Shown here in pieces: positions 1 to 64,000 of a stretch of 64,000 nt of DNA (positions are counted from its first letter, which is position 1; each line of letters begins with the position of its first letter). This DNA comes from Massilia sp. MS-15 (lineage in GTDB: Bacteria; Pseudomonadota; Gammaproteobacteria; Burkholderiales; Burkholderiaceae_D): positions 62,001 through 126,000 of the forward strand of contig NZ_JAIWIA010000018.1 of assembly GCF_020176695.1 (NCBI RefSeq), read 5' to 3'. The notes under the pieces are model-generated. The model was given only the letters and a program-made list of their open reading frames with translations. It made no database searches and was not told the DNA's origin. A program made the position numbers and the translations under genes.

Positions 1-772
1 CCACATAGGTGAAGTGCGGGATGTTGCGCTTGGCTTCCTGCATCTTCTCGGCGATCTTGCGGCGCAGGCCGATCACCGGTGTGGCGCGCTCGCCTTCCAG
101 CTTCGCGTAGCGGTTGTCGCGTCCGCCGGCCTGGGCGCTGCCGCGGTGGCCCGCCACGTGGGCGTCCAGGTCGGCGTGCGTGATGCGTCCGGCCGGGCCG
201 GAGCCATGCACGAACTGCAGTTCGACGCCCAGGTCCCAGGCACGCTGGCGCACGGCCGGCGCCGCCAGCGGCTTCTCGCCTTCGGCGCGCAGCGGCACCG
301 GGCCCTTCTGGTAGGCCTGCGTTTGCGGGCCCGCGGGCTTCGCCGGCGGCGGGGCCACAGGCGCCGGGGAGGGCGCGGCCCTGGCGGACGTGCCCTGGGC
401 CGCTTCGGCCTGCGCCACCGCTGCCAGTTGTGGATCGCCCACTTCCTCGGCCGGGGCGGTGGCGGCGGCGGACTTCACCGGCTCCTGCCTTGCCTTCTCG
501 GCCGCGCTCTTGCCAGTGAAATTCCCGGCGCCTTCGACCTCGAGGCGGATCAGCTCCGCGCCCACGGCGAGCGACTGGCCCACGGCGCCGCCCAGCGAGG
601 TGATGACCCCCGCCACCGGCGAGGGAATCTCGACGGTGGCCTTGTCGGTCATGACATCGGCCAGCACCTGGTCTTCCTTGACCGTATCGCCCGGCTGCAC
701 GTGCCAGGCCACGACTTCGACTTCGGCGATGCCTTCGCCGAGGTCCGGCATCTTAATGACGTGAATCCCCAT
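1..772 (-). CDS. bkdB: Branched-chain 2-oxoacid dehydrogenase E2 (dihydrolipoyl acyltransferase), 5' part only
   Basis: Acyltransferase core subunit of the branched-chain 2-oxoacid dehydrogenase; it moves the acyl group from E1 to CoA through a swinging lipoyl arm. The visible 257 N-terminal residues show a lipoyl domain (about residues 1-77) with the lipoylation site TDKATVE (Lys44), an Ala/Pro-rich linker, and a peripheral-subunit-binding domain around residues 180-215. The entry into the catalytic domain (RKIAEKMQEAKRNIPHFT) is at the window edge, so the catalytic HxxxD motif lies outside. ATG at 772 is 4 nt behind the E1 beta stop, so it is the third gene of one operon. A 2-oxoglutarate or acetoin E2 is less likely because the E1 neighbours are of the BkdA1/BkdA2 type. 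Confidence 0.9.
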   Translation of the reverse strand, partial: MGIHVIKMPDLGEGIAEVEVVAWHVQPGDTVKEDQVLADVMTDKATVEIPSPVAGVITSLGGAVGQSLAVGAELIRLEVEGAGNFTGKSAAEKARQEPVKSAAATAPAEEVGDPQLAAVAQAEAAQGTSARAAPSPAPVAPPPAKPAGPQTQAYQKGPVPLRAEGEKPLAAPAVRQRAWDLGVELQFVHGSGPAGRITHADLDAHVAGHRGSAQAGGRDNRYAKLEGERATPVIGLRRKIAEKMQEAKRNIPHFTYV

Positions 773-776
773 CGGT

Positions 777-4895
<4,119 letters not shown>

Positions 4896-5041
4896 ACCGG
4901 GCAGCCATCTTCCCGGAAGGGGGGAGGATGCAGGGGGATGCGCCCGGCGCCGGGCGGGGGCACCACCCAGCCATGCATCCACTCTTCATCGATGGACATG
5001 GTCGGCGCCGGAAAACCGGGGCCCTCCTTGCCGTTCTGGTC

Positions 5042-6937
5042 CTAGCGCAGCACCGGCAACTCGATGTAGCTCGGGTTGGCCGCATCGTGGTGCAGGGCAT
5101 TGTCGGCCACCACGCCGTCCTTCTCGCGCTCGTTCGGGCCGCCCGTGTTCAGGTTGCGCACGAACTTCGGAAAGTTCGACGAGCTCACCTCGACGCGGAT
5201 CCGGTGCCCCGCGCCGAACTGGATCGCGGTCGCGATCGGGCTCGGGCGGATGGTGGCGACCTCGCCGGCCTTGAGCGGTTCCGGACGCTCGAAGCCGTTG
5301 CGGTAGCGGGCCCGGAAGATGGTGTCGCCGATGATCCAGGCGGTGCCGTCCGGCGCGACGTCGACCAGCTTGACGGCGAAATCGGTGTCCTTCGCGTTCG
5401 ACGAGACCTTCAGCACCGCGTCCACGAAGCCGGCCACGCTCACCGCTTGCGGCAGCGGGTCGCTGGTGTAGACCAGCACGTCGTTGCGGACCTCGACCGG
5501 GCGCTGGTCGAAGGCGCCGGGCACCACGATGCCGCCGTTGCAGCAGTCGCCGCCGCCGATCGTCTGCACCGGGTTCATCGGGTCGTAGCGGTAGCGGTCC
5601 GGCGCTTCGCCCGCCGCCGGCGCTTCCATGCTGAGCCGGCCGTCGCCGTGCAGCGAATTGGCCCGGCCGCCGGAGCGCAGGTAGAGGCGCATCGGCCTGG
5701 CGTTCTGCGGCGGCCAGGTACTGGCGCCCTGCCAGCGGTTGGCGCCCATCTCGTAGTAGCGCACGTGCGGGGTGCTGGCCGGGAAGGCCTTGGCGTCGCC
5801 CTTCAGCCAGCGGTCGAACCAGCCGTACACGGCGCCGTCGACGTCGAAGCTGGTGTCGCCCATGGCGCGCGCGCCGACCGTGGTGTCGGGCCCCATGCGG
5901 GAATAGGCGCAGTGCGGGATCGGTGCCACCACCGCGTACTGGTTGGCGCTCGCCTCCTTGTCGGTGCCGGCGGCGCGCGCATGGTTGAACAGTTCCAGGT
6001 TGGGGCCGATCGAGACGTCGTACCAGCTGTTGAACCACAGGGCCGGCACGCCCCAGCCCATGCCTTCGTGGTACAGCCCGCCCTGGCGCCAGCCCTGATC
6101 GGCGGGGCTGCGTCCGATGAACTGTTCGAAGGTGGCGGGCGGCTCGCCCAGCGAGGACAGCATCTGGTCCACCGGCAGGTGCCTGACCTGCTTGTTCCAG
6201 TCGACCGGCGGCTTGCTCGGATGCAGGTCGTTGTAGGCCTCGACCCGGGCGCGCAGGCGCTCGTCCTGGATGGCGGCAGGCAGGCGCGCGCGCAGCGGGT
6301 TGTCGACCCCGTACAGCCAGACGAAGAACAGGTTGCGCGGCACGCCGCCGGTGTACCAGTTGCCCTGTTCCTGGAAGCGTCCGACCTTGCCGATGCCGGC
6401 CCCGGCCGACATCGGCACCATGGCCGCATGCGCCGGGTGGTTCAGGCCGGCCAGGGCCAGCTGCCATTCGGCCGAGGACGAGCAGCCCAGGGTGCCCACC
6501 TTGCCGTTCGACCAGGGCTGTTGGGCGATCCAGGACAGGGTGTCGTAGCCGTCGGTCTGCGGGTTGCCGAGGATCTGCCAGTCGCCTTCCGAAAAATAGC
6601 GCCCGCGCTCGCTCTGGACGATGAAGACGTAGCCGCGCTTGACCGACTCCAGCACGTAGCGCTGGGTCGAGCCTTTCAGCTTGCCCTCGTTGTAGGGCGT
6701 CTTCCACAGGATGACCGGCAGGCGGCCGGTGGCGTTCTTCGGCAGGTAGATGTCGGTCGAGAGCCTGACCCCGTCGCGCATCGGCACCATCACGGACAGC
6801 TGCTTGCCGGCGATGCGCGCCAGTTCGCGCTCCATGGCCTCGGGACTGTATTTCGCGTAGTCCTGGGCCAGGGCCAGGGTGGTGGCGTCGCCGGCCAGCA
6901 GGGCCAGGGCAGTCAGGGTGGCGGCAAACTTCTTCAA
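5042..6937 (-). CDS. Exported CocE/NonD-family hydrolase (S15-type esterase/peptidase)
   Basis: Alpha/beta hydrolase of the CocE/NonD group, which contains cocaine esterase, cephalosporin acylases and X-Pro dipeptidyl peptidases. The 631-residue product has an N-terminal signal sequence (KKFAATLTALALLAG), an N-terminal hydrolase domain with MRDGVRLSTDIYLP and the nucleophile region LGCSSSAEW, a helical cap, and a C-terminal jelly-roll domain ending with GHRIRVEVSSSNFPKF. The start is TTG at 6937, fixed by GAGGAG 7 nt upstream and by the signal peptide. The nucleophile motif is GCSSS rather than the usual GxSYxG, so substrate class cannot be inferred. No operon partner. Confidence 0.85.
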   Translation of the reverse strand: MKKFAATLTALALLAGDATTLALAQDYAKYSPEAMERELARIAGKQLSVMVPMRDGVRLSTDIYLPKNATGRLPVILWKTPYNEGKLKGSTQRYVLESVKRGYVFIVQSERGRYFSEGDWQILGNPQTDGYDTLSWIAQQPWSNGKVGTLGCSSSAEWQLALAGLNHPAHAAMVPMSAGAGIGKVGRFQEQGNWYTGGVPRNLFFVWLYGVDNPLRARLPAAIQDERLRARVEAYNDLHPSKPPVDWNKQVRHLPVDQMLSSLGEPPATFEQFIGRSPADQGWRQGGLYHEGMGWGVPALWFNSWYDVSIGPNLELFNHARAAGTDKEASANQYAVVAPIPHCAYSRMGPDTTVGARAMGDTSFDVDGAVYGWFDRWLKGDAKAFPASTPHVRYYEMGANRWQGASTWPPQNARPMRLYLRSGGRANSLHGDGRLSMEAPAAGEAPDRYRYDPMNPVQTIGGGDCCNGGIVVPGAFDQRPVEVRNDVLVYTSDPLPQAVSVAGFVDAVLKVSSNAKDTDFAVKLVDVAPDGTAWIIGDTIFRARYRNGFERPEPLKAGEVATIRPSPIATAIQFGAGHRIRVEVSSSNFPKFVRNLNTGGPNEREKDGVVADNALHHDAANPSYIELPVLR

Positions 6938-7040
6938 AGGCGGTCTCCTCGGGTGGAATGGACGTTGCGATGCGTAGACACTTTAGCAAGCGCGCGCCAG
7001 GCAGGCCAGCGCCGCGTGCAGCGCCACCCCCGCGCTGCGG

Positions 7041-8420
7041 CTATTTGGCGTCTTTACCCGCGCGGCGCAGCCGGTAGCCCAGGCCCAGCAGGAGCAGCCA
7101 GGCCGGCATCATCCACACCGATACCCGCAGGCCCGGGGTCAGGTACATCACCAGCACGATCCCGGCCAGGAACGCCAGGCACAGGTAGTTAGTGAGCGGG
7201 AACAGCGGGCTGGGGAAGGCGGTGGCCTGGCTGGCGGCGGCCCTGGCGCGGCGGAAGCGCAGGTGGCTCCAGCAGATCATGCCCCAGTTGATGACCAGGG
7301 CGGCCACGGCCAGGCCCATCAGCATGCCGAAGGCTTCGCGCGGCAGGAAGTAGTTGATGCAGATGCAGATGCCGGTGGCCAGCGCCGACACGCCCAGCGC
7401 CGCCAGCGGCACGCCGCGCCGCGACAGCTTGAGCAGGGCGCGCGGCGCATTGCCCTGTTCGGCCAGGCCGAACAGCATGCGGCTGTTGGCGTACACGCAG
7501 CCGTTGTAGACCGACAGGGCGGCGGTGAGGACCACCAGGTTCAGCACATTGGCCACCAGGGTGCTGTCGAGGGCGGCGAAGATCAGCACGAAGGGGCTGC
7601 CCCCCAGCACCACCTTCTGCCACGGGTAGAGCATCAGGAGCACGGCCAGCGCGCCGACGTAGAAGATGGCGATGCGCCAGATGGCCTGGTTGATCGCGCG
7701 CGGGATGGTGCGGCCCGGGTCGTCGGCTTCGGCAGCGGTGATGCCGATCATTTCCAGCCCGCCGAAGGAGAACATGATCACCGCCATCGACAGTGCCAGG
7801 CCGGCGAAGCCGTTCGGGAAGAAGCCGCCGTGGCGCCACAGGTTGTCCACGCCCGCCTGCGGGCCGGCGCTGTCGCTGAGCAGCAGGTAGCAGCCGAACA
7901 CGATCATGCCGACCACCGCCGCCACCTTGATGATCGCGAACCAGAATTCGAGCTCGCCGAAGGCCTTCACGTTGAGCAGGCTGAGCGCGTTGACCAGGCA
8001 GAAGAAGCCGAGCGCCGAGACCCAGGTGGGAATCTCCGGGAACCAGTACTGGACGTAGATGCCGAGCGCCGACAGCTCGGCCATGCTGACGAGGATGTAC
8101 ATCACCCAGTAGTTCCAGCCGGAGACGAAGCCGGCCATCGGACTGCCGTACTTGCTGGCGAAGTGGCCGAAGGAGCCGGCCACCGGCTCCTCGACGATCA
8201 TCTCGCCCATCTGGCGCATGATCAGAAAGGCGACCAGGCCGGCCAGCGCATAGCCGAGCAGGGCCGAAGGGCCGGCCTGCTGGATGGTCTGGGCCACGCC
8301 CAGGAACAGGCCGGTGCCGATGGCGCCGCCGAGGGCGATCAGCTGGATGTGGCGGTTCTTGAGGCCACGCTTGAGGGTGGCGCCGCCTGGTTCGGCAAGG
8401 GTGTGCTGCAGTTTGTCCAT
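7041..8420 (-). CDS. aroP: AroP-like aromatic amino acid permease (APC superfamily)
   Basis: Inner-membrane amino-acid/proton symporter with about 12 hydrophobic segments over 459 residues. From memory it parallels E. coli AroP through most of its length: RGLKNRHIQLIALGGAIGTG, IMRQMGEMIVEEPVAGSF, SGWNYWVMYILVSMAELSA, EFWFAIIKV, MFSFGGLEMIGITAAEADDP and NSRMLFGLAEQGNAP. Likely substrates are Phe, Tyr or Trp, which agrees with the tyrosine-catabolism genes 6 kb to the right; PheP-like or ProY-like specificity cannot be excluded. ATG at 8420 has TTAAGG upstream; the longer open frame to 8510 lacks family similarity. Confidence 0.87.
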   Translation of the reverse strand: MDKLQHTLAEPGGATLKRGLKNRHIQLIALGGAIGTGLFLGVAQTIQQAGPSALLGYALAGLVAFLIMRQMGEMIVEEPVAGSFGHFASKYGSPMAGFVSGWNYWVMYILVSMAELSALGIYVQYWFPEIPTWVSALGFFCLVNALSLLNVKAFGELEFWFAIIKVAAVVGMIVFGCYLLLSDSAGPQAGVDNLWRHGGFFPNGFAGLALSMAVIMFSFGGLEMIGITAAEADDPGRTIPRAINQAIWRIAIFYVGALAVLLMLYPWQKVVLGGSPFVLIFAALDSTLVANVLNLVVLTAALSVYNGCVYANSRMLFGLAEQGNAPRALLKLSRRGVPLAALGVSALATGICICINYFLPREAFGMLMGLAVAALVINWGMICWSHLRFRRARAAASQATAFPSPLFPLTNYLCLAFLAGIVLVMYLTPGLRVSVWMMPAWLLLLGLGYRLRRAGKDAK

Positions 8421-8548
8421 CGTCGGCCTTAAGGTGGGTGCTGCGAAAGTTGCCTTAAAGCCAGCGATTCTACTGCATCGCGCGCCGACGTGGACGCCGG
8501 GCCGGCGCAAAGCCGCCGCCGGCCGGCGCCGGGCCCGGCCGCGCCGGT

Positions 8549-8656
8549 TCAGTAGCGGCGGTAGCCGCCACGGCCGAGCGGATAGCGGCGCGCCATGCGG
8601 CCGCCGAACTTCTTCCAGAGCAGGCCTGCAAGGGCCATCATGATCATCTTGCGCAT
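8549..8656 (-). CDS. 35-residue basic protein with hydrophobic N-terminus
   Basis: Very small gene, function unknown. A strong ribosome site (GAAGGAGA) precedes ATG at 8656. The product begins with a hydrophobic stretch (MIMMALAGLLWKKF) and ends in an Arg/Tyr/Gly-rich tail (ARRYPLGRGGYRRY), so it could be a membrane-anchored or nucleic-acid-binding micropeptide. It sits alone between the permease start and a small membrane protein, both also on the minus strand. The good ribosome site and codon pattern argue for a real gene; there is no known family to support it. Confidence 0.55.
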   Translation of the reverse strand: MRKMIMMALAGLLWKKFGGRMARRYPLGRGGYRRY

Positions 8657-8741
8657 GTGGTTCTCCTTCGCGAAAACGGGCCGCGCGGCGCGCGGCATCG
8701 GAACCAGCCTAGCAGGAAGGCGGACCGCGTGGCGCAGGCCT

Positions 8742-9107
8742 TCAGCCCGGCATCGTGAAGAAGGCCAGCATGCCAACCATGGCCGCGCCCAGCATCAGCA
8801 GCACGAAGCCGGACAGGCGCGCCAGCGCGCCGAGGCGGGCGCCCTGCGGGCGGCTGCGCAGCAGGTAGAGCCCGATCCCGAGCGGCGCCGCCGCCACCAC
8901 CGCCGAACTCATCCAGCGCGAACGGCGGTACAGGCGCGCTTCGCTGTCGAGGCGGTACCAGTAGTAGGGCAGGAAGCTGAGCAGGAAGGCGCAGAGCAGG
9001 GTCCACCAGGCCGGCAGGTGCAGGCGGGTGGCGCCGGACAGGGCTTCGGTCATGCCGCAGGCAAACATCAACATCAACAGCGCGTACAGGGTGTTCTTGG
9101 GAGTCAT
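8742..9107 (-). CDS. Small four-helix integral membrane protein, unknown function
   Basis: A 121-residue protein with four hydrophobic segments: TLYALLMLMFACGM, WTLLCAFLLSFLPYYWY, SSAVVAAAPLGIGLYLL and LSGFVLLMLGAAMVGMLAFF. A basic, Arg-rich loop (RLDSEARLYRRSRW) lies between helices 2 and 3. I recognise no family and there are no catalytic-looking residues. ATG at 9107 gives the first residues MTPKNT; the frame is open for 21 more codons upstream, but that extension is Arg/Cys-rich and starts without a ribosome site. No clear operon partner. Confidence 0.65.
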   Translation of the reverse strand: MTPKNTLYALLMLMFACGMTEALSGATRLHLPAWWTLLCAFLLSFLPYYWYRLDSEARLYRRSRWMSSAVVAAAPLGIGLYLLRSRPQGARLGALARLSGFVLLMLGAAMVGMLAFFTMPG

Positions 9108-9447
9108 TGCAATGAATCTGGAGCGAAGGCGCCGAGCATAGCACCCGGCGCGGGGCACGAAATTCAACAAAACTCACCACCGCGCACGAATATGCATATT
9201 GCCTACGATGCGGCCATTTCCGCATCGCGCAGGGGCAGGGCGCGCCGCGCGGCCCAGGCCTGGCGCGGTCGCATGTCGATGCGCCCACCGTCCGGCGATT
9301 CGTGGGCCGCTTCCGCTGCGCCCGCAGGTGCAGCGTAACGACCTGCACGCAGTATAGGAAGATACGACCGGCGGATCTGCCCCCTCGGCGGGGGGAAGGC
9401 GCGCGCTGGGACCACCCGCCGCGCCGCCCGGCACGCCAGTGCCCGGT
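9108..9447. other. Intergenic region without recognised gene
   Basis: 340 bp between two minus-strand genes. I see no convincing coding frame. It holds a short palindrome ATATGCATAT near 9190 and a small inverted repeat GTGCAG/CTGCAC (9328-9333 and 9343-9348). It should contain the promoter of the membrane protein ending at 8742, but no clear -35/-10 pair stands out. Confidence 0.5.
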
Positions 9448-11766
9448 TCAGGCGCCTGGCGTCGCCGCGGCGCCGAGCGTGGCCAGCACCTCGTCCAGCG
9501 GCGCCGGACGCGCGAACAGGTAGCCCTGCATGCAGGGACAGCCGTGCCGCACCAGGTAGTCGGCCTGGTGTTCGGTCTCGATGCCTTCGGCCACCACGCG
9601 CAGGCCGAGGTGGTCGGCCATCGCCAGGATCGACTGGACGATGGCGGTGCCGTTGACATCGTTCGGCGTGTCGCGGATGAAGCTGCGGTCGATCTTCAGC
9701 TCGTACAGCGGCATCTTCTTCAGGTAGGCCAGGTTCGAATAGCCGGTGCCGAAGTCGTCCACCGAGAAGCGGATCCCGAGCGCGGCCAGCGCGTGCATGC
9801 GGGCGATGGTCTGGTCCAGGTCCGACACCAGCAGGCCCTCGGTGACTTCGAAGATCAGCTGGCGCGCCGGGGCGCCGGTCTCGCGCAGCACCGCGGCGAC
9901 CTGCTCGACGAAGCCGGGCTGGCGGAACTGGGCCGGGCTGACGTTGATCGACAGCGGCAGCGGGTGGCCGGCGCGCTCGAGGCGCAGCCACGCCTCGCAG
10001 GCCTGGCGCAGCACCCAGTTCCCCAGCTCGACGATCAGGCCGCTCGCCTCGGCGATCGGGATGAAGCTGTCCGGCGCCACCATGGTGCCGTCCGCGCGGC
10101 GCCAGCGCATCAGGAGTTCGGCGCCGACCGGCTGCCGGCGCTGGTCCACCTGCAGCTGCAGGTGCATGGCCAGCTCGCCGTTGGCGAGTGCGCGCGCCAG
10201 GTCGCGCTCGATGCCGAGTTTCTGCTCGGCCTCGGCCAGCATGCCCTGTTCGAACAGGGCGACCCCGTGGCGTCCGGCCGCCTTGGCCTGGTACATGGCG
10301 ACGTCGGCCTCGCGCAGCAGGTCGTTCGCGCCTTGTGCGCAGCGCTGCAGCAGGGTCACGCCGATGCTGCCCGAGGGACGGTAGTAGTGTTCGCCGATCG
10401 CCACTTCCTCGCCGAGCGCGCCCAGCACCTTGTGCGCGATGCGCATCGCGGTGCCGCTAGCGGTCTCCGGGTCCTTGCCCAGACCGCCCAGCAGGATCAC
10501 GAACTCGTCCCCGCCCAGGCGGGCCACGGTGTCGTCGGCGCGCACGCTCGCCACCAAGCGCGCCGCGGCGTGCTTGAGCAGGGCGTCGCCGGTGGCGTGG
10601 CCGCGTGCGTCGTTGACCTGCTTGAAGTTGTCGAGGTCGATGAACAGCACCGCGCCCAGGGCGCCGCCGCGCTGGCGCGCCGCCACCAGCGCTTCCAGGC
10701 GCTCGGTCAGCAGGCGCCGATTGGGCAGGCCGGTCAGGCCGTCGTAGAAGGCCAGCCGGTGGATCGCCTTGGCCGAGTTGCGGCGCTCGGTGATGTCGCG
10801 TCCCACCACGACCCAGTGGGTATTGCGCCCGCCCTCGCTGGCGAAGGGCACCATCTCCACTTCCAGCCAGTAGGGTTCGCCGGCCCGGTCGTAGCTCACC
10901 AGTTCGGCGCGCACCGCCTCGCTGCGCGCCAGCGCGGCCTGGATGCGGGCGACTTCGGCGGGGTCGGTGTCGGGCCCGGCCAGGATCTGCATGCTCTGGC
11001 CGACGATGTCCTCGCGCCGGTAGCCGGTGCGGCGCTCGAAGGCTTCGTTGGCGAAGATGATTGGCTGGGTCACGCCTTCGCCTTCGACCGCGCGTGCAAT
11101 CAGCACCATGTCGTTCAGGCGCGCCACCGCGGCCGAGGTCAGGCGCAGCTCGGCGTTCAGTTCGACCAGCCTGGCCTGCTTGGCCTCGAGCGCGGCGGCG
11201 CCGCTGCGTACCTCGTCCAGGGTCTGGGCCAGTCCCTTGAGCAGGGCGCCGCAGCAGACCGTGAGGACGGCGCCCACGCACAGGTAGTTCAGCGCCACGG
11301 CGATGCTCGGCAGCAGGGCGCCGTCCGGCACGCCGTTGACCAGGAAGCGCGCCTGGCCGGTGATGCCCAGCACCAGGATGGTGGCGCCGCACAGGCCCAG
11401 GATGGCCAGCGCCGGGCGGATGCCGAGCAGGATCACCGCCAGCACCGGCGGCCCGATCAGGTAGAGCTGGCTGACGCCGCCCACGCTCAGCATCAGGCCA
11501 ACGCCGACCAGGTACATGATGGCCAGCAGGTGCAACACGCGCCAGGCGTAGGCCAGGTGCCTGCTGCGCCAGACGCCGAACAGCCAGGCCAAGGCCAGCA
11601 TGTCCATCAGCGCGATCGGCCACAGGCCCTGGACCAGCGCGAAGGCGGCGCTTGGAATGGCGGCCGCCGTTCCCAGCGCCAGGGTGGCGCCGATCAGGGT
11701 CGCGAAAATGCGTGAGCGCCAGTGCGCCAGGTCGTGGTTCTCAGTCATGCGTTGCAGCGTACGCAT
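9448..11766 (-). CDS. Membrane PAS-GGDEF-EAL cyclic-di-GMP protein
   Basis: A 772-residue bifunctional signalling protein. Five or six N-terminal membrane helices are followed by a short coiled region, a PAS domain (IIFANEAFERRTGYRREDIVG ending in VVVGRDITERR), a diguanylate cyclase domain with intact GGDEF (RLGGDEFVILL), and an EAL domain. The EAL signature reads ELLMRW instead of EALxRW, while DDFGTGYSNL, KIDRSFI and EGIE are conserved. Active synthesis is likely; hydrolysis is plausible because ELL variants occur in active enzymes. The start is 11766 (ATG) or 11748 (ATG); neither has a strong ribosome site. Stands alone. Confidence 0.92.
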   Translation of the reverse strand: MRTLQRMTENHDLAHWRSRIFATLIGATLALGTAAAIPSAAFALVQGLWPIALMDMLALAWLFGVWRSRHLAYAWRVLHLLAIMYLVGVGLMLSVGGVSQLYLIGPPVLAVILLGIRPALAILGLCGATILVLGITGQARFLVNGVPDGALLPSIAVALNYLCVGAVLTVCCGALLKGLAQTLDEVRSGAAALEAKQARLVELNAELRLTSAAVARLNDMVLIARAVEGEGVTQPIIFANEAFERRTGYRREDIVGQSMQILAGPDTDPAEVARIQAALARSEAVRAELVSYDRAGEPYWLEVEMVPFASEGGRNTHWVVVGRDITERRNSAKAIHRLAFYDGLTGLPNRRLLTERLEALVAARQRGGALGAVLFIDLDNFKQVNDARGHATGDALLKHAAARLVASVRADDTVARLGGDEFVILLGGLGKDPETASGTAMRIAHKVLGALGEEVAIGEHYYRPSGSIGVTLLQRCAQGANDLLREADVAMYQAKAAGRHGVALFEQGMLAEAEQKLGIERDLARALANGELAMHLQLQVDQRRQPVGAELLMRWRRADGTMVAPDSFIPIAEASGLIVELGNWVLRQACEAWLRLERAGHPLPLSINVSPAQFRQPGFVEQVAAVLRETGAPARQLIFEVTEGLLVSDLDQTIARMHALAALGIRFSVDDFGTGYSNLAYLKKMPLYELKIDRSFIRDTPNDVNGTAIVQSILAMADHLGLRVVAEGIETEHQADYLVRHGCPCMQGYLFARPAPLDEVLATLGAAATPGA

Positions 11767-11921
11767 GCCGGATGGTTCTTCAGCGCACTATGATTTGGTT
11801 AGGGGAAACAAGATATCTGAAGTCATCGGCCGGCACCGAGGATCCGGGACGATTGTCGCACGTCCCTTATGGCGGCCGCAGCCGCTATCGTGCGCTGTCC
11901 GGGCGCCGCGTGGCGGCCGGC

Positions 11922-12623
11922 TCAGGCCTTATGCGGCAGGCCGAGCTGGCGGTTGGCCGGCACCGCGATGTCGATCAGCTTCGGGGGCGGCAGGTTCAGG
12001 GCGCCCATCAGGGCCACGAAGTCCTTGCGCGAGCGTGCGGCCAGGCGTGCGTTGTGGCGCTTTTCCCAGCCGATGGTGGTCACCGACTGGCCCTTGTAGT
12101 CGTGGCCCGGCCAGACCCTGGTGGCCTCGTCCAGGGTGAACAGCTTGCGCGTGATGCTGTCGTACAGGGCGGACGCGGAGCCGCCCTGGAAGTCGGTGCG
12201 CCCGCAGCCGTCGACCAGCAGGGTATCGCCCGAGAACAGGTTGCCGCGCCACAGGTAGCACATGCTGCCGGCCGTATGGCCCGGCGTGTGGATGACGGCG
12301 ATCTCTTCGCCGGCGCCGAAGGCGATCCGGTCGCCGTCCTCGAGCTGGATCTCGGCCGGCGCAATGCCGCAGCCGCTCGGCACGCAGGCCCGGGCGCCGG
12401 TCAGGGCGCGCAGGCGGCCGGCCGAGGTGACATGGTCGGCATGGGCATGGGTTTCCAGCACGTGGCTCAGGCGCAGCCCGAGGCGCTCGATGTGGGCCAG
12501 GTCGCGCTGCCAGTGGCGGTCGACCGGATCGATGATCGCCGCCCCGGCGTCGCCCGGCGCCGCCAGGATGTAGGTATAGGTCGAGGATTCGGCGTCGAAC
12601 AGCTGGATCGGATTGACTTGCAT
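11922..12623 (-). CDS. ETHE1-type persulfide dioxygenase (MBL fold)
   Basis: Non-haem iron enzyme of the metallo-beta-lactamase fold that oxidises glutathione persulfide to sulfite. The 233-residue protein has the metal motif THAHADH near residue 62, the second His in TPGHTAGS, the Asp in FSGDTLLVDG, and the family signature GCGRTDFQGG. A third His follows in WPGHDY. These separate ETHE1/PDO from glyoxalase II. ATG at 12623 has AGGAGA at correct spacing. Known partners (sulfide:quinone reductase, rhodanese, CstR/BigR regulator) are not adjacent. Confidence 0.88.
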   Translation of the reverse strand: MQVNPIQLFDAESSTYTYILAAPGDAGAAIIDPVDRHWQRDLAHIERLGLRLSHVLETHAHADHVTSAGRLRALTGARACVPSGCGIAPAEIQLEDGDRIAFGAGEEIAVIHTPGHTAGSMCYLWRGNLFSGDTLLVDGCGRTDFQGGSASALYDSITRKLFTLDEATRVWPGHDYKGQSVTTIGWEKRHNARLAARSRKDFVALMGALNLPPPKLIDIAVPANRQLGLPHKA

Positions 12624-12687
12624 GGGCTTCTCCTGGGTGCGCCGACGTTGTACCACAGCTTGCGGGCCGGGGGAAGACGCCGGAGGT

Positions 12688-14028
12688 TCAGCGCCGCGCG
12701 GGTTCCGGCGCCGGCGCCGGCGCCGGCGCACCCTGGCGCGAGACCAGGATGCGGTCGATGCGGTTGCCGTCCATGTCCATCACTTCGAAGCGGAAGCCCT
12801 CCCAGTCCACCAGGTCGGACGGCTTCGGGATGTAGCCCAGCTGGTAGAGCAGGAAGCCGGCCAGCGTGTGGTAGGCGCCTTCATCCTCGCCCGGGAAGGC
12901 GAGCCCGGTCTCGAGCAGGTCGCGGAAGCGGTCGAGCGCCACGCCGCCATCGAGCAGCCAGCTGCCGTCGGCGCGCTGCACCGCGTCCGCATCGTACTCT
13001 TCGCCCGCCACGGTGACGTCGCCCACCAGCGCGCTCATCACGTCGCTCAGCGTGACCATGCCTTGGATGTCGCCGTACTCGTCGACGATCAGGGCCAGTT
13101 CGGCGCGGTTCTTCTTGAACATCTCGAGCAGGGCCATCGCGCTTACGGTCTCCGGCACGTACAGCAGTTCCTGCACCGCGCCGTCGAGGTCGATGGTATC
13201 GAAGCTGCCAGTGCGCACCGCCTGCCCGAACAGGTCGCGCGCCGTCACGTAGCCGAGGATGTGCGAGCGGTCGCCGCGGCAGACGGGAAAGCGGCTGTAG
13301 GGATTGGCGGCGATGGTTTCCAGGTTGTGGCGGCGCGCGTCCTCGAGGTCGAGGATCACCAGGTCCACGCGCGGCGTCATCAGGGATTTCAGGTGCTGGT
13401 CGTCCAGGCGCAGCGCGCGCTGCACGATGTCGTACTCGGTCTTCTCGAACACGCCGGTGTCGGCGCCTTCCTTGATCATGCCGGTGATGTCTTCCTCGGT
13501 CGGCGCTTCCTCCTTCGCCTCATGGATGCCGACCAGGCGCACGATGGCGTTGGTGCTCATGGAGAGGAAAGCCACGAAGGGCGACATCAGCACCGACAGC
13601 AGGCGCAGCGGCTGGGCGATCAGGATCGCCATGGTTTCCGGGAAGGCCATGGCGATGCGCTTCGGGACCAGTTCGCCGAAGATGATCGAGGCCACCGTAA
13701 TTACCAGCACCACCGTCGCCAGCGCCGCTTCGCGCGCATACGGCCCGACTACGGGCAGCTGCTCGAACTGCGGGGTCAGGTGGCTGACCAGCGAGGCTTC
13801 GCCGAAGGCGCCGTTGAAAATGCCGATCAGGGTGATGCCGACCTGCACCGTGGACAGGAAGTGGCTGGGGTCGTCGGCCAGCTTGAGCGCGGCGCGTGCG
13901 CGCCGGCTGCCTTCCTCCGCGCGCCGCTCGAGGCGGATGCGCTTGGCCGAGACCAGTGCCAACTCGCTCATGGCGAACACTCCATTCGTCAGGATCAGAA
14001 GGGAGATGATCAGTATGTCGGTCAGCAC
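12688..14028 (-). CDS. CorC/HlyC-family membrane protein (DUF21, CBS pair, CorC_HlyC)
   Basis: Putative Mg2+/Co2+ efflux-type or UPF0053 hemolysin-family inner-membrane protein, 446 residues. Order: DUF21 membrane domain (about residues 1-190, four hydrophobic segments, including IIFGELVPKRIA), two CBS motifs (LMTPRVDLVILD and LALIVDEYGDIQGMVTLSD) and a C-terminal CorC_HlyC domain (TLAGFLLYQLGYIPKPSD). The likely start is GTG at 14028, with GGAGG 10 nt upstream, giving a hydrophobic N-terminus like relatives; an in-frame GTG at 14088 would add a proline/arginine-rich head. The C-terminus is an AP repeat encoded by reiterated GCCGGC. Confidence 0.87.
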   Translation of the reverse strand: MLTDILIISLLILTNGVFAMSELALVSAKRIRLERRAEEGSRRARAALKLADDPSHFLSTVQVGITLIGIFNGAFGEASLVSHLTPQFEQLPVVGPYAREAALATVVLVITVASIIFGELVPKRIAMAFPETMAILIAQPLRLLSVLMSPFVAFLSMSTNAIVRLVGIHEAKEEAPTEEDITGMIKEGADTGVFEKTEYDIVQRALRLDDQHLKSLMTPRVDLVILDLEDARRHNLETIAANPYSRFPVCRGDRSHILGYVTARDLFGQAVRTGSFDTIDLDGAVQELLYVPETVSAMALLEMFKKNRAELALIVDEYGDIQGMVTLSDVMSALVGDVTVAGEEYDADAVQRADGSWLLDGGVALDRFRDLLETGLAFPGEDEGAYHTLAGFLLYQLGYIPKPSDLVDWEGFRFEVMDMDGNRIDRILVSRQGAPAPAPAPEPARR

Positions 14029-14164
14029 GGGCGCGGGGCCTCCGTCGGACAAACCGGGCCGCGGCCGGGCACGCCAGGAGCGGCGCACGCCGCATCATCG
14101 CATGCCGGCCGCGCTTCGCGCCACACGAATTGCCAAATCAGCATCAAGGGCCGCGCGCCCGGAA

Positions 14165-15484
14165 TCAGGGACGGGTGGGATCGAACTGCTTCGCGATCCC
14201 GGCCCAGCAGGCCTGGTAGTCGCCCTGCAGCTGGGGCGAGGCCAGGGCCGCCGCGGTCGGGACCAGCACGTTGCGGGTCTCGAACATGAAGGCCATGGTG
14301 TCCAGCACCTTGTGCGGGCGGCTGGTGTCGGCGCTGCTGGCCTTGTCGAAGGTGGCGGCGTCCGGGCCGTGCCCGCTCATGCAGTTGTGCAGGCTGGCGC
14401 CGCCGGGCACGAAGCCCTCGGCCTTGGCGTCGTAGGCGCCGTGGATCAGGCCCATGAACTCGCTCGCCACGTTGCGGTGGAACCAGGGTGGGCGGAAGGT
14501 GTCCTCGCCCACCAGCCAGCGCGGCGGGAAGATCACGAAGTCGAGCGTGTCCACGCCTGGCGTATCGCTGGGCGCCTGCAGCACCAGGAAGATCGACGGG
14601 TCCGGGTGGTCGTAGCTGATCGAACCGATCGTGTTGAAGTGGCGCAGGTCGTACTTGTAGGGCACGTAGTTGCCGTGCCAGGCCACCACGTCCAGCGGCG
14701 AATGCCCGATCGGGGCGCGCCACAGGCCGCCGCAGAACTTGGCCACCAGCTCGAACTCGCCTTCCAGGTCTTCATAGCGGGCGACCGGGGTCAGGAAGTC
14801 GCGCGGGTTGGCCAGGCCGTTCGAGCCGATCGGCCCCATGTCCGGCAGGCGCAGCAGCGCGCCGAAGTTCTCGCAGAGGTAGCCGCGCGCCTCGCCGTCC
14901 GGCAGGCTGACCTGGAAGCGCACCCCGCGCGGGATCACGGCGATTTCCTGTGGCGCGATCTCGAGCAGGCCGAATTCGGTGGCGATCGCCAGCCGGCCCT
15001 GCTGTGGCACCACCAGCAGCTCGCCGTCGGCGCTGTAGAAGTAGCGCCCCGCCATGTCGCGGTTGGCGGCATACAGGTGGATCGCGCAGCCGCTCATCGC
15101 CTCGGCCGAGCCGTTGCCGGCCATGGTCACCCAGCCCTCGATGAAGTCGGTGGGCACGCCCGGCATTGGCAGCGGGCTCCAGCGCATCTGGCTGGGCGGC
15201 GCCGGGGTGTCGAAGCGCGATACGATGCGGCCGGCCGCCAGCGGACTGAAGCTGCCATGCACGGCGCCCGGGCGGATCCGGTACAGCCAGGAGCGGCGGT
15301 TATGGGCGCGCGGGGCGGTGAAGGCGGTGCCGGAGAGCTGCTCGGCGTACAGGCCGTAGGCGACGCGCTGGGGCGAATTGCGGTGCGCGGGCAGGGCGCC
15401 GGGCAGGGCCTCGGTGGCGAATTCGTTGCCGAAGCCGCTCATGTAGGCACTGGCGGCCGGCGCGCGTTCGACGGACTGGCTCAT
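14165..15484 (-). CDS. hmgA: Homogentisate 1,2-dioxygenase
   Basis: Fe(II) ring-cleavage enzyme that converts homogentisate to maleylacetoacetate in tyrosine and phenylalanine degradation. The 439-residue product has the usual length and family motifs [35 protein letters not shown], and the iron-ligand region [18 protein letters not shown], with SGHGPD near the C-terminus. ATG at 15484 has AGGAGA 8 nt upstream. It is divergent from a LysR gene, and an inverted repeat lies between them. The next pathway enzymes, maleylacetoacetate isomerase and fumarylacetoacetase, are not in the window. Confidence 0.97.
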
Positions 15485-15543
15485 GGGAGTTCTCCTGGTT
15501 GGGAATCGCCGCCACTGTAGAAGAAATCAAGGGGTTTTACGAG

Positions 15544-15570
15544 ATGAATAGAAGAATGTAGACTATTCAT
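15544..15570. promoter_or_regulatory. Inverted repeat between hmgA and lysR, likely LysR operator
   Basis: Perfect 7-bp inverted repeat ATGAATA-N13-TATTCAT in the 148-bp divergent region. It lies 60 bp from the hmgA start and 63 bp from the preferred lysR start. Its arms contain the T...A pattern seen in LysR operators. It sits in a locally AT-rich stretch, as expected for back-to-back promoters. Function inferred from position and symmetry. Confidence 0.6.
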
Positions 15571-15632
15571 ATACTAAATACTACTGGCAGCGCAGGCGGG
15601 CCGCGCCCACAATGCATCCTGCCCGCACATCC

Positions 15633-16550
15633 ATGATCGAACCGCATGCCATCGACCTGAACCTGCTGGCGGTGTTCCAGGAAGTCTATCGGGAACGGCA
15701 GATCTCCTCGGCCGCGCGCAGGCTGGGCCTGAGCCAGTCGGCGGTCAGCAATGCGCTGGCCCGGCTGCGCCGCGCCTTCGGCGACGAGCTGTTCGTGCGC
15801 ACGGCGAGCGGCATGCAGCCGACGCCGCTGGCGGCCCAGATGGCCGAGCCGATCGGGGCGGCGATGGCGCAGGTGGCGCTGGCGCTCAACCAGCGCAGCC
15901 GTTTCGACCCGGCCAGCAGCCGGCGCCGCTTCGTGCGGGCCATGACCGACGTCGGGGAGATCCATTTCATGCCGGCCCTGACCGAGCGCTGCCGGGCCCT
16001 GGCGCCGCAGGTCGAGATCAGCTCCCTGCGCGCCGGGGCGCTGGCCTTGAAGGAAGCGATGGAAAGCGGGCGGGTGGACCTGGCGGTGGGACCCTTCGAG
16101 GATATCTCGGAAGCGCTGTACCAGCGCCAGCTGTTCCGCCAGCCCTATGTGACGATGATGCGCAGGGGCCATCCGCTCGCCCGGGGTGAGCTGAGCCTGG
16201 AGCGCTTCGTGCAGGCCGAGCACCTGTTGGTCGATGCGAGCGAAAGCCCCTACGACCGCATCAACGCGCTGCTGGCGCGCGCCGGCGTGGGAGGCGAGCG
16301 GGGTGCCGCCGTGCGCTTCCGGGTGCCGCATTTCACCGCGGTGCCCTACATGGTGGCAGGCTCGGACCTGGTGGTCACGGTGCCGCAGAAGCTGGCCGAG
16401 CGCGCCGCCCAGCCCTTCGGCCTGGAATGGGTGCTGCCGCCGCTGGAGCTGCCCGCGCTGCAGACCAACGTGTTCTGGCACCGGCGCTACAACCAGGACC
16501 CGGGCAACCAGTGGCTGCGCGGGCTGCTGGCCGAGCTGTTCGCCGAATAG
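15633..16550 (+). CDS. LysR-family transcriptional regulator, probably of tyrosine catabolism
   Basis: DNA-binding regulator of 305 residues with an N-terminal winged helix ([40 protein letters not shown], then [14 protein letters not shown]) and a C-terminal type-2 periplasmic-binding-like effector domain. It lies between hmgA (divergent) and hpd (68 bp downstream, same strand), so homogentisate or 4-hydroxyphenylpyruvate are natural candidate inducers; this is inference from context. The start may be ATG 15633 or ATG 15612 (seven more residues); neither has a clear ribosome site, and the shorter form matches the usual LysR N-terminus. Confidence 0.9.
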
Positions 16551-16617
16551 CAACATCGCATTACCCCGGCCGCCAGGAGACGGTGGCCACCCGACAACGT
16601 CATACAAGGAACAAGAA

Positions 16618-17718
<1,101 letters not shown>

Positions 17719-17730
17719 GCCAGGCACGGA

Positions 17731-17764
17731 CGCGCGGCGGGCGCACGCCGGCCGCGCGCTTTTG
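17731..17764 (+). terminator. Probable intrinsic terminator after hpd
   Basis: A strong GC hairpin with arms about 12 nt long (one mismatch), loop around CAC at 17744, followed by CTTTT. It starts 12 bp after the hpd stop and lies before lrgA, so it would limit read-through into lrgAB. Confidence 0.6.
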
Positions 17765-17795
17765 CTATGCTGGACCTTTTGCGCCCGTCCAGTCC

Positions 17796-18140
17796 ATGCT
17801 CGCCGCCTTCACCATCCTGCTGCTGTTCCAATGCCTCGGCGAAGGCATCGTCTTCCTGTTCCAGCTCCCGATTCCCGGCCCGGTGGCCGGCATGCTGCTC
17901 CTGATGGCGGCACTGGCCGCCTGGCCGCCCTTGCAGGCCAGGATCGAAGAGGCAGCCGATGCGCTGCTGTCCCACCTGTCCCTGCTGTTCGTGCCGGCCG
18001 GGGTCGGGATCGTCGCCACCGCCGCCCGTGGCAGCGGCCACTGGCTCGCCATCCTTGCCTCGCTGGCCGCGAGCACCGTGCTGACCCTGGCCGTCACCGC
18101 ACTGCTGCTGCGCGGGCTGGGAAAGGACGGCGATGCCTGA
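17796..18140 (+). CDS. lrgA: LrgA/CidA-family membrane protein
   Basis: Small holin-like membrane protein, 114 residues with four hydrophobic segments: FTILLLFQCLGEGIVFL, PIPGPVAGMLLLMAALA, LSLLFVPAGVGIVA and LAILASLAASTVLTLAVTALLL. The motif PIPGPVAGMLL and the LLFVPAGVG stretch are family hallmarks. It works with LrgB; the pair has been linked to murein hydrolase control and, more recently, to pyruvate or glycolate transport. Its stop overlaps the lrgB start by 8 nt, so the two are translationally coupled. No LytSR regulator is adjacent. Confidence 0.88.
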   Translation: MLAAFTILLLFQCLGEGIVFLFQLPIPGPVAGMLLLMAALAAWPPLQARIEEAADALLSHLSLLFVPAGVGIVATAARGSGHWLAILASLAASTVLTLAVTALLLRGLGKDGDA

Positions 18141-18879
18141 CCTGCCCGCCTTCGGCGAACTGGCCCGCTTCTGGGTCTACCTGTCCGCCTCGCCCTTGCT
18201 GGGGCTGACCATGACCCTGTGCGCCTACCTGGCGGCCTACCGCATCACCGCCGTTTTCAAGGGCGCGCCGCTGGCCAATCCGGTGGCGATCGCGATCGGC
18301 CTGCTGGCCCTGGCCCTGTGGCTGTCCGGCATGTCCTACCAGACCTATTTCGCCGGCGCCCAATTCGTCCATTTCCTGCTCGGTCCGGCCACGGTGGCGC
18401 TGGCGCTGCCCCTGGTGCGCCAGTTGCCGCGCCTGCGCCGCTCCCTGCTGCCACTGTCGTGCGCGCTGTTATGCGGCTGCGTGGTGGCGATCGTGTCCAG
18501 CGTCGCCGTGGCGCTGCTGCTGGGCGCCACGCCCGAGCTGGCGGCCACGCTCGGTCCGAAGTCGGCCACCTCGCCGATCGCGATGGCGGTGTCCGAGCGC
18601 CTGGGCGGGATCCCGGCCCTGAGCGCGGCGCTGGTGATCGGGACCGGCATCTTCGGTGCCATGACCGGCCCCTGGCTGTTCGACCGCCTGCGCATCGCCT
18701 CGCCGGCGGCGCGCGGTTTCGCACTTGGCCTGTCGGCGCACGGCGTCGGCACCGCGCGCGCATTCCAGACCAGCGCCGAGACGGGCGCGTTCGCAGGCCT
18801 GGCCATGGGGTTGAACGGCGCCCTGACGGCACTGCTGGCCCCCTGGCTGGTGCCACGCGTGATGGCCTGGTTCGCCTGA
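18133..18879 (+). CDS. lrgB: LrgB/CidB-family membrane transporter subunit
   Basis: Partner of LrgA, 248 residues with six or seven membrane segments. Family motifs visible are PLLGLTMTLCAYLAAY, FLLGPATVALALPL, LGPKSATSPIAMAVSERLGG and SAHGVGTARAFQTS. The relatives include the plastid glycolate/glycerate carrier PLGG1 and bacterial pyruvate transporters, so carboxylate export or uptake is the best guess. It overlaps lrgA by 8 nt and is followed by a convergent hemerythrin gene. Placement just behind hpd is probably not functional linkage, given the hairpin between them. Confidence 0.9.
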   Translation: MPDLPAFGELARFWVYLSASPLLGLTMTLCAYLAAYRITAVFKGAPLANPVAIAIGLLALALWLSGMSYQTYFAGAQFVHFLLGPATVALALPLVRQLPRLRRSLLPLSCALLCGCVVAIVSSVAVALLLGATPELAATLGPKSATSPIAMAVSERLGGIPALSAALVIGTGIFGAMTGPWLFDRLRIASPAARGFALGLSAHGVGTARAFQTSAETGAFAGLAMGLNGALTALLAPWLVPRVMAWFA

Positions 18880-18905
18880 AGGAGGGGTGCCCGGGAAAGG
18901 GACGC

Positions 18906-18933
18906 AAAAAAGCCGGCCGCGATGGCGGCCGGC
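18906..18933 (-). terminator. Intrinsic terminator of the hemerythrin gene
   Basis: Perfect 9-bp stem GCGGCCGGC/GCCGGCCGC with a 4-nt loop (18912-18933). On the minus strand it is followed by six T (18906-18911). It lies 28 bp behind the hemerythrin stop and 26 bp behind convergent lrgB; the T run is only on the minus side. Confidence 0.85.
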
Positions 18934-18961
18934 GGCATCCGGCTTGCCCGCAGCGGGGGGC

Positions 18962-19558
18962 TCAGGCGGGGTTCGACTTCCAGGTCTTCTTCGGTGCGAA
19001 GGCCTTGGCGGCGAACAGCGCGCTGGCCAGGCCGACCACCACCGCGGCGGTGCTGCCCGAGAAACCGACCACGTGTTCCTTGGCCAGCTTGCCGGCCTTC
19101 GGTCCCACCAGTTCCATGCGGCGGCGGGTCATCTTGGCGCCCATATCGGTCAGCATTTCGCGGCTCAGCTTGGCCTCGGCGTGGGGCAGCAGGGTGGTTT
19201 CCTCGTCGGCCACGTGATGCATCACGTCGCGCATCAGTTCCATCACCAGCTTGTCGTGGCGCGGATCGGCGCCGCTGGTGCGGCGCAGTTCGGCGATCAG
19301 GCGGCGCATCTCGTCGTGCTCCGGTTCGGCCTTGTGCATGAAGGGTTCGCCCGCATCGCGCTGGCGCATCACCGGGTAGAAGATCTCTTCCTCGAGCGTG
19401 GCGTGGATCTCGAGCGCATCGCAGATCGTGTCCGCCAGCGCCTTCTTCACCCGCGCCGGCTTGTCCTTCTCGTACTGGTGGAAGGTGACCATCACGTGCG
19501 AATGGTCGAAGCGGATCATGTTGGTGATCGTCGGGCTCAGCTTGTTCAGGTTAAACAT
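18962..19558 (-). CDS. Hemerythrin-domain protein with C-terminal hydrophobic segment
   Basis: A 198-residue HHE/hemerythrin-like protein that probably binds a di-iron centre. Ligand-bearing motifs are RFDHSHVMV, HATLEEEIFYPVM, PEHDEMRRLI and HHVADEETTLLPHAE, in the order expected for the four-helix bundle (about residues 15-130). A Gly/Ala-rich hydrophobic segment (STAAVVVGLASALFAAKAFA) near the C-terminus may anchor it to the membrane. ATG at 19558 follows GGGGG. Role in oxygen, NO or iron sensing is unproven; it is divergent from a manganese catalase gene, which suggests an oxidative-stress setting. Confidence 0.88.
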   Translation of the reverse strand: MFNLNKLSPTITNMIRFDHSHVMVTFHQYEKDKPARVKKALADTICDALEIHATLEEEIFYPVMRQRDAGEPFMHKAEPEHDEMRRLIAELRRTSGADPRHDKLVMELMRDVMHHVADEETTLLPHAEAKLSREMLTDMGAKMTRRRMELVGPKAGKLAKEHVVGFSGSTAAVVVGLASALFAAKAFAPKKTWKSNPA

Positions 19559-19894
19559 CGGTACCCCCTGTATGGTCATATAGCCAACATGGTAGTGCGC
19601 CGTGGCGCGTGCTTACTGTAGGAGCGCATGCCGCGCCCATGTCAGCATGGAGCGAAGGGCGCTGCGGGTGCAGGCTCGCGCCCTCGTTATAAAAATCTTC
19701 CCTCTCCTTGATCAGATTCAACAATTTCAGCGACATCGTTAATTGTCGCCCTAGTCCTACACCGGCACGCGCGAACACCTGATCCCCACTGCCGGGCCAC
19801 GCTGCGAAGATGAATCCATGGGTTGCCGGACACGGCGACACCCGACGGGCGACGCTCCGGCGCGCCGTTTCACTCATCAACGGAGGAATTGTTC
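19559..19894. other. Divergent intergenic region, hemerythrin / Mn-catalase
   Basis: 336 bp between divergent genes, no coding frame supported. It holds a 6-bp inverted repeat GCGACA-N8-TGTCGC (19730-19735 and 19744-19749) close to a weak promoter-like pair TTCAAC-N16-TTAATT (19717-19744) pointing to the catalase. These are candidate regulatory sites only. Confidence 0.45.
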
Positions 19895-20926
19895 ATGTTT
19901 GCACATAACAAACGCCTGCAATATACGGTCCGCGTCAGCGAGCCGAATCCGGCCCTGGCCAACCTGATGCTGGAGCAGTTTGGCGGACCGCAGGGCGAAC
20001 TAGCCGCGGCCATGCGCTACTTCACCCAGGCCGTATCCGAGGACGATCCAGGCCGCAAGGACATGCTGTACGACATCGCCACCGAAGAGCTGAGCCACCT
20101 GGAAATCATCGGCCACATCGTCGCGATGTTGAACAAGGGGGCCAAGGGCCGCCTGGCCGAGGCTGTCGACAGCGAGGCCGACATGTACAAGGCGATCACC
20201 GGCCCCGGCAACGACAGCCACATCACCCAGGTACTGTACGGGGCCGGCACGCCACTGGTCAACTCGGCCGGGGTCCCCTGGACCGCCGCCTACATCGATT
20301 CGATCACCGAGCCGACCGCCGACCTGCGCTCGAACATTGCCGCCGAGGCGCGCGCGAAGATCGTCTACGAGCGCCTGATCGCGCTAACCGACGACCCGGG
20401 CGTGAAGGAAGCGCTGGGCTTCCTGATGACGCGCGAAGTGGCGCACCAGAAATCCTTTGAAAAGGCGCTGTACGCCATCGAGCCGAATTTCCCGCCGGGA
20501 AAAATGCCGGCCGATCCGCGCTTCGCCAGCGTGTACTACAACATGTCGCAGGGTCCGGGCGAGATGCGCGGTCCCTGGAACCAGGGCGCCGACTGGGACT
20601 TCGTCACCGACCGCGAGAAGCAGCAGGCGGTGGACGGCGGCTCCGGCGAAGCCGAGGTGGCGCTGCCGAGCGGCGACATCGACATCCTCAAGCAGATGGC
20701 GATGCGCACCATGTCCGACCCGATGTCGACCCCGCGCACCGGTGCGGAACTGGGCATGAGCATGCAATCGGACAGCAGTGCTACGATGGGCGGGACGTCG
20801 GGCAATGCGATGGGCCGGGCGACCACCACCAGCAAGGGCGGCGAGCTGGATGACACCGGCATGAGCCATCCGGTCGACAAGGGCGTGTCCAAGTCGATGA
20901 AGGCGATGAAGTCAGGCAAGAAATAG
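19895..20926 (+). CDS. Manganese catalase
   Basis: Di-manganese, haem-free catalase that disproportionates hydrogen peroxide. The 343-residue protein has the ferritin-like bundle with metal ligands in GELAAAMRYFTQ, ATEELSHLEIIGHIV and REVAHQKSFEKAL, plus the family C-terminal part YYNMSQGPGEMRGPWNQG. The tail from about residue 270 is Ser/Thr/Gly/Met-rich and low complexity. ATG at 19895 is fixed by GGAGGAA 6 nt upstream; upstream codons in frame have no similarity. Divergent from the hemerythrin gene and followed by a ZIP transporter, which could supply the metal. Confidence 0.95.
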   Translation: MFAHNKRLQYTVRVSEPNPALANLMLEQFGGPQGELAAAMRYFTQAVSEDDPGRKDMLYDIATEELSHLEIIGHIVAMLNKGAKGRLAEAVDSEADMYKAITGPGNDSHITQVLYGAGTPLVNSAGVPWTAAYIDSITEPTADLRSNIAAEARAKIVYERLIALTDDPGVKEALGFLMTREVAHQKSFEKALYAIEPNFPPGKMPADPRFASVYYNMSQGPGEMRGPWNQGADWDFVTDREKQQAVDGGSGEAEVALPSGDIDILKQMAMRTMSDPMSTPRTGAELGMSMQSDSSATMGGTSGNAMGRATTTSKGGELDDTGMSHPVDKGVSKSMKAMKSGKK

Positions 20927-20983
20927 GAAAGCGCCGCGCGCGCCGGGCCCAGCCTGTCGCGCGCGGCCGAAACTGGATAGTGC

Positions 20984-21907
20984 ATGGATTCTCATACGGA
21001 CAAGTACCATGACAGGCGCCTGATGTCCTTGCGCGGCCTGCTGCGCGTGCTCAGCCTCCGGCGCGTGCTCGGCTTCCTGGTGTGCGGCGTCGGCGGCGTC
21101 CTCCTTCTTGGCAGCCTGGCCGAACAGGTCATGAACGCCGATCCGCGCATGCACCGCGCCCTGCTGGGTGGCGCCACGGCGGCGGCGGCGACGGCGCTCG
21201 GGACCTTGCCCGTCCTGCTGGCGCAGAATTTTTCAAAACGCGCCTACGATTCCTTCCTCGGCTTCGGCGCCGGCGTGATGCTGGGCGCCACCGCGTTCTC
21301 GCTCGTCATTCCCGCGATCGCCGCGGCCCGTTCGGCCGGCGCGGGCAGCTGGGAAGCGAGCCTGATGGCGGGCGCCGGCATCATGGCCGGGGCCGGCGCC
21401 ATTCTGCTGCTCGGGCGCGCCGTACACGCCGAGGGACTCCTGGCCGAAGGCGAGGCAGGCGTCTCACTGCGGCGCGCCTGGCTGTTCGTGTGGGCGGTGG
21501 CCCTGCACAACCTGCCGGAAGGCCTGGCGATCGGCGTCGGCTACGCCGGCATCGACCTGGAAAAGGCGAATGCCCTGGCCACCGGGATCTCGATCCAGGA
21601 CGTGCCGGAAGGCCTGGTGGTTGCGCTGGCCCTGCGCACGGTGGGCTACAGCCGCTTGAGCGCGGTCGCGATGGGCGCGGCCTCGGGCCTGATCGAGCCG
21701 GTCGCGGCCGTCGTCGGCGTGGCCCTGATCGGCATCGCGTCCGGCATGCTGCCCTTCGCGCTGGCGGCCGCGGGCGGCGCCATGCTGCTGGTGATCGCCA
21801 ACGACGTGATTCCGGAGATGCGCCAGAACGGCAACGGGACCGTGGCCAGTATCGCGCTGGTGTTCGGTTTCGTCCTGATGACCGTGCTCGATACTGCTCT
21901 CTCCTGA
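20984..21907 (+). CDS. ZIP-family metal transporter (ZupT/GufA type)
   Basis: Inner-membrane divalent metal permease of 307 residues with about eight hydrophobic segments. The two signature helices carry HNLPEGLAIGVGYAGID and QDVPEGLVVALALR, which hold the transport-site His, Pro and Glu residues. An N-terminal extension (residues 1-35) precedes the first helix; ATG at about 21023 would remove 13 residues. It lies 57 bp behind the manganese catalase on the same strand and may be co-transcribed; Mn, Zn or Fe are possible substrates. Confidence 0.88.
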   Translation: MDSHTDKYHDRRLMSLRGLLRVLSLRRVLGFLVCGVGGVLLLGSLAEQVMNADPRMHRALLGGATAAAATALGTLPVLLAQNFSKRAYDSFLGFGAGVMLGATAFSLVIPAIAAARSAGAGSWEASLMAGAGIMAGAGAILLLGRAVHAEGLLAEGEAGVSLRRAWLFVWAVALHNLPEGLAIGVGYAGIDLEKANALATGISIQDVPEGLVVALALRTVGYSRLSAVAMGAASGLIEPVAAVVGVALIGIASGMLPFALAAAGGAMLLVIANDVIPEMRQNGNGTVASIALVFGFVLMTVLDTALS

Positions 21908-21912
21908 AAACA

Positions 21913-21957
21913 TTGACGTGCAGAATATGATGAGCGTAATATGATGATCGTCATATT
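21913..21957 (+). promoter_or_regulatory. tetR promoter overlapped by repeated operator
   Basis: A promoter-like pair TTGACG (21913-21918), 18-nt spacer, TAATAT (21937-21942). It is overlapped by two tandem 14-bp repeats AATATGATGAGCGT and AATATGATGATCGT (21924-21951, one mismatch), the second of which forms with TCATATT (21951-21957) a 20-bp inverted repeat AATATGA-N6-TCATATT. This layout is typical of TetR autorepression. Confidence 0.75.
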
Positions 21958-21972
21958 TACTCTTGCCCGTCC

Positions 21973-22569
21973 ATGAGCCTCTCGTCCAAATCCAGCAAGC
22001 GCGAGCAATCCCATCACCGCATCGTCGAAGTTGCCAGCCGGGCGGTGCGCCGCCATGGCTGCGCCGGCGTTGGCGTGGCCGAGGTCATGAAGGAGGCCGG
22101 CCTGACCCACGGCGGTTTCTATGCCCATTTCGGCTCGCGCGACGCGCTGCTGGTCGAGGCGATCGAGCATGCGGGCGGCGTCAGCAGTGCGATGCTGGAC
22201 GAGCGCATCGCCACCCGCGTGCAAGAGGGGGAGGCGCCGCTGCGGGCCCTGATCGCGCTTTATTTGTCGGACGAACAATTGACTCGGCCTGAGGAGGGCT
22301 GCGTGGTGGCCGCGCTGGTAGGAGAGATGCCGCGCCTGGACGAAGTAGTGCGCGCCGCGGCCGGCCAGCGCCTGGACCGGCTGGTGCGGCGCGTCGCCGC
22401 CGCCTTGCCCGAGGGCGCGCAGCCGGCGCTCGCTGGCGTGATCGCCGGCGCATTGCTCGGGAATCTTCAGCTGGCGCGGGTGCATGGCGATACCCAGGAG
22501 GGTCGGGCGGCGCTGGCGGCGGCAAGGGAGCTTCTTGTCTCGCTGTTCATTCCCGCTGGCGAAACCTGA
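21973..22569 (+). CDS. TetR/AcrR-family transcriptional regulator
   Basis: Repressor of 198 residues. The N-terminal HTH runs from RIVEVASRAVRRHGCAGVGV through VAEVMKEAGLTHGGFYAHF (about residues 15-60); the C-terminal ligand domain is of the type seen in regulators of reductases and efflux genes (DEQLTRPEEGCVVAAL). ATG at 21973 is 15 bp from an operator-like inverted repeat that overlaps its own promoter, so autoregulation is likely. No divergent target gene adjoins: the upstream ZIP gene runs the same way and the downstream transporter is convergent. The same operator motif recurs after the gene. Confidence 0.9.
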   Translation: MSLSSKSSKREQSHHRIVEVASRAVRRHGCAGVGVAEVMKEAGLTHGGFYAHFGSRDALLVEAIEHAGGVSSAMLDERIATRVQEGEAPLRALIALYLSDEQLTRPEEGCVVAALVGEMPRLDEVVRAAAGQRLDRLVRRVAAALPEGAQPALAGVIAGALLGNLQLARVHGDTQEGRAALAAARELLVSLFIPAGET

Positions 22570-22608
22570 CCCGCAGCGCTGGTCGTATCACTTTGCTTCG
22601 GGGATTGG

Positions 22609-22642
22609 AATATGATGGTGATCATATGACGGGTTTCATATT
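22609..22642. promoter_or_regulatory. Second TetR-operator-like site in a convergent intergenic region
   Basis: ATATGAT-N4-ATCATAT (22610-22627) is a perfect inverted repeat sharing AATATGAT with the site before tetR; a further half-site TCATATT follows at 22636-22642. It lies 40 bp after the tetR stop and 120 bp from the end of the convergent transporter, where a repressor site would normally have no gene to control. Confidence 0.6.
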
Positions 22643-22687
22643 TATCGAATGGCAGTCTGGTGTAGCTTGTCGTATCGAACCAGGCGC

Positions 22688-22721
22688 AAAAACGCCCCGC
22701 AGCGACAGGCGCTGCGGGGCG
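22688..22721 (-). terminator. Intrinsic terminator of the MHS transporter gene
   Basis: Perfect 12-bp stem CGCCCCGCAGCG/CGCTGCGGGGCG with a 5-nt loop (22693-22721), followed on the minus strand by five T (22688-22692). Located 41 bp behind the transporter stop. Confidence 0.9.
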
Positions 22722-22761
22722 TGGTGAACTGAAACGGGCGCGGCCTTGCCGCGCCGCCGCC

Positions 22762-24105
22762 TTAGTCCCGGATCTCCAGCGCCCGGTTCAGGCTCAGCGC
22801 CGCCAGCGAACCGACCGCGCCCGACAGCAGGTAGAGCGACACATAGCCGAGGCCGAAGTTGGCCGACAGTCCCAGCGCAACCAGCGGCGCGAAGGCGGCG
22901 CCCACCAGCCAGGCCAGGTCCGAGGTCAGGGCGGCCCCGGTATAGCGGTATCGCTGCTTGAAGTTGGCGGTCACGGCGCCGGCCGCCTGTCCATAGGACA
23001 GGCCAAGCAGGGTGAAGCCCACCAGGATGAAGATGTTCTGGCCGGTTTCGCCGCCATCCATCAGCGATGGCACGAAGCCGGAGAAGATCGCGATCAGCGC
23101 CGCCAGGGTGCCCAGCGTGGTACGGCGGCCGACCTTGTCGGCGATCAGGCCCGAGACGGCGATCGCGATCGCCGCCAGCACCGCGCCCCACATCTGGATC
23201 TGCAGGAATTCGCCCATCGGACGGGTGTCGTAGAGCTGGATCCAGGACAGCGGGAACACCGTCACCAGGTGGAACAGTGCATAGCTGGCGAGCGCGGCCA
23301 GGGCGCCGATGGCGATGTTGCTGCCCTGCGATTTCACCAGTTCGCCGACCGGGGCCGGATCCAGTTCATGCGCATCCAGCAGGCGCGAGTATTCGCTGGT
23401 CGAGACCAGGCGCAACCTGGCAAACAGGGCCACCACGTTGATCGCGAAGGCGCAGAAGAAGGGGAAGCGCCAGCCCCAGACCAGGAAGTCGTCCTGCGAC
23501 AGGTTGGCCACCAGGTAGGCGAACAGGCCGGCCGCGATCAGGAAGCCGACTGGCGCCGCCAGCTGGCCCAGCATTGCATACCAGCCGCGCTTGTTTTCCG
23601 GCGCCGACAGGGCCAGCAGCGACGGCAGGCCGTCCCAGGAACCGCCCTGGGCGATGCCCTGGCCGATGCGCATCAGGGACAGGATGACGATCGAGGCCAC
23701 GCCGATGCGGCTATAGGTTGGCAGGAAAGCGATCACGCAGGTGCAGGTGCCCATCAGGAACAGCGCGATGGTGAGTTTGATTTCTCGGCTGAAACGCGTC
23801 TGCAGCCACATGAACATCACGGTACCGAAGGGGCGCGCGATGAATGCGAACGAAAAAATCGTAAATGAGTATAGTGTCGCTTCCAGCCGGTCAGCCCACG
23901 GGAAAAATACCGCGGGAAAAACCAGGACGGAAGCGATGGCGTAGACGAAGAATTCGAAATATTCCGAGGCGCGGCCAATGACCACGCCAACGGCGATTTC
24001 TCCCGGATGGATTTCGCCGTCCCGGGCATTGATGTTGCGGGCCCCGCTGGCAGGGTGGGTAATGGGAGCGGCACCTGCGCCGCCGTACGTCGTCGTGCTT
24101 TGCAT
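22762..24105 (-). CDS. MFS transporter, metabolite:proton symporter (MHS) type
   Basis: A 447-residue permease with 12 predicted membrane segments. Its N-terminal cytoplasmic stretch is about 35 residues, followed by GRASEYFEFFVYAIASVLVF. The MHS signature after helix 4 reads GIAQGGSWDGLPSLLALSAPENKRG, a variant of the usual GGEWGG form, with Ser for Glu. SGLIADKVGRR is the central MFS motif. Substrate unknown (carboxylates or osmolytes are typical). ATG at 24105 has AAGGAGA. Ends at a strong terminator; divergent from the cyo operon across 194 bp that contain two small palindromes. Confidence 0.85.
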   Translation of the reverse strand: MQSTTTYGGAGAAPITHPASGARNINARDGEIHPGEIAVGVVIGRASEYFEFFVYAIASVLVFPAVFFPWADRLEATLYSFTIFSFAFIARPFGTVMFMWLQTRFSREIKLTIALFLMGTCTCVIAFLPTYSRIGVASIVILSLMRIGQGIAQGGSWDGLPSLLALSAPENKRGWYAMLGQLAAPVGFLIAAGLFAYLVANLSQDDFLVWGWRFPFFCAFAINVVALFARLRLVSTSEYSRLLDAHELDPAPVGELVKSQGSNIAIGALAALASYALFHLVTVFPLSWIQLYDTRPMGEFLQIQMWGAVLAAIAIAVSGLIADKVGRRTTLGTLAALIAIFSGFVPSLMDGGETGQNIFILVGFTLLGLSYGQAAGAVTANFKQRYRYTGAALTSDLAWLVGAAFAPLVALGLSANFGLGYVSLYLLSGAVGSLAALSLNRALEIRD

Positions 24106-24182
24106 ATCTTCGTCTCCTTGGGTCTGCCCGGCCTGCAGTAGCCTGTGCGCACCCTGTTTTTATTTGCCATGCGCTTGTTAAA

Positions 24183-24197
24183 TACGGCAATGCCGTA
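24183..24197. promoter_or_regulatory. 15-bp palindrome TACGGCA-A-TGCCGTA
   Basis: Perfect inverted repeat (7+1+7) between the divergent MHS transporter and cyoA, 78 bp from the transporter start and 103 bp from cyoA. A second repeat GGACA-AAG-TGTCC follows at 24218-24230. A candidate promoter for cyo, TTGGCG-N17-TATTCC, is at 24249-24277. None resembles an FNR box. Regulatory function inferred. Confidence 0.45.
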
Positions 24198-24299
24198 ATT
24201 GCAATATAGCAAGGGTGGGACAAAGTGTCCAATGGCTGCCGTAGGCCGTTGGCGTTACAGTAGCATGTTCTTATTCCCATGTAACGTTAGATACCTAGC

Positions 24300-25337
24300 A
24301 TGATTCCTAAAATTGTCCGCCGCGGACTACCATTACTCCCGCTTGCGCTGCTATCCGGCTGCAATACGGTCGTCATGAATCCCACCGGCGATATTGCAAA
24401 ACAGCAGGCAGACCTGATCACGATCTCGGTGCTGCTCATGTTGATCATCATCGTGCCGGTGATGATCCTGACGGTCCTGTTCGCCTGGCGCTACCGCAAG
24501 GGCGCCAACGCGAAATACGAGCCGGACTGGGACCACTCGACCAAGCTCGAGCTCGTGATCTGGGGCGCGCCGCTCCTGATCATCATCGTGCTCGGCCTGA
24601 TCACCTGGGTCTCGACCCACAAGCTGGACCCGTACCGTCCGCTCGACCGCATCGACGAGCACCGCCCGATCCCGGCATCGACCAAGCCGCTCGAAGTGCA
24701 GGTCGTGGCGCTCGACTGGAAGTGGCTGTTCATCTATCCGGAGCAGGGCATCGCATCGGTGAACGAACTGGTCACCCCGGTGGACGTGCCGATCCGCTTC
24801 AAGATCACCTCGTCGACCGTGATGAACACCTTCTACATCCCGACGCTGGCCGGCATGATCTATGCGATGCCGGGCATGGAAACAACCCTGAACGCCGTGC
24901 TGAACAAGCCGGGCGACTACAAGGGCCTGTCGGCCAACTTCAGCGGCGAAGGCTTCTCGCACATGCACTTCGGCTACAAGGGTGTGAGCGCGGGCGAGTT
25001 CGACGCCTGGGTCGCGAAGATGAAGACCAATCCGGGCGTGCTCGACCGTGCCGACTACCTGAACCTGGAAAAGCCCTCCGTGCGCGAGCCGGTGCGCTAC
25101 TACGGCCAGGTGGAGACCGCGCTGTTCAACCGCGTGCTGAACCGTTGCGTGGCCGAAGGCAGCGTCTGCATGAACGAGCAGATGGCCAGGGACCACAAGC
25201 GCAACGAGGTCGCCGCCGCCGTGCGCAAGCTGCCGAAGGACGGCGCGGGCGCACAGATCGCCGGTCTGGAAGTGTGCGAAATCCCGGAAGCGGCGGCAGT
25301 GGCCGGTGCAACCAATAACATTTCTGTGAAGAAGTAA
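24300..25337 (+). CDS. cyoA: Cytochrome bo3-type quinol oxidase subunit II
   Basis: Subunit II of a haem-copper ubiquinol oxidase, a lipoprotein with two membrane helices and a periplasmic cupredoxin domain. The signal ends in a lipobox LLSGC (Cys at about residue 21); helices follow at about 40-65 and 85-105. The cupredoxin fold ([45 protein letters not shown]) lacks the Cu-A Cys/His set, with [11 protein letters not shown] in place of the copper loop, so the donor is quinol rather than cytochrome c. 345 residues; the tail from about residue 280 is longer than in E. coli terms and charged. First gene of cyoABCD. Confidence 0.95.
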
Positions 25338-25339
25338 CC

Positions 25340-27343
25340 ATGCAAGACTCATTCGACTTGACGAAGCTTATCTTCGGTCGGCTCAGCTGGGACGCGATTC
25401 CGTTCCACGAGCCGATTCTGCTCGCGACCTTCGCCGGCGTGATCGTGGGCGGCGTGGCCCTGGCGGCCCTGATCACCTACTTCCGCCAGTGGGGCAACTT
25501 GTGGAACAACTGGTTTACCAGTATCGACCACAAGAAAATCGGTATCATGTACATGATCCTGGGCATCATCATGTTCCTGCGCGGTTTCGCCGACGCACTC
25601 ATGATGCGCGCCCAGCAGGCGTTCGCCTTCGGCTCCAACCATGGCTTCCTGCCGCCGGACCACTACGACCAGATCTTCACCGCCCACGGCGTGATCATGA
25701 TCTTCTTCGTGGCGATGCCGTTCGTGACGGGCCTGATGAACTATGTCGTGCCGCTGCAGATCGGCGCGCGCGACGTGGCCTTCCCGTTCCTGAACAATTT
25801 CTCGTTCTGGATGACCACGATGGGCGCCGTGCTGGTCATGGCCTCGCTGTTCGTGGGTGAATTCGCACGTACCGGCTGGCTGGCCTATCCGCCGCTGTCG
25901 GGCATCCTGGCAAGTCCGGGTGTCGGCGTCGACTACTACATCTGGTCGCTCCAGATCGCGGGCGTCGGTACCTTGCTGTCCGGCGTCAACCTGATCGTCA
26001 CCATCGTCAAGATGCGCGCGCCGGGCATGGGCCTGATGAAGATGCCTGTCTTCGTCTGGACTTCGCTGTGCACCAACATCCTGATCGTGATCACCTTCCC
26101 GATCCTGACCGCCGTGCTGGCCATGCTGGGCATGGACCGCCTGTTCGACACCGCGTTCTTCACGAACGACCGTGGCGGCAACGCGATGATGTACGTGAAC
26201 CTGATCTGGATCTGGGGCCACCCGGAAGTCTACATCCTGATCCTGCCGGCCTTCGGCATCTTCTCGGAAGTCGTCTCGACCTTCTGCGGCAAGCGCCTGT
26301 TCGGCTACACCTCGATGGTGTACGCGACCTGCGTCATCATGGTCCTGTCCTACCTGGTGTGGCTGCACCACTTCTTCACCATGGGCAGCGGCGCGAGCGT
26401 GAACTCGTTCTTCGGCATCACCACGATGATCATCTCGATCCCGACCGGCGCGAAGATCTTCAACTGGCTGTTCACCATGTACCGCGGCCGTATCCGCTTC
26501 GAACTGCCGATGATGTGGACCGTGTCCTTCATGCTTACTTTTGTTATCGGCGGCATGACCGGCGTGATGCTGGCGATTCCCGCGGCCGACTTCGTGCTGC
26601 ACAACTCGCTGTTCCTGATCGCCCACTTCCACAACGTGATCATCGGCGGCGTCGTGTTCGGCCTGTTCGCCGGCTTCAACTACTGGGCACCGAAGATGTT
26701 CGGCGTCAAGCTGAACCAGTTCTGGGGCAAGGTCTCGTTCTGGCTGTGGTCGATCGGCTTCTGGGTCGCCTTCACCCCGCCGTACATCCTGGGCTTCATG
26801 GGCTATACCCGCCGCATGAGCCATTTCGAGGACCAGTCGGTGCAATGGCTGTTCCAGATCTCGCTGGTCGGTACCCTGATGATCGCCGGCGGTATCGGTG
26901 CGCTGCTGCTGCAATGCTTCTTCACCTGGAAAGACCGCGCCAAGCTGCGCGACGTCACCGGTGACCCGTGGGATGGCCGTACGCTGGAGTGGGCGACTTC
27001 GTCGCCGCCGCCGGACTACAACTTCGCCTTTACCCCGGTGGTGCACGACAACGACACCTTCGCCGACATGAAGAAGAACGGCTACCAGCGTCCGCTGAAG
27101 GACTTCGTGCCGATCCACATGCCCAAGAACACCTGGGCCGGCTTTGGCATCTCGGCACTGTCGATGGTGGTTGGTTTCGGCATCATCTGGCACATGTGGC
27201 TGCTGGTCGGCCTGTCCTTCGTCGCCATGATGGCCGCGATCATCGTCCACACGTTCAACTACAAGCGCGATTTCTACATTCCTGCGGAAGAAGTGGCCCG
27301 CACCGAAGAAGCGCATACCCGTCTGCTGAAGAGCTACGTCTGA
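25340..27343 (+). CDS. cyoB: Cytochrome bo3-type quinol oxidase subunit I
   Basis: Catalytic subunit, 667 residues, carrying low-spin haem, high-spin haem and Cu-B and pumping protons. Cu-B ligands and the cross-linked Tyr are in [15 protein letters not shown] and LHHFFTMG; haem ligands in [11 protein letters not shown] and [13 protein letters not shown]. The quinol site residues (Arg, Asp, His, Gln) are preserved in [13 protein letters not shown] and [11 protein letters not shown] as in E. coli CyoB. ATG at 25340 is 2 nt behind the cyoA stop. This gene uses more non-GC third positions (AAC, ATC, TTC) than the flanking regions, typical of a highly expressed gene. Confidence 0.97.
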
Positions 27344-27350
27344 AACAACC

Positions 27351-27986
27351 ATGGCAAATAATGCAACCATTCCCGGCGGTCTGACCGCCGACGAGGTGAC
27401 CGCGCGCTACCTGGTGCGCGAGCACCATCCGGAGCACGGCACCCTGCTGGGCTTCTGGATCTACCTGATGAGCGACTGCCTCATCTTCGCGTCCCTGTTC
27501 GCCACCTATGCGGTGCTGGGCCGTAACTACGCCGGCGGTCCGACCGGCGCCGAGCTGTTCGACCTGACGCTGATCGCCATTAACACCGGCTTCCTGCTGC
27601 TGTCGTCGATCACCTTCGGCTTCGCGATGATCGCGGCCCAGGCCAAGAAACTGAAAGCGACCCTGCTCTGGATGGGCGTGACCGGCCTGCTGGGCGCAGC
27701 CTTCCTGTCGCTGGAACTGTACGAGTTCTACCACCTGATCCACCAGGGTGCGGGCCCGCAGCGCAGCGGCTTCCTGACCGCGTTCTTCGCGCTAGTCGGT
27801 ACCCACGGCCTGCACGTGTTCTTCGGCGCGATCTGGCTGGTGACCCTGATGGTGCAGCTGAAGAAGCACGGCCTGACCATGGAAAACTTCCGTCGCCTGC
27901 AGTGCCTGTCGCTGTTCTGGCACTTCCTGGACGTCGTCTGGATCGGCGTGTTTACCTTTGTCTACCTGATGGGAGTGCTGCCATGA
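27351..27986 (+). CDS. cyoC: Cytochrome bo3-type quinol oxidase subunit III
   Basis: Five-helix subunit III, 211 residues, which stabilises the proton-pumping core. It shows GTLLGFWIYLMSDCLIFASLF, the Glu-bearing helix LGAAFLSLELYEF and the GTHGLHVFFGAIWL stretch. The N-terminus NATIPGGLTADEVTARYLVREHHPEHG is cytoplasmic. Starts 7 nt after cyoB and overlaps cyoD as ATGA. Confidence 0.95.
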   Translation: MANNATIPGGLTADEVTARYLVREHHPEHGTLLGFWIYLMSDCLIFASLFATYAVLGRNYAGGPTGAELFDLTLIAINTGFLLLSSITFGFAMIAAQAKKLKATLLWMGVTGLLGAAFLSLELYEFYHLIHQGAGPQRSGFLTAFFALVGTHGLHVFFGAIWLVTLMVQLKKHGLTMENFRRLQCLSLFWHFLDVVWIGVFTFVYLMGVLP

Positions 27987-28384
27987 GCGACCACATCCAC
28001 CACCACGAGCACGACCACGATGGTCACACCAGCTTCGTCACGCACTACGCGATGAAGGACTACGCGATCGGCTTCGTGCTGTCGCTGATCCTGACCGCGA
28101 TCCCGTTCTGGCTCGTGATGGGCCACGTGCTGCCGCCTGAAACGACGAAGTACGTGATCATGGGCTTCGCCGCCGTGCAGTTCGTCGTGCAGATGATCTA
28201 CTTCCTGCACATGAACTCGAAGTCGGAAGGCGGCTGGAACATGATGGCGCTGATCCTGACCGTCGTGCTGCTGGTGATCGTGCTGGCCGGTTCGATCTGG
28301 GTCATGACCCACATGAACGCCAACATGATGCCTTCCATGGGTGGCGCAAGCGATACCACCCACGGCATGCACGATATGCAGTAA
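27983..28384 (+). CDS. cyoD: Cytochrome bo3-type quinol oxidase subunit IV
   Basis: Small subunit IV, 133 residues with three membrane helices (IGFVLSLILTAIPFWLVM, VIMGFAAVQFVVQMIYFLHM, ALILTVVLLVIVLAGSIWVM). The N-terminus is His-rich (HIHHHEHDHDGH) and the C-terminus Met/His-rich (MNANMMPSMGG, HGMHDMQ), which could bind copper or other metals; this is my inference. The ATGA overlap with cyoC shows coupling. No cyoE (haem O synthase) follows directly, unlike the E. coli operon. Confidence 0.93.
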   Translation: MSDHIHHHEHDHDGHTSFVTHYAMKDYAIGFVLSLILTAIPFWLVMGHVLPPETTKYVIMGFAAVQFVVQMIYFLHMNSKSEGGWNMMALILTVVLLVIVLAGSIWVMTHMNANMMPSMGGASDTTHGMHDMQ

Positions 28385-28405
28385 GTGCAGCAGGCACGGT
28401 AGTCA

Positions 28406-29230
28406 ATGCAGCACCCGCGCGCCCAGCAGGCAGGCCCTGCCGCCCACCCACCCCGCAGCGCATTCGCGCGGCGCGCGGTGGCGGTAGCAAGCCTGCTGCT
28501 GGCCGCGCTTTTTCTTGCGCTCGGCACCTGGCAGGTCGTCCGTCTCCAGTGGAAGCTGGCGCTGATCGAGCGCGTCGAATCGCGCGTGCATGCGGCGCCC
28601 GTCGCCGCACCCGCTCCTGCGCAGTGGGCGCAGGTTGCCAAGGAGTCCCACGAATACCGGCGCGTACGCCTGGCCGGGCACTACCTCTACGAATTCACCG
28701 CTCCCGTCCAGGCGCTGTCCGAACTGGGCGCGGGCTTCTGGCTGCTCACGCCGTTCTGCACGGACGAGGGCCATATCGTCTTCATCAACCGCGGCTTCAT
28801 TCCCGCGGCCAGCAACAAACCGGGCACCTATCCGGCCCGCCGCGCCGCTGCCGATCCCTGCGCGAACGGCGGAGCGCGCGTCGAGATCAGCGGCCTGCTG
28901 CGCATCAGCGAGCCTGGCGGCGGCTTCCTGCGCGAGAACGATCCGGTCAACAACCGCTGGTACTCGCGCGACGTGCGGGCCCTGGCGGCCGCGCGCGGGC
29001 TGCCACAGGTGGCGCCGAACGGCGCTCCTGTGGTCGCCCCGTTCTTCGTCGATGCCGGCAAGGGCCAGGATCCGGCCGGTGCGCCCGAGCGCGCCGTCGG
29101 CGGCCTGACCGTCATTGCGTTCACCAACAATCACCTGGTCTATGCCCTGACCTGGTATGCGCTGGCCCTGATGGTGCTGGGCGCGTGGTTGTGGGTCCGC
29201 CGTCACGGCGCCGCAGTCGGCGACGACTAG
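28406..29230 (+). CDS. SURF1-family oxidase assembly protein
   Basis: Membrane assembly factor for haem-copper oxidases, 274 residues. Two terminal helices (AVAVASLLLAALFLALGTWQ near residue 30 and LTWYALALMVLGAWLWV near 255) flank a periplasmic domain. Family features are LGTWQVVRLQWK, EYRRVRLAGHY, GFWLLTPFCTDEG, VFINRGFIP, the NRWYSRD segment, and the C-terminal NNHLVYALTWYALA. It lies 21 bp after cyoD on the same strand and is clearly part of the oxidase operon. Confidence 0.9.
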   Translation: MQHPRAQQAGPAAHPPRSAFARRAVAVASLLLAALFLALGTWQVVRLQWKLALIERVESRVHAAPVAAPAPAQWAQVAKESHEYRRVRLAGHYLYEFTAPVQALSELGAGFWLLTPFCTDEGHIVFINRGFIPAASNKPGTYPARRAAADPCANGGARVEISGLLRISEPGGGFLRENDPVNNRWYSRDVRALAAARGLPQVAPNGAPVVAPFFVDAGKGQDPAGAPERAVGGLTVIAFTNNHLVYALTWYALALMVLGAWLWVRRHGAAVGDD

Positions 29231-29259
29231 TGCGCGACGACTGACCAACGGGGCAAGAC

Positions 29260-30600
29260 ATGATCCAGAACCCCCTCGATTTCTTCGCCAAGGCAGGGCG
29301 CAGCTCGCCGCAGGCCGCCGCCGCCAGCGTCGAGTTCGCCGCCGGGCACAAGAACATGCTGCAGCTGATCGAGCTGCGCTGGATCGCCGTGATCGGCCAG
29401 ATCACCACGATCGCCGCGGCGATCCTGATCTTCGGCATCGCGCTGCCGCTGCTGCCCATGCTGCAGGTGCTGGCCTGCCTGATCGCGTTCAACGTCGCCA
29501 GCCACCTGCGCTGGCACGAGCGGCGTCCGGTCTCGAACGGCGAGGTATTCATGGCCCTGCTGGTCGATGTCGCCAGCCTGACGGTGCTGCTCTACCTGTC
29601 GGGCGGTACCACCAACCCCTTCGCCTTCCTTTACCTGCTGCAGGTGATCCTGTCGGCCGTGCTGCTGGAAGCGCTCTGGACCTGGACCATCGTGCTGGTC
29701 ACCATCGCCTGCATGGCCGGCCTGGCCATGTTCGCCCAGCCGCTGGCCCTGCCGTTCGACCACGCGCGCGGTATCGCCAGCCTCTACATCCAGGGCCTGC
29801 TGGTGTGCTTCGGCTTGAACGCGGCGCTGCTGGTGATGTTCATCTCGCGCATCTCCGACACCCTGCGCCAGAAGGCCGCCCAGCTGGCCTCGCTGCGCCA
29901 GCACGCGGTGGAGGAAGAACACATCGTACGCATGGGCCTGCTGGCCTCGGGCGCGGCCCACGAACTGGGCACCCCGCTGGCGACCGTCTCGGTGATCCTG
30001 GGCGACTGGAAGCGCATGCCGCAGTTCCGCCAGGACCCGGGCCTGCTGGAAGAGATCGCCGAAATGCAGACCCAGATCCAGCGCTGCAAGACCATCGTCA
30101 GCGGCATCCTGCTCTCGGCCGGCGAGGCGCGCGGCGAATCGGCGGTGCGCACCACGGTGCGCAACTTCCTCGACGGACTGGTCGAGGCCTGGCGCGCGAG
30201 CCGTCCGGTCGCCGCCTTCCAGTACAATAACCGTATCCTGGAAGACCGTCCGGTCGCGTCCGACTCGGCGCTCAAGCAGACCATCGACAACCTGCTCGAC
30301 AATGCGCTGGAGGCCTCGCCCGGCTGGGTCGGGCTGGATGCCTGGATCGCGGACGGCAGCCTGTTCGTCGCCGTGACCGACCGCGGTCCCGGTTTCGCAC
30401 CCGAGATGCTCGGCCAGATCGGCAAGCCCTACCAGTCCACCAAGACCAAGCCCGGTCACGGCCTGGGGCTGTTCCTGGCCGTGAACGTGGTGCGCAAGCT
30501 GGGCGGCTCGGTGACGGCCGTGAACCGGGAGCAGGGCGGGGCCCAGGTAACGCTGAGCCTGCCGCTGTCGGGCATCGAACTGGAAGAGGAAGACATTTGA
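29260..30600 (+). CDS. regB: RegB/PrrB-like quinone-sensing sensor histidine kinase
   Basis: Membrane histidine kinase of 446 residues with six hydrophobic segments (about 40-195). The ubiquinone-binding heptapeptide GGTTNPF known from RegB is at residues 115-121. The H-box GAAHELGTPLATV has the phospho-accepting His234; Cys276 in IQRCKTI lies 42 residues on, matching the spacing of the redox-active Cys in RegB. N, G1 and G2 boxes follow (DNLLDNALEASPG, DRGPGF, GHGLGLFLAVNV). RegB/PrrB kinases report the redox state of the quinone pool. Stop overlaps the regA start by 3 nt; directly downstream of the quinol-oxidase genes. Confidence 0.9.
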   Translation: MIQNPLDFFAKAGRSSPQAAAASVEFAAGHKNMLQLIELRWIAVIGQITTIAAAILIFGIALPLLPMLQVLACLIAFNVASHLRWHERRPVSNGEVFMALLVDVASLTVLLYLSGGTTNPFAFLYLLQVILSAVLLEALWTWTIVLVTIACMAGLAMFAQPLALPFDHARGIASLYIQGLLVCFGLNAALLVMFISRISDTLRQKAAQLASLRQHAVEEEHIVRMGLLASGAAHELGTPLATVSVILGDWKRMPQFRQDPGLLEEIAEMQTQIQRCKTIVSGILLSAGEARGESAVRTTVRNFLDGLVEAWRASRPVAAFQYNNRILEDRPVASDSALKQTIDNLLDNALEASPGWVGLDAWIADGSLFVAVTDRGPGFAPEMLGQIGKPYQSTKTKPGHGLGLFLAVNVVRKLGGSVTAVNREQGGAQVTLSLPLSGIELEEEDI

Positions 30601-31139
30601 CGGATAATTTCGAGCGCCTGCTGCTCATCATCGAGGACGACGAGGCGTTCGCGCGTACCCTGAGCCGCTCTTTCGAGCGGCGCGGCTACCGGGTGCTGGT
30701 GGCGCCCGGACAGGACGAAGCGGCGGCACTGCTGGAAGCGCATACGCCCGGCTACGCCGTGGTCGACCTCAAGCTGAAGGGACAGTCCTCCGGCCTGGCC
30801 TGCGTCCAGCTGCTGCACGAGCACGACCCCGACATGCTGATCGTGGTGCTGACCGGCTTCGCCAGCATCGCCACCGCGGTCGAGGCGATCAAGCTGGGCG
30901 CGGTCCAGTACCTGGCCAAGCCGTCCAATACGGACGACATCGAGGCCGCCTTCGGCCACGTGGCCGGCAATACCGAGGTCGAGGTCACCAAGCGCTCGAC
31001 CTCGATCAAGACCCTGGAGTGGGAACGCATCCATGCGGTACTGGCCGAGACCGACTTCAACATCTCGGAAGCGGCGCGCCGCCTCGGGCTGCACCGGCGC
31101 ACGCTGGCGCGCAAGCTCGAGAAGCAACGGGTGAAATAG
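30597..31139 (+). CDS. regA: RegA/PrrA-like response regulator
   Basis: Cognate response regulator, 180 residues. The receiver domain has acidic residues IIEDDE, phospho-acceptor Asp57 (AVVDLKLKG), Thr in VLTGFAS and Lys in YLAKPS. The C-terminal Fis-type HTH (NISEAARRLGLHRRTLARKL) is nearly invariant in the RegA family. The start codon is TTG at 30597 inside the regB stop (TTGA), so translation is coupled. RegA regulators control respiratory oxidases and other redox-linked genes; control of the upstream cyo operon is the natural hypothesis. Confidence 0.92.
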   Translation: MTDNFERLLLIIEDDEAFARTLSRSFERRGYRVLVAPGQDEAAALLEAHTPGYAVVDLKLKGQSSGLACVQLLHEHDPDMLIVVLTGFASIATAVEAIKLGAVQYLAKPSNTDDIEAAFGHVAGNTEVEVTKRSTSIKTLEWERIHAVLAETDFNISEAARRLGLHRRTLARKLEKQRVK

Positions 31140-31147
31140 GGAGCGGC

Positions 31148-31552
31148 ATGCGCGCCTGGCTGCTTCTCCCGCTGGCATTGCTGTTCGTTGCCGCGCCGCC
31201 GCGGGCGGCCGCCGCGCCCCAGTCCGATGCCCTGGAAGCGGGCCGCAAGGCCTTCAAGCGCTGCGCTTCCTGCCACCAGGTCGGGCCCGGCGCGCGCAGC
31301 CAGTTCGCGCCCCACCTGAACGGCATCGTCGGGCGCCGCGCCGGCGCCCTGCCGGACTTCGCCTATTCCCCCGCCATGAAGCGGGCCGGTTTCGTCTGGA
31401 CCGAAGCGCGCCTGCGCGCCTTCCTGGCCGACCCGGACAAGATAGTGCCGGGCAATAAGATGCGTTTCTGGAACATCATGGGCGAGCGCCAGGTCGGCGA
31501 TCTGGCCGCCTACCTGGCGACGCTGCCGCCGGCCGGCGATGCCCGGCGCTGA
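31148..31552 (+). CDS. Small periplasmic cytochrome c (class I, c2-like)
   Basis: A 134-residue secreted monohaem cytochrome c. A signal peptide (RAWLLLPLALLFVAAPPRAAAA) precedes the domain; haem is bound at CASCH (about residues 39-43), and the axial Met is in the segment DKIVPGNKMRF. Length and HLNGIVGRRAG resemble c2-type electron carriers. ATG at 31148 is 8 nt behind regA and its 3' end overlaps the next gene by 14 nt, so it belongs to the same transcript. It may be an electron carrier whose level follows the RegBA system. Confidence 0.9.
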   Translation: MRAWLLLPLALLFVAAPPRAAAAPQSDALEAGRKAFKRCASCHQVGPGARSQFAPHLNGIVGRRAGALPDFAYSPAMKRAGFVWTEARLRAFLADPDKIVPGNKMRFWNIMGERQVGDLAAYLATLPPAGDARR

Positions 31553-32303
31553 AGACCGGCTGGCCGGCCGGGTCGTGGGGCTGGCGCTGCGCCCGCCCGG
31601 TTCGGCGGCACCGGTAGCGTCCACCCACGTGCTTGCCTGCGCCGGGACTGGCCTGGTAGGCGACCGGCACGCCGACGCCCGCTCCCCGCGCCAGGTATTG
31701 CTGGCCGCCAGCGCCGCCTATGGCGAACTCGGACTGGCCCCGCTGGCCCTGCGCGAAAACATCCTGGTGGACGTCGATGTCGCGCGCTTGCCCTCGGGCA
31801 GCTTGCTGCGCATCGGTGCGCATGCCATCCTGCGACTGAGCTTCCAGTGCGAGGCCTGCGGCGCGCTCGAGCGGCAGCGCCTGGGGCTGGCGCGCGCGCT
31901 CGGGACGCGGCGCGGCATGCTGGCCAGTGTCGCCACGGGCGGCGAGATCCGGCTGGGCGACCCGGTGCGGATTCTGGCGCAGCGCCTGCCGGCCCTGGCC
32001 GAAGACTGGCGCACCCGGGTGTTGCAGGTGCTGGCCGCCGTCCCGGAGGGAATGGTGGTCGACTATGCGCTGCTGGCCCGCCTGGCCGGCATCCAGTCCA
32101 GTTATTGCCGCGCGTTTCCGCGGCTGCTGGGCCGTCCATGGCCTCGCCGCCAGGGCGCTGCCGGCGCAAACGCTGCGCCATGCAGCGAAGGCCGGGACAG
32201 TGCCGCCGCGCTGGGATGGCGCCGGCTGGCACGGTGTGCCGCCCGCCGGCTGGGCGCCGGGCGATTGAACCCGGGCAGTTCGCTCATCCGCCGAGCTTGC
32301 TGA
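31539..32303 (+). CDS. MOSC-domain protein with C-terminal winged-helix-like part; probable frameshift near 32130
   Basis: The N-terminal part (to about residue 150) is a MOSC domain: VVGLALRPPGS, GLVGDRHAD, RQVLLAA, ENILVDVDVARLP, QCEACGALE with the conserved Cys, and GMLASVATGGEIRLGDPV. MOSC domains handle molybdenum-cofactor-linked sulfur. A C-terminal stretch (RTRVLQVLAAVPEGMVVDYALLARLAG, YCRAFPRLL) resembles the wHTH part of alkyltransferase-like proteins. After about 32130 the in-frame codons lose GC3 bias and the frame runs into the convergent gene; the +1 frame from there continues with AVHGLAARALPAQTL and stops at 32268. A one-base insertion is likely, real or a sequencing error. Confidence 0.7.
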   Translation: MPGAEDRLAGRVVGLALRPPGSAAPVASTHVLACAGTGLVGDRHADARSPRQVLLAASAAYGELGLAPLALRENILVDVDVARLPSGSLLRIGAHAILRLSFQCEACGALERQRLGLARALGTRRGMLASVATGGEIRLGDPVRILAQRLPALAEDWRTRVLQVLAAVPEGMVVDYALLARLAGIQSSYCRAFPRLLGRPWPRRQGAAGANAAPCSEGRDSAAALGWRRLARCAARRLGAGRLNPGSSLIRRAC

Positions 32304-33036
32304 GCGCGAACGCCGCGAGGAAACCGGCCACGGTGATCAGCCCGGCGAAGTCGTGGGTCTCCTCGAAGGCCTCGGGGATCATGGTATCGACCAGCATCGC
32401 CAGGATGGCGCCCGCCGCCACCGCCGTGGTCGCGGCCACGACCTGGGGCGAGAAGTGGCGGAACACCGCATAGCCGACCAGGGCCGCCACGCCGGAGGCG
32501 AGGGCGATACCACCCCAGATGCCGAAGATGTAGCCTGCCTTGCGGCCCGCGCGCTTCATGCCGGCCGCGCTTGAAATGCCTTCCGGGATGTTGGAAACGA
32601 AGATCGCCGCTAACGTCGCCATGCTGACCTTGCCGCCATCGAGCATCGACAGGCCGATCACGATCGATTCCGGGATCCCGTCGAGCAGGGCGCCGACCGC
32701 GATCGCACGCCCGCTGCCGTCGCCGCCCCCGGCCGGTGGCTGGCGGCCGGAGCGCTTGCGGTGGCGCGCGCCGTGCCGGGACAGCAGGCGGTTGACCAGC
32801 GTGTAGACGGTGGCGCCGCCCAGGAAGCCGGCGGCGGTCGAGACAAAGCCGCCGGTCTGGAAGGCGTGTTCCATCAGTTCGAACGAGAGCGCCGCGATCA
32901 GTACGCCGCTGCCGAAGGCCATGATGGCGGCGATCAGCCGCTGCGGCAGCGGCAGCCGGTAGCCGGCCAGCGCCCCAAGCAGCAGCGCGCCGCCCGCCAG
33001 CAGGCCCCAGCCCCCCGCTTGCAGCCAGTGTGGCAT
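32284..33036 (-). CDS. ZIP-family metal transporter, second copy
   Basis: A 250-residue metal permease with eight membrane segments. Signature helices carry ALLDGIPESIVIGLSML and IFVSNIPEGISSAAGMK; a variable loop with a His/Arg/Gly-rich stretch (RHGARHRKRSGRQPPAGGG) lies between helices 3 and 4, as in other ZIP proteins. It differs from the ZIP protein at 20984 in having DGIPES in place of HNLPEG, so specificity may differ. ATG at 33036; convergent with the MOSC gene. Metal not predictable. Confidence 0.87.
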   Translation of the reverse strand: MPHWLQAGGWGLLAGGALLLGALAGYRLPLPQRLIAAIMAFGSGVLIAALSFELMEHAFQTGGFVSTAAGFLGGATVYTLVNRLLSRHGARHRKRSGRQPPAGGGDGSGRAIAVGALLDGIPESIVIGLSMLDGGKVSMATLAAIFVSNIPEGISSAAGMKRAGRKAGYIFGIWGGIALASGVAALVGYAVFRHFSPQVVAATTAVAAGAILAMLVDTMIPEAFEETHDFAGLITVAGFLAAFALSKLGG

Positions 33037-33149
33037 CCACGTTCTCCCTCGTATCGGTCCAGCCTGGCCTCCAGCCGTGTTTGCAATGATACGTCCGCAA
33101 GCTGCCGTGGATGAGGCACAATTGACATTTTGTACAACTTCGACTGCCG

Positions 33150-33587
33150 ATGGACAGTATCCGCCTCTCCACCCCCGACGACAGCGCCGCGCTGGCGGCG
33201 ATCTGGCGCGCCAGCGTGCGCGCGACCCACGATTTTCTGTCCGAACAGGATTTCCAGGACCTCGACCGCCTGGTGAGCCGCGACTACCTGCCGGCGACGG
33301 CGGTCTGGGTCGCCCTCGACGCCGCCGGCAGGCCGCAGGGCTTCCTGGGGCTGAGCGGCGCGCATGTGGATGCCCTGTTCATCGACCCTGCCTGCCGTGG
33401 CCAGGGGATCGGGCGCCGCCTCCTGGCGCACGCGGAGGCGCTGGCAGGTCGGCTCAGCGTCGACGTCAACGAACAGAACGCGGCGGCGCTCGGCTTCTAC
33501 CGGCACCTGGGCTTTCATGCCACCGGCCGCTCGCCACGCGACGATGCGGGCCGCCCCTATCCCTTGCTGCACCTGCGCCAGGCCTGA
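33150..33587 (+). CDS. YjaB-like GNAT N-acetyltransferase
   Basis: A 145-residue acetyltransferase. From memory it follows E. coli YjaB closely: AIWRASVRATHDFLS, VDALFIDPACRGQGIGRRLL with the acetyl-CoA loop RGQGIG, NEQNAAALGFYRHLGFHATGRS and GRPYPLLHL. YjaB binds acetyl-CoA and its physiological acceptor is unknown. ATG at 33150. The gene is divergent from the ZIP transporter and followed, 155 bp later, by a strong terminator. Confidence 0.87.
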   Translation: MDSIRLSTPDDSAALAAIWRASVRATHDFLSEQDFQDLDRLVSRDYLPATAVWVALDAAGRPQGFLGLSGAHVDALFIDPACRGQGIGRRLLAHAEALAGRLSVDVNEQNAAALGFYRHLGFHATGRSPRDDAGRPYPLLHLRQA

Positions 33588-33741
33588 GCGCAGCAAGACC
33601 CTTGCGTGGATGTGTCAACAAGTACATTCGAACAAATTGGGTTGCCTTCAGAATATTTTTAGTCCATCATAGCCGGGTGGCGCCAGTCTGCGACAGCCCG
33701 GCGCCCGATCAGCGATGAGGCGGTTGAGTCCGTTTCTTTAC
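33588..33741 (+). ncRNA. Possible small RNA or long 3' UTR ending at the 33742 terminator
   Basis: 154 bp of non-coding sequence between the acetyltransferase stop and a strong intrinsic terminator. An AT-rich, promoter-like stretch (about 33630-33670) is followed by a GC hairpin GCCGGG...CCCGGC (33672-33692) and the terminator. This suggests a short transcript of about 100 nt, but a long 3' UTR of the acetyltransferase is equally possible. I match it to no known RNA family. Confidence 0.3.
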
Positions 33742-33771
33742 GTCCCCCGCGTCATGCCGGGGGACTTTTTT
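33742..33771 (+). terminator. Strong intrinsic terminator
   Basis: 8-bp stem GTCCCCCG/CGGGGGAC with an 8-nt loop (33742-33765) followed by six T (33766-33771). It separates the acetyltransferase region from the operon that starts at 33875. Confidence 0.88.
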
Positions 33772-33874
33772 CGGTGCCGCGGCCATGCCCGCCGCGGCTG
33801 GCGCCACGCGGCGCCTGCCGGCCCACCGCCAGCCGCGCGCCCGGTGCGCCGGCGTGCGACCCACCGGAGGAAAC

Positions 33875-34960
33875 TTGAGCGAACCATTCCCCGATCTATC
33901 TTCCAGGACGACCGCAGTTTCAGACACACGCCGCCTCGTCTCCCTGCTGGCCGGTTCCACCCTGCTGGCCGCCGGCAGTCTGGTGCAGGCCGCGCCCGGG
34001 CCCGCGAAGTCCGCGCTGCCGGCAGTGGCCGACTTCCAGAAGCTGAGCGGCTCGCGTGCCGCGCGCTGCAGCGTCGCGCTCGAGCCCGCCCTGCGCAGCC
34101 TCGGTACGCCGGCCCTGCGCCAGTGCGCGTGGAGCGGACGGGTCGAGATGCTGTACTGGCAGGACATCGCCGACATCCCGCATAGCTGCCTGCCGACCGC
34201 CGCCATCGCCTGGCACCGTCTCGGCGCCGGCGCGCACGCGGTGCTGCGTCCGTGGAGCGGCAGCTGGAGCGGCCAGTCGCTGCAGCTGCAGTACAACGGC
34301 GTCGAGCATGCCGGCATGGTGTGGCGCCAGCCCGATGGCGGCTGGTCCGCCGTCCTGTGGCGCTGGCGGCCGTCCGAGCGGCTGGCCACCCGCAACTGGC
34401 AGCGTGGCCACTGGAAGGACGTGGCGGCCGCCGTGCGCGCGGTCGACGCGGCCAATCCGGCGCCGCCGCGCACGCCCCTGATGATGGCCTGGCTGGATGC
34501 GACCAATGGCAAGCCGCGCGCCATCGACGGCGATGCCTGGCGCTGGGTCAGCGCCGATGCCTGCCTGTCCCTCCAGACCGCCAGCCTCGGCCAGGCCCAG
34601 CTGCACCTGCCGCATTCGCGCGACGATGCCCGTCTGGAACAGCGCAGCGCGATGCAGGTCCAGCTGGCGCGCCGCTTCCCGCAGGCGCAATGGCTGCGGC
34701 CGTTCACCCTGGTCGAGCCGGCGATTTCCGGCGACCGCACTGGCGCCAAGTTCCTGGCGGTATGGCAGGAAGGCGCGGCGGTGCGGGGCCAGTTGTGGAT
34801 TCCGCTGCGCGACCAGGGCGGCATCGTGCGCGCCCGTATCTCCAGCGCGCTGCCCGCGGCCGGCGGCACGCGCGCGGCCGAGTCCGGCAAGGCGCGCGCG
34901 GCCCTGATCGAACGCGAGCTCGGTGCGCTTGCCCATGCCTGGGAGGCACGCCATGAGTGA
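33875..34960 (+). CDS. Exported Trp-rich protein of unknown function
   Basis: A 361-residue protein that I do not recognise. The start is TTG at 33875, fixed by a near-perfect ribosome site GGAGG 4 nt upstream. Residues about 17-37 (RRLVSLLAGSTLLAAGSLVQA) form a signal peptide or anchor. The mature part has paired Cys (AARCSVAL and LRQCAW, then HSCLPTA) and a Trp-rich region (WHRLGAGAHAVLRPWSGSWSG, AVLWRWRPSERLATRNW), then a basic helix-prone tail. Likely periplasmic. It overlaps the next gene by 8 nt, so its role is probably tied to the antiporter and ligase that follow. Confidence 0.75.
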   Translation: MSEPFPDLSSRTTAVSDTRRLVSLLAGSTLLAAGSLVQAAPGPAKSALPAVADFQKLSGSRAARCSVALEPALRSLGTPALRQCAWSGRVEMLYWQDIADIPHSCLPTAAIAWHRLGAGAHAVLRPWSGSWSGQSLQLQYNGVEHAGMVWRQPDGGWSAVLWRWRPSERLATRNWQRGHWKDVAAAVRAVDAANPAPPRTPLMMAWLDATNGKPRAIDGDAWRWVSADACLSLQTASLGQAQLHLPHSRDDARLEQRSAMQVQLARRFPQAQWLRPFTLVEPAISGDRTGAKFLAVWQEGAAVRGQLWIPLRDQGGIVRARISSALPAAGGTRAAESGKARAALIERELGALAHAWEARHE

Positions 34961-36185
34961 CGAACTGACCACGCCCCTGTGGCTGCTCTCGCCGCTGGCG
35001 GTCCTGGGCGCCGGCCTGATGCTGGCCCTGGTGGCGGGCATGCTGCTGCAGCGGCTGCGGATTCCGAAGCTGTACGGCGCGGTGCTGGCTGGGCTGCTGC
35101 TGGGCGCCACCGGCGCCGAGCTGATCGACCGTGCCTTGCTGGCCCAGTTCCAGGAACTGCTCAATGCCGCCGCGGCCCTGGTGCTGTTCGAAGTCGGACG
35201 CAAGATGGATCTGGCCTGGCTGCTGCGCAGCGGACGCCAGGGCGGCAGCCTGCTGCTGGCGACTTTCGCGCGCCTGGTGGCGGTGGCGCTCACGATTCGC
35301 CTGCTGGGCCTGCCCTGGGGTGCGGCCATCTTCATCGCCTCGATCCTGATCGCGGTGAACCCGGTGATCGTCAATTCGATGGTGGCCGACGAAAACGCCA
35401 GCGGCACCAGCACCTTCGCCACCGCCAACATGGTGGGCCTGAGCAGCCTGGTGGCCCTCCTGGTGCTGGCCCTGACCATGGCCTGGACCCGCAGCCAGGG
35501 GCTGGACGCCGGTACCAGCTTCGGCGAAGAGCTGATGCGCCAGGGCGGCAAGCTGGTGCTGGGCGCCGGCATTGCGCTGCTGTCCTATGGCCTGTACGCG
35601 GCCGCCACCCGGCTGTGCAAGGTGCCGGCCACGCTGCGTCCCGGCATGCTGCTGGCGGCGCTGCTGATCGACCTCGGCCTGTGCTCGATCTCGTCCTCGA
35701 GCGCGCTGCTGTCCCTGTTGCTGATGGGCCTGCTGCTGCGCAACGTCGAGCGCCGCGACAACGTGTTCCAGGCCCAGCTCAAGACCGCGCAGGACATCGG
35801 CTACGTGCTGCTGTTCCTGATGTCGGCGGCCCTGGTCGACCTGCAGGGGCTGGCGCAGGGCTGGACGCTGCTCGGCGCGCTGGCCGTGTTCGCGGTGCGT
35901 ATCGGCGCCACCCGCCTGGCCCTGTGGCCGGGCAGCGCCTGGGACCGCAACAAGAAGCATGCGATGGCGCTCTCCATGTGCTCGCTGGTGAGCTACGGCG
36001 GGCTGGTGGTCGACACCACCCTCAATGCCTACACCGGCCTGGACCAGGCCTCCACCGAACTGATGGGCGCGCTACTGGCCCTGAACGTGCTGCTCGCCCC
36101 GGGCCTGACCTGGCTCGGCCTGCGCATGGCGGGCGAAACCTACCGCCCGCTGGGCGAATCGAGGAAGGACGGGGTGCATCCATGA
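34953..36185 (+). CDS. Cation/proton antiporter, CPA2 (KefB/KefC-like) membrane domain
   Basis: A 410-residue integral membrane protein with 11-13 hydrophobic segments and the Na+/H+ exchanger fold: [59 protein letters not shown] and [20 protein letters not shown]. It has no C-terminal RCK/TrkA-N domain, unlike full KefB/KefC. Potassium or sodium export against protons is likely. ATG at 34953 overlaps the upstream gene by 8 nt, and the stop overlaps the downstream ligase as ATGA, so the three genes are one coupled operon. Confidence 0.83.
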
Positions 36186-37399
36186 GCGAGATCCTGATCA
36201 ACGACGAGGCCGCGCGCCGCCTGCTGGAAGCGCAGGCCCAGGCGGTATCGGGCAAGGGGCCGGCATTCCTGCCCGACTTCACGCCTTCGACCGTGGGCAC
36301 CATGGGCATCGAGCTGGAGCTGATGGTGCTCGACCGCCTCACCTACGACCTGTTCCCCGCCGCGCCCGACATCCTGCGCGTACTCGACAAGCAGGACAAG
36401 CCCTGGGTGCACACGCCCGAGATCACCACCTCGATGCTGGAAGTGGCGACCTCGATCCTGGGCTCCTTCGGCGAGGCCGAGGAGCAGCTGGAGCATATCC
36501 GCGCGACCGTGCAGCGCGCCGCCTTCGACGTGGGCGCCTCGGTCTCCGGCGGCGGCGCCCATCCGTTCCAGCGCTGGAACGAGCAGCGCATCTACCCGAA
36601 GGAGCGCTACTTCGAGTCGGAGCGCAAGTACGGCTACCTGGCCAAGCTGTTTACCGTGTTCGGCATGCATGTGCACATCGGCGCCGGCAGCGCCGACGAA
36701 GCGATCCGCCTGTGCGCCTGGCTCACCCAGCGCGCGCCGCTGTTCATCGCGCTGTCCGCGAATTCCGTGTGCTGGCAGGGCGAGGTATCGGGGTTTTGCA
36801 GTTCGCGCAGCAACGTGGTGGGCGCCTTCCCGATGAGCGGCATCCAGCCGCACGACTTCCGCAGCTGGCAGGACTTCCGCGACTATTTCGACCGGCTGGC
36901 CGGCTTTGGCATCGTCAACAGCATCAAGGATTTCTACTGGGACGTGCGGCCCAAGCCCGAGTACGGCACCATCGAGCTGCGCGTGCTCGACACCCCGCTC
37001 AAGCCGGTGTACGCGGCCGCGCTGGCCTGCTATGCGCGCGAGCTGTGCCTGGAATTCGCCGACCAGGCCGGCGCCTGGCCGACCAACGGCAGCCGCGAGC
37101 TGTACACCTGGAACCGTTTCAACGCTGCGCGCGACGGCGTCGTTGCCGTGTACATCGATCCGGAAACCGGCGCCTCGACGCCGGTGGCCGAAGTCATCCG
37201 CGCCGACCTGGAACGCCTGGGCCGGCGCTCCAGCGATCCGGGCTTCGCGCGGGCGCGCGAGGTGATTGGCGACCTGATGCGCGATGGCGGCCAGGCCGGC
37301 CTGTTGCGGCGCCACCTGGCGGCTGGCGGCGGCATGAATGACCTGGCCCGGGTCGCCAGCGAGATCTTCGAGGCCAGGCCCGCGCCAGCGCGCGCCTGA
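36182..37399 (+). CDS. YbdK-type carboxylate-amine ligase (GCS2 family)
   Basis: ATP-dependent ligase of the glutamate-cysteine ligase 2 family, 405 residues. Motifs: TMGIELELMVLD near residue 40, PEITTSMLEVAT, SGGGAHPFQRW, KLFTVFGMHVHIGAG, CSSRSNVVGAFPMSG and TIELRVLDTPL. E. coli YbdK has weak gamma-glutamylcysteine synthetase activity, so a thiol or gamma-glutamyl product is likely but the true substrate is open. ATG at 36182 overlaps the antiporter stop. KefB/KefC-type potassium exporters are gated by glutathione adducts, which makes the pairing with an antiporter suggestive. Confidence 0.88.
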   Translation: MSEILINDEAARRLLEAQAQAVSGKGPAFLPDFTPSTVGTMGIELELMVLDRLTYDLFPAAPDILRVLDKQDKPWVHTPEITTSMLEVATSILGSFGEAEEQLEHIRATVQRAAFDVGASVSGGGAHPFQRWNEQRIYPKERYFESERKYGYLAKLFTVFGMHVHIGAGSADEAIRLCAWLTQRAPLFIALSANSVCWQGEVSGFCSSRSNVVGAFPMSGIQPHDFRSWQDFRDYFDRLAGFGIVNSIKDFYWDVRPKPEYGTIELRVLDTPLKPVYAAALACYARELCLEFADQAGAWPTNGSRELYTWNRFNAARDGVVAVYIDPETGASTPVAEVIRADLERLGRRSSDPGFARAREVIGDLMRDGGQAGLLRRHLAAGGGMNDLARVASEIFEARPAPARA

Positions 37400-37412
37400 C
37401 GCGGCCGGCCGG

Positions 37413-37940
37413 CTACAGCTGGGCCAGCGGCAGGCTGCCGGCCGCCTCGTCCACGCCCAGCTGGGCGATCAGGCGGTCGAGGTTACGCTCCAGCTGCAGC
37501 AGGGTTTCCAGGTCGAGGCTGGCGAGGGCGTCCGGCAGCACGCCGGCGAAGGGCAGCGGCGCGCGCCGCAGGATGTCGGTGCCCGCCGGCAGCACCTGCA
37601 GCGCCACGTTGCGCCGGTCGGTGCCCGCCCGGCTGCCGCTCACATAGCCGCGCTCGACCAGGGCGCGCACCAGGTTGCTGGCGGTGGACTGGTGGATATC
37701 GAGCTCGCGCGCCAGTCCGGTTGCGCCGATGCCGGGATGGCGCTCGATCACCGACAGCGCCCACAGCTGGGCGCCGCCGAGTCCTGCTTCGCGCTCGACC
37801 TGGCGGAAATGGGTCTTGACGGCATTGAACACGATGCGGAACTGGCGCAGTACGCGCATCGGACGATCGTCGGCGATGGCGGGCGCTGCGGGACCGGTGG
37901 AAAGCGCGGGAGTGGCGCTGGGGTCGGGGGTGGCGGACAT
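37413..37940 (-). CDS. MarR-family transcriptional regulator
   Basis: A 175-residue winged-helix regulator. After a Pro/Ala/Ser-rich head of about 25 residues come the dimerisation helix (RVLRQFRIVFNAVKTHFRQVE) and the wHTH (GIGATGLARELDIHQSTASNL, VRALVERGYVSGSRAGTDRRN). The C-terminal helix is ELERN/LDRL-like. ATG at 37940. It converges with the ligase operon, 13 bp apart, and is divergent from a GGDEF/EAL gene 102 bp away; a regulatory link to either is open. Confidence 0.87.
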   Translation of the reverse strand: MSATPDPSATPALSTGPAAPAIADDRPMRVLRQFRIVFNAVKTHFRQVEREAGLGGAQLWALSVIERHPGIGATGLARELDIHQSTASNLVRALVERGYVSGSRAGTDRRNVALQVLPAGTDILRRAPLPFAGVLPDALASLDLETLLQLERNLDRLIAQLGVDEAAGSLPLAQL

Positions 37941-38042
37941 GGCGAGATCATAGCGGAAATCCGGCCCCGGCGGGCGCCGGCCCCGTCCTTTGCGCCGCCG
38001 AAACGTGGCGCGGCGGCGGCGGCCTTTTGCTAGGATGACCGC

Positions 38043-40853
38043 ATGAAACGCCTGCTCGCCCATCCGCTGTTCCAGCGGTGGCGCGTGGTGTCGCGCGCCG
38101 CTGTCGCGACTTCCCTGGCCGGGTTCGCGCTGACCGCAATCCTGTTCGGCGTGGCGCGCCAGTTGGAGGGGGAAGGCGCGCGCGCCGAGTTCGAACAGCG
38201 CACGGCGGTGCGCATGGCAGCGGTCACGCGGGCGTTCGACGACGCGCTGCGCGACCTGCGCGCGCTGAACCTGCTGTTCGCGGCCAGCGGCGGTGCGATC
38301 ACGCGCGCAAGTTTCGATGCCTTCGCCCGCCCGCTGGCGGCGCGCAATGCCTATCTGCTGGCGCTCGAGTACCAGCGATTCATCACGCATGCCGAGCGGC
38401 CCGCCTTCGAGGCCGCGCGGCGCCGCCTGTGGCCGGACTACGCGGTGCGCGAACGGCTGCCTTCGGGCGCCCTGGCCAGGGCCGGCGTGCGGGCGCGCTA
38501 CCTGGTCACCGATTACGTGGCGCCGATCTCCGGCAATGGCGACGCGTTCGGCTACGACGCCTGGTCCGGCGCCGAAGAGCGCGCCACGACCGAGCGCGCG
38601 ATCGACAGCGGCGCGCCGACCGCCACCCCGGTCCTGCGCCTGCTCCAGGGTGAAGGCGCGCTGCGCGGGGTGCTCCTGATCATGCCGGTCTACCGTGCCG
38701 GCGCCGTGCCGGCGGAAGTACGCGCGCGCCGCGCCGCCGCCCTCGGCACGACCCTGGCCGTGCTGGATGCGGGCATGCTGGTCGGCACCAGCCTGGAGGA
38801 TGCGCGCCTGCTGTCCGGCGGCGATGGGCTGGTGCTGCACGGACGCGACATTCGGGGCGCGCGGGTGCCCGTGTTCAGCCACCCGGCTTCGCAGCCCAGG
38901 CTGGCGCCCTGGGAGCGCTGGCTGGGCGGGGGCGCGGACACGCTCACGCGCAGCTTCGAGGTCGGCGGCGTGCGCTGGGAGCTGACCGCGCTGCGTCCGC
39001 CGCGGACGCTGGACAGCCAGGTCGGCTCGCTGTCGATCCTCGGCTACGGCTGCGTGCTGACACTGGCGGCGGCCGCCCTGGTGCAGCAGCGCAGCGTGCG
39101 CACCCGCCGCATCGAATCCCTGGTCGAGCGCCGCAGCGCCGACCTGGCCCGGGCCGCCGGCGCGCTGCGCCTGCACCAGCGCGCGATCGAGTCGGCCGCC
39201 AACCCGATCCTCCTGATCAGCGCCACGCGCCCCGGCTACCCGATCGAATACGCCAACCCGGCCTGCGAACGCCTCCTGGGCTACGGGCCCGGCGAACTGC
39301 TCGGCAGGCCGCTGGCGGTGCTGGCGCGCCCCGGCAGCGACGAGCCGGGACTGGAAGAATTGCGCCAGGCATTGCACGCATGCCGCAAGGGCCACGCCCT
39401 GGTGCGCCAGGCCACCCGCGACGAGCGCGAGCTGGTCAGCGAGGTGTACATCGCCCCGGTCAATAACGAGCATGGCCTCACCGAGCATTTCGTGGTCACC
39501 ACCTACGACGTCACGGTGGCCAAGCGCTACGAGGCGGAACTGGCGCACCAGGCGCGCTACGACACCCTGACCGGACTGGCCAACCGCGCGCTGCTGGCCG
39601 ACCGCATCGAGCGCGCCATCGCGGCCGCCGGCAGCCTGCCGGTGTGGGCGGTGGCGCTCGACATCGACCATTTCAAGCTGGTCAACGATACGCTCGGCCG
39701 CCGTCTCGGCGACGAAGCCCTGCGCGCCCTGGCCACCCGCATCGCCGCCGCACTGCGCCAGACCGACACCGCGGCGCGCGCCGGCGGCGACGACTTCATG
39801 CTGGTGCTGACCGGCTGCAGCGACGAGCGCCAGGCGGCGGCCCGGCTGCAGGCCGTGCGCGAGGCCATCGCCGAACCGCTGCAGGTCGACGGCCACACCC
39901 TGGTGTTCGGTTCCAGCGCCGGCGTGGCCGGCTATCCGGCGGACGGGCGGGATCCGGAAACCCTGGTCAAGCATGCCGAAGTCGCCATGTACCGCGCCAA
40001 GCAGACCGGCCGCAACGCGGTCCAGTTCTATGCGCCCCACATGAACGCCCACGCCACCGACCGCCTGGCGCTGGAGGGGGCGCTGCGCGGGGCGCTGCGC
40101 GAGGACCAGTTCGTGCTGCACTTCCAGCCGCAGGTGGAACTCGGCAGCGGGCGGGTGGTGGGGACCGAGGCCCTGATCCGCTGGCGCCACCCGCAGTTCG
40201 GCACCGTGCGCCCGGAACGCTTCATCGCGCTGGCCGAGGAGACCGGCCTGATCGTCCCGATCGGCGCCTGGGTCCTGCGCGCCGCCTGCCGCCAGAACGT
40301 CGACTGGCAGCGCGCGGGACTGGGGCGGCTGCGAATCGGCGTCAACCTGTCGGCACGCCAGTTTTCGGAACCCGACCTGGTGCAGACGGTGCGCCAGGTG
40401 CTGGACGAGACCGGGCTGCCGCCCGACTCGCTCGAGATCGAGCTGACCGAAAGCATGATGATGGCCGACGTCGAGGCCGCGATCGAGACCATGCGCTGCC
40501 TGAAGGCGATGGGCGTGAAGCTGTCGATCGACGATTTCGGCACCGGCTACTCGAGCCTGTCCTACCTGAGGCGCCTGCCCGTCGACGTGCTCAAGATCGA
40601 CCGCTGCTTCGTGCGCGACATCGCGGGCAGCGCCGATGGCGCGGCCATGGTCGGCGCCATCATTTCGCTCGCCCATGGCCTGCGCATGCAGGTGATCGCC
40701 GAAGGCGTCGAAACCCTGGCCCAGCTCGACTACCTGCGCGGCTGCGGCTGCGACGAGGTCCAGGGCCACATCTTCAGCCGTCCGGAACCGGTGCACGCGG
40801 TCGAGCGCCTGCTGCGCCTGGGCAGGGTCGAGCCCAGTGGGCTGCAGGCCTGA
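38043..40853 (+). CDS. CHASE-PAS-GGDEF-EAL cyclic-di-GMP protein
   Basis: A 936-residue membrane signalling protein. Order: membrane helix (about 20-40), periplasmic CHASE domain (RAFDDALRDLRALNLLFAASG through about 290), second helix (ILGYGCVLTLAAAALVQQ), PAS (IESAANPILLISA ... YDVTVAKRYE), GGDEF and EAL. The cyclase signature reads RAGGDDFML, i.e. GGDDF instead of GG[DE]EF, so cyclase activity is doubtful. The EAL domain is intact: TEALIRW, ELTESMMMA, DDFGTGYSSL, KIDRCFV, EGVE. The net effect is probably phosphodiesterase activity, controlled from the periplasm by an unknown ligand. Confidence 0.92.
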   Translation: MKRLLAHPLFQRWRVVSRAAVATSLAGFALTAILFGVARQLEGEGARAEFEQRTAVRMAAVTRAFDDALRDLRALNLLFAASGGAITRASFDAFARPLAARNAYLLALEYQRFITHAERPAFEAARRRLWPDYAVRERLPSGALARAGVRARYLVTDYVAPISGNGDAFGYDAWSGAEERATTERAIDSGAPTATPVLRLLQGEGALRGVLLIMPVYRAGAVPAEVRARRAAALGTTLAVLDAGMLVGTSLEDARLLSGGDGLVLHGRDIRGARVPVFSHPASQPRLAPWERWLGGGADTLTRSFEVGGVRWELTALRPPRTLDSQVGSLSILGYGCVLTLAAAALVQQRSVRTRRIESLVERRSADLARAAGALRLHQRAIESAANPILLISATRPGYPIEYANPACERLLGYGPGELLGRPLAVLARPGSDEPGLEELRQALHACRKGHALVRQATRDERELVSEVYIAPVNNEHGLTEHFVVTTYDVTVAKRYEAELAHQARYDTLTGLANRALLADRIERAIAAAGSLPVWAVALDIDHFKLVNDTLGRRLGDEALRALATRIAAALRQTDTAARAGGDDFMLVLTGCSDERQAAARLQAVREAIAEPLQVDGHTLVFGSSAGVAGYPADGRDPETLVKHAEVAMYRAKQTGRNAVQFYAPHMNAHATDRLALEGALRGALREDQFVLHFQPQVELGSGRVVGTEALIRWRHPQFGTVRPERFIALAEETGLIVPIGAWVLRAACRQNVDWQRAGLGRLRIGVNLSARQFSEPDLVQTVRQVLDETGLPPDSLEIELTESMMMADVEAAIETMRCLKAMGVKLSIDDFGTGYSSLSYLRRLPVDVLKIDRCFVRDIAGSADGAAMVGAIISLAHGLRMQVIAEGVETLAQLDYLRGCGCDEVQGHIFSRPEPVHAVERLLRLGRVEPSGLQA

Positions 40854-40983
40854 ACGGTCGGGGGCATCACACAGGCGTGGCAAGCGAAGCGGACCGTGCG
40901 TACGGCCCCGGTCGGCTATACTTGCCGCATACACAAGGCGGGCCGGACGGCCGCCCCGTTGGCATTCGCAGCAAGGAACCATA

Positions 40984-43533
40984 GTGGACCAGGATAACAA
41001 TACCGAACCCCGCATCGAGCCCGCGCCGGGCAGGCAGGCGGGCCCGCAGCGTCCTCAGCCCGGGCAGGACCAGCGCCCCGGCCAGCGTGGCCGCGCCATG
41101 TTCGAGGATGCCCGGGCCCGGGCCAGGTCCGGCTACGCCATGGCGCAGGCACGCCTGCGCGACCGGCCGCGCGCCGAGCAGGCGCTCTTGATCGGACTGT
41201 GGACCCTGGCCGCCGGCCTGATGGCCTTCTTCCTGTACCTGGTGATCCTGATCCCGCTCACCCCCGGCATCGACGACCTGCGCCAGGCCAGTACAGCGCG
41301 TCCCAGCGTGATCCTCTCGAGCGACGGCAAGGAACTCGGCACCTTCGAGAAGGGCCTGCAGGAACGGATCAAGCTGTCGCAGATCTCACCGCACGTGATC
41401 AAGGCCCTGATCTCGACCGAGGACCACCGCTTCTACGACCATCACGGCGTGGACTTCCGGCGCGTGGCCGGCGCGCTGCTGGCCACCCTGAAGGGCGATG
41501 CACAGGGCGGCTCGACCATCACGCAGCAGCTGGCGCGCAACATGTTCCCCGACGAGATCGGCCGCGCGCGCAGCATCAACCGCAAGATGAAGGAACTGAT
41601 CACGGCGATCAAGATCGAGAACACCTACAGCAAGACCGAGATCCTGGAAGCCTACCTGAACACGGTGCCTTTCCTGTACAACGCCTACGGCATCGAGATG
41701 GCCGCGCGCACCTATTTCGGCAAGCCGGCGGCCAAGCTCGATGTGCTGGAGTCGGCCACCCTGGTCGGCATGCTCAAGGGCACCCATTACTACAATCCGG
41801 TGGCCAATCCGGAACGCTCGAAGACGCGCCGCAACGTGGTGCTGTCGCAGATGGCCAAGCACGGCGCCTTTAGCGAAGCGCGCTATCGCCAGCTGGCCAA
41901 ACGGCCGCTGCGGGTGCGCTTCGCGCGCCAGAACGACCGCAGCGGCCGCGACGACCACTTCACCGCCTACGTGCGCAAGTGGCTGCTCGACTGGGCCGAG
42001 GAAAACGACTACGACCTCCAGCTCGACGGCCTGGTGGTGCACACCACACTCGATTCGGAACTGCAGGCGGCGGCGGAGCGCGCGGTGGAGCGCCAGGCGA
42101 ATACCCTGCAGGCGATCGCCGACGTCGAATGGGCGCAGTCCGGGATGCCGCGCTCGACCTCGGCCGGCATGTACACGGCCATGCGCAGCGAGGTGAATCC
42201 CTTCGCCTACTACTGGAGCACGCACGCGCGCGAACTCGACGCCTTCGTGCGCGAGAGCGGCGAGTACCGGCGCGCGGTGGAGGACGGCGAAGCCCCGGCC
42301 GCGGCGCTCACGCGCCTGAAGGCCGACCGCGCATTCCTGCGCGAGCTGAAGGCCGCCAAGTCGCGCCTGGAGGCCGGCTTCGTCGCCATGGACCCGCACA
42401 GCGGCGAAGTACGGGCCTGGGTCGGCAGCCGCAGCTTCGAGCGCGACCAGTTCGACCACGTGGTCCAGGCCGCGCGCCAGCCGGGTTCGACCTTCAAGCC
42501 GGTCGTGTATGCCGCCGCGCTGGAAGCCGGCATCCCGCCCGAGCAGACCTACCGCGACGTGGTGCAGGACATCCGGGTCGGCGGCACGGTGTGGCGCCCG
42601 ACCGACATGTCGGGCAGCAGCGGCGGCCTGATGACGATGCGCGACGGCCTGGTGTTCTCGAAGAACACCATTACCGCCCAGGTGATGCAGCAGGTCGGCG
42701 TTTCGCCGATCGTGCGCCTGGCCCAGGGCATGGGGATCCGCCAGAGCAAGCTGGAGGCCGTGCCCTCGCTGGCCCTGGGCACCAGTCCGGTGACCCTGCT
42801 GGAAATGGTCAGCACCTACAGCACCATCGCCGCCCAGGGCGAATACCGCAAGCCGGTGTTCGTGCGCCGGATTACCGACCGCGAAGGCAAGACGGTTGCC
42901 GATTTCGCCCCGGAGGCGCCGCAGCAGGTCCTGTCGCAGAATGCGGCGCTGGCCCTGGTGGACATGCTGCGCGGGGTGGTCAACCGCGGCACCGGCGGCG
43001 GGGTGCGCTACCGCTTCGGCATCCGCGGCGACGTGGCGGGCAAGACCGGCACCACCCAGAACAACACCGACGGCTGGTTCATCCTGATGCACCCGAACCT
43101 GGTGGCCGGGGCCTGGGTGGGCTTCAACGACAACCGCGTACGCATGCGCAGCAGCTACTGGGGGCAGGGCGGCCACAACGCGCTGCTGCTGGTGGGCGAC
43201 TTCATGCGCGCCGCCCTCGACAGCGGGCGGATCGACGAGGAGGCCCTGCTGCCGGGCGGCCGCACGGCGCCGCCGCCGCGCCCGGCCGAGGAGCTGGAAG
43301 ACATCGAGGAAGGCCCGGGCGAACTCGAGATCGAAGGCACAGTGCCGTTCGAGGGCGAGGTGGCCGATCCGGAACCGATCGAGGACGAGCCGGCGCCACC
43401 GCCCCAGCTGTCGCCGCCGCCGGCTCCGGTGCCGGCCCAGCCGGTTCCGGTACAGCCGGTACCGCTGCCCGAGATCGCCCCGCCGCCGACCAGCGTCGAG
43501 GGCGCCGAGCGCGAGGCGGAGATCATCATCTAG
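40984..43533 (+). CDS. Class A penicillin-binding protein (bifunctional transglycosylase/transpeptidase)
   Basis: Peptidoglycan polymerase of 849 residues. A disordered cytoplasmic head (about 65 residues, Gln/Pro/Arg-rich) and one membrane helix (about 68-92) lead to the GT51 domain with EDHRFYDHHGVD (Glu146) and GGSTITQQLARN. The transpeptidase has Ser502 in PGSTFK, SKNT, and KTGTT (Lys687). The C-terminal 90 residues are acidic then Pro-rich (PPPQLSPPPAPVPAQPVPV), probably extracytoplasmic and flexible. GTG at 40984 with AAGGAA upstream fits best. It converges with an M23 peptidase; both stops lie in the same CTAG. Confidence 0.93.
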   Translation: MDQDNNTEPRIEPAPGRQAGPQRPQPGQDQRPGQRGRAMFEDARARARSGYAMAQARLRDRPRAEQALLIGLWTLAAGLMAFFLYLVILIPLTPGIDDLRQASTARPSVILSSDGKELGTFEKGLQERIKLSQISPHVIKALISTEDHRFYDHHGVDFRRVAGALLATLKGDAQGGSTITQQLARNMFPDEIGRARSINRKMKELITAIKIENTYSKTEILEAYLNTVPFLYNAYGIEMAARTYFGKPAAKLDVLESATLVGMLKGTHYYNPVANPERSKTRRNVVLSQMAKHGAFSEARYRQLAKRPLRVRFARQNDRSGRDDHFTAYVRKWLLDWAEENDYDLQLDGLVVHTTLDSELQAAAERAVERQANTLQAIADVEWAQSGMPRSTSAGMYTAMRSEVNPFAYYWSTHARELDAFVRESGEYRRAVEDGEAPAAALTRLKADRAFLRELKAAKSRLEAGFVAMDPHSGEVRAWVGSRSFERDQFDHVVQAARQPGSTFKPVVYAAALEAGIPPEQTYRDVVQDIRVGGTVWRPTDMSGSSGGLMTMRDGLVFSKNTITAQVMQQVGVSPIVRLAQGMGIRQSKLEAVPSLALGTSPVTLLEMVSTYSTIAAQGEYRKPVFVRRITDREGKTVADFAPEAPQQVLSQNAALALVDMLRGVVNRGTGGGVRYRFGIRGDVAGKTGTTQNNTDGWFILMHPNLVAGAWVGFNDNRVRMRSSYWGQGGHNALLLVGDFMRAALDSGRIDEEALLPGGRTAPPPRPAEELEDIEEGPGELEIEGTVPFEGEVADPEPIEDEPAPPPQLSPPPAPVPAQPVPVQPVPLPEIAPPPTSVEGAEREAEIII

Positions 43534-44090
43534 CGCGCCGCCCGGCTGCGCCCCGCGTCGCCTGGCTTGGGCGGCCCGGACCGCAGCAGCGGATACGGGT
43601 TGAGCGCGCCGTTCACACCGTACACGCCGTAGTGCAGATGGGGCGGGGTAGTGCGGGCATTGCCGGTATTGCCGACGTAGCCCAGCACGCGCCCCTGCTC
43701 GACCCGCATGCCGGGCGCCACGTCCGAGAAGCGGTCGAGGTGCGCGTAGTAGTGGCGCTGGCCGCCCGGCCCCAGCATCCACACCACCTGGCCGCCGAGG
43801 CGGTTGGTCCCGACCCGCAGCACGATGCCTTCGGTGCTGGCACGCACCGCCGTGCCGCGCGCGGCGAAGATATCGATGCCTTCATGGCGCCGTCCGCCGC
43901 CGCGGGCGGCGTGCCAGGTATCGCGCAGGGCGGCCGGCCGCAGCCCGGCGACCGGCATGGCCAGCGCGGACGGGGCCGGCATCGCGGCCAGGCGCATGGC
44001 ATAGCCGGCCTGGCGCAGCCACGGGCCAAGCAGTCCCCATGCCAGCAGCAGGAGGACGGCAAGCAGCAGGCTACGCAGGAAGCTTCGCAT
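43530..44090 (-). CDS. M23-family (LytM-type) peptidase
   Basis: Membrane-anchored or exported zinc endopeptidase likely acting on peptidoglycan cross-links, 186 residues. An N-terminal helix (SLLLAVLLLLAWGLLGPWL) is followed by the M23 domain: RRHEGIDIFAARGTAVRA (first His and Asp ligands), YYAHLDRFS, and PPHLHYGVYG (HxH ligand). The catalytic set is complete, so activity is expected. The gene converges on the class A PBP with a 4-nt overlap at CTAG; synthesis and cleavage enzymes of the wall are thus side by side. Confidence 0.9.
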   Translation of the reverse strand: MRSFLRSLLLAVLLLLAWGLLGPWLRQAGYAMRLAAMPAPSALAMPVAGLRPAALRDTWHAARGGGRRHEGIDIFAARGTAVRASTEGIVLRVGTNRLGGQVVWMLGPGGQRHYYAHLDRFSDVAPGMRVEQGRVLGYVGNTGNARTTPPHLHYGVYGVNGALNPYPLLRSGPPKPGDAGRSRAAR

Positions 44091-44186
44091 GGCGGGGTGC
44101 GGGTTCGTGTCCGATCCCTCCCAGGTTGGGACGGGAGCGTGGAATAACAGGGTGCCCTGGCTGCGCCGGCGCAGCCAGCGGCGGCG

Positions 44187-46037
44187 TCAGTCAGCGCCGA
44201 GCGCCGCGGTGCTGGCGCGCACCGCGCCGCCGGGAGCGCCACCCGGTCGCAGCGGGAAGGCCAGGGTAAAGGTGCAGCCCTGCCCCTGGCCCGGGCTGTG
44301 CACCGAGACCCGCCCGCCATGCAGGGCGCTGAGCTCCTTGACCAGGGCCAGGCCCAAGCCCAGGCCGCCCTGGGCGCGGTCGATGCTGGTCGGTCCCTGT
44401 ACCAGGACGTCGAAGATCACCGGCAGCAGTTCGGGCGCCAGCCCGACCCCGCTGTCGCAGACGTCGACCACCACCTCGCGCCCGTCCTCGCTGTGGCGGC
44501 AGCGCACCGCGATGCTGCCGCCGGCCGGGGTGTACTTGATGGCGTTATGCAGCAGGTTGTCGACGATCTGCTCGAGGCGGGTGCGGTCGCCGTCGACCCA
44601 GGCCGGCACCAGCGCGATGTCCCACCGGTGGCTGCCGGCATCGACCAGGCGCTTGGCTTCGACACAGCCGCGCAGCACCTCGGCCAGGTCGACCGGTGCA
44701 TGCTGCAGCACGATCTTGCCGGACAGGATACGCTGCACGTCGAGCAGGTCGTCGACGATGCGGGTCAGGTGGCGCAACTGGCGCCGGCTGATCTCGCGCG
44801 CGTTGGCGGCCAGCTCCGGACGCAGGTTCGGCATGTCGAGCACGCTCATCGCGCCCGAGATCGCGGCCAGCGGGTTGCGCAGTTCGTGGCCCAGCATGGC
44901 CAGGAAGCCATCCTTGGCCTCGCTCTGGGCCTCGGCCATGCGGCGCGCGCGCTGCTCGCTCACCAGCAGCTGCTCGCGTTCGTTCTGCAGGGCCTGGCGC
45001 GCCGCGCTCTCGCGCGACAGGGCCTGGCTGGTGTAGTGCAGGCCGTCGAGCAGGGCATCGACTTCGTCGACCTTGGTCAGGCGTGGCCTGGCGATGGCGC
45101 CGCGCGCCAGCGAATTGGCGACGCTGCCTGCCTGCTGCAGCGCGGCGGTCAGCTTGTTGCCGAGGAAGACAGCGATCAGGAGCGCGAAACCCATCAGCAC
45201 GATCAGCGCCAGGGTCGCGTACAGGGCCGCGGTGCGCGCCGCCGACTCGATCTCGGCGACCGGCACCCCGATCACGATGGTCCAGCCGGTGGCCGCCGAG
45301 CGCGTATACACGCCGTAGACCTCGGCGCCCTCGTGGCTGACGTGGCGCAGCACGCCGCTTCCGGCGTACAGCGCGGCGGTGCGCATCTCGGGGTGCATCG
45401 GTTTGCCGGCGACATCGGCGCCCTTGCGGTTGCGCGCGATGGTATTGCCGCGCGAATCGAAGATCCCGACCTGCCAGCCGGGTTCCAGTCCATTGTTGCT
45501 GAACAAACGCTCGAAGTAGCGGGTGTCGAATACCTGGCTGATCACGTAGCGCGGCACCAGGCCGGGCGGCGTCGGCACGTCGACCGAGACCACGGGGCGC
45601 TTCGAGGTCGCGCCGATGAAGTAGCCGGACACGCGCGTCTTTCCGCTGCGCAAGACCTCGGGGACGAAGGCCCGGCCGCTGCCCTGCAGCGCGGTGCCAA
45701 AGGGCTTCAGCGTATTGAAGACCGGCTGGAACTGGCTGTCGACCATGATGGTCCAGGACAGCGGATCGTTCTCGTTCAGGCGCGCCGCCAGCCGGTAGAC
45801 CCGGGCCAGGTTGCCGCTCGCCAGGCTTTCGGAATTGGCCATGGTGCGCAGCAAGGCTTCCTTGACGGCGATCTCACGGTCGACCAGCAGCGCGGTGGCG
45901 CGCGCGGTTTCCTGGACCCGCTGGATGCGCGACTCGCGTTCCCAGTCGATCAGCATGGACACCCCGATCCAGAACGCGAGTGCGACCGGAATCAGGATGG
46001 CCGCTGCCATCAGGAACAGGTAGGTGCGGGTTTTCAT
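44187..46037 (-). CDS. Cache-domain sensor histidine kinase
   Basis: A 616-residue membrane kinase. Helices at about 7-30 and 272-293 flank a periplasmic double-Cache domain (about 35-265, with SWTIMVDSQFQPVFN and GWQVGIFDSRGNTIARN). A HAMP-like/coiled linker follows, then HisKA with GHELRNPLAA (His384) and HATPase (DNLLHNAIKYTPAGG, DSGVGL, GLGLGLALVKELSALHGG). No receiver domain and no adjacent response-regulator gene, so it is an orphan; the output could be one of the regulators elsewhere. ATG at 46037. Confidence 0.9.
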   Translation of the reverse strand: MKTRTYLFLMAAAILIPVALAFWIGVSMLIDWERESRIQRVQETARATALLVDREIAVKEALLRTMANSESLASGNLARVYRLAARLNENDPLSWTIMVDSQFQPVFNTLKPFGTALQGSGRAFVPEVLRSGKTRVSGYFIGATSKRPVVSVDVPTPPGLVPRYVISQVFDTRYFERLFSNNGLEPGWQVGIFDSRGNTIARNRKGADVAGKPMHPEMRTAALYAGSGVLRHVSHEGAEVYGVYTRSAATGWTIVIGVPVAEIESAARTAALYATLALIVLMGFALLIAVFLGNKLTAALQQAGSVANSLARGAIARPRLTKVDEVDALLDGLHYTSQALSRESAARQALQNEREQLLVSEQRARRMAEAQSEAKDGFLAMLGHELRNPLAAISGAMSVLDMPNLRPELAANAREISRRQLRHLTRIVDDLLDVQRILSGKIVLQHAPVDLAEVLRGCVEAKRLVDAGSHRWDIALVPAWVDGDRTRLEQIVDNLLHNAIKYTPAGGSIAVRCRHSEDGREVVVDVCDSGVGLAPELLPVIFDVLVQGPTSIDRAQGGLGLGLALVKELSALHGGRVSVHSPGQGQGCTFTLAFPLRPGGAPGGAVRASTAALGAD

Positions 46038-46199
46038 GCTGCTGGCGCTCGCCCGGCGGTTCGGGCGGGCTTCATGTCGGATGTGCCCGCCAGCTTAACA
46101 GAAGCGTTTTGCTACTGGAAATGTTTTCTGTCCCGACTGGCCGTTTGCGCCCGCGGCGACACCCCGGGGCAGGCGGCCGCCCCGGGAGTACTGCGCCTC

Positions 46200-47342
46200 T
46201 CAGTGGTTCACGAAGCGCGTCCGGCGCGCATCCGGCACCTGCTCGTTGGCGGCCGCTCCATCGGCCGTCCCGGCTTCGCGCAGGCTGCCCTGCATCAGGA
46301 CCTGCTGCGGGCGAGGCGCCGCCGAAATGCCGTGATCGGCAAACATCTGCAGGATGTCGAGGTTGATCGCCTGCTGGGTATCCATGTACAGGTCGTAGTT
46401 GGCGTCGAGCATGGTATAGACGATCTCGTACTCGATCCAGTTCTGGTCCACGGTCTTCAGGTGGGCACGGTCGAAGCGCAGCTGCGCATGCTTGCCGATC
46501 AGCGCGCGCAGCAGTTCAGGTACCTTGCCCGCCAGCGCCGGCGGCGTCTCGGGGCTGGCGCGCAGCGGGAACACGATGCGGCGCGTACTCATGCGCTTGT
46601 AGTTGAAGACCGTCTGGCGCAGCAGTTCCGCGTTCGCGACCACGATCTGCTCGCCGCTCAGCGCGCGCAGGCGGGTCGTCTTCAGGCCCACATGCTCCAC
46701 CGTGCCGGAGAACTTGTCGACCGCAACGAAGTCGCCGACTTCGAAGGGCTTGTCGACGGCGATCGACATCGAGGCGAACAGGTCGCCCAGAATGTTCTGC
46801 ACCGCGAGCGCGATGGCCACGCCGCCGATCCCGAGGCTGGCGATGAAGGTGGTGACGTTGATCCCGAGGTTGGACAGCATCGCCAGCAGGAACACCACCC
46901 AGACCGTGGTCTGCAGCAGCCAGATCACCACTGTGTGGGCGACCGTCACCTGCTGGTCGGTACGCCGGGCGTGCGTCGTGAAGTAGCGGCGCGCGCCGAT
47001 CTTCACGGCGCGGTGGAGGAACATCGCGATCTGGATGCCGAGCGTGAAGAACCACAGGTGCGACAGGCGGGTGTTCCACGGCTCGGGCAGTTCGAGCACG
47101 GACAGACCGATCAGGATCGCGGTGGCGAAGATGGCGAGGGTGCCGGTGCGCGCCAGGGTCTTGCGCAGCACCTGGGCGATGGTGCGGTGCTGCCGCTCCT
47201 CGCTCAGGCGGCCGAGGCGGCGCCGGAACAGGACCAGGGCGCCATGCATCAGGATGTAGCTGAGCACGGCGGCGCCGATGGCGAACAGGGCATTGGGCAG
47301 GCTGATCTGCAGCGAAGAAAAGAAATGGTGGATATTGTTCAA
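46200..47342 (-). CDS. MscS-family mechanosensitive ion channel
   Basis: A 380-residue channel with four or five N-terminal membrane segments and an MscS core. The pore-lining helix region GINVTTFIASLGIGGVAIALAVQNILGDLFASMSI is characteristic of TM3, followed by the beta domain (DKPFEVGDFVAVDKFSGTVEHVGLKTTRLRALSGE) and the C-terminal mixed domain. The start is TTG at 47342 with AAAGGAG upstream; the open frame extends to 47567 but that part has no membrane character. It relieves hypo-osmotic stress. Confidence 0.88.
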   Translation of the reverse strand: MNNIHHFFSSLQISLPNALFAIGAAVLSYILMHGALVLFRRRLGRLSEERQHRTIAQVLRKTLARTGTLAIFATAILIGLSVLELPEPWNTRLSHLWFFTLGIQIAMFLHRAVKIGARRYFTTHARRTDQQVTVAHTVVIWLLQTTVWVVFLLAMLSNLGINVTTFIASLGIGGVAIALAVQNILGDLFASMSIAVDKPFEVGDFVAVDKFSGTVEHVGLKTTRLRALSGEQIVVANAELLRQTVFNYKRMSTRRIVFPLRASPETPPALAGKVPELLRALIGKHAQLRFDRAHLKTVDQNWIEYEIVYTMLDANYDLYMDTQQAINLDILQMFADHGISAAPRPQQVLMQGSLREAGTADGAAANEQVPDARRTRFVNH

Positions 47343-47637
47343 ACCGGACTCCTTTCGGTTGGCGCCAGCGCCGGCATCGGCCAGCGGCTGGCACGCCGGA
47401 ACGCCAGGGCATGCGGCGGCCGGCCCGGGCGGGGCCTCGCATCGTGGCCAGGGAATGGGTACAAGGCGCCAGGCGCCAGGCGGCGGACGGCGGACAGTCT
47501 GGGCTGGGCCGGGCACCGTCGCGCTGCGCCGCCGCGCTTGTGCCGGCGCGCGCGCCCGGACGTGCATTCTGGCGCGCCCCGCATCGCGCCGCCGCGGTCT
47601 ATCCGGTATGCGATGGCCCGGGCGGCGTTTCAGGATG

Positions 47638-47817
47638 TTACTGGCGTTTCAGGTGTGCGCGCACGGCTTCGGCGCTGGGACCGACCTGCTGCACGGCGCG
47701 TTCCAGCTCCTCCTTGGTGACGCCCAGGGCCTCGGTCCAGTGGCGCACCTCCCAGTCTTCGTGCACATTGATGCGGGCGCGGTCCTGCGGACCGTTGTTC
47801 TTCAGATTGTCGGACAT
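47638..47817 (-). CDS. DUF3606 small protein
   Basis: A 59-residue protein of the DUF3606 family, common in Proteobacteria stress regions. It follows the family pattern: DNLKNNGPQDRARINVHEDWEVRHWTEALGV, then TKEELERAVQQVGPSAEAVRAHL. Function unknown; compact helical. ATG at 47817 is fixed by GAAGGAGA. Divergent from the thioredoxin-like gene. Confidence 0.85.
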   Translation of the reverse strand: MSDNLKNNGPQDRARINVHEDWEVRHWTEALGVTKEELERAVQQVGPSAEAVRAHLKRQ

Positions 47818-47875
47818 GATGCTCTCCTTCGTGAACGATGCTTGCCTCCAGAATGCCAGCCAGGACCGGCGCGTT

Positions 47876-47898
47876 CCGTACGCTGTTTCACCGTACGC
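47876..47898. promoter_or_regulatory. Direct repeat CCGTACGC in the DUF3606/thioredoxin divergent region
   Basis: Two copies of CCGTACGC (47876-47883 and 47891-47898) on a 15-bp period, each containing the palindrome CGTACG, within a 184-bp divergent region. A possible operator for one or both genes. Confidence 0.35.
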
Positions 47899-48001
47899 GA
47901 CCGGTTTGTCCACGAATCGACCCGGCCGGCCGTGCCAGCGCCGCCGTTTTGAGGTAGGCTTGCAGCATTGCCAGCTCCGGCATTCGATGGAGGAAACCCG
48001 C

Positions 48002-48325
48002 ATGTCCGCACCCTATGAAACCGCCCAGCCCGAACGCAGCGCCGTCGACGCCATGCCGGGCACCGTGATGCTCGATTTCGGCGCCAACTGGTGCGGCTAT
48101 TGCCGCGCCGCCGAACCGCTGATCGATGAGGCGCTTGCCGGCAGCCAGGGCGTACGGCACGTGAAGGTGGAGGATGGTCCCGGCCGGCCGCTGGGGCGCT
48201 CGTTCCGGATCAAGCTGTGGCCGACCGTCGTCGTGCTGCGCGACGGCCAGGAAGTGGCGCGCGTGGTGCGCCCGGTGTCGAGCGACGAGTTGCGCGTGGC
48301 ACTGGCCCAGGCCGGTGCCGCATGA
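48002..48325 (+). CDS. Thioredoxin-family protein
   Basis: A 107-residue thioredoxin fold with active site WCGYC (about residues 30-34; classical thioredoxin has WCGPC), preceded by VMLDFGAN, and the cis-Pro loop KLWPTVVV. It has no signal peptide, so it is cytoplasmic. The Tyr in the active site may alter redox potential. ATG at 48002 follows GGAGGAAAC. The stop overlaps the start of the MFS transporter as ATGA, so the two are coupled. Confidence 0.87.
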   Translation: MSAPYETAQPERSAVDAMPGTVMLDFGANWCGYCRAAEPLIDEALAGSQGVRHVKVEDGPGRPLGRSFRIKLWPTVVVLRDGQEVARVVRPVSSDELRVALAQAGAA

Positions 48326-49626
48326 GCGCAGGGGCAGCGACCGTCCCCGCCAACAAGCCGCGCACCGTCCTGTTCGCGAGCCTGATCGGCACCACCATCG
48401 AGTTCTACGACTTCTACATCTATGCCACCGCCGCGGTGCTGGTGTTCCCGCGGCTGTTCTTCCCGGCCGCCGATCCGGCCGCCGCCACCTTGCAGTCGCT
48501 GGCCACCTTCGCCATCGCCTTCTTCGCCCGTCCGGTCGGCTCGGCCGTGTTCGGCCATTTCGGCGACCGCATCGGGCGCAAGGCGACCCTGGTGGCAGCC
48601 CTGCTGACCATGGGCATCTCTACCGTATTGATCGGGCTGCTGCCGACCTATGCCGCGATCGGCACCGCCGCGCCCCTGCTACTGGCGCTGTGCCGCTTCG
48701 GACAGGGCCTGGGCCTCGGGGGGGAGTGGGGCGGGGCGGTACTGCTTGCCACCGAGAACGCGCCGCCGGGCAAGCGTGCCTGGTACGGCATGTTCCCGCA
48801 GCTGGGCGCGCCGATCGGCTTCTTCCTGTCCGGCGGCACCTTCCTGCTGCTGGGCCAGCTGATGCCGGACGAGGAATTCTTCCGCTACGGATGGCGCATT
48901 CCCTTCCTGGCCAGTGCGCTGCTGGTGCTGGTCGGCCTGTACGTGCGGCTGAAGATCACCGAGACCCCGGATTTCCAGAAGGTGCTCGACCGCAACGAAC
49001 GGGTCAAGGTACCGGTGCTGGCCGTGCTGCAGGACCACCGGCGCGCGCTGGTGCTCGGCACCCTGGTCGCGCTCGCGACCTTTGTCGTGTTCTACCTCAT
49101 GACGGTGTTCGCCCTGAGCTGGGGCACGACCAGGCTCGGCTTCTCGCGCCAGCAGTTCCTGCTGCTGCAACTGCTTGCCGTGGTGTTTTTCGGCCTCACC
49201 ATCCCGCCCTCGGCGCTGCTGGCCGACCGCTACGGCAGGCGCATGGCGATGATCCTGGTGAGCGCCGCCATCGCCCTGTTCGGCCTGCTGTTCGGCCCGC
49301 TGTTCGGCGCCGGCACGCTGCTGGCCGTGAGCGGTTTCATGGTGCTCGGCATGTGCCTGGTCGGGTTTACCTACGGGCCGCTGGGAACGCTGCTGGCCGA
49401 ACTGTTCCCGCCGGAGGTGCGCTATACGGGCGCCTCGCTCACCTTCAACTTGGCCGGCATCCTGGGCGCCTCGCTGGCTCCGTATGCCGCCACCTGGCTG
49501 GCAACGAACCATGGCCTCGCTTTCGTCGGCTATTACCTGAGCACGGCTGCGTTGCTGAGCCTGTTCGCTTTGCTCGCGATTGGCCGCGGGAGAGCGCAGC
49601 GGCCCATCAACACTGCCGCGTCCTGA
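48322..49626 (+). CDS. MFS transporter, metabolite:proton symporter (MHS) type
   Basis: A 434-residue permease with 12 membrane helices. It has the MHS signature RFGQGLGLGGEWGGAVLLATENAP intact, GHFGDRIGRKATL in loop 2-3 and ADRYGRRMAMI in loop 8-9. Relatives carry shikimate, 2-oxoglutarate, proline/betaine or citrate; substrate unknown. Translationally coupled to the thioredoxin gene. It shares family with the transporter at 22762, in which the signature Glu is Ser. Confidence 0.88.
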   Translation: MSAGAATVPANKPRTVLFASLIGTTIEFYDFYIYATAAVLVFPRLFFPAADPAAATLQSLATFAIAFFARPVGSAVFGHFGDRIGRKATLVAALLTMGISTVLIGLLPTYAAIGTAAPLLLALCRFGQGLGLGGEWGGAVLLATENAPPGKRAWYGMFPQLGAPIGFFLSGGTFLLLGQLMPDEEFFRYGWRIPFLASALLVLVGLYVRLKITETPDFQKVLDRNERVKVPVLAVLQDHRRALVLGTLVALATFVVFYLMTVFALSWGTTRLGFSRQQFLLLQLLAVVFFGLTIPPSALLADRYGRRMAMILVSAAIALFGLLFGPLFGAGTLLAVSGFMVLGMCLVGFTYGPLGTLLAELFPPEVRYTGASLTFNLAGILGASLAPYAATWLATNHGLAFVGYYLSTAALLSLFALLAIGRGRAQRPINTAAS

Positions 49627-49680
49627 GGGCTTTACCACTGTAAATATTGCTTGCCAACATGCATATGTCTGCACCAAAAT

Positions 49681-49697
49681 GTATTGACGGTCAATAC
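49681..49697. promoter_or_regulatory. 17-bp palindrome GTATTGAC-G-GTCAATAC
   Basis: Perfect inverted repeat with a one-base centre, 3 bp before the GTG and 12 bp before the ATG start of the aspartyl-hydroxylase gene. A looser repeat TTTAC-N4-GTAAA lies upstream at 49631-49644. Its position suggests a repressor site that blocks initiation, or a leaderless-promoter element since TTGACG is embedded. Confidence 0.55.
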
Positions 49698-49699
49698 GG

Positions 49700-51010
49700 G
49701 TGCAACATATGCAACAGGCAGGTATCGAAGGAATCGGCGTCCTGGAACGGGATGCGCAGCTGGCCGATGCGCGCGGCGACACCCGCCGTGCCGGCCAGTT
49801 ATGGGAAAGCGTGCTGGCACGCATCCCGCACCATGCGCGCGCCTTGCGTTCGCTTTCGCACCACGCCTTCCAGGCCGGCGACCTGGCGCGCGCCCGGGCA
49901 TTGCTGGAGCGCCTGGTGGCGGCCGATGGACGCGACATCCAGCAGTGGCTGAACCTGTCCGTGGTCTGCCTGGCGATGCGCGACGAGGCGGCCGAGGAGG
50001 ACGCGCTGCGCGGCGCGCTCACGGTCGATCCGTACGACCTGGTGGCGCTGGTGCTGCGCAGCCGGCTCTACATCCGCCAGGGCCGGCGCCAGGAAGCGGC
50101 CGGCGCCTGCGCCGCGGTGGCCGCGGTCGCGCCGCCGCTGCACACGCTGGCTCCCGACCTGCAACCCGCCGTGCGTGAAGCGCTGGCCTGGCACCATGAC
50201 TACCAGCAGGCCTTCGGCGGCTTCATGGACGAGTTCCTGGCGCCGCGCGTGCGCGAACTGCAGGGCGAACTGGGCAGCGAAGCGGCGCGCCGTTTCCACG
50301 ACTCGCTCGACGTGATGCTCGGGCGCAAGCGGCGCTACGACCCGCAGCCGCAGCTATTCCACTACCAGGGCCTGGCGCCGCTGAGTTTTTTCGAGCGCGC
50401 CGATTTCCCCTGGCTCGATGCATTCGAGGCCGCCACCGATGCAATCCGCGCCGAATTCCTTGCCGTCCAGGGGCAGCAGGAAGGCTTCACGCCCTACATC
50501 AACTATGGACGGGACCAGCCGCTGGCCCAGTGGGCGGGACTGAACGGCTCGCTCGACTGGAGCGCCTTCCGCCTGATCGACAATGGCGCGCCGGTGGCGG
50601 ACAACGCGTCGCGCTGCCCGCGTACCATGGAGCTGCTGGCCCAGGCCCCGCAGCCGGAACAGCCGGGACGAACGCCCAGCGCGATGTTCTCGGTACTCAA
50701 GCCGCGCACCCGCATTCCGCCGCACACCGGCGTCAGCAATGTGCGCCTGGTCACCCACCTACCGCTGATCGTCCCCCCCGGCTGTGGGTTCCGGGTCGGC
50801 AATGACACGCGCGAATGGGAAACAGGCAAGGCCTGGGTGTTCGACGACACCATCGAGCACGAGGCGTGGAACGACAGCGGGCAGGTGCGGGTCGTGCTGA
50901 TCTTCGACATCTGGCATCCGCAGCTGTCGCAGGCCGAACGCAGCCTGATCTCGGCGATGAGCGCCGGGATGAACGCGTTTACCCGCAGCGCCGGCGGCTA
51001 CGACCTCTAG
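49700..51010 (+). CDS. TPR / aspartyl-asparaginyl beta-hydroxylase family protein
   Basis: A 436-residue cytoplasmic protein (433 if the ATG at 49709 is used). The first 170 residues are helical with TPR-like units (AGQLWESVLARIPHHARALRS, ARALLERLV); the C-terminal part is an Asp_Arg_Hydrox dioxygenase: FTPYINYG, SRCPRTMELLAQ, FSVLKPRTRIPPHTGVSN (iron His and cosubstrate region), LVTHLPLIVPPGCGFRVG and VFDDTIEHEAWNDSGQVRVVLIFDIWHP (second His). Members hydroxylate Asp, Asn or Arg side chains with 2-oxoglutarate; target unknown. Preceded by a perfect palindrome. Confidence 0.87.
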   Translation: MQHMQQAGIEGIGVLERDAQLADARGDTRRAGQLWESVLARIPHHARALRSLSHHAFQAGDLARARALLERLVAADGRDIQQWLNLSVVCLAMRDEAAEEDALRGALTVDPYDLVALVLRSRLYIRQGRRQEAAGACAAVAAVAPPLHTLAPDLQPAVREALAWHHDYQQAFGGFMDEFLAPRVRELQGELGSEAARRFHDSLDVMLGRKRRYDPQPQLFHYQGLAPLSFFERADFPWLDAFEAATDAIRAEFLAVQGQQEGFTPYINYGRDQPLAQWAGLNGSLDWSAFRLIDNGAPVADNASRCPRTMELLAQAPQPEQPGRTPSAMFSVLKPRTRIPPHTGVSNVRLVTHLPLIVPPGCGFRVGNDTREWETGKAWVFDDTIEHEAWNDSGQVRVVLIFDIWHPQLSQAERSLISAMSAGMNAFTRSAGGYDL

Positions 51011-51034
51011 CGCGGGGGGGCGGCGGCAGGACAG

Positions 51035-51850
51035 TCAGAACGAATAGACCATCGTCAGCGAGGTCTGCGTGTCCGTGTTCTTCTTGCCAGCCGGCACGCT
51101 GCTATCGCTGCGGGCGCTGAAGCCGGCTTTCATCTGCATCGTCGAGTTGATCTTGGTACTGAGCGAGGTCTCGGCCACCGAGTGGGTGTTCGAGGTACCC
51201 TTTTCCACGCTGACGGTCTGGGCGAAATAGGCCGAGGGACTGACGCGCCAGCGGAACTGGGCCGCGCCGCGCACCGTCAGGCCGTTCTCGTCTTCGCCGG
51301 TGGCGCGCTCGCCCGCGAAATAGCCGGGACCGATCTCGACATCGAGGGTCTTGTTCGCCGAGTCGTACCAGCGCGAACCATGGCCGATCGCGAGCGACGA
51401 ATAGCGGGTGTAAGCGCCGAAGCGGTCATTCACGTGGGAGCCGAGGATGAAGGCGCGCTTGCCTTCGCCGAGCAGCTTGAGGGACGCCTTGGCCGAGGCG
51501 GCGAAGCGTTCCGCCGACTTGCTGCGCGCGAGCCGGCCATCGTCGTCCTCGTATTCGTCTTCCTTGAAGAAGCCACTGACGATGAATTCATGGCTCCAGT
51601 TGGCAGTCTCGTGGCGGGCGTCGACCTTGCCGGTGATCGACGTGCCGGTGGTGTTGCCCGAGGTCGCGATCGCACCCACTTCCGCCGAGGTGAACCAGCC
51701 GCCTTCGGGAATCTCGGGCAGGTCCATCCTGATCGGACCGTGGACATCGCCGACAGGCGGCAGGTCCGGCCCAGCCAGGACCGGACCGGAGAGGGCGCAC
51801 AGCAGCAGCGCCGGCGCATGTGCCAGGAAGCGTAAGGATTTCATAAGCAT
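51035..51850 (-). CDS. DUF481-family outer-membrane protein
   Basis: Exported beta-barrel protein of 271 residues (family 'salt-induced outer membrane protein', like E. coli YdiY). A signal peptide (RFLAHAPALLLCALSGPVLA) ends near residue 26; then come alternating strands (GWFTSAEVGAIATSGNTTGTS, WSHEFIVSGFFKEDEYEDDDG, FRWRVSPSAYFAQTVSVEKG) and a C-terminal aromatic residue (MVYSF*), a BAM signal. Start ATG 51850 or 51844; no clear ribosome site. It converges on the hydroxylase gene. Confidence 0.85.
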   Translation of the reverse strand: MLMKSLRFLAHAPALLLCALSGPVLAGPDLPPVGDVHGPIRMDLPEIPEGGWFTSAEVGAIATSGNTTGTSITGKVDARHETANWSHEFIVSGFFKEDEYEDDDGRLARSKSAERFAASAKASLKLLGEGKRAFILGSHVNDRFGAYTRYSSLAIGHGSRWYDSANKTLDVEIGPGYFAGERATGEDENGLTVRGAAQFRWRVSPSAYFAQTVSVEKGTSNTHSVAETSLSTKINSTMQMKAGFSARSDSSVPAGKKNTDTQTSLTMVYSF

Positions 51851-51973
51851 CGTGTTGCCGACAGATGCCAGACATTGTAACGTACAGCCTGCCAGATTCG
51901 GACAAAAAGATGCTTTTCGACACATTCGGTCCGACGGCGGCGCAGCCTGGCGCGTACCTGTCAGCTTGCCGTG

Positions 51974-53266
51974 CTAGGTTCCCACGTAGACAATCTTAAA
52001 CGTGAACAGCGCCGCGATCACCCACACCACCGGCGCCACTTCGCGCGCGCGCCCGGTCAGGAGCTTGAGGACCGCATAGGTGATGAAACCGAAGGCGATG
52101 CCTTCCGCGATCGAGAAGGTAAAGGGCATCACCAGTGCGGTGACGGCTGCCGGGATGCTCTCGGTGGAATCGCCCCATTCGACTTCGCCAAGGTCGGACA
52201 GCATCAGGCAGGCCACGAACAGCAGGGCCGGCGCAGTGGCATAGGCCGGCACCACGCCGGCCAGCGGGGCGATGAACAGGCAGGCCAGGAACAGCACCGC
52301 CACCGTCAGCGCGGTCAGGCCGGTGCGCCCCCCGGCCTGCACGCCGGAAGCACTTTCCAGGTAGGCGGTGGTGCTCGAGGTGCCCAGCACGCTGCCGGCC
52401 ACGATGGCGCCGCTGTCGGCCAGCAGGGCCTTGTTCAGGCGGTCCATCTTGCCTTCGACCAGCAGGCCGGCGCGGCGCGCCACGCCCATCAGGGTGCCGG
52501 TGGCGTCGAACAGCTCGACCAGGAAGAACACCAGCACCACGTTCAGGATGCCGACCGAGAGCGCGCCCGGGATGTCGAGCTTGAACAGCGTCGGCGAGAT
52601 CGATGGCGGCAGCGAGAAGATGCCCTGGTAGGTGTTCCCGCCGAAGAAGAAGGACAGCACCGTGACCAGCACGATGCCGATCAGGATCGCGCCCTTTACC
52701 CGCAGGCGGTCGAGCGCGACGATGGCGAAGAAGCCGACGATGGCCATGATCGCCGGCGGCTGGTGCAGGTTGCCGGCCTTGACCAGGGTGGCCTCGCTGG
52801 CCACCACGATGCCGGCGTTCTTCAGCGCGATCAGCGCCAGGAACATGCCGAGGCCGACCGTGATGGCGACCCGCATCGATTTCGGGATGCCGTTGACGAT
52901 CATGCCGCGCAGGCCCAGCAGCGAGACGAGGATGAACAGGCAGCCGGAGATGAACACCGCGCCCAGCGCCGCCGGCCAGGCCACGCCCATGCCCAGCACC
53001 ACCGCGTAGGCGAAATAGGCGTTCAGGCCCATGCCCGGCGCCATCGCGATCGGGTAGTTGGCATACAGGCCCATCACCGCCGTGCCCAGTGCCGCCACCA
53101 GGCAGGTGGCGACGAACACCGATTCCTTGGGCATGCCGGCGTCGCCCAGGATGGAAGGGTTGACGAAGATGATGTACACCATCGTCAGGAAGGTGGTCAG
53201 GCCGGCCAGCAGTTCGGTACGCACGTCGGTGCCGCTGAGGGTAAGCTTGAAGAATCGGTCGAGCAT
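51974..53266 (-). CDS. NCS2/AzgA-type purine permease
   Basis: A 430-residue nucleobase:proton symporter. AzgA-like motifs: RTELLAGLTTFLTMVYIIFVNPSIL, APGMGLNAYFAYAVVLGMG, SGCLFILVSLLGLR, FFLVELFDATGTLMGVA, SVLGTSSTTAYLESASGVQAGGRTGLTAL and GDSTESIPAAVTALVMPFTFSIAEGIAFGF. These point to adenine, guanine or hypoxanthine uptake. The start is ATG 53266 with GGAG 7 nt upstream; ATG 53278 is possible but less usual. Confidence 0.9.
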   Translation of the reverse strand: MLDRFFKLTLSGTDVRTELLAGLTTFLTMVYIIFVNPSILGDAGMPKESVFVATCLVAALGTAVMGLYANYPIAMAPGMGLNAYFAYAVVLGMGVAWPAALGAVFISGCLFILVSLLGLRGMIVNGIPKSMRVAITVGLGMFLALIALKNAGIVVASEATLVKAGNLHQPPAIMAIVGFFAIVALDRLRVKGAILIGIVLVTVLSFFFGGNTYQGIFSLPPSISPTLFKLDIPGALSVGILNVVLVFFLVELFDATGTLMGVARRAGLLVEGKMDRLNKALLADSGAIVAGSVLGTSSTTAYLESASGVQAGGRTGLTALTVAVLFLACLFIAPLAGVVPAYATAPALLFVACLMLSDLGEVEWGDSTESIPAAVTALVMPFTFSIAEGIAFGFITYAVLKLLTGRAREVAPVVWVIAALFTFKIVYVGT

Positions 53267-53370
53267 CGTGGGCTCCATGGTTGCGCAGGCTGAAGCATAA
53301 CATTGCGGCGTGCCCGGGTGCGCATCGGCATGCCAATGCGCTAACATGGGGCCTCCACCAACCACGATCG

Positions 53371-54609
53371 ATGCACATGCCGAAGAACAAGCGTCCGCTG
53401 CCCCGTACCTCCAACAATCCGCGCGAGCCCGACCATGCCGCGCTGGCCCAGGAACTGGCCGAGCTCGCCCTGGCCATCGCCGAGCGCGAGGACGCGCCCG
53501 GCTTCGGCTCGGCCCCGGAGCGCGAGGAAGAGTTGCTGGCGGCGGTGCGCAAGCTGCTGCGCAAGAAGCGTGACGAAGCCCTGTACGAGGCGATCGAGCT
53601 GGCGCGCTACACCGATCCCGAAGCCTGCCGCCTGCTGCGCGGCCGCATCGAGGAAGAGGCGGCCAACCTGCGCCTGCGCCGCGAGGACAGTAAGGGCGGG
53701 GGCGAGGGCGGCGCCGTCGAATACGAGATCGACGCCTTCCTGATCCCGCTGTTCGTGCGCAGCACCGGCGGCCTGCGCGCCGAGGATGGCTTCCAGGACC
53801 CGCAAGCGTTCGAGGCGCTGGCCAACAGCTTCCTGCTGGCTGGCCTGGAAAGCGCGGGCGCCAGGCTGGTGCTGGTCCAGCACGCCTATGACCTGGCCGA
53901 GATCGACCACGTGTCCTACTCGACCCTGCAGGAAATGCTGCGCGAGGCCGCCGCCTCGCTGCTGGAAAAGAAGCTGCAGCCGGCACCCACCATCGAGGCC
54001 AGCATCCGTGGCTGGACCGGCGAACGCTTCGCGCCCGACGAGTCGGCGCTCGAGCTGCGCTTCCTGCTCGGGTTCTCGCTCAAGCGCGCCGACGATCCGT
54101 TCTATGCGGTGCCGGCCGACGAAGCCGGCGCTGACGACTGGTACGCCGGGCGCGAGGCGCGCTACCGGGCCTGGACCGCGGATGCGGCGCCGCTGGTGCG
54201 GCGCCTGCTGGCGCGCGAACCTGACGCGCTGCGCGTCGATTTCCTCTACCAGGACCTGTTCTTCGGCGCCAAGGAGCAGGGCGTGGCCGAACTGGGGACG
54301 CTGGGCGTCCTGTCCGAGGTGGCGCGTACGCTCGCCGCCAAGGAGCTCGAGGCCGACCAGGTACGCGCGGCCGTTGCGCCGCTCGACGGGGGTGAGCACA
54401 TCGTCCTGCGCGTTAACCTGTACGCGCTCGACGGCGGCAATCCCTGGGGCAGTGTCGAGATCCCGGTGGACCTGGCCGCCGACCTGGGCGCCGAGGTCGA
54501 CAACCTGTGCGATGCGCTGCTCTCGCTCGGACTGGAAGGCGTGTCGGTGGCGACCGGTTTCAGCGAGGACGGCCATCCGGAAGGCGCCGAACCCTACCAG
54601 CCCGGTTAA
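53371..54609 (+). CDS. DUF2863-family protein
   Basis: A 412-residue cytoplasmic protein of the DUF2863 family, known mainly from Burkholderiales, function unknown. The N-terminal 100 residues are helical and charged; a central part (EYEIDAFLIPLFVRSTGGLR, AFEALANSFLLAGLESAG) and a C-terminal ALRVDFLYQDLFFGAKEQG ... EHIVLRVNLYALDG region are typical. No catalytic motif is visible. Start ATG 53371 or 53377. Divergent from the purine permease. Confidence 0.8.
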   Translation: MHMPKNKRPLPRTSNNPREPDHAALAQELAELALAIAEREDAPGFGSAPEREEELLAAVRKLLRKKRDEALYEAIELARYTDPEACRLLRGRIEEEAANLRLRREDSKGGGEGGAVEYEIDAFLIPLFVRSTGGLRAEDGFQDPQAFEALANSFLLAGLESAGARLVLVQHAYDLAEIDHVSYSTLQEMLREAAASLLEKKLQPAPTIEASIRGWTGERFAPDESALELRFLLGFSLKRADDPFYAVPADEAGADDWYAGREARYRAWTADAAPLVRRLLAREPDALRVDFLYQDLFFGAKEQGVAELGTLGVLSEVARTLAAKELEADQVRAAVAPLDGGEHIVLRVNLYALDGGNPWGSVEIPVDLAADLGAEVDNLCDALLSLGLEGVSVATGFSEDGHPEGAEPYQPG

Positions 54610-55069
54610 GTCCCCCGCTAGGTCCCGGCGGCGGATCCGCCATTGGCTGCCTTCCTACCGACCTGACAGGCACCTGCCACGCCCCCGGCTCGGGCAACGC
54701 CTCCTCCGTCCCGAATGAAGAGCCGCGTTCCCGCGACGCGGATGGACCCGGGACGCGGCGGATTCCCGATGGCGCACGGTAAAAAACAGGATGACTTTTC
54801 GTAGTTAATTTTCTTGTAAAAATGTAGGACCAAACCTACATAAACGTGTCCTCACGACAAGTTCTCCTATGAGAAGGCCCATAACATAGCGATCAAATAT
54901 TTCTTTTGTCGAAATGTTGTGGTGCGCAAACGAAAATATTGGAAAATTTGCATGTTACGATTTCGGGGTCCGACGTGCGCGATCGCGCAGTCGGGGACTG
55001 GCGAGAGAGAGAGAAACTGCCAGGCTTTGCCAACAAAATAGAACGCCATGAAGGCGAAAGGAACTGAAG
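54610..55069. other. AT-rich leader upstream of the glycosyltransferase
   Basis: 460 bp without a gene. From about 54781 to 54960 the sequence is strikingly AT-rich against a GC-rich genome, with long A and T runs. It holds an inverted repeat ATGTAGG-N6-CCTACAT (54822-54841). After it, a GC palindrome GCGCGATCGCGC (54977-54988) flanked by CCGA/TCGG arms could form a hairpin in a 5' UTR of about 100 nt. I match it to no known riboswitch. Confidence 0.5.
54822..54841. promoter_or_regulatory. Inverted repeat ATGTAGG-N6-CCTACAT
   Basis: Perfect 7-bp arms, 229 bp upstream of the glycosyltransferase start and inside the AT-rich block. Candidate operator; no gene family assignment is possible from sequence alone. 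Confidence 0.4.
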
Positions 55070-56257
55070 ATGCCGACCTTGATCGTGTTTTGCCACCTGC
55101 GCTGGGATTTCGTCTTCCAGCGCCCGCAGCACCTGATGACCCGTCTGGCGGAACACTACGATATCCTGTTTGTCGAGGAACCGGTGTACAGCGAAGGGCA
55201 GGCTTACCTGAAGAAGACGGCGGTCGCGCCGAACATCACGGTGTGCCAGCCGCATACCGCGATCCACGCACCAGGATTCCACGACGACCAGATTCCCACC
55301 CTGCAGACCCTGCTGGCCGACCTCGTGCCCGAAGGCGTGCAGCCTGTGGTCTGGTTCTACACCCCGATGGCGCTGCCGCTGCTGCAGGGCCTGCATCCGT
55401 CGAAGATCGTCTATGACTGCATGGACGAACTGGCTATGTTCAAGAATGCGCCGAAACAGCTGCTGCAGCGCGAAAGCGCCCTGCTGAACATGGCCGACGT
55501 GGTCTTCACCGGCGGCCCGAGCCTGTACCAGTCCAAGCGCGACCGCCATGCGAACGCGCACTGCTTCTCCAGCAGCGTCGACGCCAGGCATTTCCGCCAG
55601 GCCCAGGACTGCGCGATCTCTCACCCCGACCAGGCCGCCATCCCGCATCCGCGCCTTGGCTTCTATGGCGTGATCGACGAGCGCCTGGACGTCGAACTGG
55701 TGTCGAAAATGGCCGACGCCCACCCGGAATGGCAGATCGTGATGGTCGGCCCGGTGGTCAAGATCGACCCGGCCACGCTGCCGAAGCAGCCGAACGTGCA
55801 CTACATGGGCCAGCGCAGCTACGACCAGTTGCCGCAGTTCCTGGCCGGCTGGGACGTCTGCCTGCTGCCGTTCGCCATGAACGACTCCACCAAGTTCATC
55901 TCGCCAACCAAGGTGCTCGAGTACATGGCGGCCGAGCTGCCGGTAGTGTCGACCCCGATCACCGACGTCAAGGTTCCCTACGGCGACGTGGTGGCGGTCG
56001 CCGAGACCCCGGAACAGTTCATCGCGGCCTGCGAGCGCCAGCTTGCATTGGGCGCAGGCGAACGCCAGGCGATGGCCAAGCGCATGCGCGAAGTGGTTGC
56101 CGGCACCTCGTGGGACCTGACTGCGGTCCGCATGCACGAACTGATCGAAAGCGCCGTGCCGGGCCGCCATGCGCGCCTGCCGGCCGTGCAGGATGCCGTG
56201 CGTGCGGACGTGCGTCCGGTCGTCGCCACGCCGGCGCCGGTCGCAAAGTCGGCCTGA
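55070..56257 (+). CDS. TuaH-like glycosyltransferase
   Basis: A 395-residue GT-B-fold sugar transferase, likely GT4-like and cytoplasmic. The N-terminal domain begins with FCHLRWDFVFQRPQHLMTRLAE, typical for TuaH-like enzymes; the C-terminal domain has PRLGFYGVIDERLDVEL, NVHYMGQRSYDQLPQFLAGWDVCLLPFAMND and SPTKVLEYMAAELPVVSTP, the donor-binding region with Glu. The tail is Ala/Pro/Val-rich. It probably acts in cell-surface polysaccharide synthesis, but no other polysaccharide gene adjoins. ATG at 55070 with AAGGAA upstream; long AT-rich leader before it and a strong terminator behind it. Confidence 0.87.
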   Translation: MPTLIVFCHLRWDFVFQRPQHLMTRLAEHYDILFVEEPVYSEGQAYLKKTAVAPNITVCQPHTAIHAPGFHDDQIPTLQTLLADLVPEGVQPVVWFYTPMALPLLQGLHPSKIVYDCMDELAMFKNAPKQLLQRESALLNMADVVFTGGPSLYQSKRDRHANAHCFSSSVDARHFRQAQDCAISHPDQAAIPHPRLGFYGVIDERLDVELVSKMADAHPEWQIVMVGPVVKIDPATLPKQPNVHYMGQRSYDQLPQFLAGWDVCLLPFAMNDSTKFISPTKVLEYMAAELPVVSTPITDVKVPYGDVVAVAETPEQFIAACERQLALGAGERQAMAKRMREVVAGTSWDLTAVRMHELIESAVPGRHARLPAVQDAVRADVRPVVATPAPVAKSA

Positions 56258-56609
56258 CAGCGTAAGCGGCCAGCGCCGGCGCTGCCGGCACTGGCTGGCG
56301 ACGGCACGGCGGCGGTCCTTCGGGATCCGCCGCCGTGTTTTCTTGCGTCTTCGTCGACATCGGCATCGTGGTCCCGTGCCGCACTCAGTGCCTGACATGA
56401 CTGCCCGCCGGCGATGCGCGAGACCATCAGGCGCCAGCTGTCAGGCATTACCAGGAAGATGCTGCCCAGGTACGCCCCGATCGCAACCTGGAACACCAGA
56501 TAGGTGCGGCCAGGCTTCTTGAGCACCTGCTCGTCGATCCGGGTCACGGTGCGGCGCGACAGGCAGCTCCTGGTTCGAGCGCGCGTGCGGGCCAGCGCCA
56601 GTACTCATG
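56258..56609. other. Intergenic region with terminator and possible gene remnant
   Basis: 352 bp between the glycosyltransferase and the hybrid kinase. It contains a strong terminator (56305-56344). On the minus strand, GTG at 56547 begins a frame with a gene-like first 50 residues including one hydrophobic segment (YLVFQVAIGAYLGSIFLVM), but it then degenerates and runs into the glycosyltransferase. This may be the 5' relic of a lost membrane-protein gene. Confidence 0.4.
56305..56344 (+). terminator. Intrinsic terminator after the glycosyltransferase
   Basis: Perfect 11-bp stem CACGGCGGCGG/CCGCCGCCGTG with an 11-nt loop containing TTCG, followed by TTTTCTT. It lies 48 bp after the stop. Confidence 0.88.
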
Positions 56610-58994
56610 CTAGTGCGAGTCGGAGTTCGAGTCCGAGTCCGGCGCCCGCCCGGTCTCGAGCGCGGCCTCGATGGCGGCGATCGAGGCCGGCTTGGTCAGG
56701 TGGGCGTCGAAGCCGGCGCGCGCGCTGCGCGCGCGGTCGGCCTCGCCGCCCCAGCCGGTCAGCGCCACCAGGCGCACCCCCGCATGCTGAGGCGTGCGCC
56801 GCACCGCCTCCGCCACTTCGTAGCCCGACATGCCGGGCATGCCAAGGTCGAGGAAGACGACCTCGGGCCGGAAGCCCGCCATCATGCGCAAGGCCTGGTG
56901 GCCATCGTTGGCGACCAGCGCCTCGTGGCCCAGCTGGACCAGCAGGGCCGACAGCGTCTCGGCGGCATCGCGGTTGTCGTCCACCACCATCACCCGCCTG
57001 GCCAGGCGCTGCGCCGTGGCACTGGGATCGGCGTGGGGACTGGTATTGGCAGCCGCGTCGGCGCCAGCGTCGCTGCCCGCCTCCGGGGCGCTGGCCAGCG
57101 GCAAGCGCACCGTGAAGACGCAGCCGGCATTGGTGCCGTCGCTGGCCGCCGTCACGCTGCCTCCATGCAGTTCCACCAGGCTGCGCACCAGCGACAGGCC
57201 GATGCCGAGACCGCCCGCCGCATGGCGCCGGCCTTCGCCGATCTGGGTGAACATGGTGAACACGTCCTCCAGGCGCTCGGGGGCGATGCCGATGCCATTG
57301 TCGGACACCGCGATCACGGCGTGCCGGCCATCGCGCTCGGCCGCCAGCACGATGCTGCCGCCGCGCGGCGTGTAGCGCGCCGCGTTGTTGAGCAGGTTGG
57401 AGACCACCTGGGTCAGGCGCGTGGGGTCGGCATCGAGCATCAGCGTTTCCTGCGGCATGCGCAGGTCCAGGTGGTGGCGCGCACCCTCGAGCAGCGGCGT
57501 GCTGGTCTCGACCGCCGCCGCCAGCACGGTGGCCAGGTCGATCCGCTCGCGTTTCAGGGCGACCTGGCCGCGCGTGATGCGCGCCACGTCCAGCAAGTCG
57601 TCCACCAGGTGCACCAGGTGGCCGAGCTGGCGTTCCATGATATCGTGGATGCGCTCGATGGCCGCCCGGTCGCCGCCGTCGCGCCGGATGAACTGCAGGC
57701 CGCTGCGCAGCGGCGCCAGCGGATTACGCAGCTCGTGGGCGAGAGTAGCCAGGAACTCGGTCTTGATGCGGTTCGCTTCCTCCAGATCGGCCGCCATCGC
57801 GCGCAGCGCCTGCTCGCCGCCGCGGCGTTCGGTGATGTCGTTGAATACCACCGCCACCCGGTGCTGTTCGGGCGGTCCGATGCGCGCCGCATACACGTCG
57901 AACCAGCGTCCCAGCGAGCGTGCCTCGTTAATCTGCCGCACCGCCGTGCCGGTGGCCGCCACGCGCCCGTACAGCTCGATCCAGTGCGCTTCCAGGTGCG
58001 GTGCCAGCTGGCGGATGGTGCGTCCTACCGGGTTGGCCAGGCCGGTATGCTTGGAGAAGGCGGGATTCGCTTCGAGAATGCGGTAGTCGCAAGGCTGGCC
58101 GGCGTGGTCGTAGACCATCTCGATGACGCATACGCCTTCGTCGATCGAGTCGAACAGGGTACGGTAGCGCTCCTCGCTCAGGCGCAGCTGCTGCTCGGCC
58201 TTGAACTGGCGCGACGCGTCGATGATCACGCCGCGCATGCGCGGGGCGCCGTCTTCTCTGCTGAACACCACGTTGCCGCGCCCGATCACCCAGCGCCAGC
58301 CGCCTTCGCGGCGGCGCACCCGGAAGGTGGCGTCGTAGGGCGTGCCCTGCGCCAGCGCGCTGTCCAGCTGGACCCGTACCTTGGCCAGGTCGTCGGGATG
58401 GATGGCGCCGAAATACAGGTCGGCCGGCGCGCACGCGCGCAGCGCCTCGGGAATCCCGAACAGCTCGCCCATGCGCGCGTCGCCGGCGACCTGGTCGGCC
58501 GCGACGTTCCAGGTCCAGACCGCCAGTTCGGCCGCCGCGATCACCGATTCGAGGCGCGCGCGGGCATCGATCAGGGCCGTTTCCGCGCGGCGCTGTTCGG
58601 CCGCAGCCTGGAACGCATCGAGGTAGAAACGCAGCTTGGCACGCAGGATTGCCGGCGACAGCGGTTCGGCCAGCACCGCGATGGCACCTGCTTCGTACAG
58701 CGGATCGGACGGGAAGGGCGGCTCGGCCGGCACCCCGAGCGCGACTACCGGGGTATGGGTCGAACGGCGCGTGGCGCGCAACTGGCGGATGGTGGCGCCG
58801 AGGGCCTGCGCATCGCCGGCGTAGCCGACCAGCACCAGGGCGAAATCGCGGTGCCGGACCTGATCGAGGGCAGCCGCGGCCGAGCGCGCATGCACCACCG
58901 CGGCGCCGACCTCGGCAGCCACCTGCACCAGCACCGGATCCGGGGCCGGATGCGCGCACACGTACAGCACGCTGGCCTGCTCCGGCGCCGTCAC
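56610..58994 (-). CDS. PAS-containing hybrid histidine kinase with C-terminal receiver
   Basis: A cytoplasmic 794-residue hybrid kinase. The N-terminal 120 residues look like a degenerate receiver (SVLYVCAHPAPDPVLVQVAA, VLVGYAGD in place of the Asp site). Two PAS/PAC units follow (GWRWVIGRGNVVFSREDG; YRTLFDSIDEGVCVIEMVYDH), then HisKA with LAHELRNPLAPLRSG and HATPase (NNAARYTPRGG, DNGIGIA, GGLGIGLSLVRSLVELHGG), and a complete receiver with FLDLGMPGMSG. The C-terminus is an Asp/Ser repeat (DSDSNSDSH). The start is GTG at 58994 with AAGGGG upstream. No partner regulator adjacent. Confidence 0.9.
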   Translation of the reverse strand: MTAPEQASVLYVCAHPAPDPVLVQVAAEVGAAVVHARSAAAALDQVRHRDFALVLVGYAGDAQALGATIRQLRATRRSTHTPVVALGVPAEPPFPSDPLYEAGAIAVLAEPLSPAILRAKLRFYLDAFQAAAEQRRAETALIDARARLESVIAAAELAVWTWNVAADQVAGDARMGELFGIPEALRACAPADLYFGAIHPDDLAKVRVQLDSALAQGTPYDATFRVRRREGGWRWVIGRGNVVFSREDGAPRMRGVIIDASRQFKAEQQLRLSEERYRTLFDSIDEGVCVIEMVYDHAGQPCDYRILEANPAFSKHTGLANPVGRTIRQLAPHLEAHWIELYGRVAATGTAVRQINEARSLGRWFDVYAARIGPPEQHRVAVVFNDITERRGGEQALRAMAADLEEANRIKTEFLATLAHELRNPLAPLRSGLQFIRRDGGDRAAIERIHDIMERQLGHLVHLVDDLLDVARITRGQVALKRERIDLATVLAAAVETSTPLLEGARHHLDLRMPQETLMLDADPTRLTQVVSNLLNNAARYTPRGGSIVLAAERDGRHAVIAVSDNGIGIAPERLEDVFTMFTQIGEGRRHAAGGLGIGLSLVRSLVELHGGSVTAASDGTNAGCVFTVRLPLASAPEAGSDAGADAAANTSPHADPSATAQRLARRVMVVDDNRDAAETLSALLVQLGHEALVANDGHQALRMMAGFRPEVVFLDLGMPGMSGYEVAEAVRRTPQHAGVRLVALTGWGGEADRARSARAGFDAHLTKPASIAAIEAALETGRAPDSDSNSDSH

Positions 58995-59195
58995 GGCTTG
59001 CCCCTTCGGAGCGATGTGTTGCGCTTGCGCAAATCTGTTCTCATGGTCGCGTCAATCTACGATCAGGATGCCTTCCTGTCAACGCCCTTCGCTGGTGGCG
59101 CCAGCGCTTGCGCCGCCGCCAGCCGATTGCCGCTAGTATGTGCCGCATCGCGGGCCCGCTGCGGGTCCTGGCAGGACACGGACAAAGGAGCAGAG

Positions 59196-60053
59196 ATGGA
59201 GCAGGAACATGCAGTGGGCCAGGAGAGCCAGTTTGAGGTGGCGGAAATCATGCGCGGCCTGTACGGCGATGGCATCATCGCCTGCCGCGCCGCCTTCGCG
59301 CCGGCCTTGATCGCGGAGCTGCGCGCCGACATCGACCAGCTGTTCGCGCAAGCGCTCGCGGTCGAGGGCGGCGCGCTCAACCGCGGGCCGAACCGCTATT
59401 ACGTCGAGGTGCACCCGGAGCGGCTGCGGTCCTTCGTGGCGATCGCCAGCCACCCCTGGGTGCGGGCCGTCTGCAGCGCCGTGCTGGGGCCGGAGTACCG
59501 GATTGTCGAGGTTGGCTTCGACGTGCCGGGACCGGGCGCGATGCACCAGCCCTGGCACCGCGACTTCGCCGCGCCGCCCGAAACGGTGCGCGGCAGGCGC
59601 CTCAGTTCGCTCGCGTTCAACATCACGACCGTGGATGTCACCGAGGACATGGGGCCGTTCGAGATTGCGCCGGGCACCCAATGGGACCTGTTCGAGGGCG
59701 ACCCGATGTTCCCGGACCAGTCGCTGTGGCCGCGCTACGAGGCCCTGGCCCAGCGCAAGCTGCCGAAGGTCGGCGATATCTCGGCGCGCTCGGCCCTGAC
59801 CATCCATCGCGGTACCGCCAACCGCTCAGCGCTGTCGCGGCCGGTGCTGGTACTGGGAGCGGACGCGCCGGATGCGACCAATGCGATCAAGCACGACCTG
59901 CAGCTGTCGCGTGCCTTCTACGATAGCCTGCCCCATGCGCTGCGCCGGCACCTGGCATGCCGCGTGGTGAAACAGCTCGAGCCGATTCGCCAGGCGCACA
60001 CGATCGAGGGCCTGAAGACGGGCGTCGCGATGGGGGGAGCGATGGGCGGGTAG
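59196..60053 (+). CDS. Phytanoyl-CoA dioxygenase (PhyH) family protein
   Basis: Fe(II)/2-oxoglutarate oxygenase of 285 residues. Iron ligands are His121 and Asp123 in PWHRDF and His204 in LTIHRGTANRS, with Arg210 as the likely 2-oxoglutarate anchor. PhyH relatives hydroxylate lipids, amino acids or natural products; this one's substrate is unknown. The C-terminal helical segment (LSRAFYDSLPHALRRHLACR) is longer than in minimal members. ATG at 59196 with AAGGAG upstream. Divergent from the hybrid kinase. Confidence 0.87.
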   Translation: MEQEHAVGQESQFEVAEIMRGLYGDGIIACRAAFAPALIAELRADIDQLFAQALAVEGGALNRGPNRYYVEVHPERLRSFVAIASHPWVRAVCSAVLGPEYRIVEVGFDVPGPGAMHQPWHRDFAAPPETVRGRRLSSLAFNITTVDVTEDMGPFEIAPGTQWDLFEGDPMFPDQSLWPRYEALAQRKLPKVGDISARSALTIHRGTANRSALSRPVLVLGADAPDATNAIKHDLQLSRAFYDSLPHALRRHLACRVVKQLEPIRQAHTIEGLKTGVAMGGAMGG

Positions 60054-60123
60054 CGATGCCGGCAGGGCCGGCAAGCGGGCCGCCGCCCGCGGCCCGGGCG
60101 CGCCCCGGGGACGATCGAGTCGA

Positions 60124-60396
60124 CTATTCCTTGTCCGGCGCGCCCTGCGATGGCACCGGCGTCCTGAGCGCGTCGGGCAGCGCGCCGCCGATCCCGTCCT
60201 CGGGCACCTGGCCGACCCGCCGCGCTTCGTCCGAGTGCTGGTCGAGGCTCACTTCCTCGGCGACATCGAAGCGTCCGTCCTCGGCGCCTCCCTCGCCGGG
60301 AAGCAGGTTCTCGGAACGCTGTTCCTCGCCGCCGCCGGCGACCGGGTTCGACGGCGCGGCGGCCGGGGTCTTGCCTGCTGGGCTGGATGGGGTCAT
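60124..60396 (-). CDS. Small acidic, Pro/Gly-rich protein of unknown function
   Basis: A 90-residue hydrophilic protein with a strong ribosome site (AGGAGG) at ATG 60396. Composition is Ala/Pro/Glu/Asp/Gly with no hydrophobic segment (TPSSPAGKTPAAAPSNPVAG, then SLDQHSDEARRVGQVPEDG), so it is probably disordered. No family recognised. The frame extends upstream to 60444 but the ribosome site decides the start. Stress-related disordered proteins often have this make-up; that is only a resemblance. Confidence 0.6.
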   Translation of the reverse strand: MTPSSPAGKTPAAAPSNPVAGGGEEQRSENLLPGEGGAEDGRFDVAEEVSLDQHSDEARRVGQVPEDGIGGALPDALRTPVPSQGAPDKE

Positions 60397-60462
60397 GCTG
60401 TCCTCCTGTTGACGGTTTCTCATGCCAGCATTATCGCGCCCCATCCGGCGCCCGGGCGCACG

Positions 60463-60732
60463 CTAGCCGCGCCGACCGGAGCGCGGCAGGTTCTTTTCCA
60501 CGATCGCCCACACGATCAGGCCGTAGGCCAGCACCCGGATCAGGTAATGGGTGGGCGAATCCTCGCCAGCCTCATTCAGGACCGCCGAATACACGCGGTG
60601 CAGGCCTTCGATGAAGAAGGAGGCCGAGAAATACAGGAAGAAGCGGTCTCCCGTGTTGCGCCAGAAGCGCAGGAAGAACAGGGCGATGGTGAGCGAAGCC
60701 ATCGAAATCGCGCCGTACATCATCTGGATCAT
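60463..60732 (-). CDS. DUF5985-family membrane protein (second of pair)
   Basis: An 89-residue membrane protein with two or three hydrophobic segments (MMYGAISMASLTIALFFLRFW, RFFLYFSASFFIEGLHRVY, YLIRVLAYGLIVWAIVE). The motif FFLRFWRNTGDRFF and the length match DUF5985, unknown function. ATG at 60732 is 4 nt behind the stop of a related gene. It ends a three-gene minus-strand operon (regulator, DUF5985, DUF5985). Confidence 0.8.
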   Translation of the reverse strand: MIQMMYGAISMASLTIALFFLRFWRNTGDRFFLYFSASFFIEGLHRVYSAVLNEAGEDSPTHYLIRVLAYGLIVWAIVEKNLPRSGRRG

Positions 60733-60736
60733 CGCT

Positions 60737-60994
60737 TCACTCTTTCTCGTAGATCAGGCCGTACAGCAGCAGCAGGCAGGCCACCAGGGCACTGATCACG
60801 CGCAGCGGCAGGAAGTCCACGTTCGGGAACACGATCTTGTCAAAGATCAGGAACAGGTTATTGAAGGTCATCACCGCAAAGCACAGGCCGCTCCAGAACA
60901 GGAGGCGGTGGCGCGTGCGCCGGTAGCTGGCAAACAGCAGCCAGGTACAGGCCAGCGAGGTCAGCATGCACAGGGTATAGATGAGTTCGCCCAT
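60737..60994 (-). CDS. DUF5985-family membrane protein (first of pair)
   Basis: An 85-residue membrane protein with three hydrophobic segments (LIYTLCMLTSLACTWLLFASY, LLFWSGLCFAVMTFNNLFLIF, LRVISALVACLLLLYGLIY). It shares the pattern LxxxSYRRTRHRLLFWSGLCF with its downstream paralogue, so the pair is probably a duplication or a heteromeric complex. The start ATG follows directly on the TAA of the regulator gene (TAAATG). Function unknown. Confidence 0.8.
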   Translation of the reverse strand: MGELIYTLCMLTSLACTWLLFASYRRTRHRLLFWSGLCFAVMTFNNLFLIFDKIVFPNVDFLPLRVISALVACLLLLYGLIYEKE

Positions 60995-61411
60995 TTACGG
61001 ATCCTTTCGCAGGCGGAAGGCGTCGGCGAACTGCTGCGCCTTCCGGTCGAGTGTGGAATGGATGAGGTTGGTAACGTCCACCAGGTGGCGCGCATACAGG
61101 TCGGCCAGGCCATCGATGCGTTCGCGCAGGGCTGCCGAGGCCGGGGCATAGCGGTAGCGGCTCGCTGGCGCCCCCATCTCCGCCCCGGGCTCAGGGTCTC
61201 CCAGGCGGGCGGCCATGCCGGAGCGGCACAGTTCCTCCAGCAGGCCGCAGGCAGTGCGTTCGCTGGTATAGAGGCGGCGCGCCAGCATGTCGCTGCTCCA
61301 CGCCTGGCCTGGGTTCGCGCGCAGCAATAGCAGCGCTTCCAGGAAGGGCACGGAGGGCACGCTCGTGAGGACGAAACGGCGCAAGTCCTCGGGAATCGGC
61401 GGACGGTTCAT
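60995..61411 (-). CDS. Winged-helix regulator heading the DUF5985 operon
   Basis: A 138-residue protein, probably a transcription factor. VPFLEALLLLRANPGQAWSSD, MLARRLYTSERTACGLLEEL and CRSGMAARLGDPEPG follow the winged-helix pattern (helix, recognition helix, wing); the C-terminal part is helical and may dimerise. I recognise no named family. ATG at 61411 directly heads the operon with two membrane genes; divergent from the nuclease gene across an AT-rich stretch. It could respond to a signal passed by the membrane proteins. Confidence 0.7.
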   Translation of the reverse strand: MNRPPIPEDLRRFVLTSVPSVPFLEALLLLRANPGQAWSSDMLARRLYTSERTACGLLEELCRSGMAARLGDPEPGAEMGAPASRYRYAPASAALRERIDGLADLYARHLVDVTNLIHSTLDRKAQQFADAFRLRKDP

Positions 61412-61582
61412 TCGCTTCGGGTAAGCTTTCCCAAAAGGAATCTTTTGTTGAGAAAGTCGCAAGTTTAGCTCATTCTGGGTAGAAATAGCTTCAATCGTGC
61501 GCGGGTATAGCGCGTACTCTTTGACGAATCGCAAGTGCGCTCGGCTACAATGCGCGCTAACGATGTTCGTGCTCAACCCAAA

Positions 61583-62389
61583 ATGATCAAATTCCGCGCC
61601 GTCTTCGCCAGTCTGCTGGCAGCCTGCAGCTTGCAGGCCAGTGCCGTACTTGCCGCCAGTCCCGCGAGCGCGGCGGGTGCCGCAAACTGCCCCGCGCACT
61701 ACCTGGATGGCCGGCCGCCCGAGATCCGCAACCCGAAACTGGCCACGGCCACCCGCCCGCTGTGCTTCAGCGAGTTCGGTGTCATGCATTCGGGCGTGAC
61801 CCGCACCGCGCTATGGTCGGCCGAACACCTGGCCGCCAACCAGGTGGCGGCCGCCCAGGGGCTCGACCGCGACAATGCCTTCCACCCCGAGCCGCGCCTG
61901 CCGCGCGGCCAGCGCGCCGAGCTGTCCGACTACGCACGCAGCGGCTTCGACCGCGGCCACCTGGCGCCGAACGGCGACATGCCGGACCGCACGGCGCAGC
62001 GCGAAAGTTTTTCGCTGGCCAACATGGTGCCCCAGGACCGCGACCACAACCGCCACATCTGGGCGCCGATCGAAGCAGCCGTGCGCAAGATGGCCAAGAA
62101 GGAGGGCCAGCTGTACGTGATCACGGGACCGGCCTTTCTCGGCAGCAGCCTGCGCCGGGTCGGCAACGTGATCGTGCCAAGCCACCTGTACAAGGTGGTG
62201 TACAGTCCGCGCCAGAAGGCGGGTGCGGCCTGGTTTGTCGAGAACCGCAGCGATGCGCCCATCCAGGTGATCCCGGTCGCCGAGCTGGAGCGCATCCTCG
62301 GCATCGAACTGCTTCCTTCGCTGACCCAGAAGCAGAAGGAACGCATGCTGGCGCTGCCGAAGATCCGGCAGAAGAAGTCGCGTTATTGA
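61583..62389 (+). CDS. Secreted DNA/RNA non-specific endonuclease (NucA/Serratia type)
   Basis: Sugar-nonspecific nuclease, 268 residues with a signal peptide (KFRAVFASLLAACSLQASAVLA). The beta-beta-alpha-metal motif is FDRGHLAPNGDM (Asp123, Arg124, Gly125, His126), with the metal-binding Asn likely in MVPQDRDHNRHIWAPIE. It shows the expected HYLDGRPPEIRNPKL start and the C-terminal strand QLYVITGPAFLG. It could serve nutrient phosphate scavenging or biofilm DNA removal. ATG at 61583; divergent from the regulator. Confidence 0.9.
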   Translation: MIKFRAVFASLLAACSLQASAVLAASPASAAGAANCPAHYLDGRPPEIRNPKLATATRPLCFSEFGVMHSGVTRTALWSAEHLAANQVAAAQGLDRDNAFHPEPRLPRGQRAELSDYARSGFDRGHLAPNGDMPDRTAQRESFSLANMVPQDRDHNRHIWAPIEAAVRKMAKKEGQLYVITGPAFLGSSLRRVGNVIVPSHLYKVVYSPRQKAGAAWFVENRSDAPIQVIPVAELERILGIELLPSLTQKQKERMLALPKIRQKKSRY

Positions 62390-62414
62390 CCGCAGCACAG
62401 ACAGGAGCAAGCAG

Positions 62415-62672
62415 ATGCCAGCGAAGAAACCATTCACCCCCTTTGCCAACGAAGCCGACGTGCTGGAGATCGGCGACCTGATGCTCGAGAACCGGCTCGA
62501 CCGCATCACGGTTTCCGGGGATGTCGACCTGACCGCCGACAAGGCCGGGCTCGCGCTCGCGCGCCGGCTCCACGCCCAGCTGGCCGCCGTGGTCGAGGCG
62601 CTCGAGGCGCGCGAGCTTCCCGACCGGCTGCCGCCACCCGATGTCGAGACCGTCGACAATCCCTTTTCCTGA
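62415..62672 (+). CDS. Conserved-looking 85-residue protein of unknown function
   Basis: A small soluble protein: KKPFTPFANEADVLEIGDLM, LENRLDRITVSGDVDLTADK, then a helix AGLALARRLHAQLAAVVEALE. No domain recognised. The coding bias is strong and it starts 26 bp after the nuclease stop with AGGAGCAAGCAG upstream of ATG, so it is probably co-transcribed. The TVSGDVDLTADKAGL segment could be a short beta-hairpin; function open. Confidence 0.65.
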   Translation: MPAKKPFTPFANEADVLEIGDLMLENRLDRITVSGDVDLTADKAGLALARRLHAQLAAVVEALEARELPDRLPPPDVETVDNPFS

Positions 62673-62796
62673 TCCTTCCCCCTGCGCGGCGAATGCCGCC
62701 GCCGCGCGCACCATTCCGGGTGTCAAGGGTGCGCATACCCCGTCGCGATTGGAGTAACCTCGTTTGCCCTGAAACCAGCGCAGCGAGGAGCATCCG

Positions 62797-63231
62797 ATGC
62801 CTAGCAAACCTTCCGAGAACGCGCCGCAGGATGGCCTGCAGATTCCCGTGATCGAGGAACAGCTGGCCGTCGGCACCCGCGTCGTCGAAACCGGCCGCGG
62901 TGTACGCATCCACAAAACGGTCTCGCAGCAAACGGTCACCATCGATGAGCGCCTCATGCGCGAAGAGGTGGACGTCCGGCATGTCCCGGTGGACCGGATC
63001 GTCGCGCTGGAAGAGGCACCTGCAAGCCGCTACGACGGCGATACGCTGGTGGTGCCGGTCCTCGAAGAAGTGCTGGTGGTGGAACGCCGCCTGCGCATCA
63101 AGGAGGAACTGCATATCACCCGCGTCCGGCACGAGGAGCACTACCACGACACGGTTCCGCTCAAGGCGGAACGCGTCGAGGTGGAACGCTTCGACGAGGC
63201 CGCGCCTTCCGCATCCGATACCCACCAATGA
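62797..63231 (+). CDS. DUF2382 (YsnF/AvaK-type) stress protein
   Basis: A 144-residue protein with the DUF2382 domain: IPVIEEQLAVGTRVVETGRG, VRIHKTVSQQTVTIDERLMR and LREEVDVRHVPVDR-like strands, a second half-repeat LVVPVLEEVLVVERRLRIKEELHIT and KAERVEVERFDE. The two halves look like an internal duplication. DUF2382 proteins are general-stress proteins of unknown action. ATG at 62797 follows GAGGAG. It shares the VIEEQL/EEQLKVG motif with the next gene. Confidence 0.87.
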   Translation: MPSKPSENAPQDGLQIPVIEEQLAVGTRVVETGRGVRIHKTVSQQTVTIDERLMREEVDVRHVPVDRIVALEEAPASRYDGDTLVVPVLEEVLVVERRLRIKEELHITRVRHEEHYHDTVPLKAERVEVERFDEAAPSASDTHQ

Positions 63232-63244
63232 TGGAGGAACGATC

Positions 63245-64000
63245 ATGCAACATACTCTGGTAGCCGTTTTCGACAACAACACCGACGCGCGCAATGCGAT
63301 GGACGAGCTGCTCGCGGCGGGCTTTCCGCGCCAGGACGTGCGCATGTCCGGCGACAGTAGCGCCGGCATCAGCGGCAGTGCGACTTCCACCACCACCACC
63401 ACGTCCGCCACGACCAGCGACGCCGACACCGGTATCGGGAGCAGCATCAGGCACTTCTTCAGCGACCTGTTCGGCAGCGACGAGGAGGAAACCCGCCGGA
63501 TGAGCCGCTACGAAGGGGCTGTCAGCGGCGGCAAGTGCGTGATCACCTTGAGCGCCGATTCGCTGCCGGAAGTCGAACGTGCCGCCGACATCGTCGAGCG
63601 CTTCGGCCCGGTCGACATCGACGAGCACTCCGACCAGGTCGTCGCGATGGCGTCCAGCGGCGCCATGCTGCAGGGCAGCCAGAGCCGCATGCAGTCCTAC
63701 TCGGCGTCGGCGCAATCGGGCACCACCCAGCAGCAGGGCAGCATGGCGGGCGCCTCGCTGCAGCGCGACACCGCGATGGAAGCCGGCCGCGCCCATGCGA
63801 CCCGGTCGGACGCGACCCGGTCGGACGCGACCCGGTCGGACGCGACGCGATCGATACCCGTTGTCGAAGAACAGCTGAAGGTCGGCAAGCGTGAAGTGCA
63901 GCGAGGCGGCGTGCGCATCTTCTCGCGTGTCGTCGAGACCCCGGTGGACGAGAGCGTGACCCTGCGCGAGGAGCACGTCGACGTGCAGCGCCGCGCTGTC
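63245..64000 (+). CDS. DUF2382 general-stress protein, 3' end cut by the window
   Basis: 252 residues visible, frame open at the window end. The N-terminal part (HTLVAVFDNNTDARNAMDEL, LLAAGFPRQDVRMSGD) is the flavodoxin-like general-stress fold of YsnF; a Ser/Thr linker (TSTTTTTSATTSD) follows, then EETRRMSRYEGAVSGGKCVI, VERFGPVDIDEHSD, a repeat ATRSD x3, and the start of DUF2382 (IPVVEEQLKVGKREVQRGGV). ATG at 63245 with GGAGGA upstream, 14 bp behind the other DUF2382 gene, same operon. The two proteins are related in the DUF2382 part. Confidence 0.88.
   Translation, partial: MQHTLVAVFDNNTDARNAMDELLAAGFPRQDVRMSGDSSAGISGSATSTTTTTSATTSDADTGIGSSIRHFFSDLFGSDEEETRRMSRYEGAVSGGKCVITLSADSLPEVERAADIVERFGPVDIDEHSDQVVAMASSGAMLQGSQSRMQSYSASAQSGTTQQQGSMAGASLQRDTAMEAGRAHATRSDATRSDATRSDATRSIPVVEEQLKVGKREVQRGGVRIFSRVVETPVDESVTLREEHVDVQRRAV
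63797..63856 (+). repeat. 15-bp in-frame tandem repeat
   Basis: Three perfect copies of GCGACCCGGTCGGAC (63797-63841) and a diverged fourth (63842-63856), in frame, encoding ATRSD three times and then ATRSI. It lies in the linker before DUF2382. The exact copies indicate recent slippage, so copy number may vary between strains. Confidence 0.9.

Follow-up and report, generated by a model that had tools for sequence, protein, structure and literature searches.

The genes examined here may encode a two-part module, in which a YbdK-type ligase is joined by a repurposed antiporter-fold partner, with the product of a third gene, ORF1, as a clade-specific periplasmic accessory; we hold this reading tentatively, as somewhat short of probable. 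The genes lie in a window of 64,000 nucleotides of Massilia sp. MS-15, and the gene layout, the conservation of the pairing, the loss of aspartates from ORF2, the ligase signature and the RNA in front of the operon were computed here. The features are as follows.

33642-33670, + strand: promoter-like element TTGCCT-17 nt-CATCAT, read by eye and conserved in related loci
33673-33773, + strand: conserved structured RNA, comprising hairpin P1, linker CGATCAGCGAT, hairpin P2 and a terminator-like hairpin (33742-33765) with T6
33875-34960, + strand: ORF1, TTG start, 361 aa, exported Trp-rich protein with four invariant Cys
34953-34960, + strand: ORF1/ORF2 overlap, 8 nt
34953-36185, + strand: ORF2, ATG start, 410 aa, CPA-fold membrane protein (PF00999) with no RCK domain
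36182-36185, + strand: ORF2/ORF3 overlap, 4 nt, ATGA
36182-37399, + strand: ORF3, ATG start, 405 aa, YbdK-type carboxylate-amine ligase (GCS2, TIGR02050)
37413-37940, - strand: MarR-family regulator gene, convergent

The initial annotation had described three coupled genes overlapping by 8 and 4 nt. The same figures were obtained, with all three genes on the + strand, and the sequence GGAGGAAA is found at 33866, upstream of the TTG start of ORF1. The coupling was borne out by comparison: the ORF1/ORF2 overlap is more than chance, since of 20 other loci measured, 19 have an overlap of 8 or 11 nt (the sole exception, L102, has a 10-nt gap under the start codon chosen). The ORF2/ORF3 junction is more variable: across the trio loci measured, its extremes are a 9-nt gap and a 23-nt overlap. 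We infer from the gene overlaps that the products of ORF1 to ORF3 are made jointly. A histidine kinase gene lies downstream in six of 20 clustered trio loci and was confirmed with Pfam in three of them (L112, L106, and L109).

A synteny survey, which the initial annotation had named as one test of its trio, did not find ORF1 apart from its ORF2 type: both occur in the same 22 of 245 family genomes (one weak ORF1 match, in G118, being set aside), and ORF2 adjoins ORF1 in all 53 ORF1 loci read. The three genes are kept together as proposed, and the outcome that the initial annotation had named as refuting, the families lying apart in most relatives, was not obtained for ORF1. The pair without ORF1 is nevertheless far commoner. 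The ligase is present in 173 of the 245 genomes. By profile, 83 loci carry ORF2 and the ligase on the same strand with ≤180 nt between match ends, 49 with ORF1 and 34 without, although several of these are the same genomes fetched twice and the first pair loci were chosen because both matches lay together. A further 10 loci (L180-L189), chosen from ligase matches without an earlier ORF2 match, all have the partner as well. At class level, five other genomes have both profile matches, which are adjacent in four. Pairwise distances of ORF2 and the ligase are correlated (r=0.965, including species relatedness, for 56 loci including paralogues; maximum of 500 permutations, 0.121), and the two trees look alike. 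The ligase also occurs alone. Nine of 15 genomes in the class sample with a ligase-profile match have no ORF2-profile match at E 1e-20; two of these (G285 and G426) have strong ligase matches and no ORF2-type neighbour, and the remaining seven, judged from the profile search alone, have weak ligase matches (127-193 bits). In the stretch read at locus L270, a ligase is present but ORF2 is not, and to our knowledge E. coli ybdK is unpaired. Of the two arrangements, the ORF2-ORF3 pair is both older and more frequent than the trio.

ORF2 passes the Pfam model Na_H_Exchanger PF00999 (76.1 bits; cut-off, 26.2), which is its only Pfam domain; no TrkA/RCK domain was found, in agreement with the initial annotation of an antiporter without RCK. 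It falls below the NCBIfam CPA2 model TIGR00932 (20.8 bits; cut-off, 238.3). The structural model (pLDDT 79.7) adopts the antiporter fold, with Z of 31 to 34 against NapA, SOS1, and NhaP over 370-395 residues. NapA 5bz2 (Z 31.1, rmsd 4.0, 370 aligned) matches over the whole protein and SOS1 7y3e gives Z 34.2 (rmsd 4.5, 395 aligned); NapA, NhaP, NHA2, and the short unpaired CPA2 relatives share this full-length fold. What sets ORF2 and its paired kin apart from those relatives is the transport site. In ORF2, S164-S165 replace the antiporter aspartates, Ser165 occupying motif position 7, and the ion- and proton-binding Asp of that position, with which KefC, NapA, and NhaA bind their ions, was found in none of 70 distinct ORF2-type proteins adjoining ORF1 or the ligase. 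All 36 trio proteins have SN, SS, or GN at motif positions 6-7, and none of the 34 pair proteins has Asp at position 7. In contrast, Asp-Asp is kept in all 23 unpaired class-level matches, and the DD of one unpaired relative aligns with the ND motif of MjNhaP1. The paired group is also marked by E80, which sits in a predicted helix and is acidic in 36/36 trio, 29/34 pair, and 1/23 unpaired proteins, and by R263, which is R or K in 36/36, 34/34, and 4/23, respectively. R316 is present in 69 of the 70 paired proteins, with one gap, and is also common to unpaired relatives. Within the sample, ORF2 is closer to short Asp-Asp CPA2 proteins than to KefC. Published work describes the motif Asp as essential to nearly every exchanger examined (PMC9408914) and as present in 94% of CPAs (PMC6181914), and reports no K+ density for KefC D156N (PMC11150392). 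Nevertheless, the lost aspartates are not proof of lost cation transport, since E80 could carry the charge.

The neighbour of ORF2 had been named as a YbdK-type GCS2 ligase, and ORF3 indeed has a GCS2 domain and passes the YbdK family model TIGR02050 (254.1 bits; cut-off, 176.4). E. coli YbdK (1r8g) matches it over residues 30-395 (E 1.1e-63). ORF3 differs from E. coli YbdK and the TIGR02050 ligases in having a CPA-fold neighbour and in falling below the narrower equivalog model NF010040 (361.3 bits versus 425). Residues E44, E46, E80, E87, H163, H165, E265, and R267 of ORF3 are invariant in 14 aligned sequences and are candidates for the conserved acidic, His, and Arg residues of the fold's active site. 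We know of no established true substrate for YbdK-type ligases.

The initial annotation had further proposed a Kef-like electrophile or ion gate. The CPA2-type membrane domains are alike, and KefC 8bxg and 9emb are among the Foldseek matches of ORF2, but KefB and KefC carry an RCK (TrkA_N) domain that ORF2 lacks, and KefC D156 has no equivalent Asp in ORF2. The same genome encodes three Kef proteins with RCK domains (P0004-P0006) and, elsewhere, a separate gshA/gshB pair dedicated to glutathione. For these reasons, Kef-type electrophile defence was rejected as the best reading.

ORF1 was confirmed as a Cys-bearing, probably exported protein of an unrecognised family; neither Pfam nor NCBIfam gave a match at E values up to 1. 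It is rich in Trp, and twelve Trp and four Cys (C65, C84, C105, and C230) are invariant in 20 aligned sequences. A strongly hydrophobic stretch lies near the N-terminus in 19 of the 20 by an ad hoc measure (mean Kyte-Doolittle value of ∼1.9 or more over 12 residues); the exception, L108 (value 1.0), has an uncertain start. The first 60 residues of the window's ORF1 contain no Cys and hence no lipobox. The predicted structure is an alpha/beta protein, the C-terminal half of which may have a Mog1/PsbP/DcrB-like fold (best match, Mog1 1jhs, Z 9.0, rmsd 3.4, 133 aligned; DcrB 6e8a, Z 7.8, rmsd 4.2, 108 aligned); the N-terminal part aligns best with PsbP 4rth (Z 7.1, rmsd 4.4, 115 aligned) and periplasmic PA1624 6td9 (Z 6.0, rmsd 4.0, 101 aligned). 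Unlike these proteins, ORF1 has four invariant Cys and many Trp, and it has no sequence match to them. Foldseek returned Mog1 1eq6 (E 5.8e-3, probability 1.00) and SciW (E 4.4e-3); its top match, the unrelated ARO/CYC protein 4xrt (E 9.9e-5), was disbelieved, its TM-scores being 0.17 and 0.19 and its rmsd 16.7. Matches to orange carotenoid protein (best E 5.5e-4) and of the ORF1 profile to snaclecs (E 5e-3) were ascribed to chance of composition, as the profile search returned no orange carotenoid protein and neither is among the listed fold-search matches. An internal duplication detectable by sequence was rejected, the two halves being dissimilar when compared profile against profile.

A 95-nt conserved structured RNA with covariation support precedes the operon and recurs across the genus, in 56 of 62 genomes. 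No Rfam match exceeded threshold in the stretches scanned; the anti-hemB sRNA RF02837 scored 15.7, 23.6, and 23.3 bits against a gathering threshold of 49.5. What lies behind the RNA differs by genome: in some it is the trio, in others the pair, and in others neither. A MarR gene follows the RNA also where the operon is missing. A role as a pure mRNA leader is weakened because 20 of the 56 main matches have no ligase or ORF2 gene behind them and the genome's second ORF2-ligase pair has no RNA match; some RNA-only genomes have the trio or ligase elsewhere (e.g., G126, G113, G204, and G239). The RNA is a candidate for a new family of sRNAs or leaders. A leader peptide at ATG 33715 was rejected because start, frame, and length vary among loci (by eye, GTG in L139, GCG in L099, a 4-nt insertion in L146, and an early stop in L135). 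A match that the first RNA model gave in G089 (L227) was dropped because it lies in a coding region, by our reading an exported-protein gene, and alignment A6 left out L133 (G193), L227, and L228. A sigma-70 consensus scan of 33400-38200 gave no match, which counts against the promoter-like element.

An antiporter-like protein that lacks the needed residues and lies beside a ligase suggests that the protein has taken on a new role linked to that enzyme. We infer the reaction, cargo, direction, physical contact, and role of ORF1 as follows. ORF3 would form an amide from an amine and an amino acid, probably glutamate reacting at its gamma-carboxylate. ORF2 would descend from a short CPA2 antiporter, with the cation/proton site gone, and most likely carries the product or substrate of the ligase across the inner membrane or senses one of them. 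ORF1 may be an accessory that a single clade acquired and that is produced through translational coupling; after export it would probably act on ORF2 from the periplasm. A bolder version, which we consider unlikely, is that the ORF2-type subfamily gave up cation/proton exchange to become a dedicated carrier of the ligase product and that its Massilia members acquired an exported partner and came to lie behind a new structured small RNA family, with possible control by terminator read-through.

ORF2 could instead still be a cation/proton exchanger, gated by the ligase product, with a site rebuilt from E80 with R316/R321; this would be a modified form of the proposal in the initial annotation. 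The CPA fold over the whole of ORF2 (NapA Z 31.1, SOS1 Z 34.2) and a conserved, pair-specific acid in a predicted helix agree with this, but with Asp at motif position 7 in 0 of 70 proteins, no RCK or other Pfam domain beyond PF00999, and an E80 that may only pair with R316, we find it improbable. Equally improbable in our view is a transport-dead ORF2 that serves the ligase as anchor, assembly partner, or receptor and reports envelope state, with ORF1 as periplasmic sensor. Such a role would suit the neutral residues at the ORF2 site, the pairing with the ligase, the export of ORF1 and its gene overlap with ORF2, and the histidine kinase downstream in 6 of 20 clustered trio loci; however, the transport fold and core residues are conserved (R316 in 69/70, with one gap), and ORF2 has no cytoplasmic domain able to hold the ligase. 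The varying content behind the RNA (trio, pair, or neither) would also be expected if the three genes merely shared a variable site and had no joint function. This is very unlikely, as the pairing is also kept away from this site and in further families of the class, the overlap of ORF1 with ORF2 is conserved, and ORF1 was not seen without its ORF2 type, one weak match aside.

No paper on a YbdK-type ligase paired with an antiporter was evident from titles or abstract openings. YbdK-type ligases are widespread, and a regular membrane partner without the antiporter site would give a direct handle on the ligase substrate; if ORF2 is a carrier, this enzyme family gains a membrane function. Genes annotated as sodium:proton exchangers beside YbdK may, as a warning, not be exchangers. 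The RNA element can be tested in culturable bacteria.

A high correlation of pairwise distances is also expected for neighbours inherited together. Long frames in L121 and L132 that resembled antiporter-ligase fusions were artefacts of alignments that read through a stop. The close ligase copy of G193, a genome with neither an ORF1 match nor a close match to ORF2, is cut to 302 aa, which counts in favour of the two-part module.

The trio lies where the initial annotation placed it, with the overlaps of 8 and 4 nt that the sequence and gene coordinates give, and is a real, conserved set of overlapping genes. The features of the region are as follows.

33642-33773, 5' of ORF1, conserved structured RNA, ~95 nt, with signals resembling a promoter and a terminator
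33875-34960, + strand, ORF1, exported protein
34953-36185, + strand, ORF2, antiporter-fold (CPA) protein
36182-37399, + strand, ORF3, YbdK-type ligase

ORF1 had no family match in Pfam or NCBIfam, PF00999 was the sole Pfam match of ORF2, and ORF3 matched GCS2 and scored above the cut-off of TIGR02050, the YbdK-family model. The genome carrying the trio comprises 4.5 Mb in 108 contigs, and its closest named ORF1 relatives suggest a place in the Massilia/Telluria group.

The antiporter site of ORF2 was compared in a MAFFT alignment of 96 sequences: 36 distinct ORF2 proteins encoded beside ORF1 (two on contigs ending before the ligase), 34 from ORF2-ligase pairs without ORF1, 23 unpaired class matches (CPA2 relatives without a ligase neighbor), and three Kef proteins of the trio genome. 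At motif positions 6 and 7 (S164 and S165 in the window ORF2), trio proteins have SN (22), SS (9), or GN (5), and pair proteins have NC (13), GN (9), NN (7), NS (2), DC (1), NA (1), or SA (1); DD occupies these positions in 23/23 unpaired matches, and the Kef proteins have QD (2) or ED (1). A PDB alignment in which the DD of an unpaired relative falls on the MjNhaP1 ND supports the motif register. The strongest new finding is that the antiporter aspartates are lost in 70/70 sampled antiporter-fold proteins encoded beside YbdK ligases; this loss points to a changed ORF2 function linked to the ligase. The Kef-like electrophile or ion stress system that had been proposed for the trio is not borne out. 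As all 23 unpaired ORF2-profile matches are of the Asp-Asp kind, no aspartate-less CPA protein was seen standing alone, except where contigs end (L104/L152 and L108/L159). Published studies report this aspartate in 94% of CPAs (PMC6181914), describe it as essential to nearly every exchanger studied (PMC9408914), and record no K+ density for KefC D156N (PMC11150392). The predicted model of ORF2 (pLDDT 79.7) has a complete antiporter fold. E80 and R263 are gained in paired ORF2 proteins, and E80 might pair with R316 or take over a proton.

Compared with the trio, ORF2-ORF3 is the older unit. An ORF3-type ligase occurs in 173/245 family genomes (E 1e-10), with pairing judged from the loci read rather than from every genome. 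The initial pair loci were chosen for co-located ORF2 and ligase matches; ten extra loci (L180-L189) were chosen from ligase matches lacking an ORF2 match in the direct search, and in 10/10 of these a profile search found a CPA protein adjoining the ligase. Of the loci read, 34 without ORF1 and 49 with it have ORF2 and the ligase on the same strand, with ≤180 nt between match ends, and a second pair, without ORF1, is present on contig 38 of the trio genome. Across a class sample of 274 genomes, the ORF2 profile matched 26 and the ligase profile 15. Both matched in five genomes besides the trio genome, as adjacent pairs in G351, G358, G359, and G468 and on separate contigs in G458. Nine class genomes have a ligase match without an ORF2 match; loci were read for the two with strong matches (G285 and G426; the other seven are weak), and neither ligase has an ORF2-type neighbor, so the ligase can stand alone.

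Residues 30 to 395 of ORF3 align with E. coli YbdK (1r8g), and charged residues that probably belong to the active site of this fold do not vary among 14 aligned sequences. The trio genome encodes glutathione synthesis separately, with a TIGR02049 gshA (606 bits) adjoining a GSH-S_ATP gshB on contig 31.

ORF1 was matched in 23/245 family genomes, or 22 after removal of the weak match in G118 (E 3.4e-4), and close ORF2 proteins (≥55% identity) occur in exactly these 22. A scan of named genomes, several of which are also in the family set, gave 32 ORF1 loci. Massilia titles account for 27 (including an uncultured MAG); the other five come from Telluria (1), a Janthinobacterium MAG (1), Oxalobacteraceae MAGs (2), and a MAG with a Legionellaceae label (1). 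The last (L157) carries the full trio, reflecting either transfer or a mislabelled contig. ORF2 directly follows ORF1 in 32/32 of these loci and ORF3 is next in 30/32, the contig ending in the other two. The ORF1/ORF2 overlap is 8 or 11 nt in 19/20 loci.

Upstream of ORF1, the conserved order is TTGCCT-17-CATCAT, then hairpins P1 and P2 on either side of an almost invariant GATCAGCGATGAGG, and lastly a terminator-like hairpin with T6. Signals in this region are weak when taken alone: a consensus scan found no promoter, the count of two terminator-like sites was not above that in shuffles (mean, 1.6), and the folding advantage of 33676-33872 over shuffles was only moderate (z, −1.67). Comparison across sequences is stronger. 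In an alignment of 15 sequences, 88.9% of cells were paired, two-sided changes occurred in 11/23 pairs (reached by 1/500 shuffles), and covariation was 0.288 (shuffled mean, 0.148; reached by 0/500), scores that are partly expected because the structure was derived from the same alignment; slid controls scored below it. In the stretches scanned, no Rfam match reached its threshold (49.5 bits for anti-hemB, which scored 15.7 to 23.6; 43 for ncS54, which scored 25.5), and five other RNA loci gave no Rfam match at E 0.5.

The first, longer RNA model matched 15/245 family genomes, 14 of them within the genus, and the core model matched 56/62 genus genomes. Contexts were read ∼1.5 kb to either side of one main match per genome, leaving six secondary matches outside the count. 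Behind these 56 matches lie the trio (11), the ORF2-ORF3 pair (23), a ligase without ORF2 (2; L270 and L287, the latter the truncated ligase of G193), or neither (20). A convergent MarR gene is present at 20/20 sites with neither ORF2 nor ligase in the stretch read (L242, L243, L251, L254, L258, L260, L268, L271, L272, and L276-L286). Four of these (L242, L243, L251, and L254) also have the ZIP-like flank gene of the window, so they seem to be unoccupied versions of the window's own site. The RNA could be a simple leader of the operon, but it stays recognizable where the operon is absent, and an independent small RNA gene is therefore more likely. The RNA might control the operon via read-through.

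L270 is an exception to the pairing, with an open GCS2 ligase at 1759-2880 immediately 3' of the RNA and no ORF2. G193, in which neither ORF1 nor a close ORF2 was detected, carries a truncated 302-aa ligase close 3' of the RNA at the window's site (L133, 6666-7571). In G223 (L228, 4727-7003), the ligase of a further pair behind the RNA is split across two reading frames.

Four Cys and twelve Trp residues of ORF1 are common to 20 aligned sequences. The best fold matches of its model (pLDDT 85.9; residues 1 to 41, <50) are Mog1/PsbP/DcrB-like, with Z of 9.0 in its C-terminal half and ∼7 in its N-terminal part; this predicted fold is a lead, as Z near 8 can, by the tool's own warning, reflect a common arrangement. 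A histidine-kinase cluster lies downstream in 6/20 clustered trio loci (L106, L109-L112, and L114), with Pfam confirming the kinase in L106, L109, and L112 and a response regulator in L106 and L112, and the same cluster is near four pair loci (L130, L131, L132, and L134). In L112 (9761-12728), a response regulator, a histidine kinase, and a D-Ala-D-Ala carboxypeptidase-type protein are encoded directly 3' of the trio.
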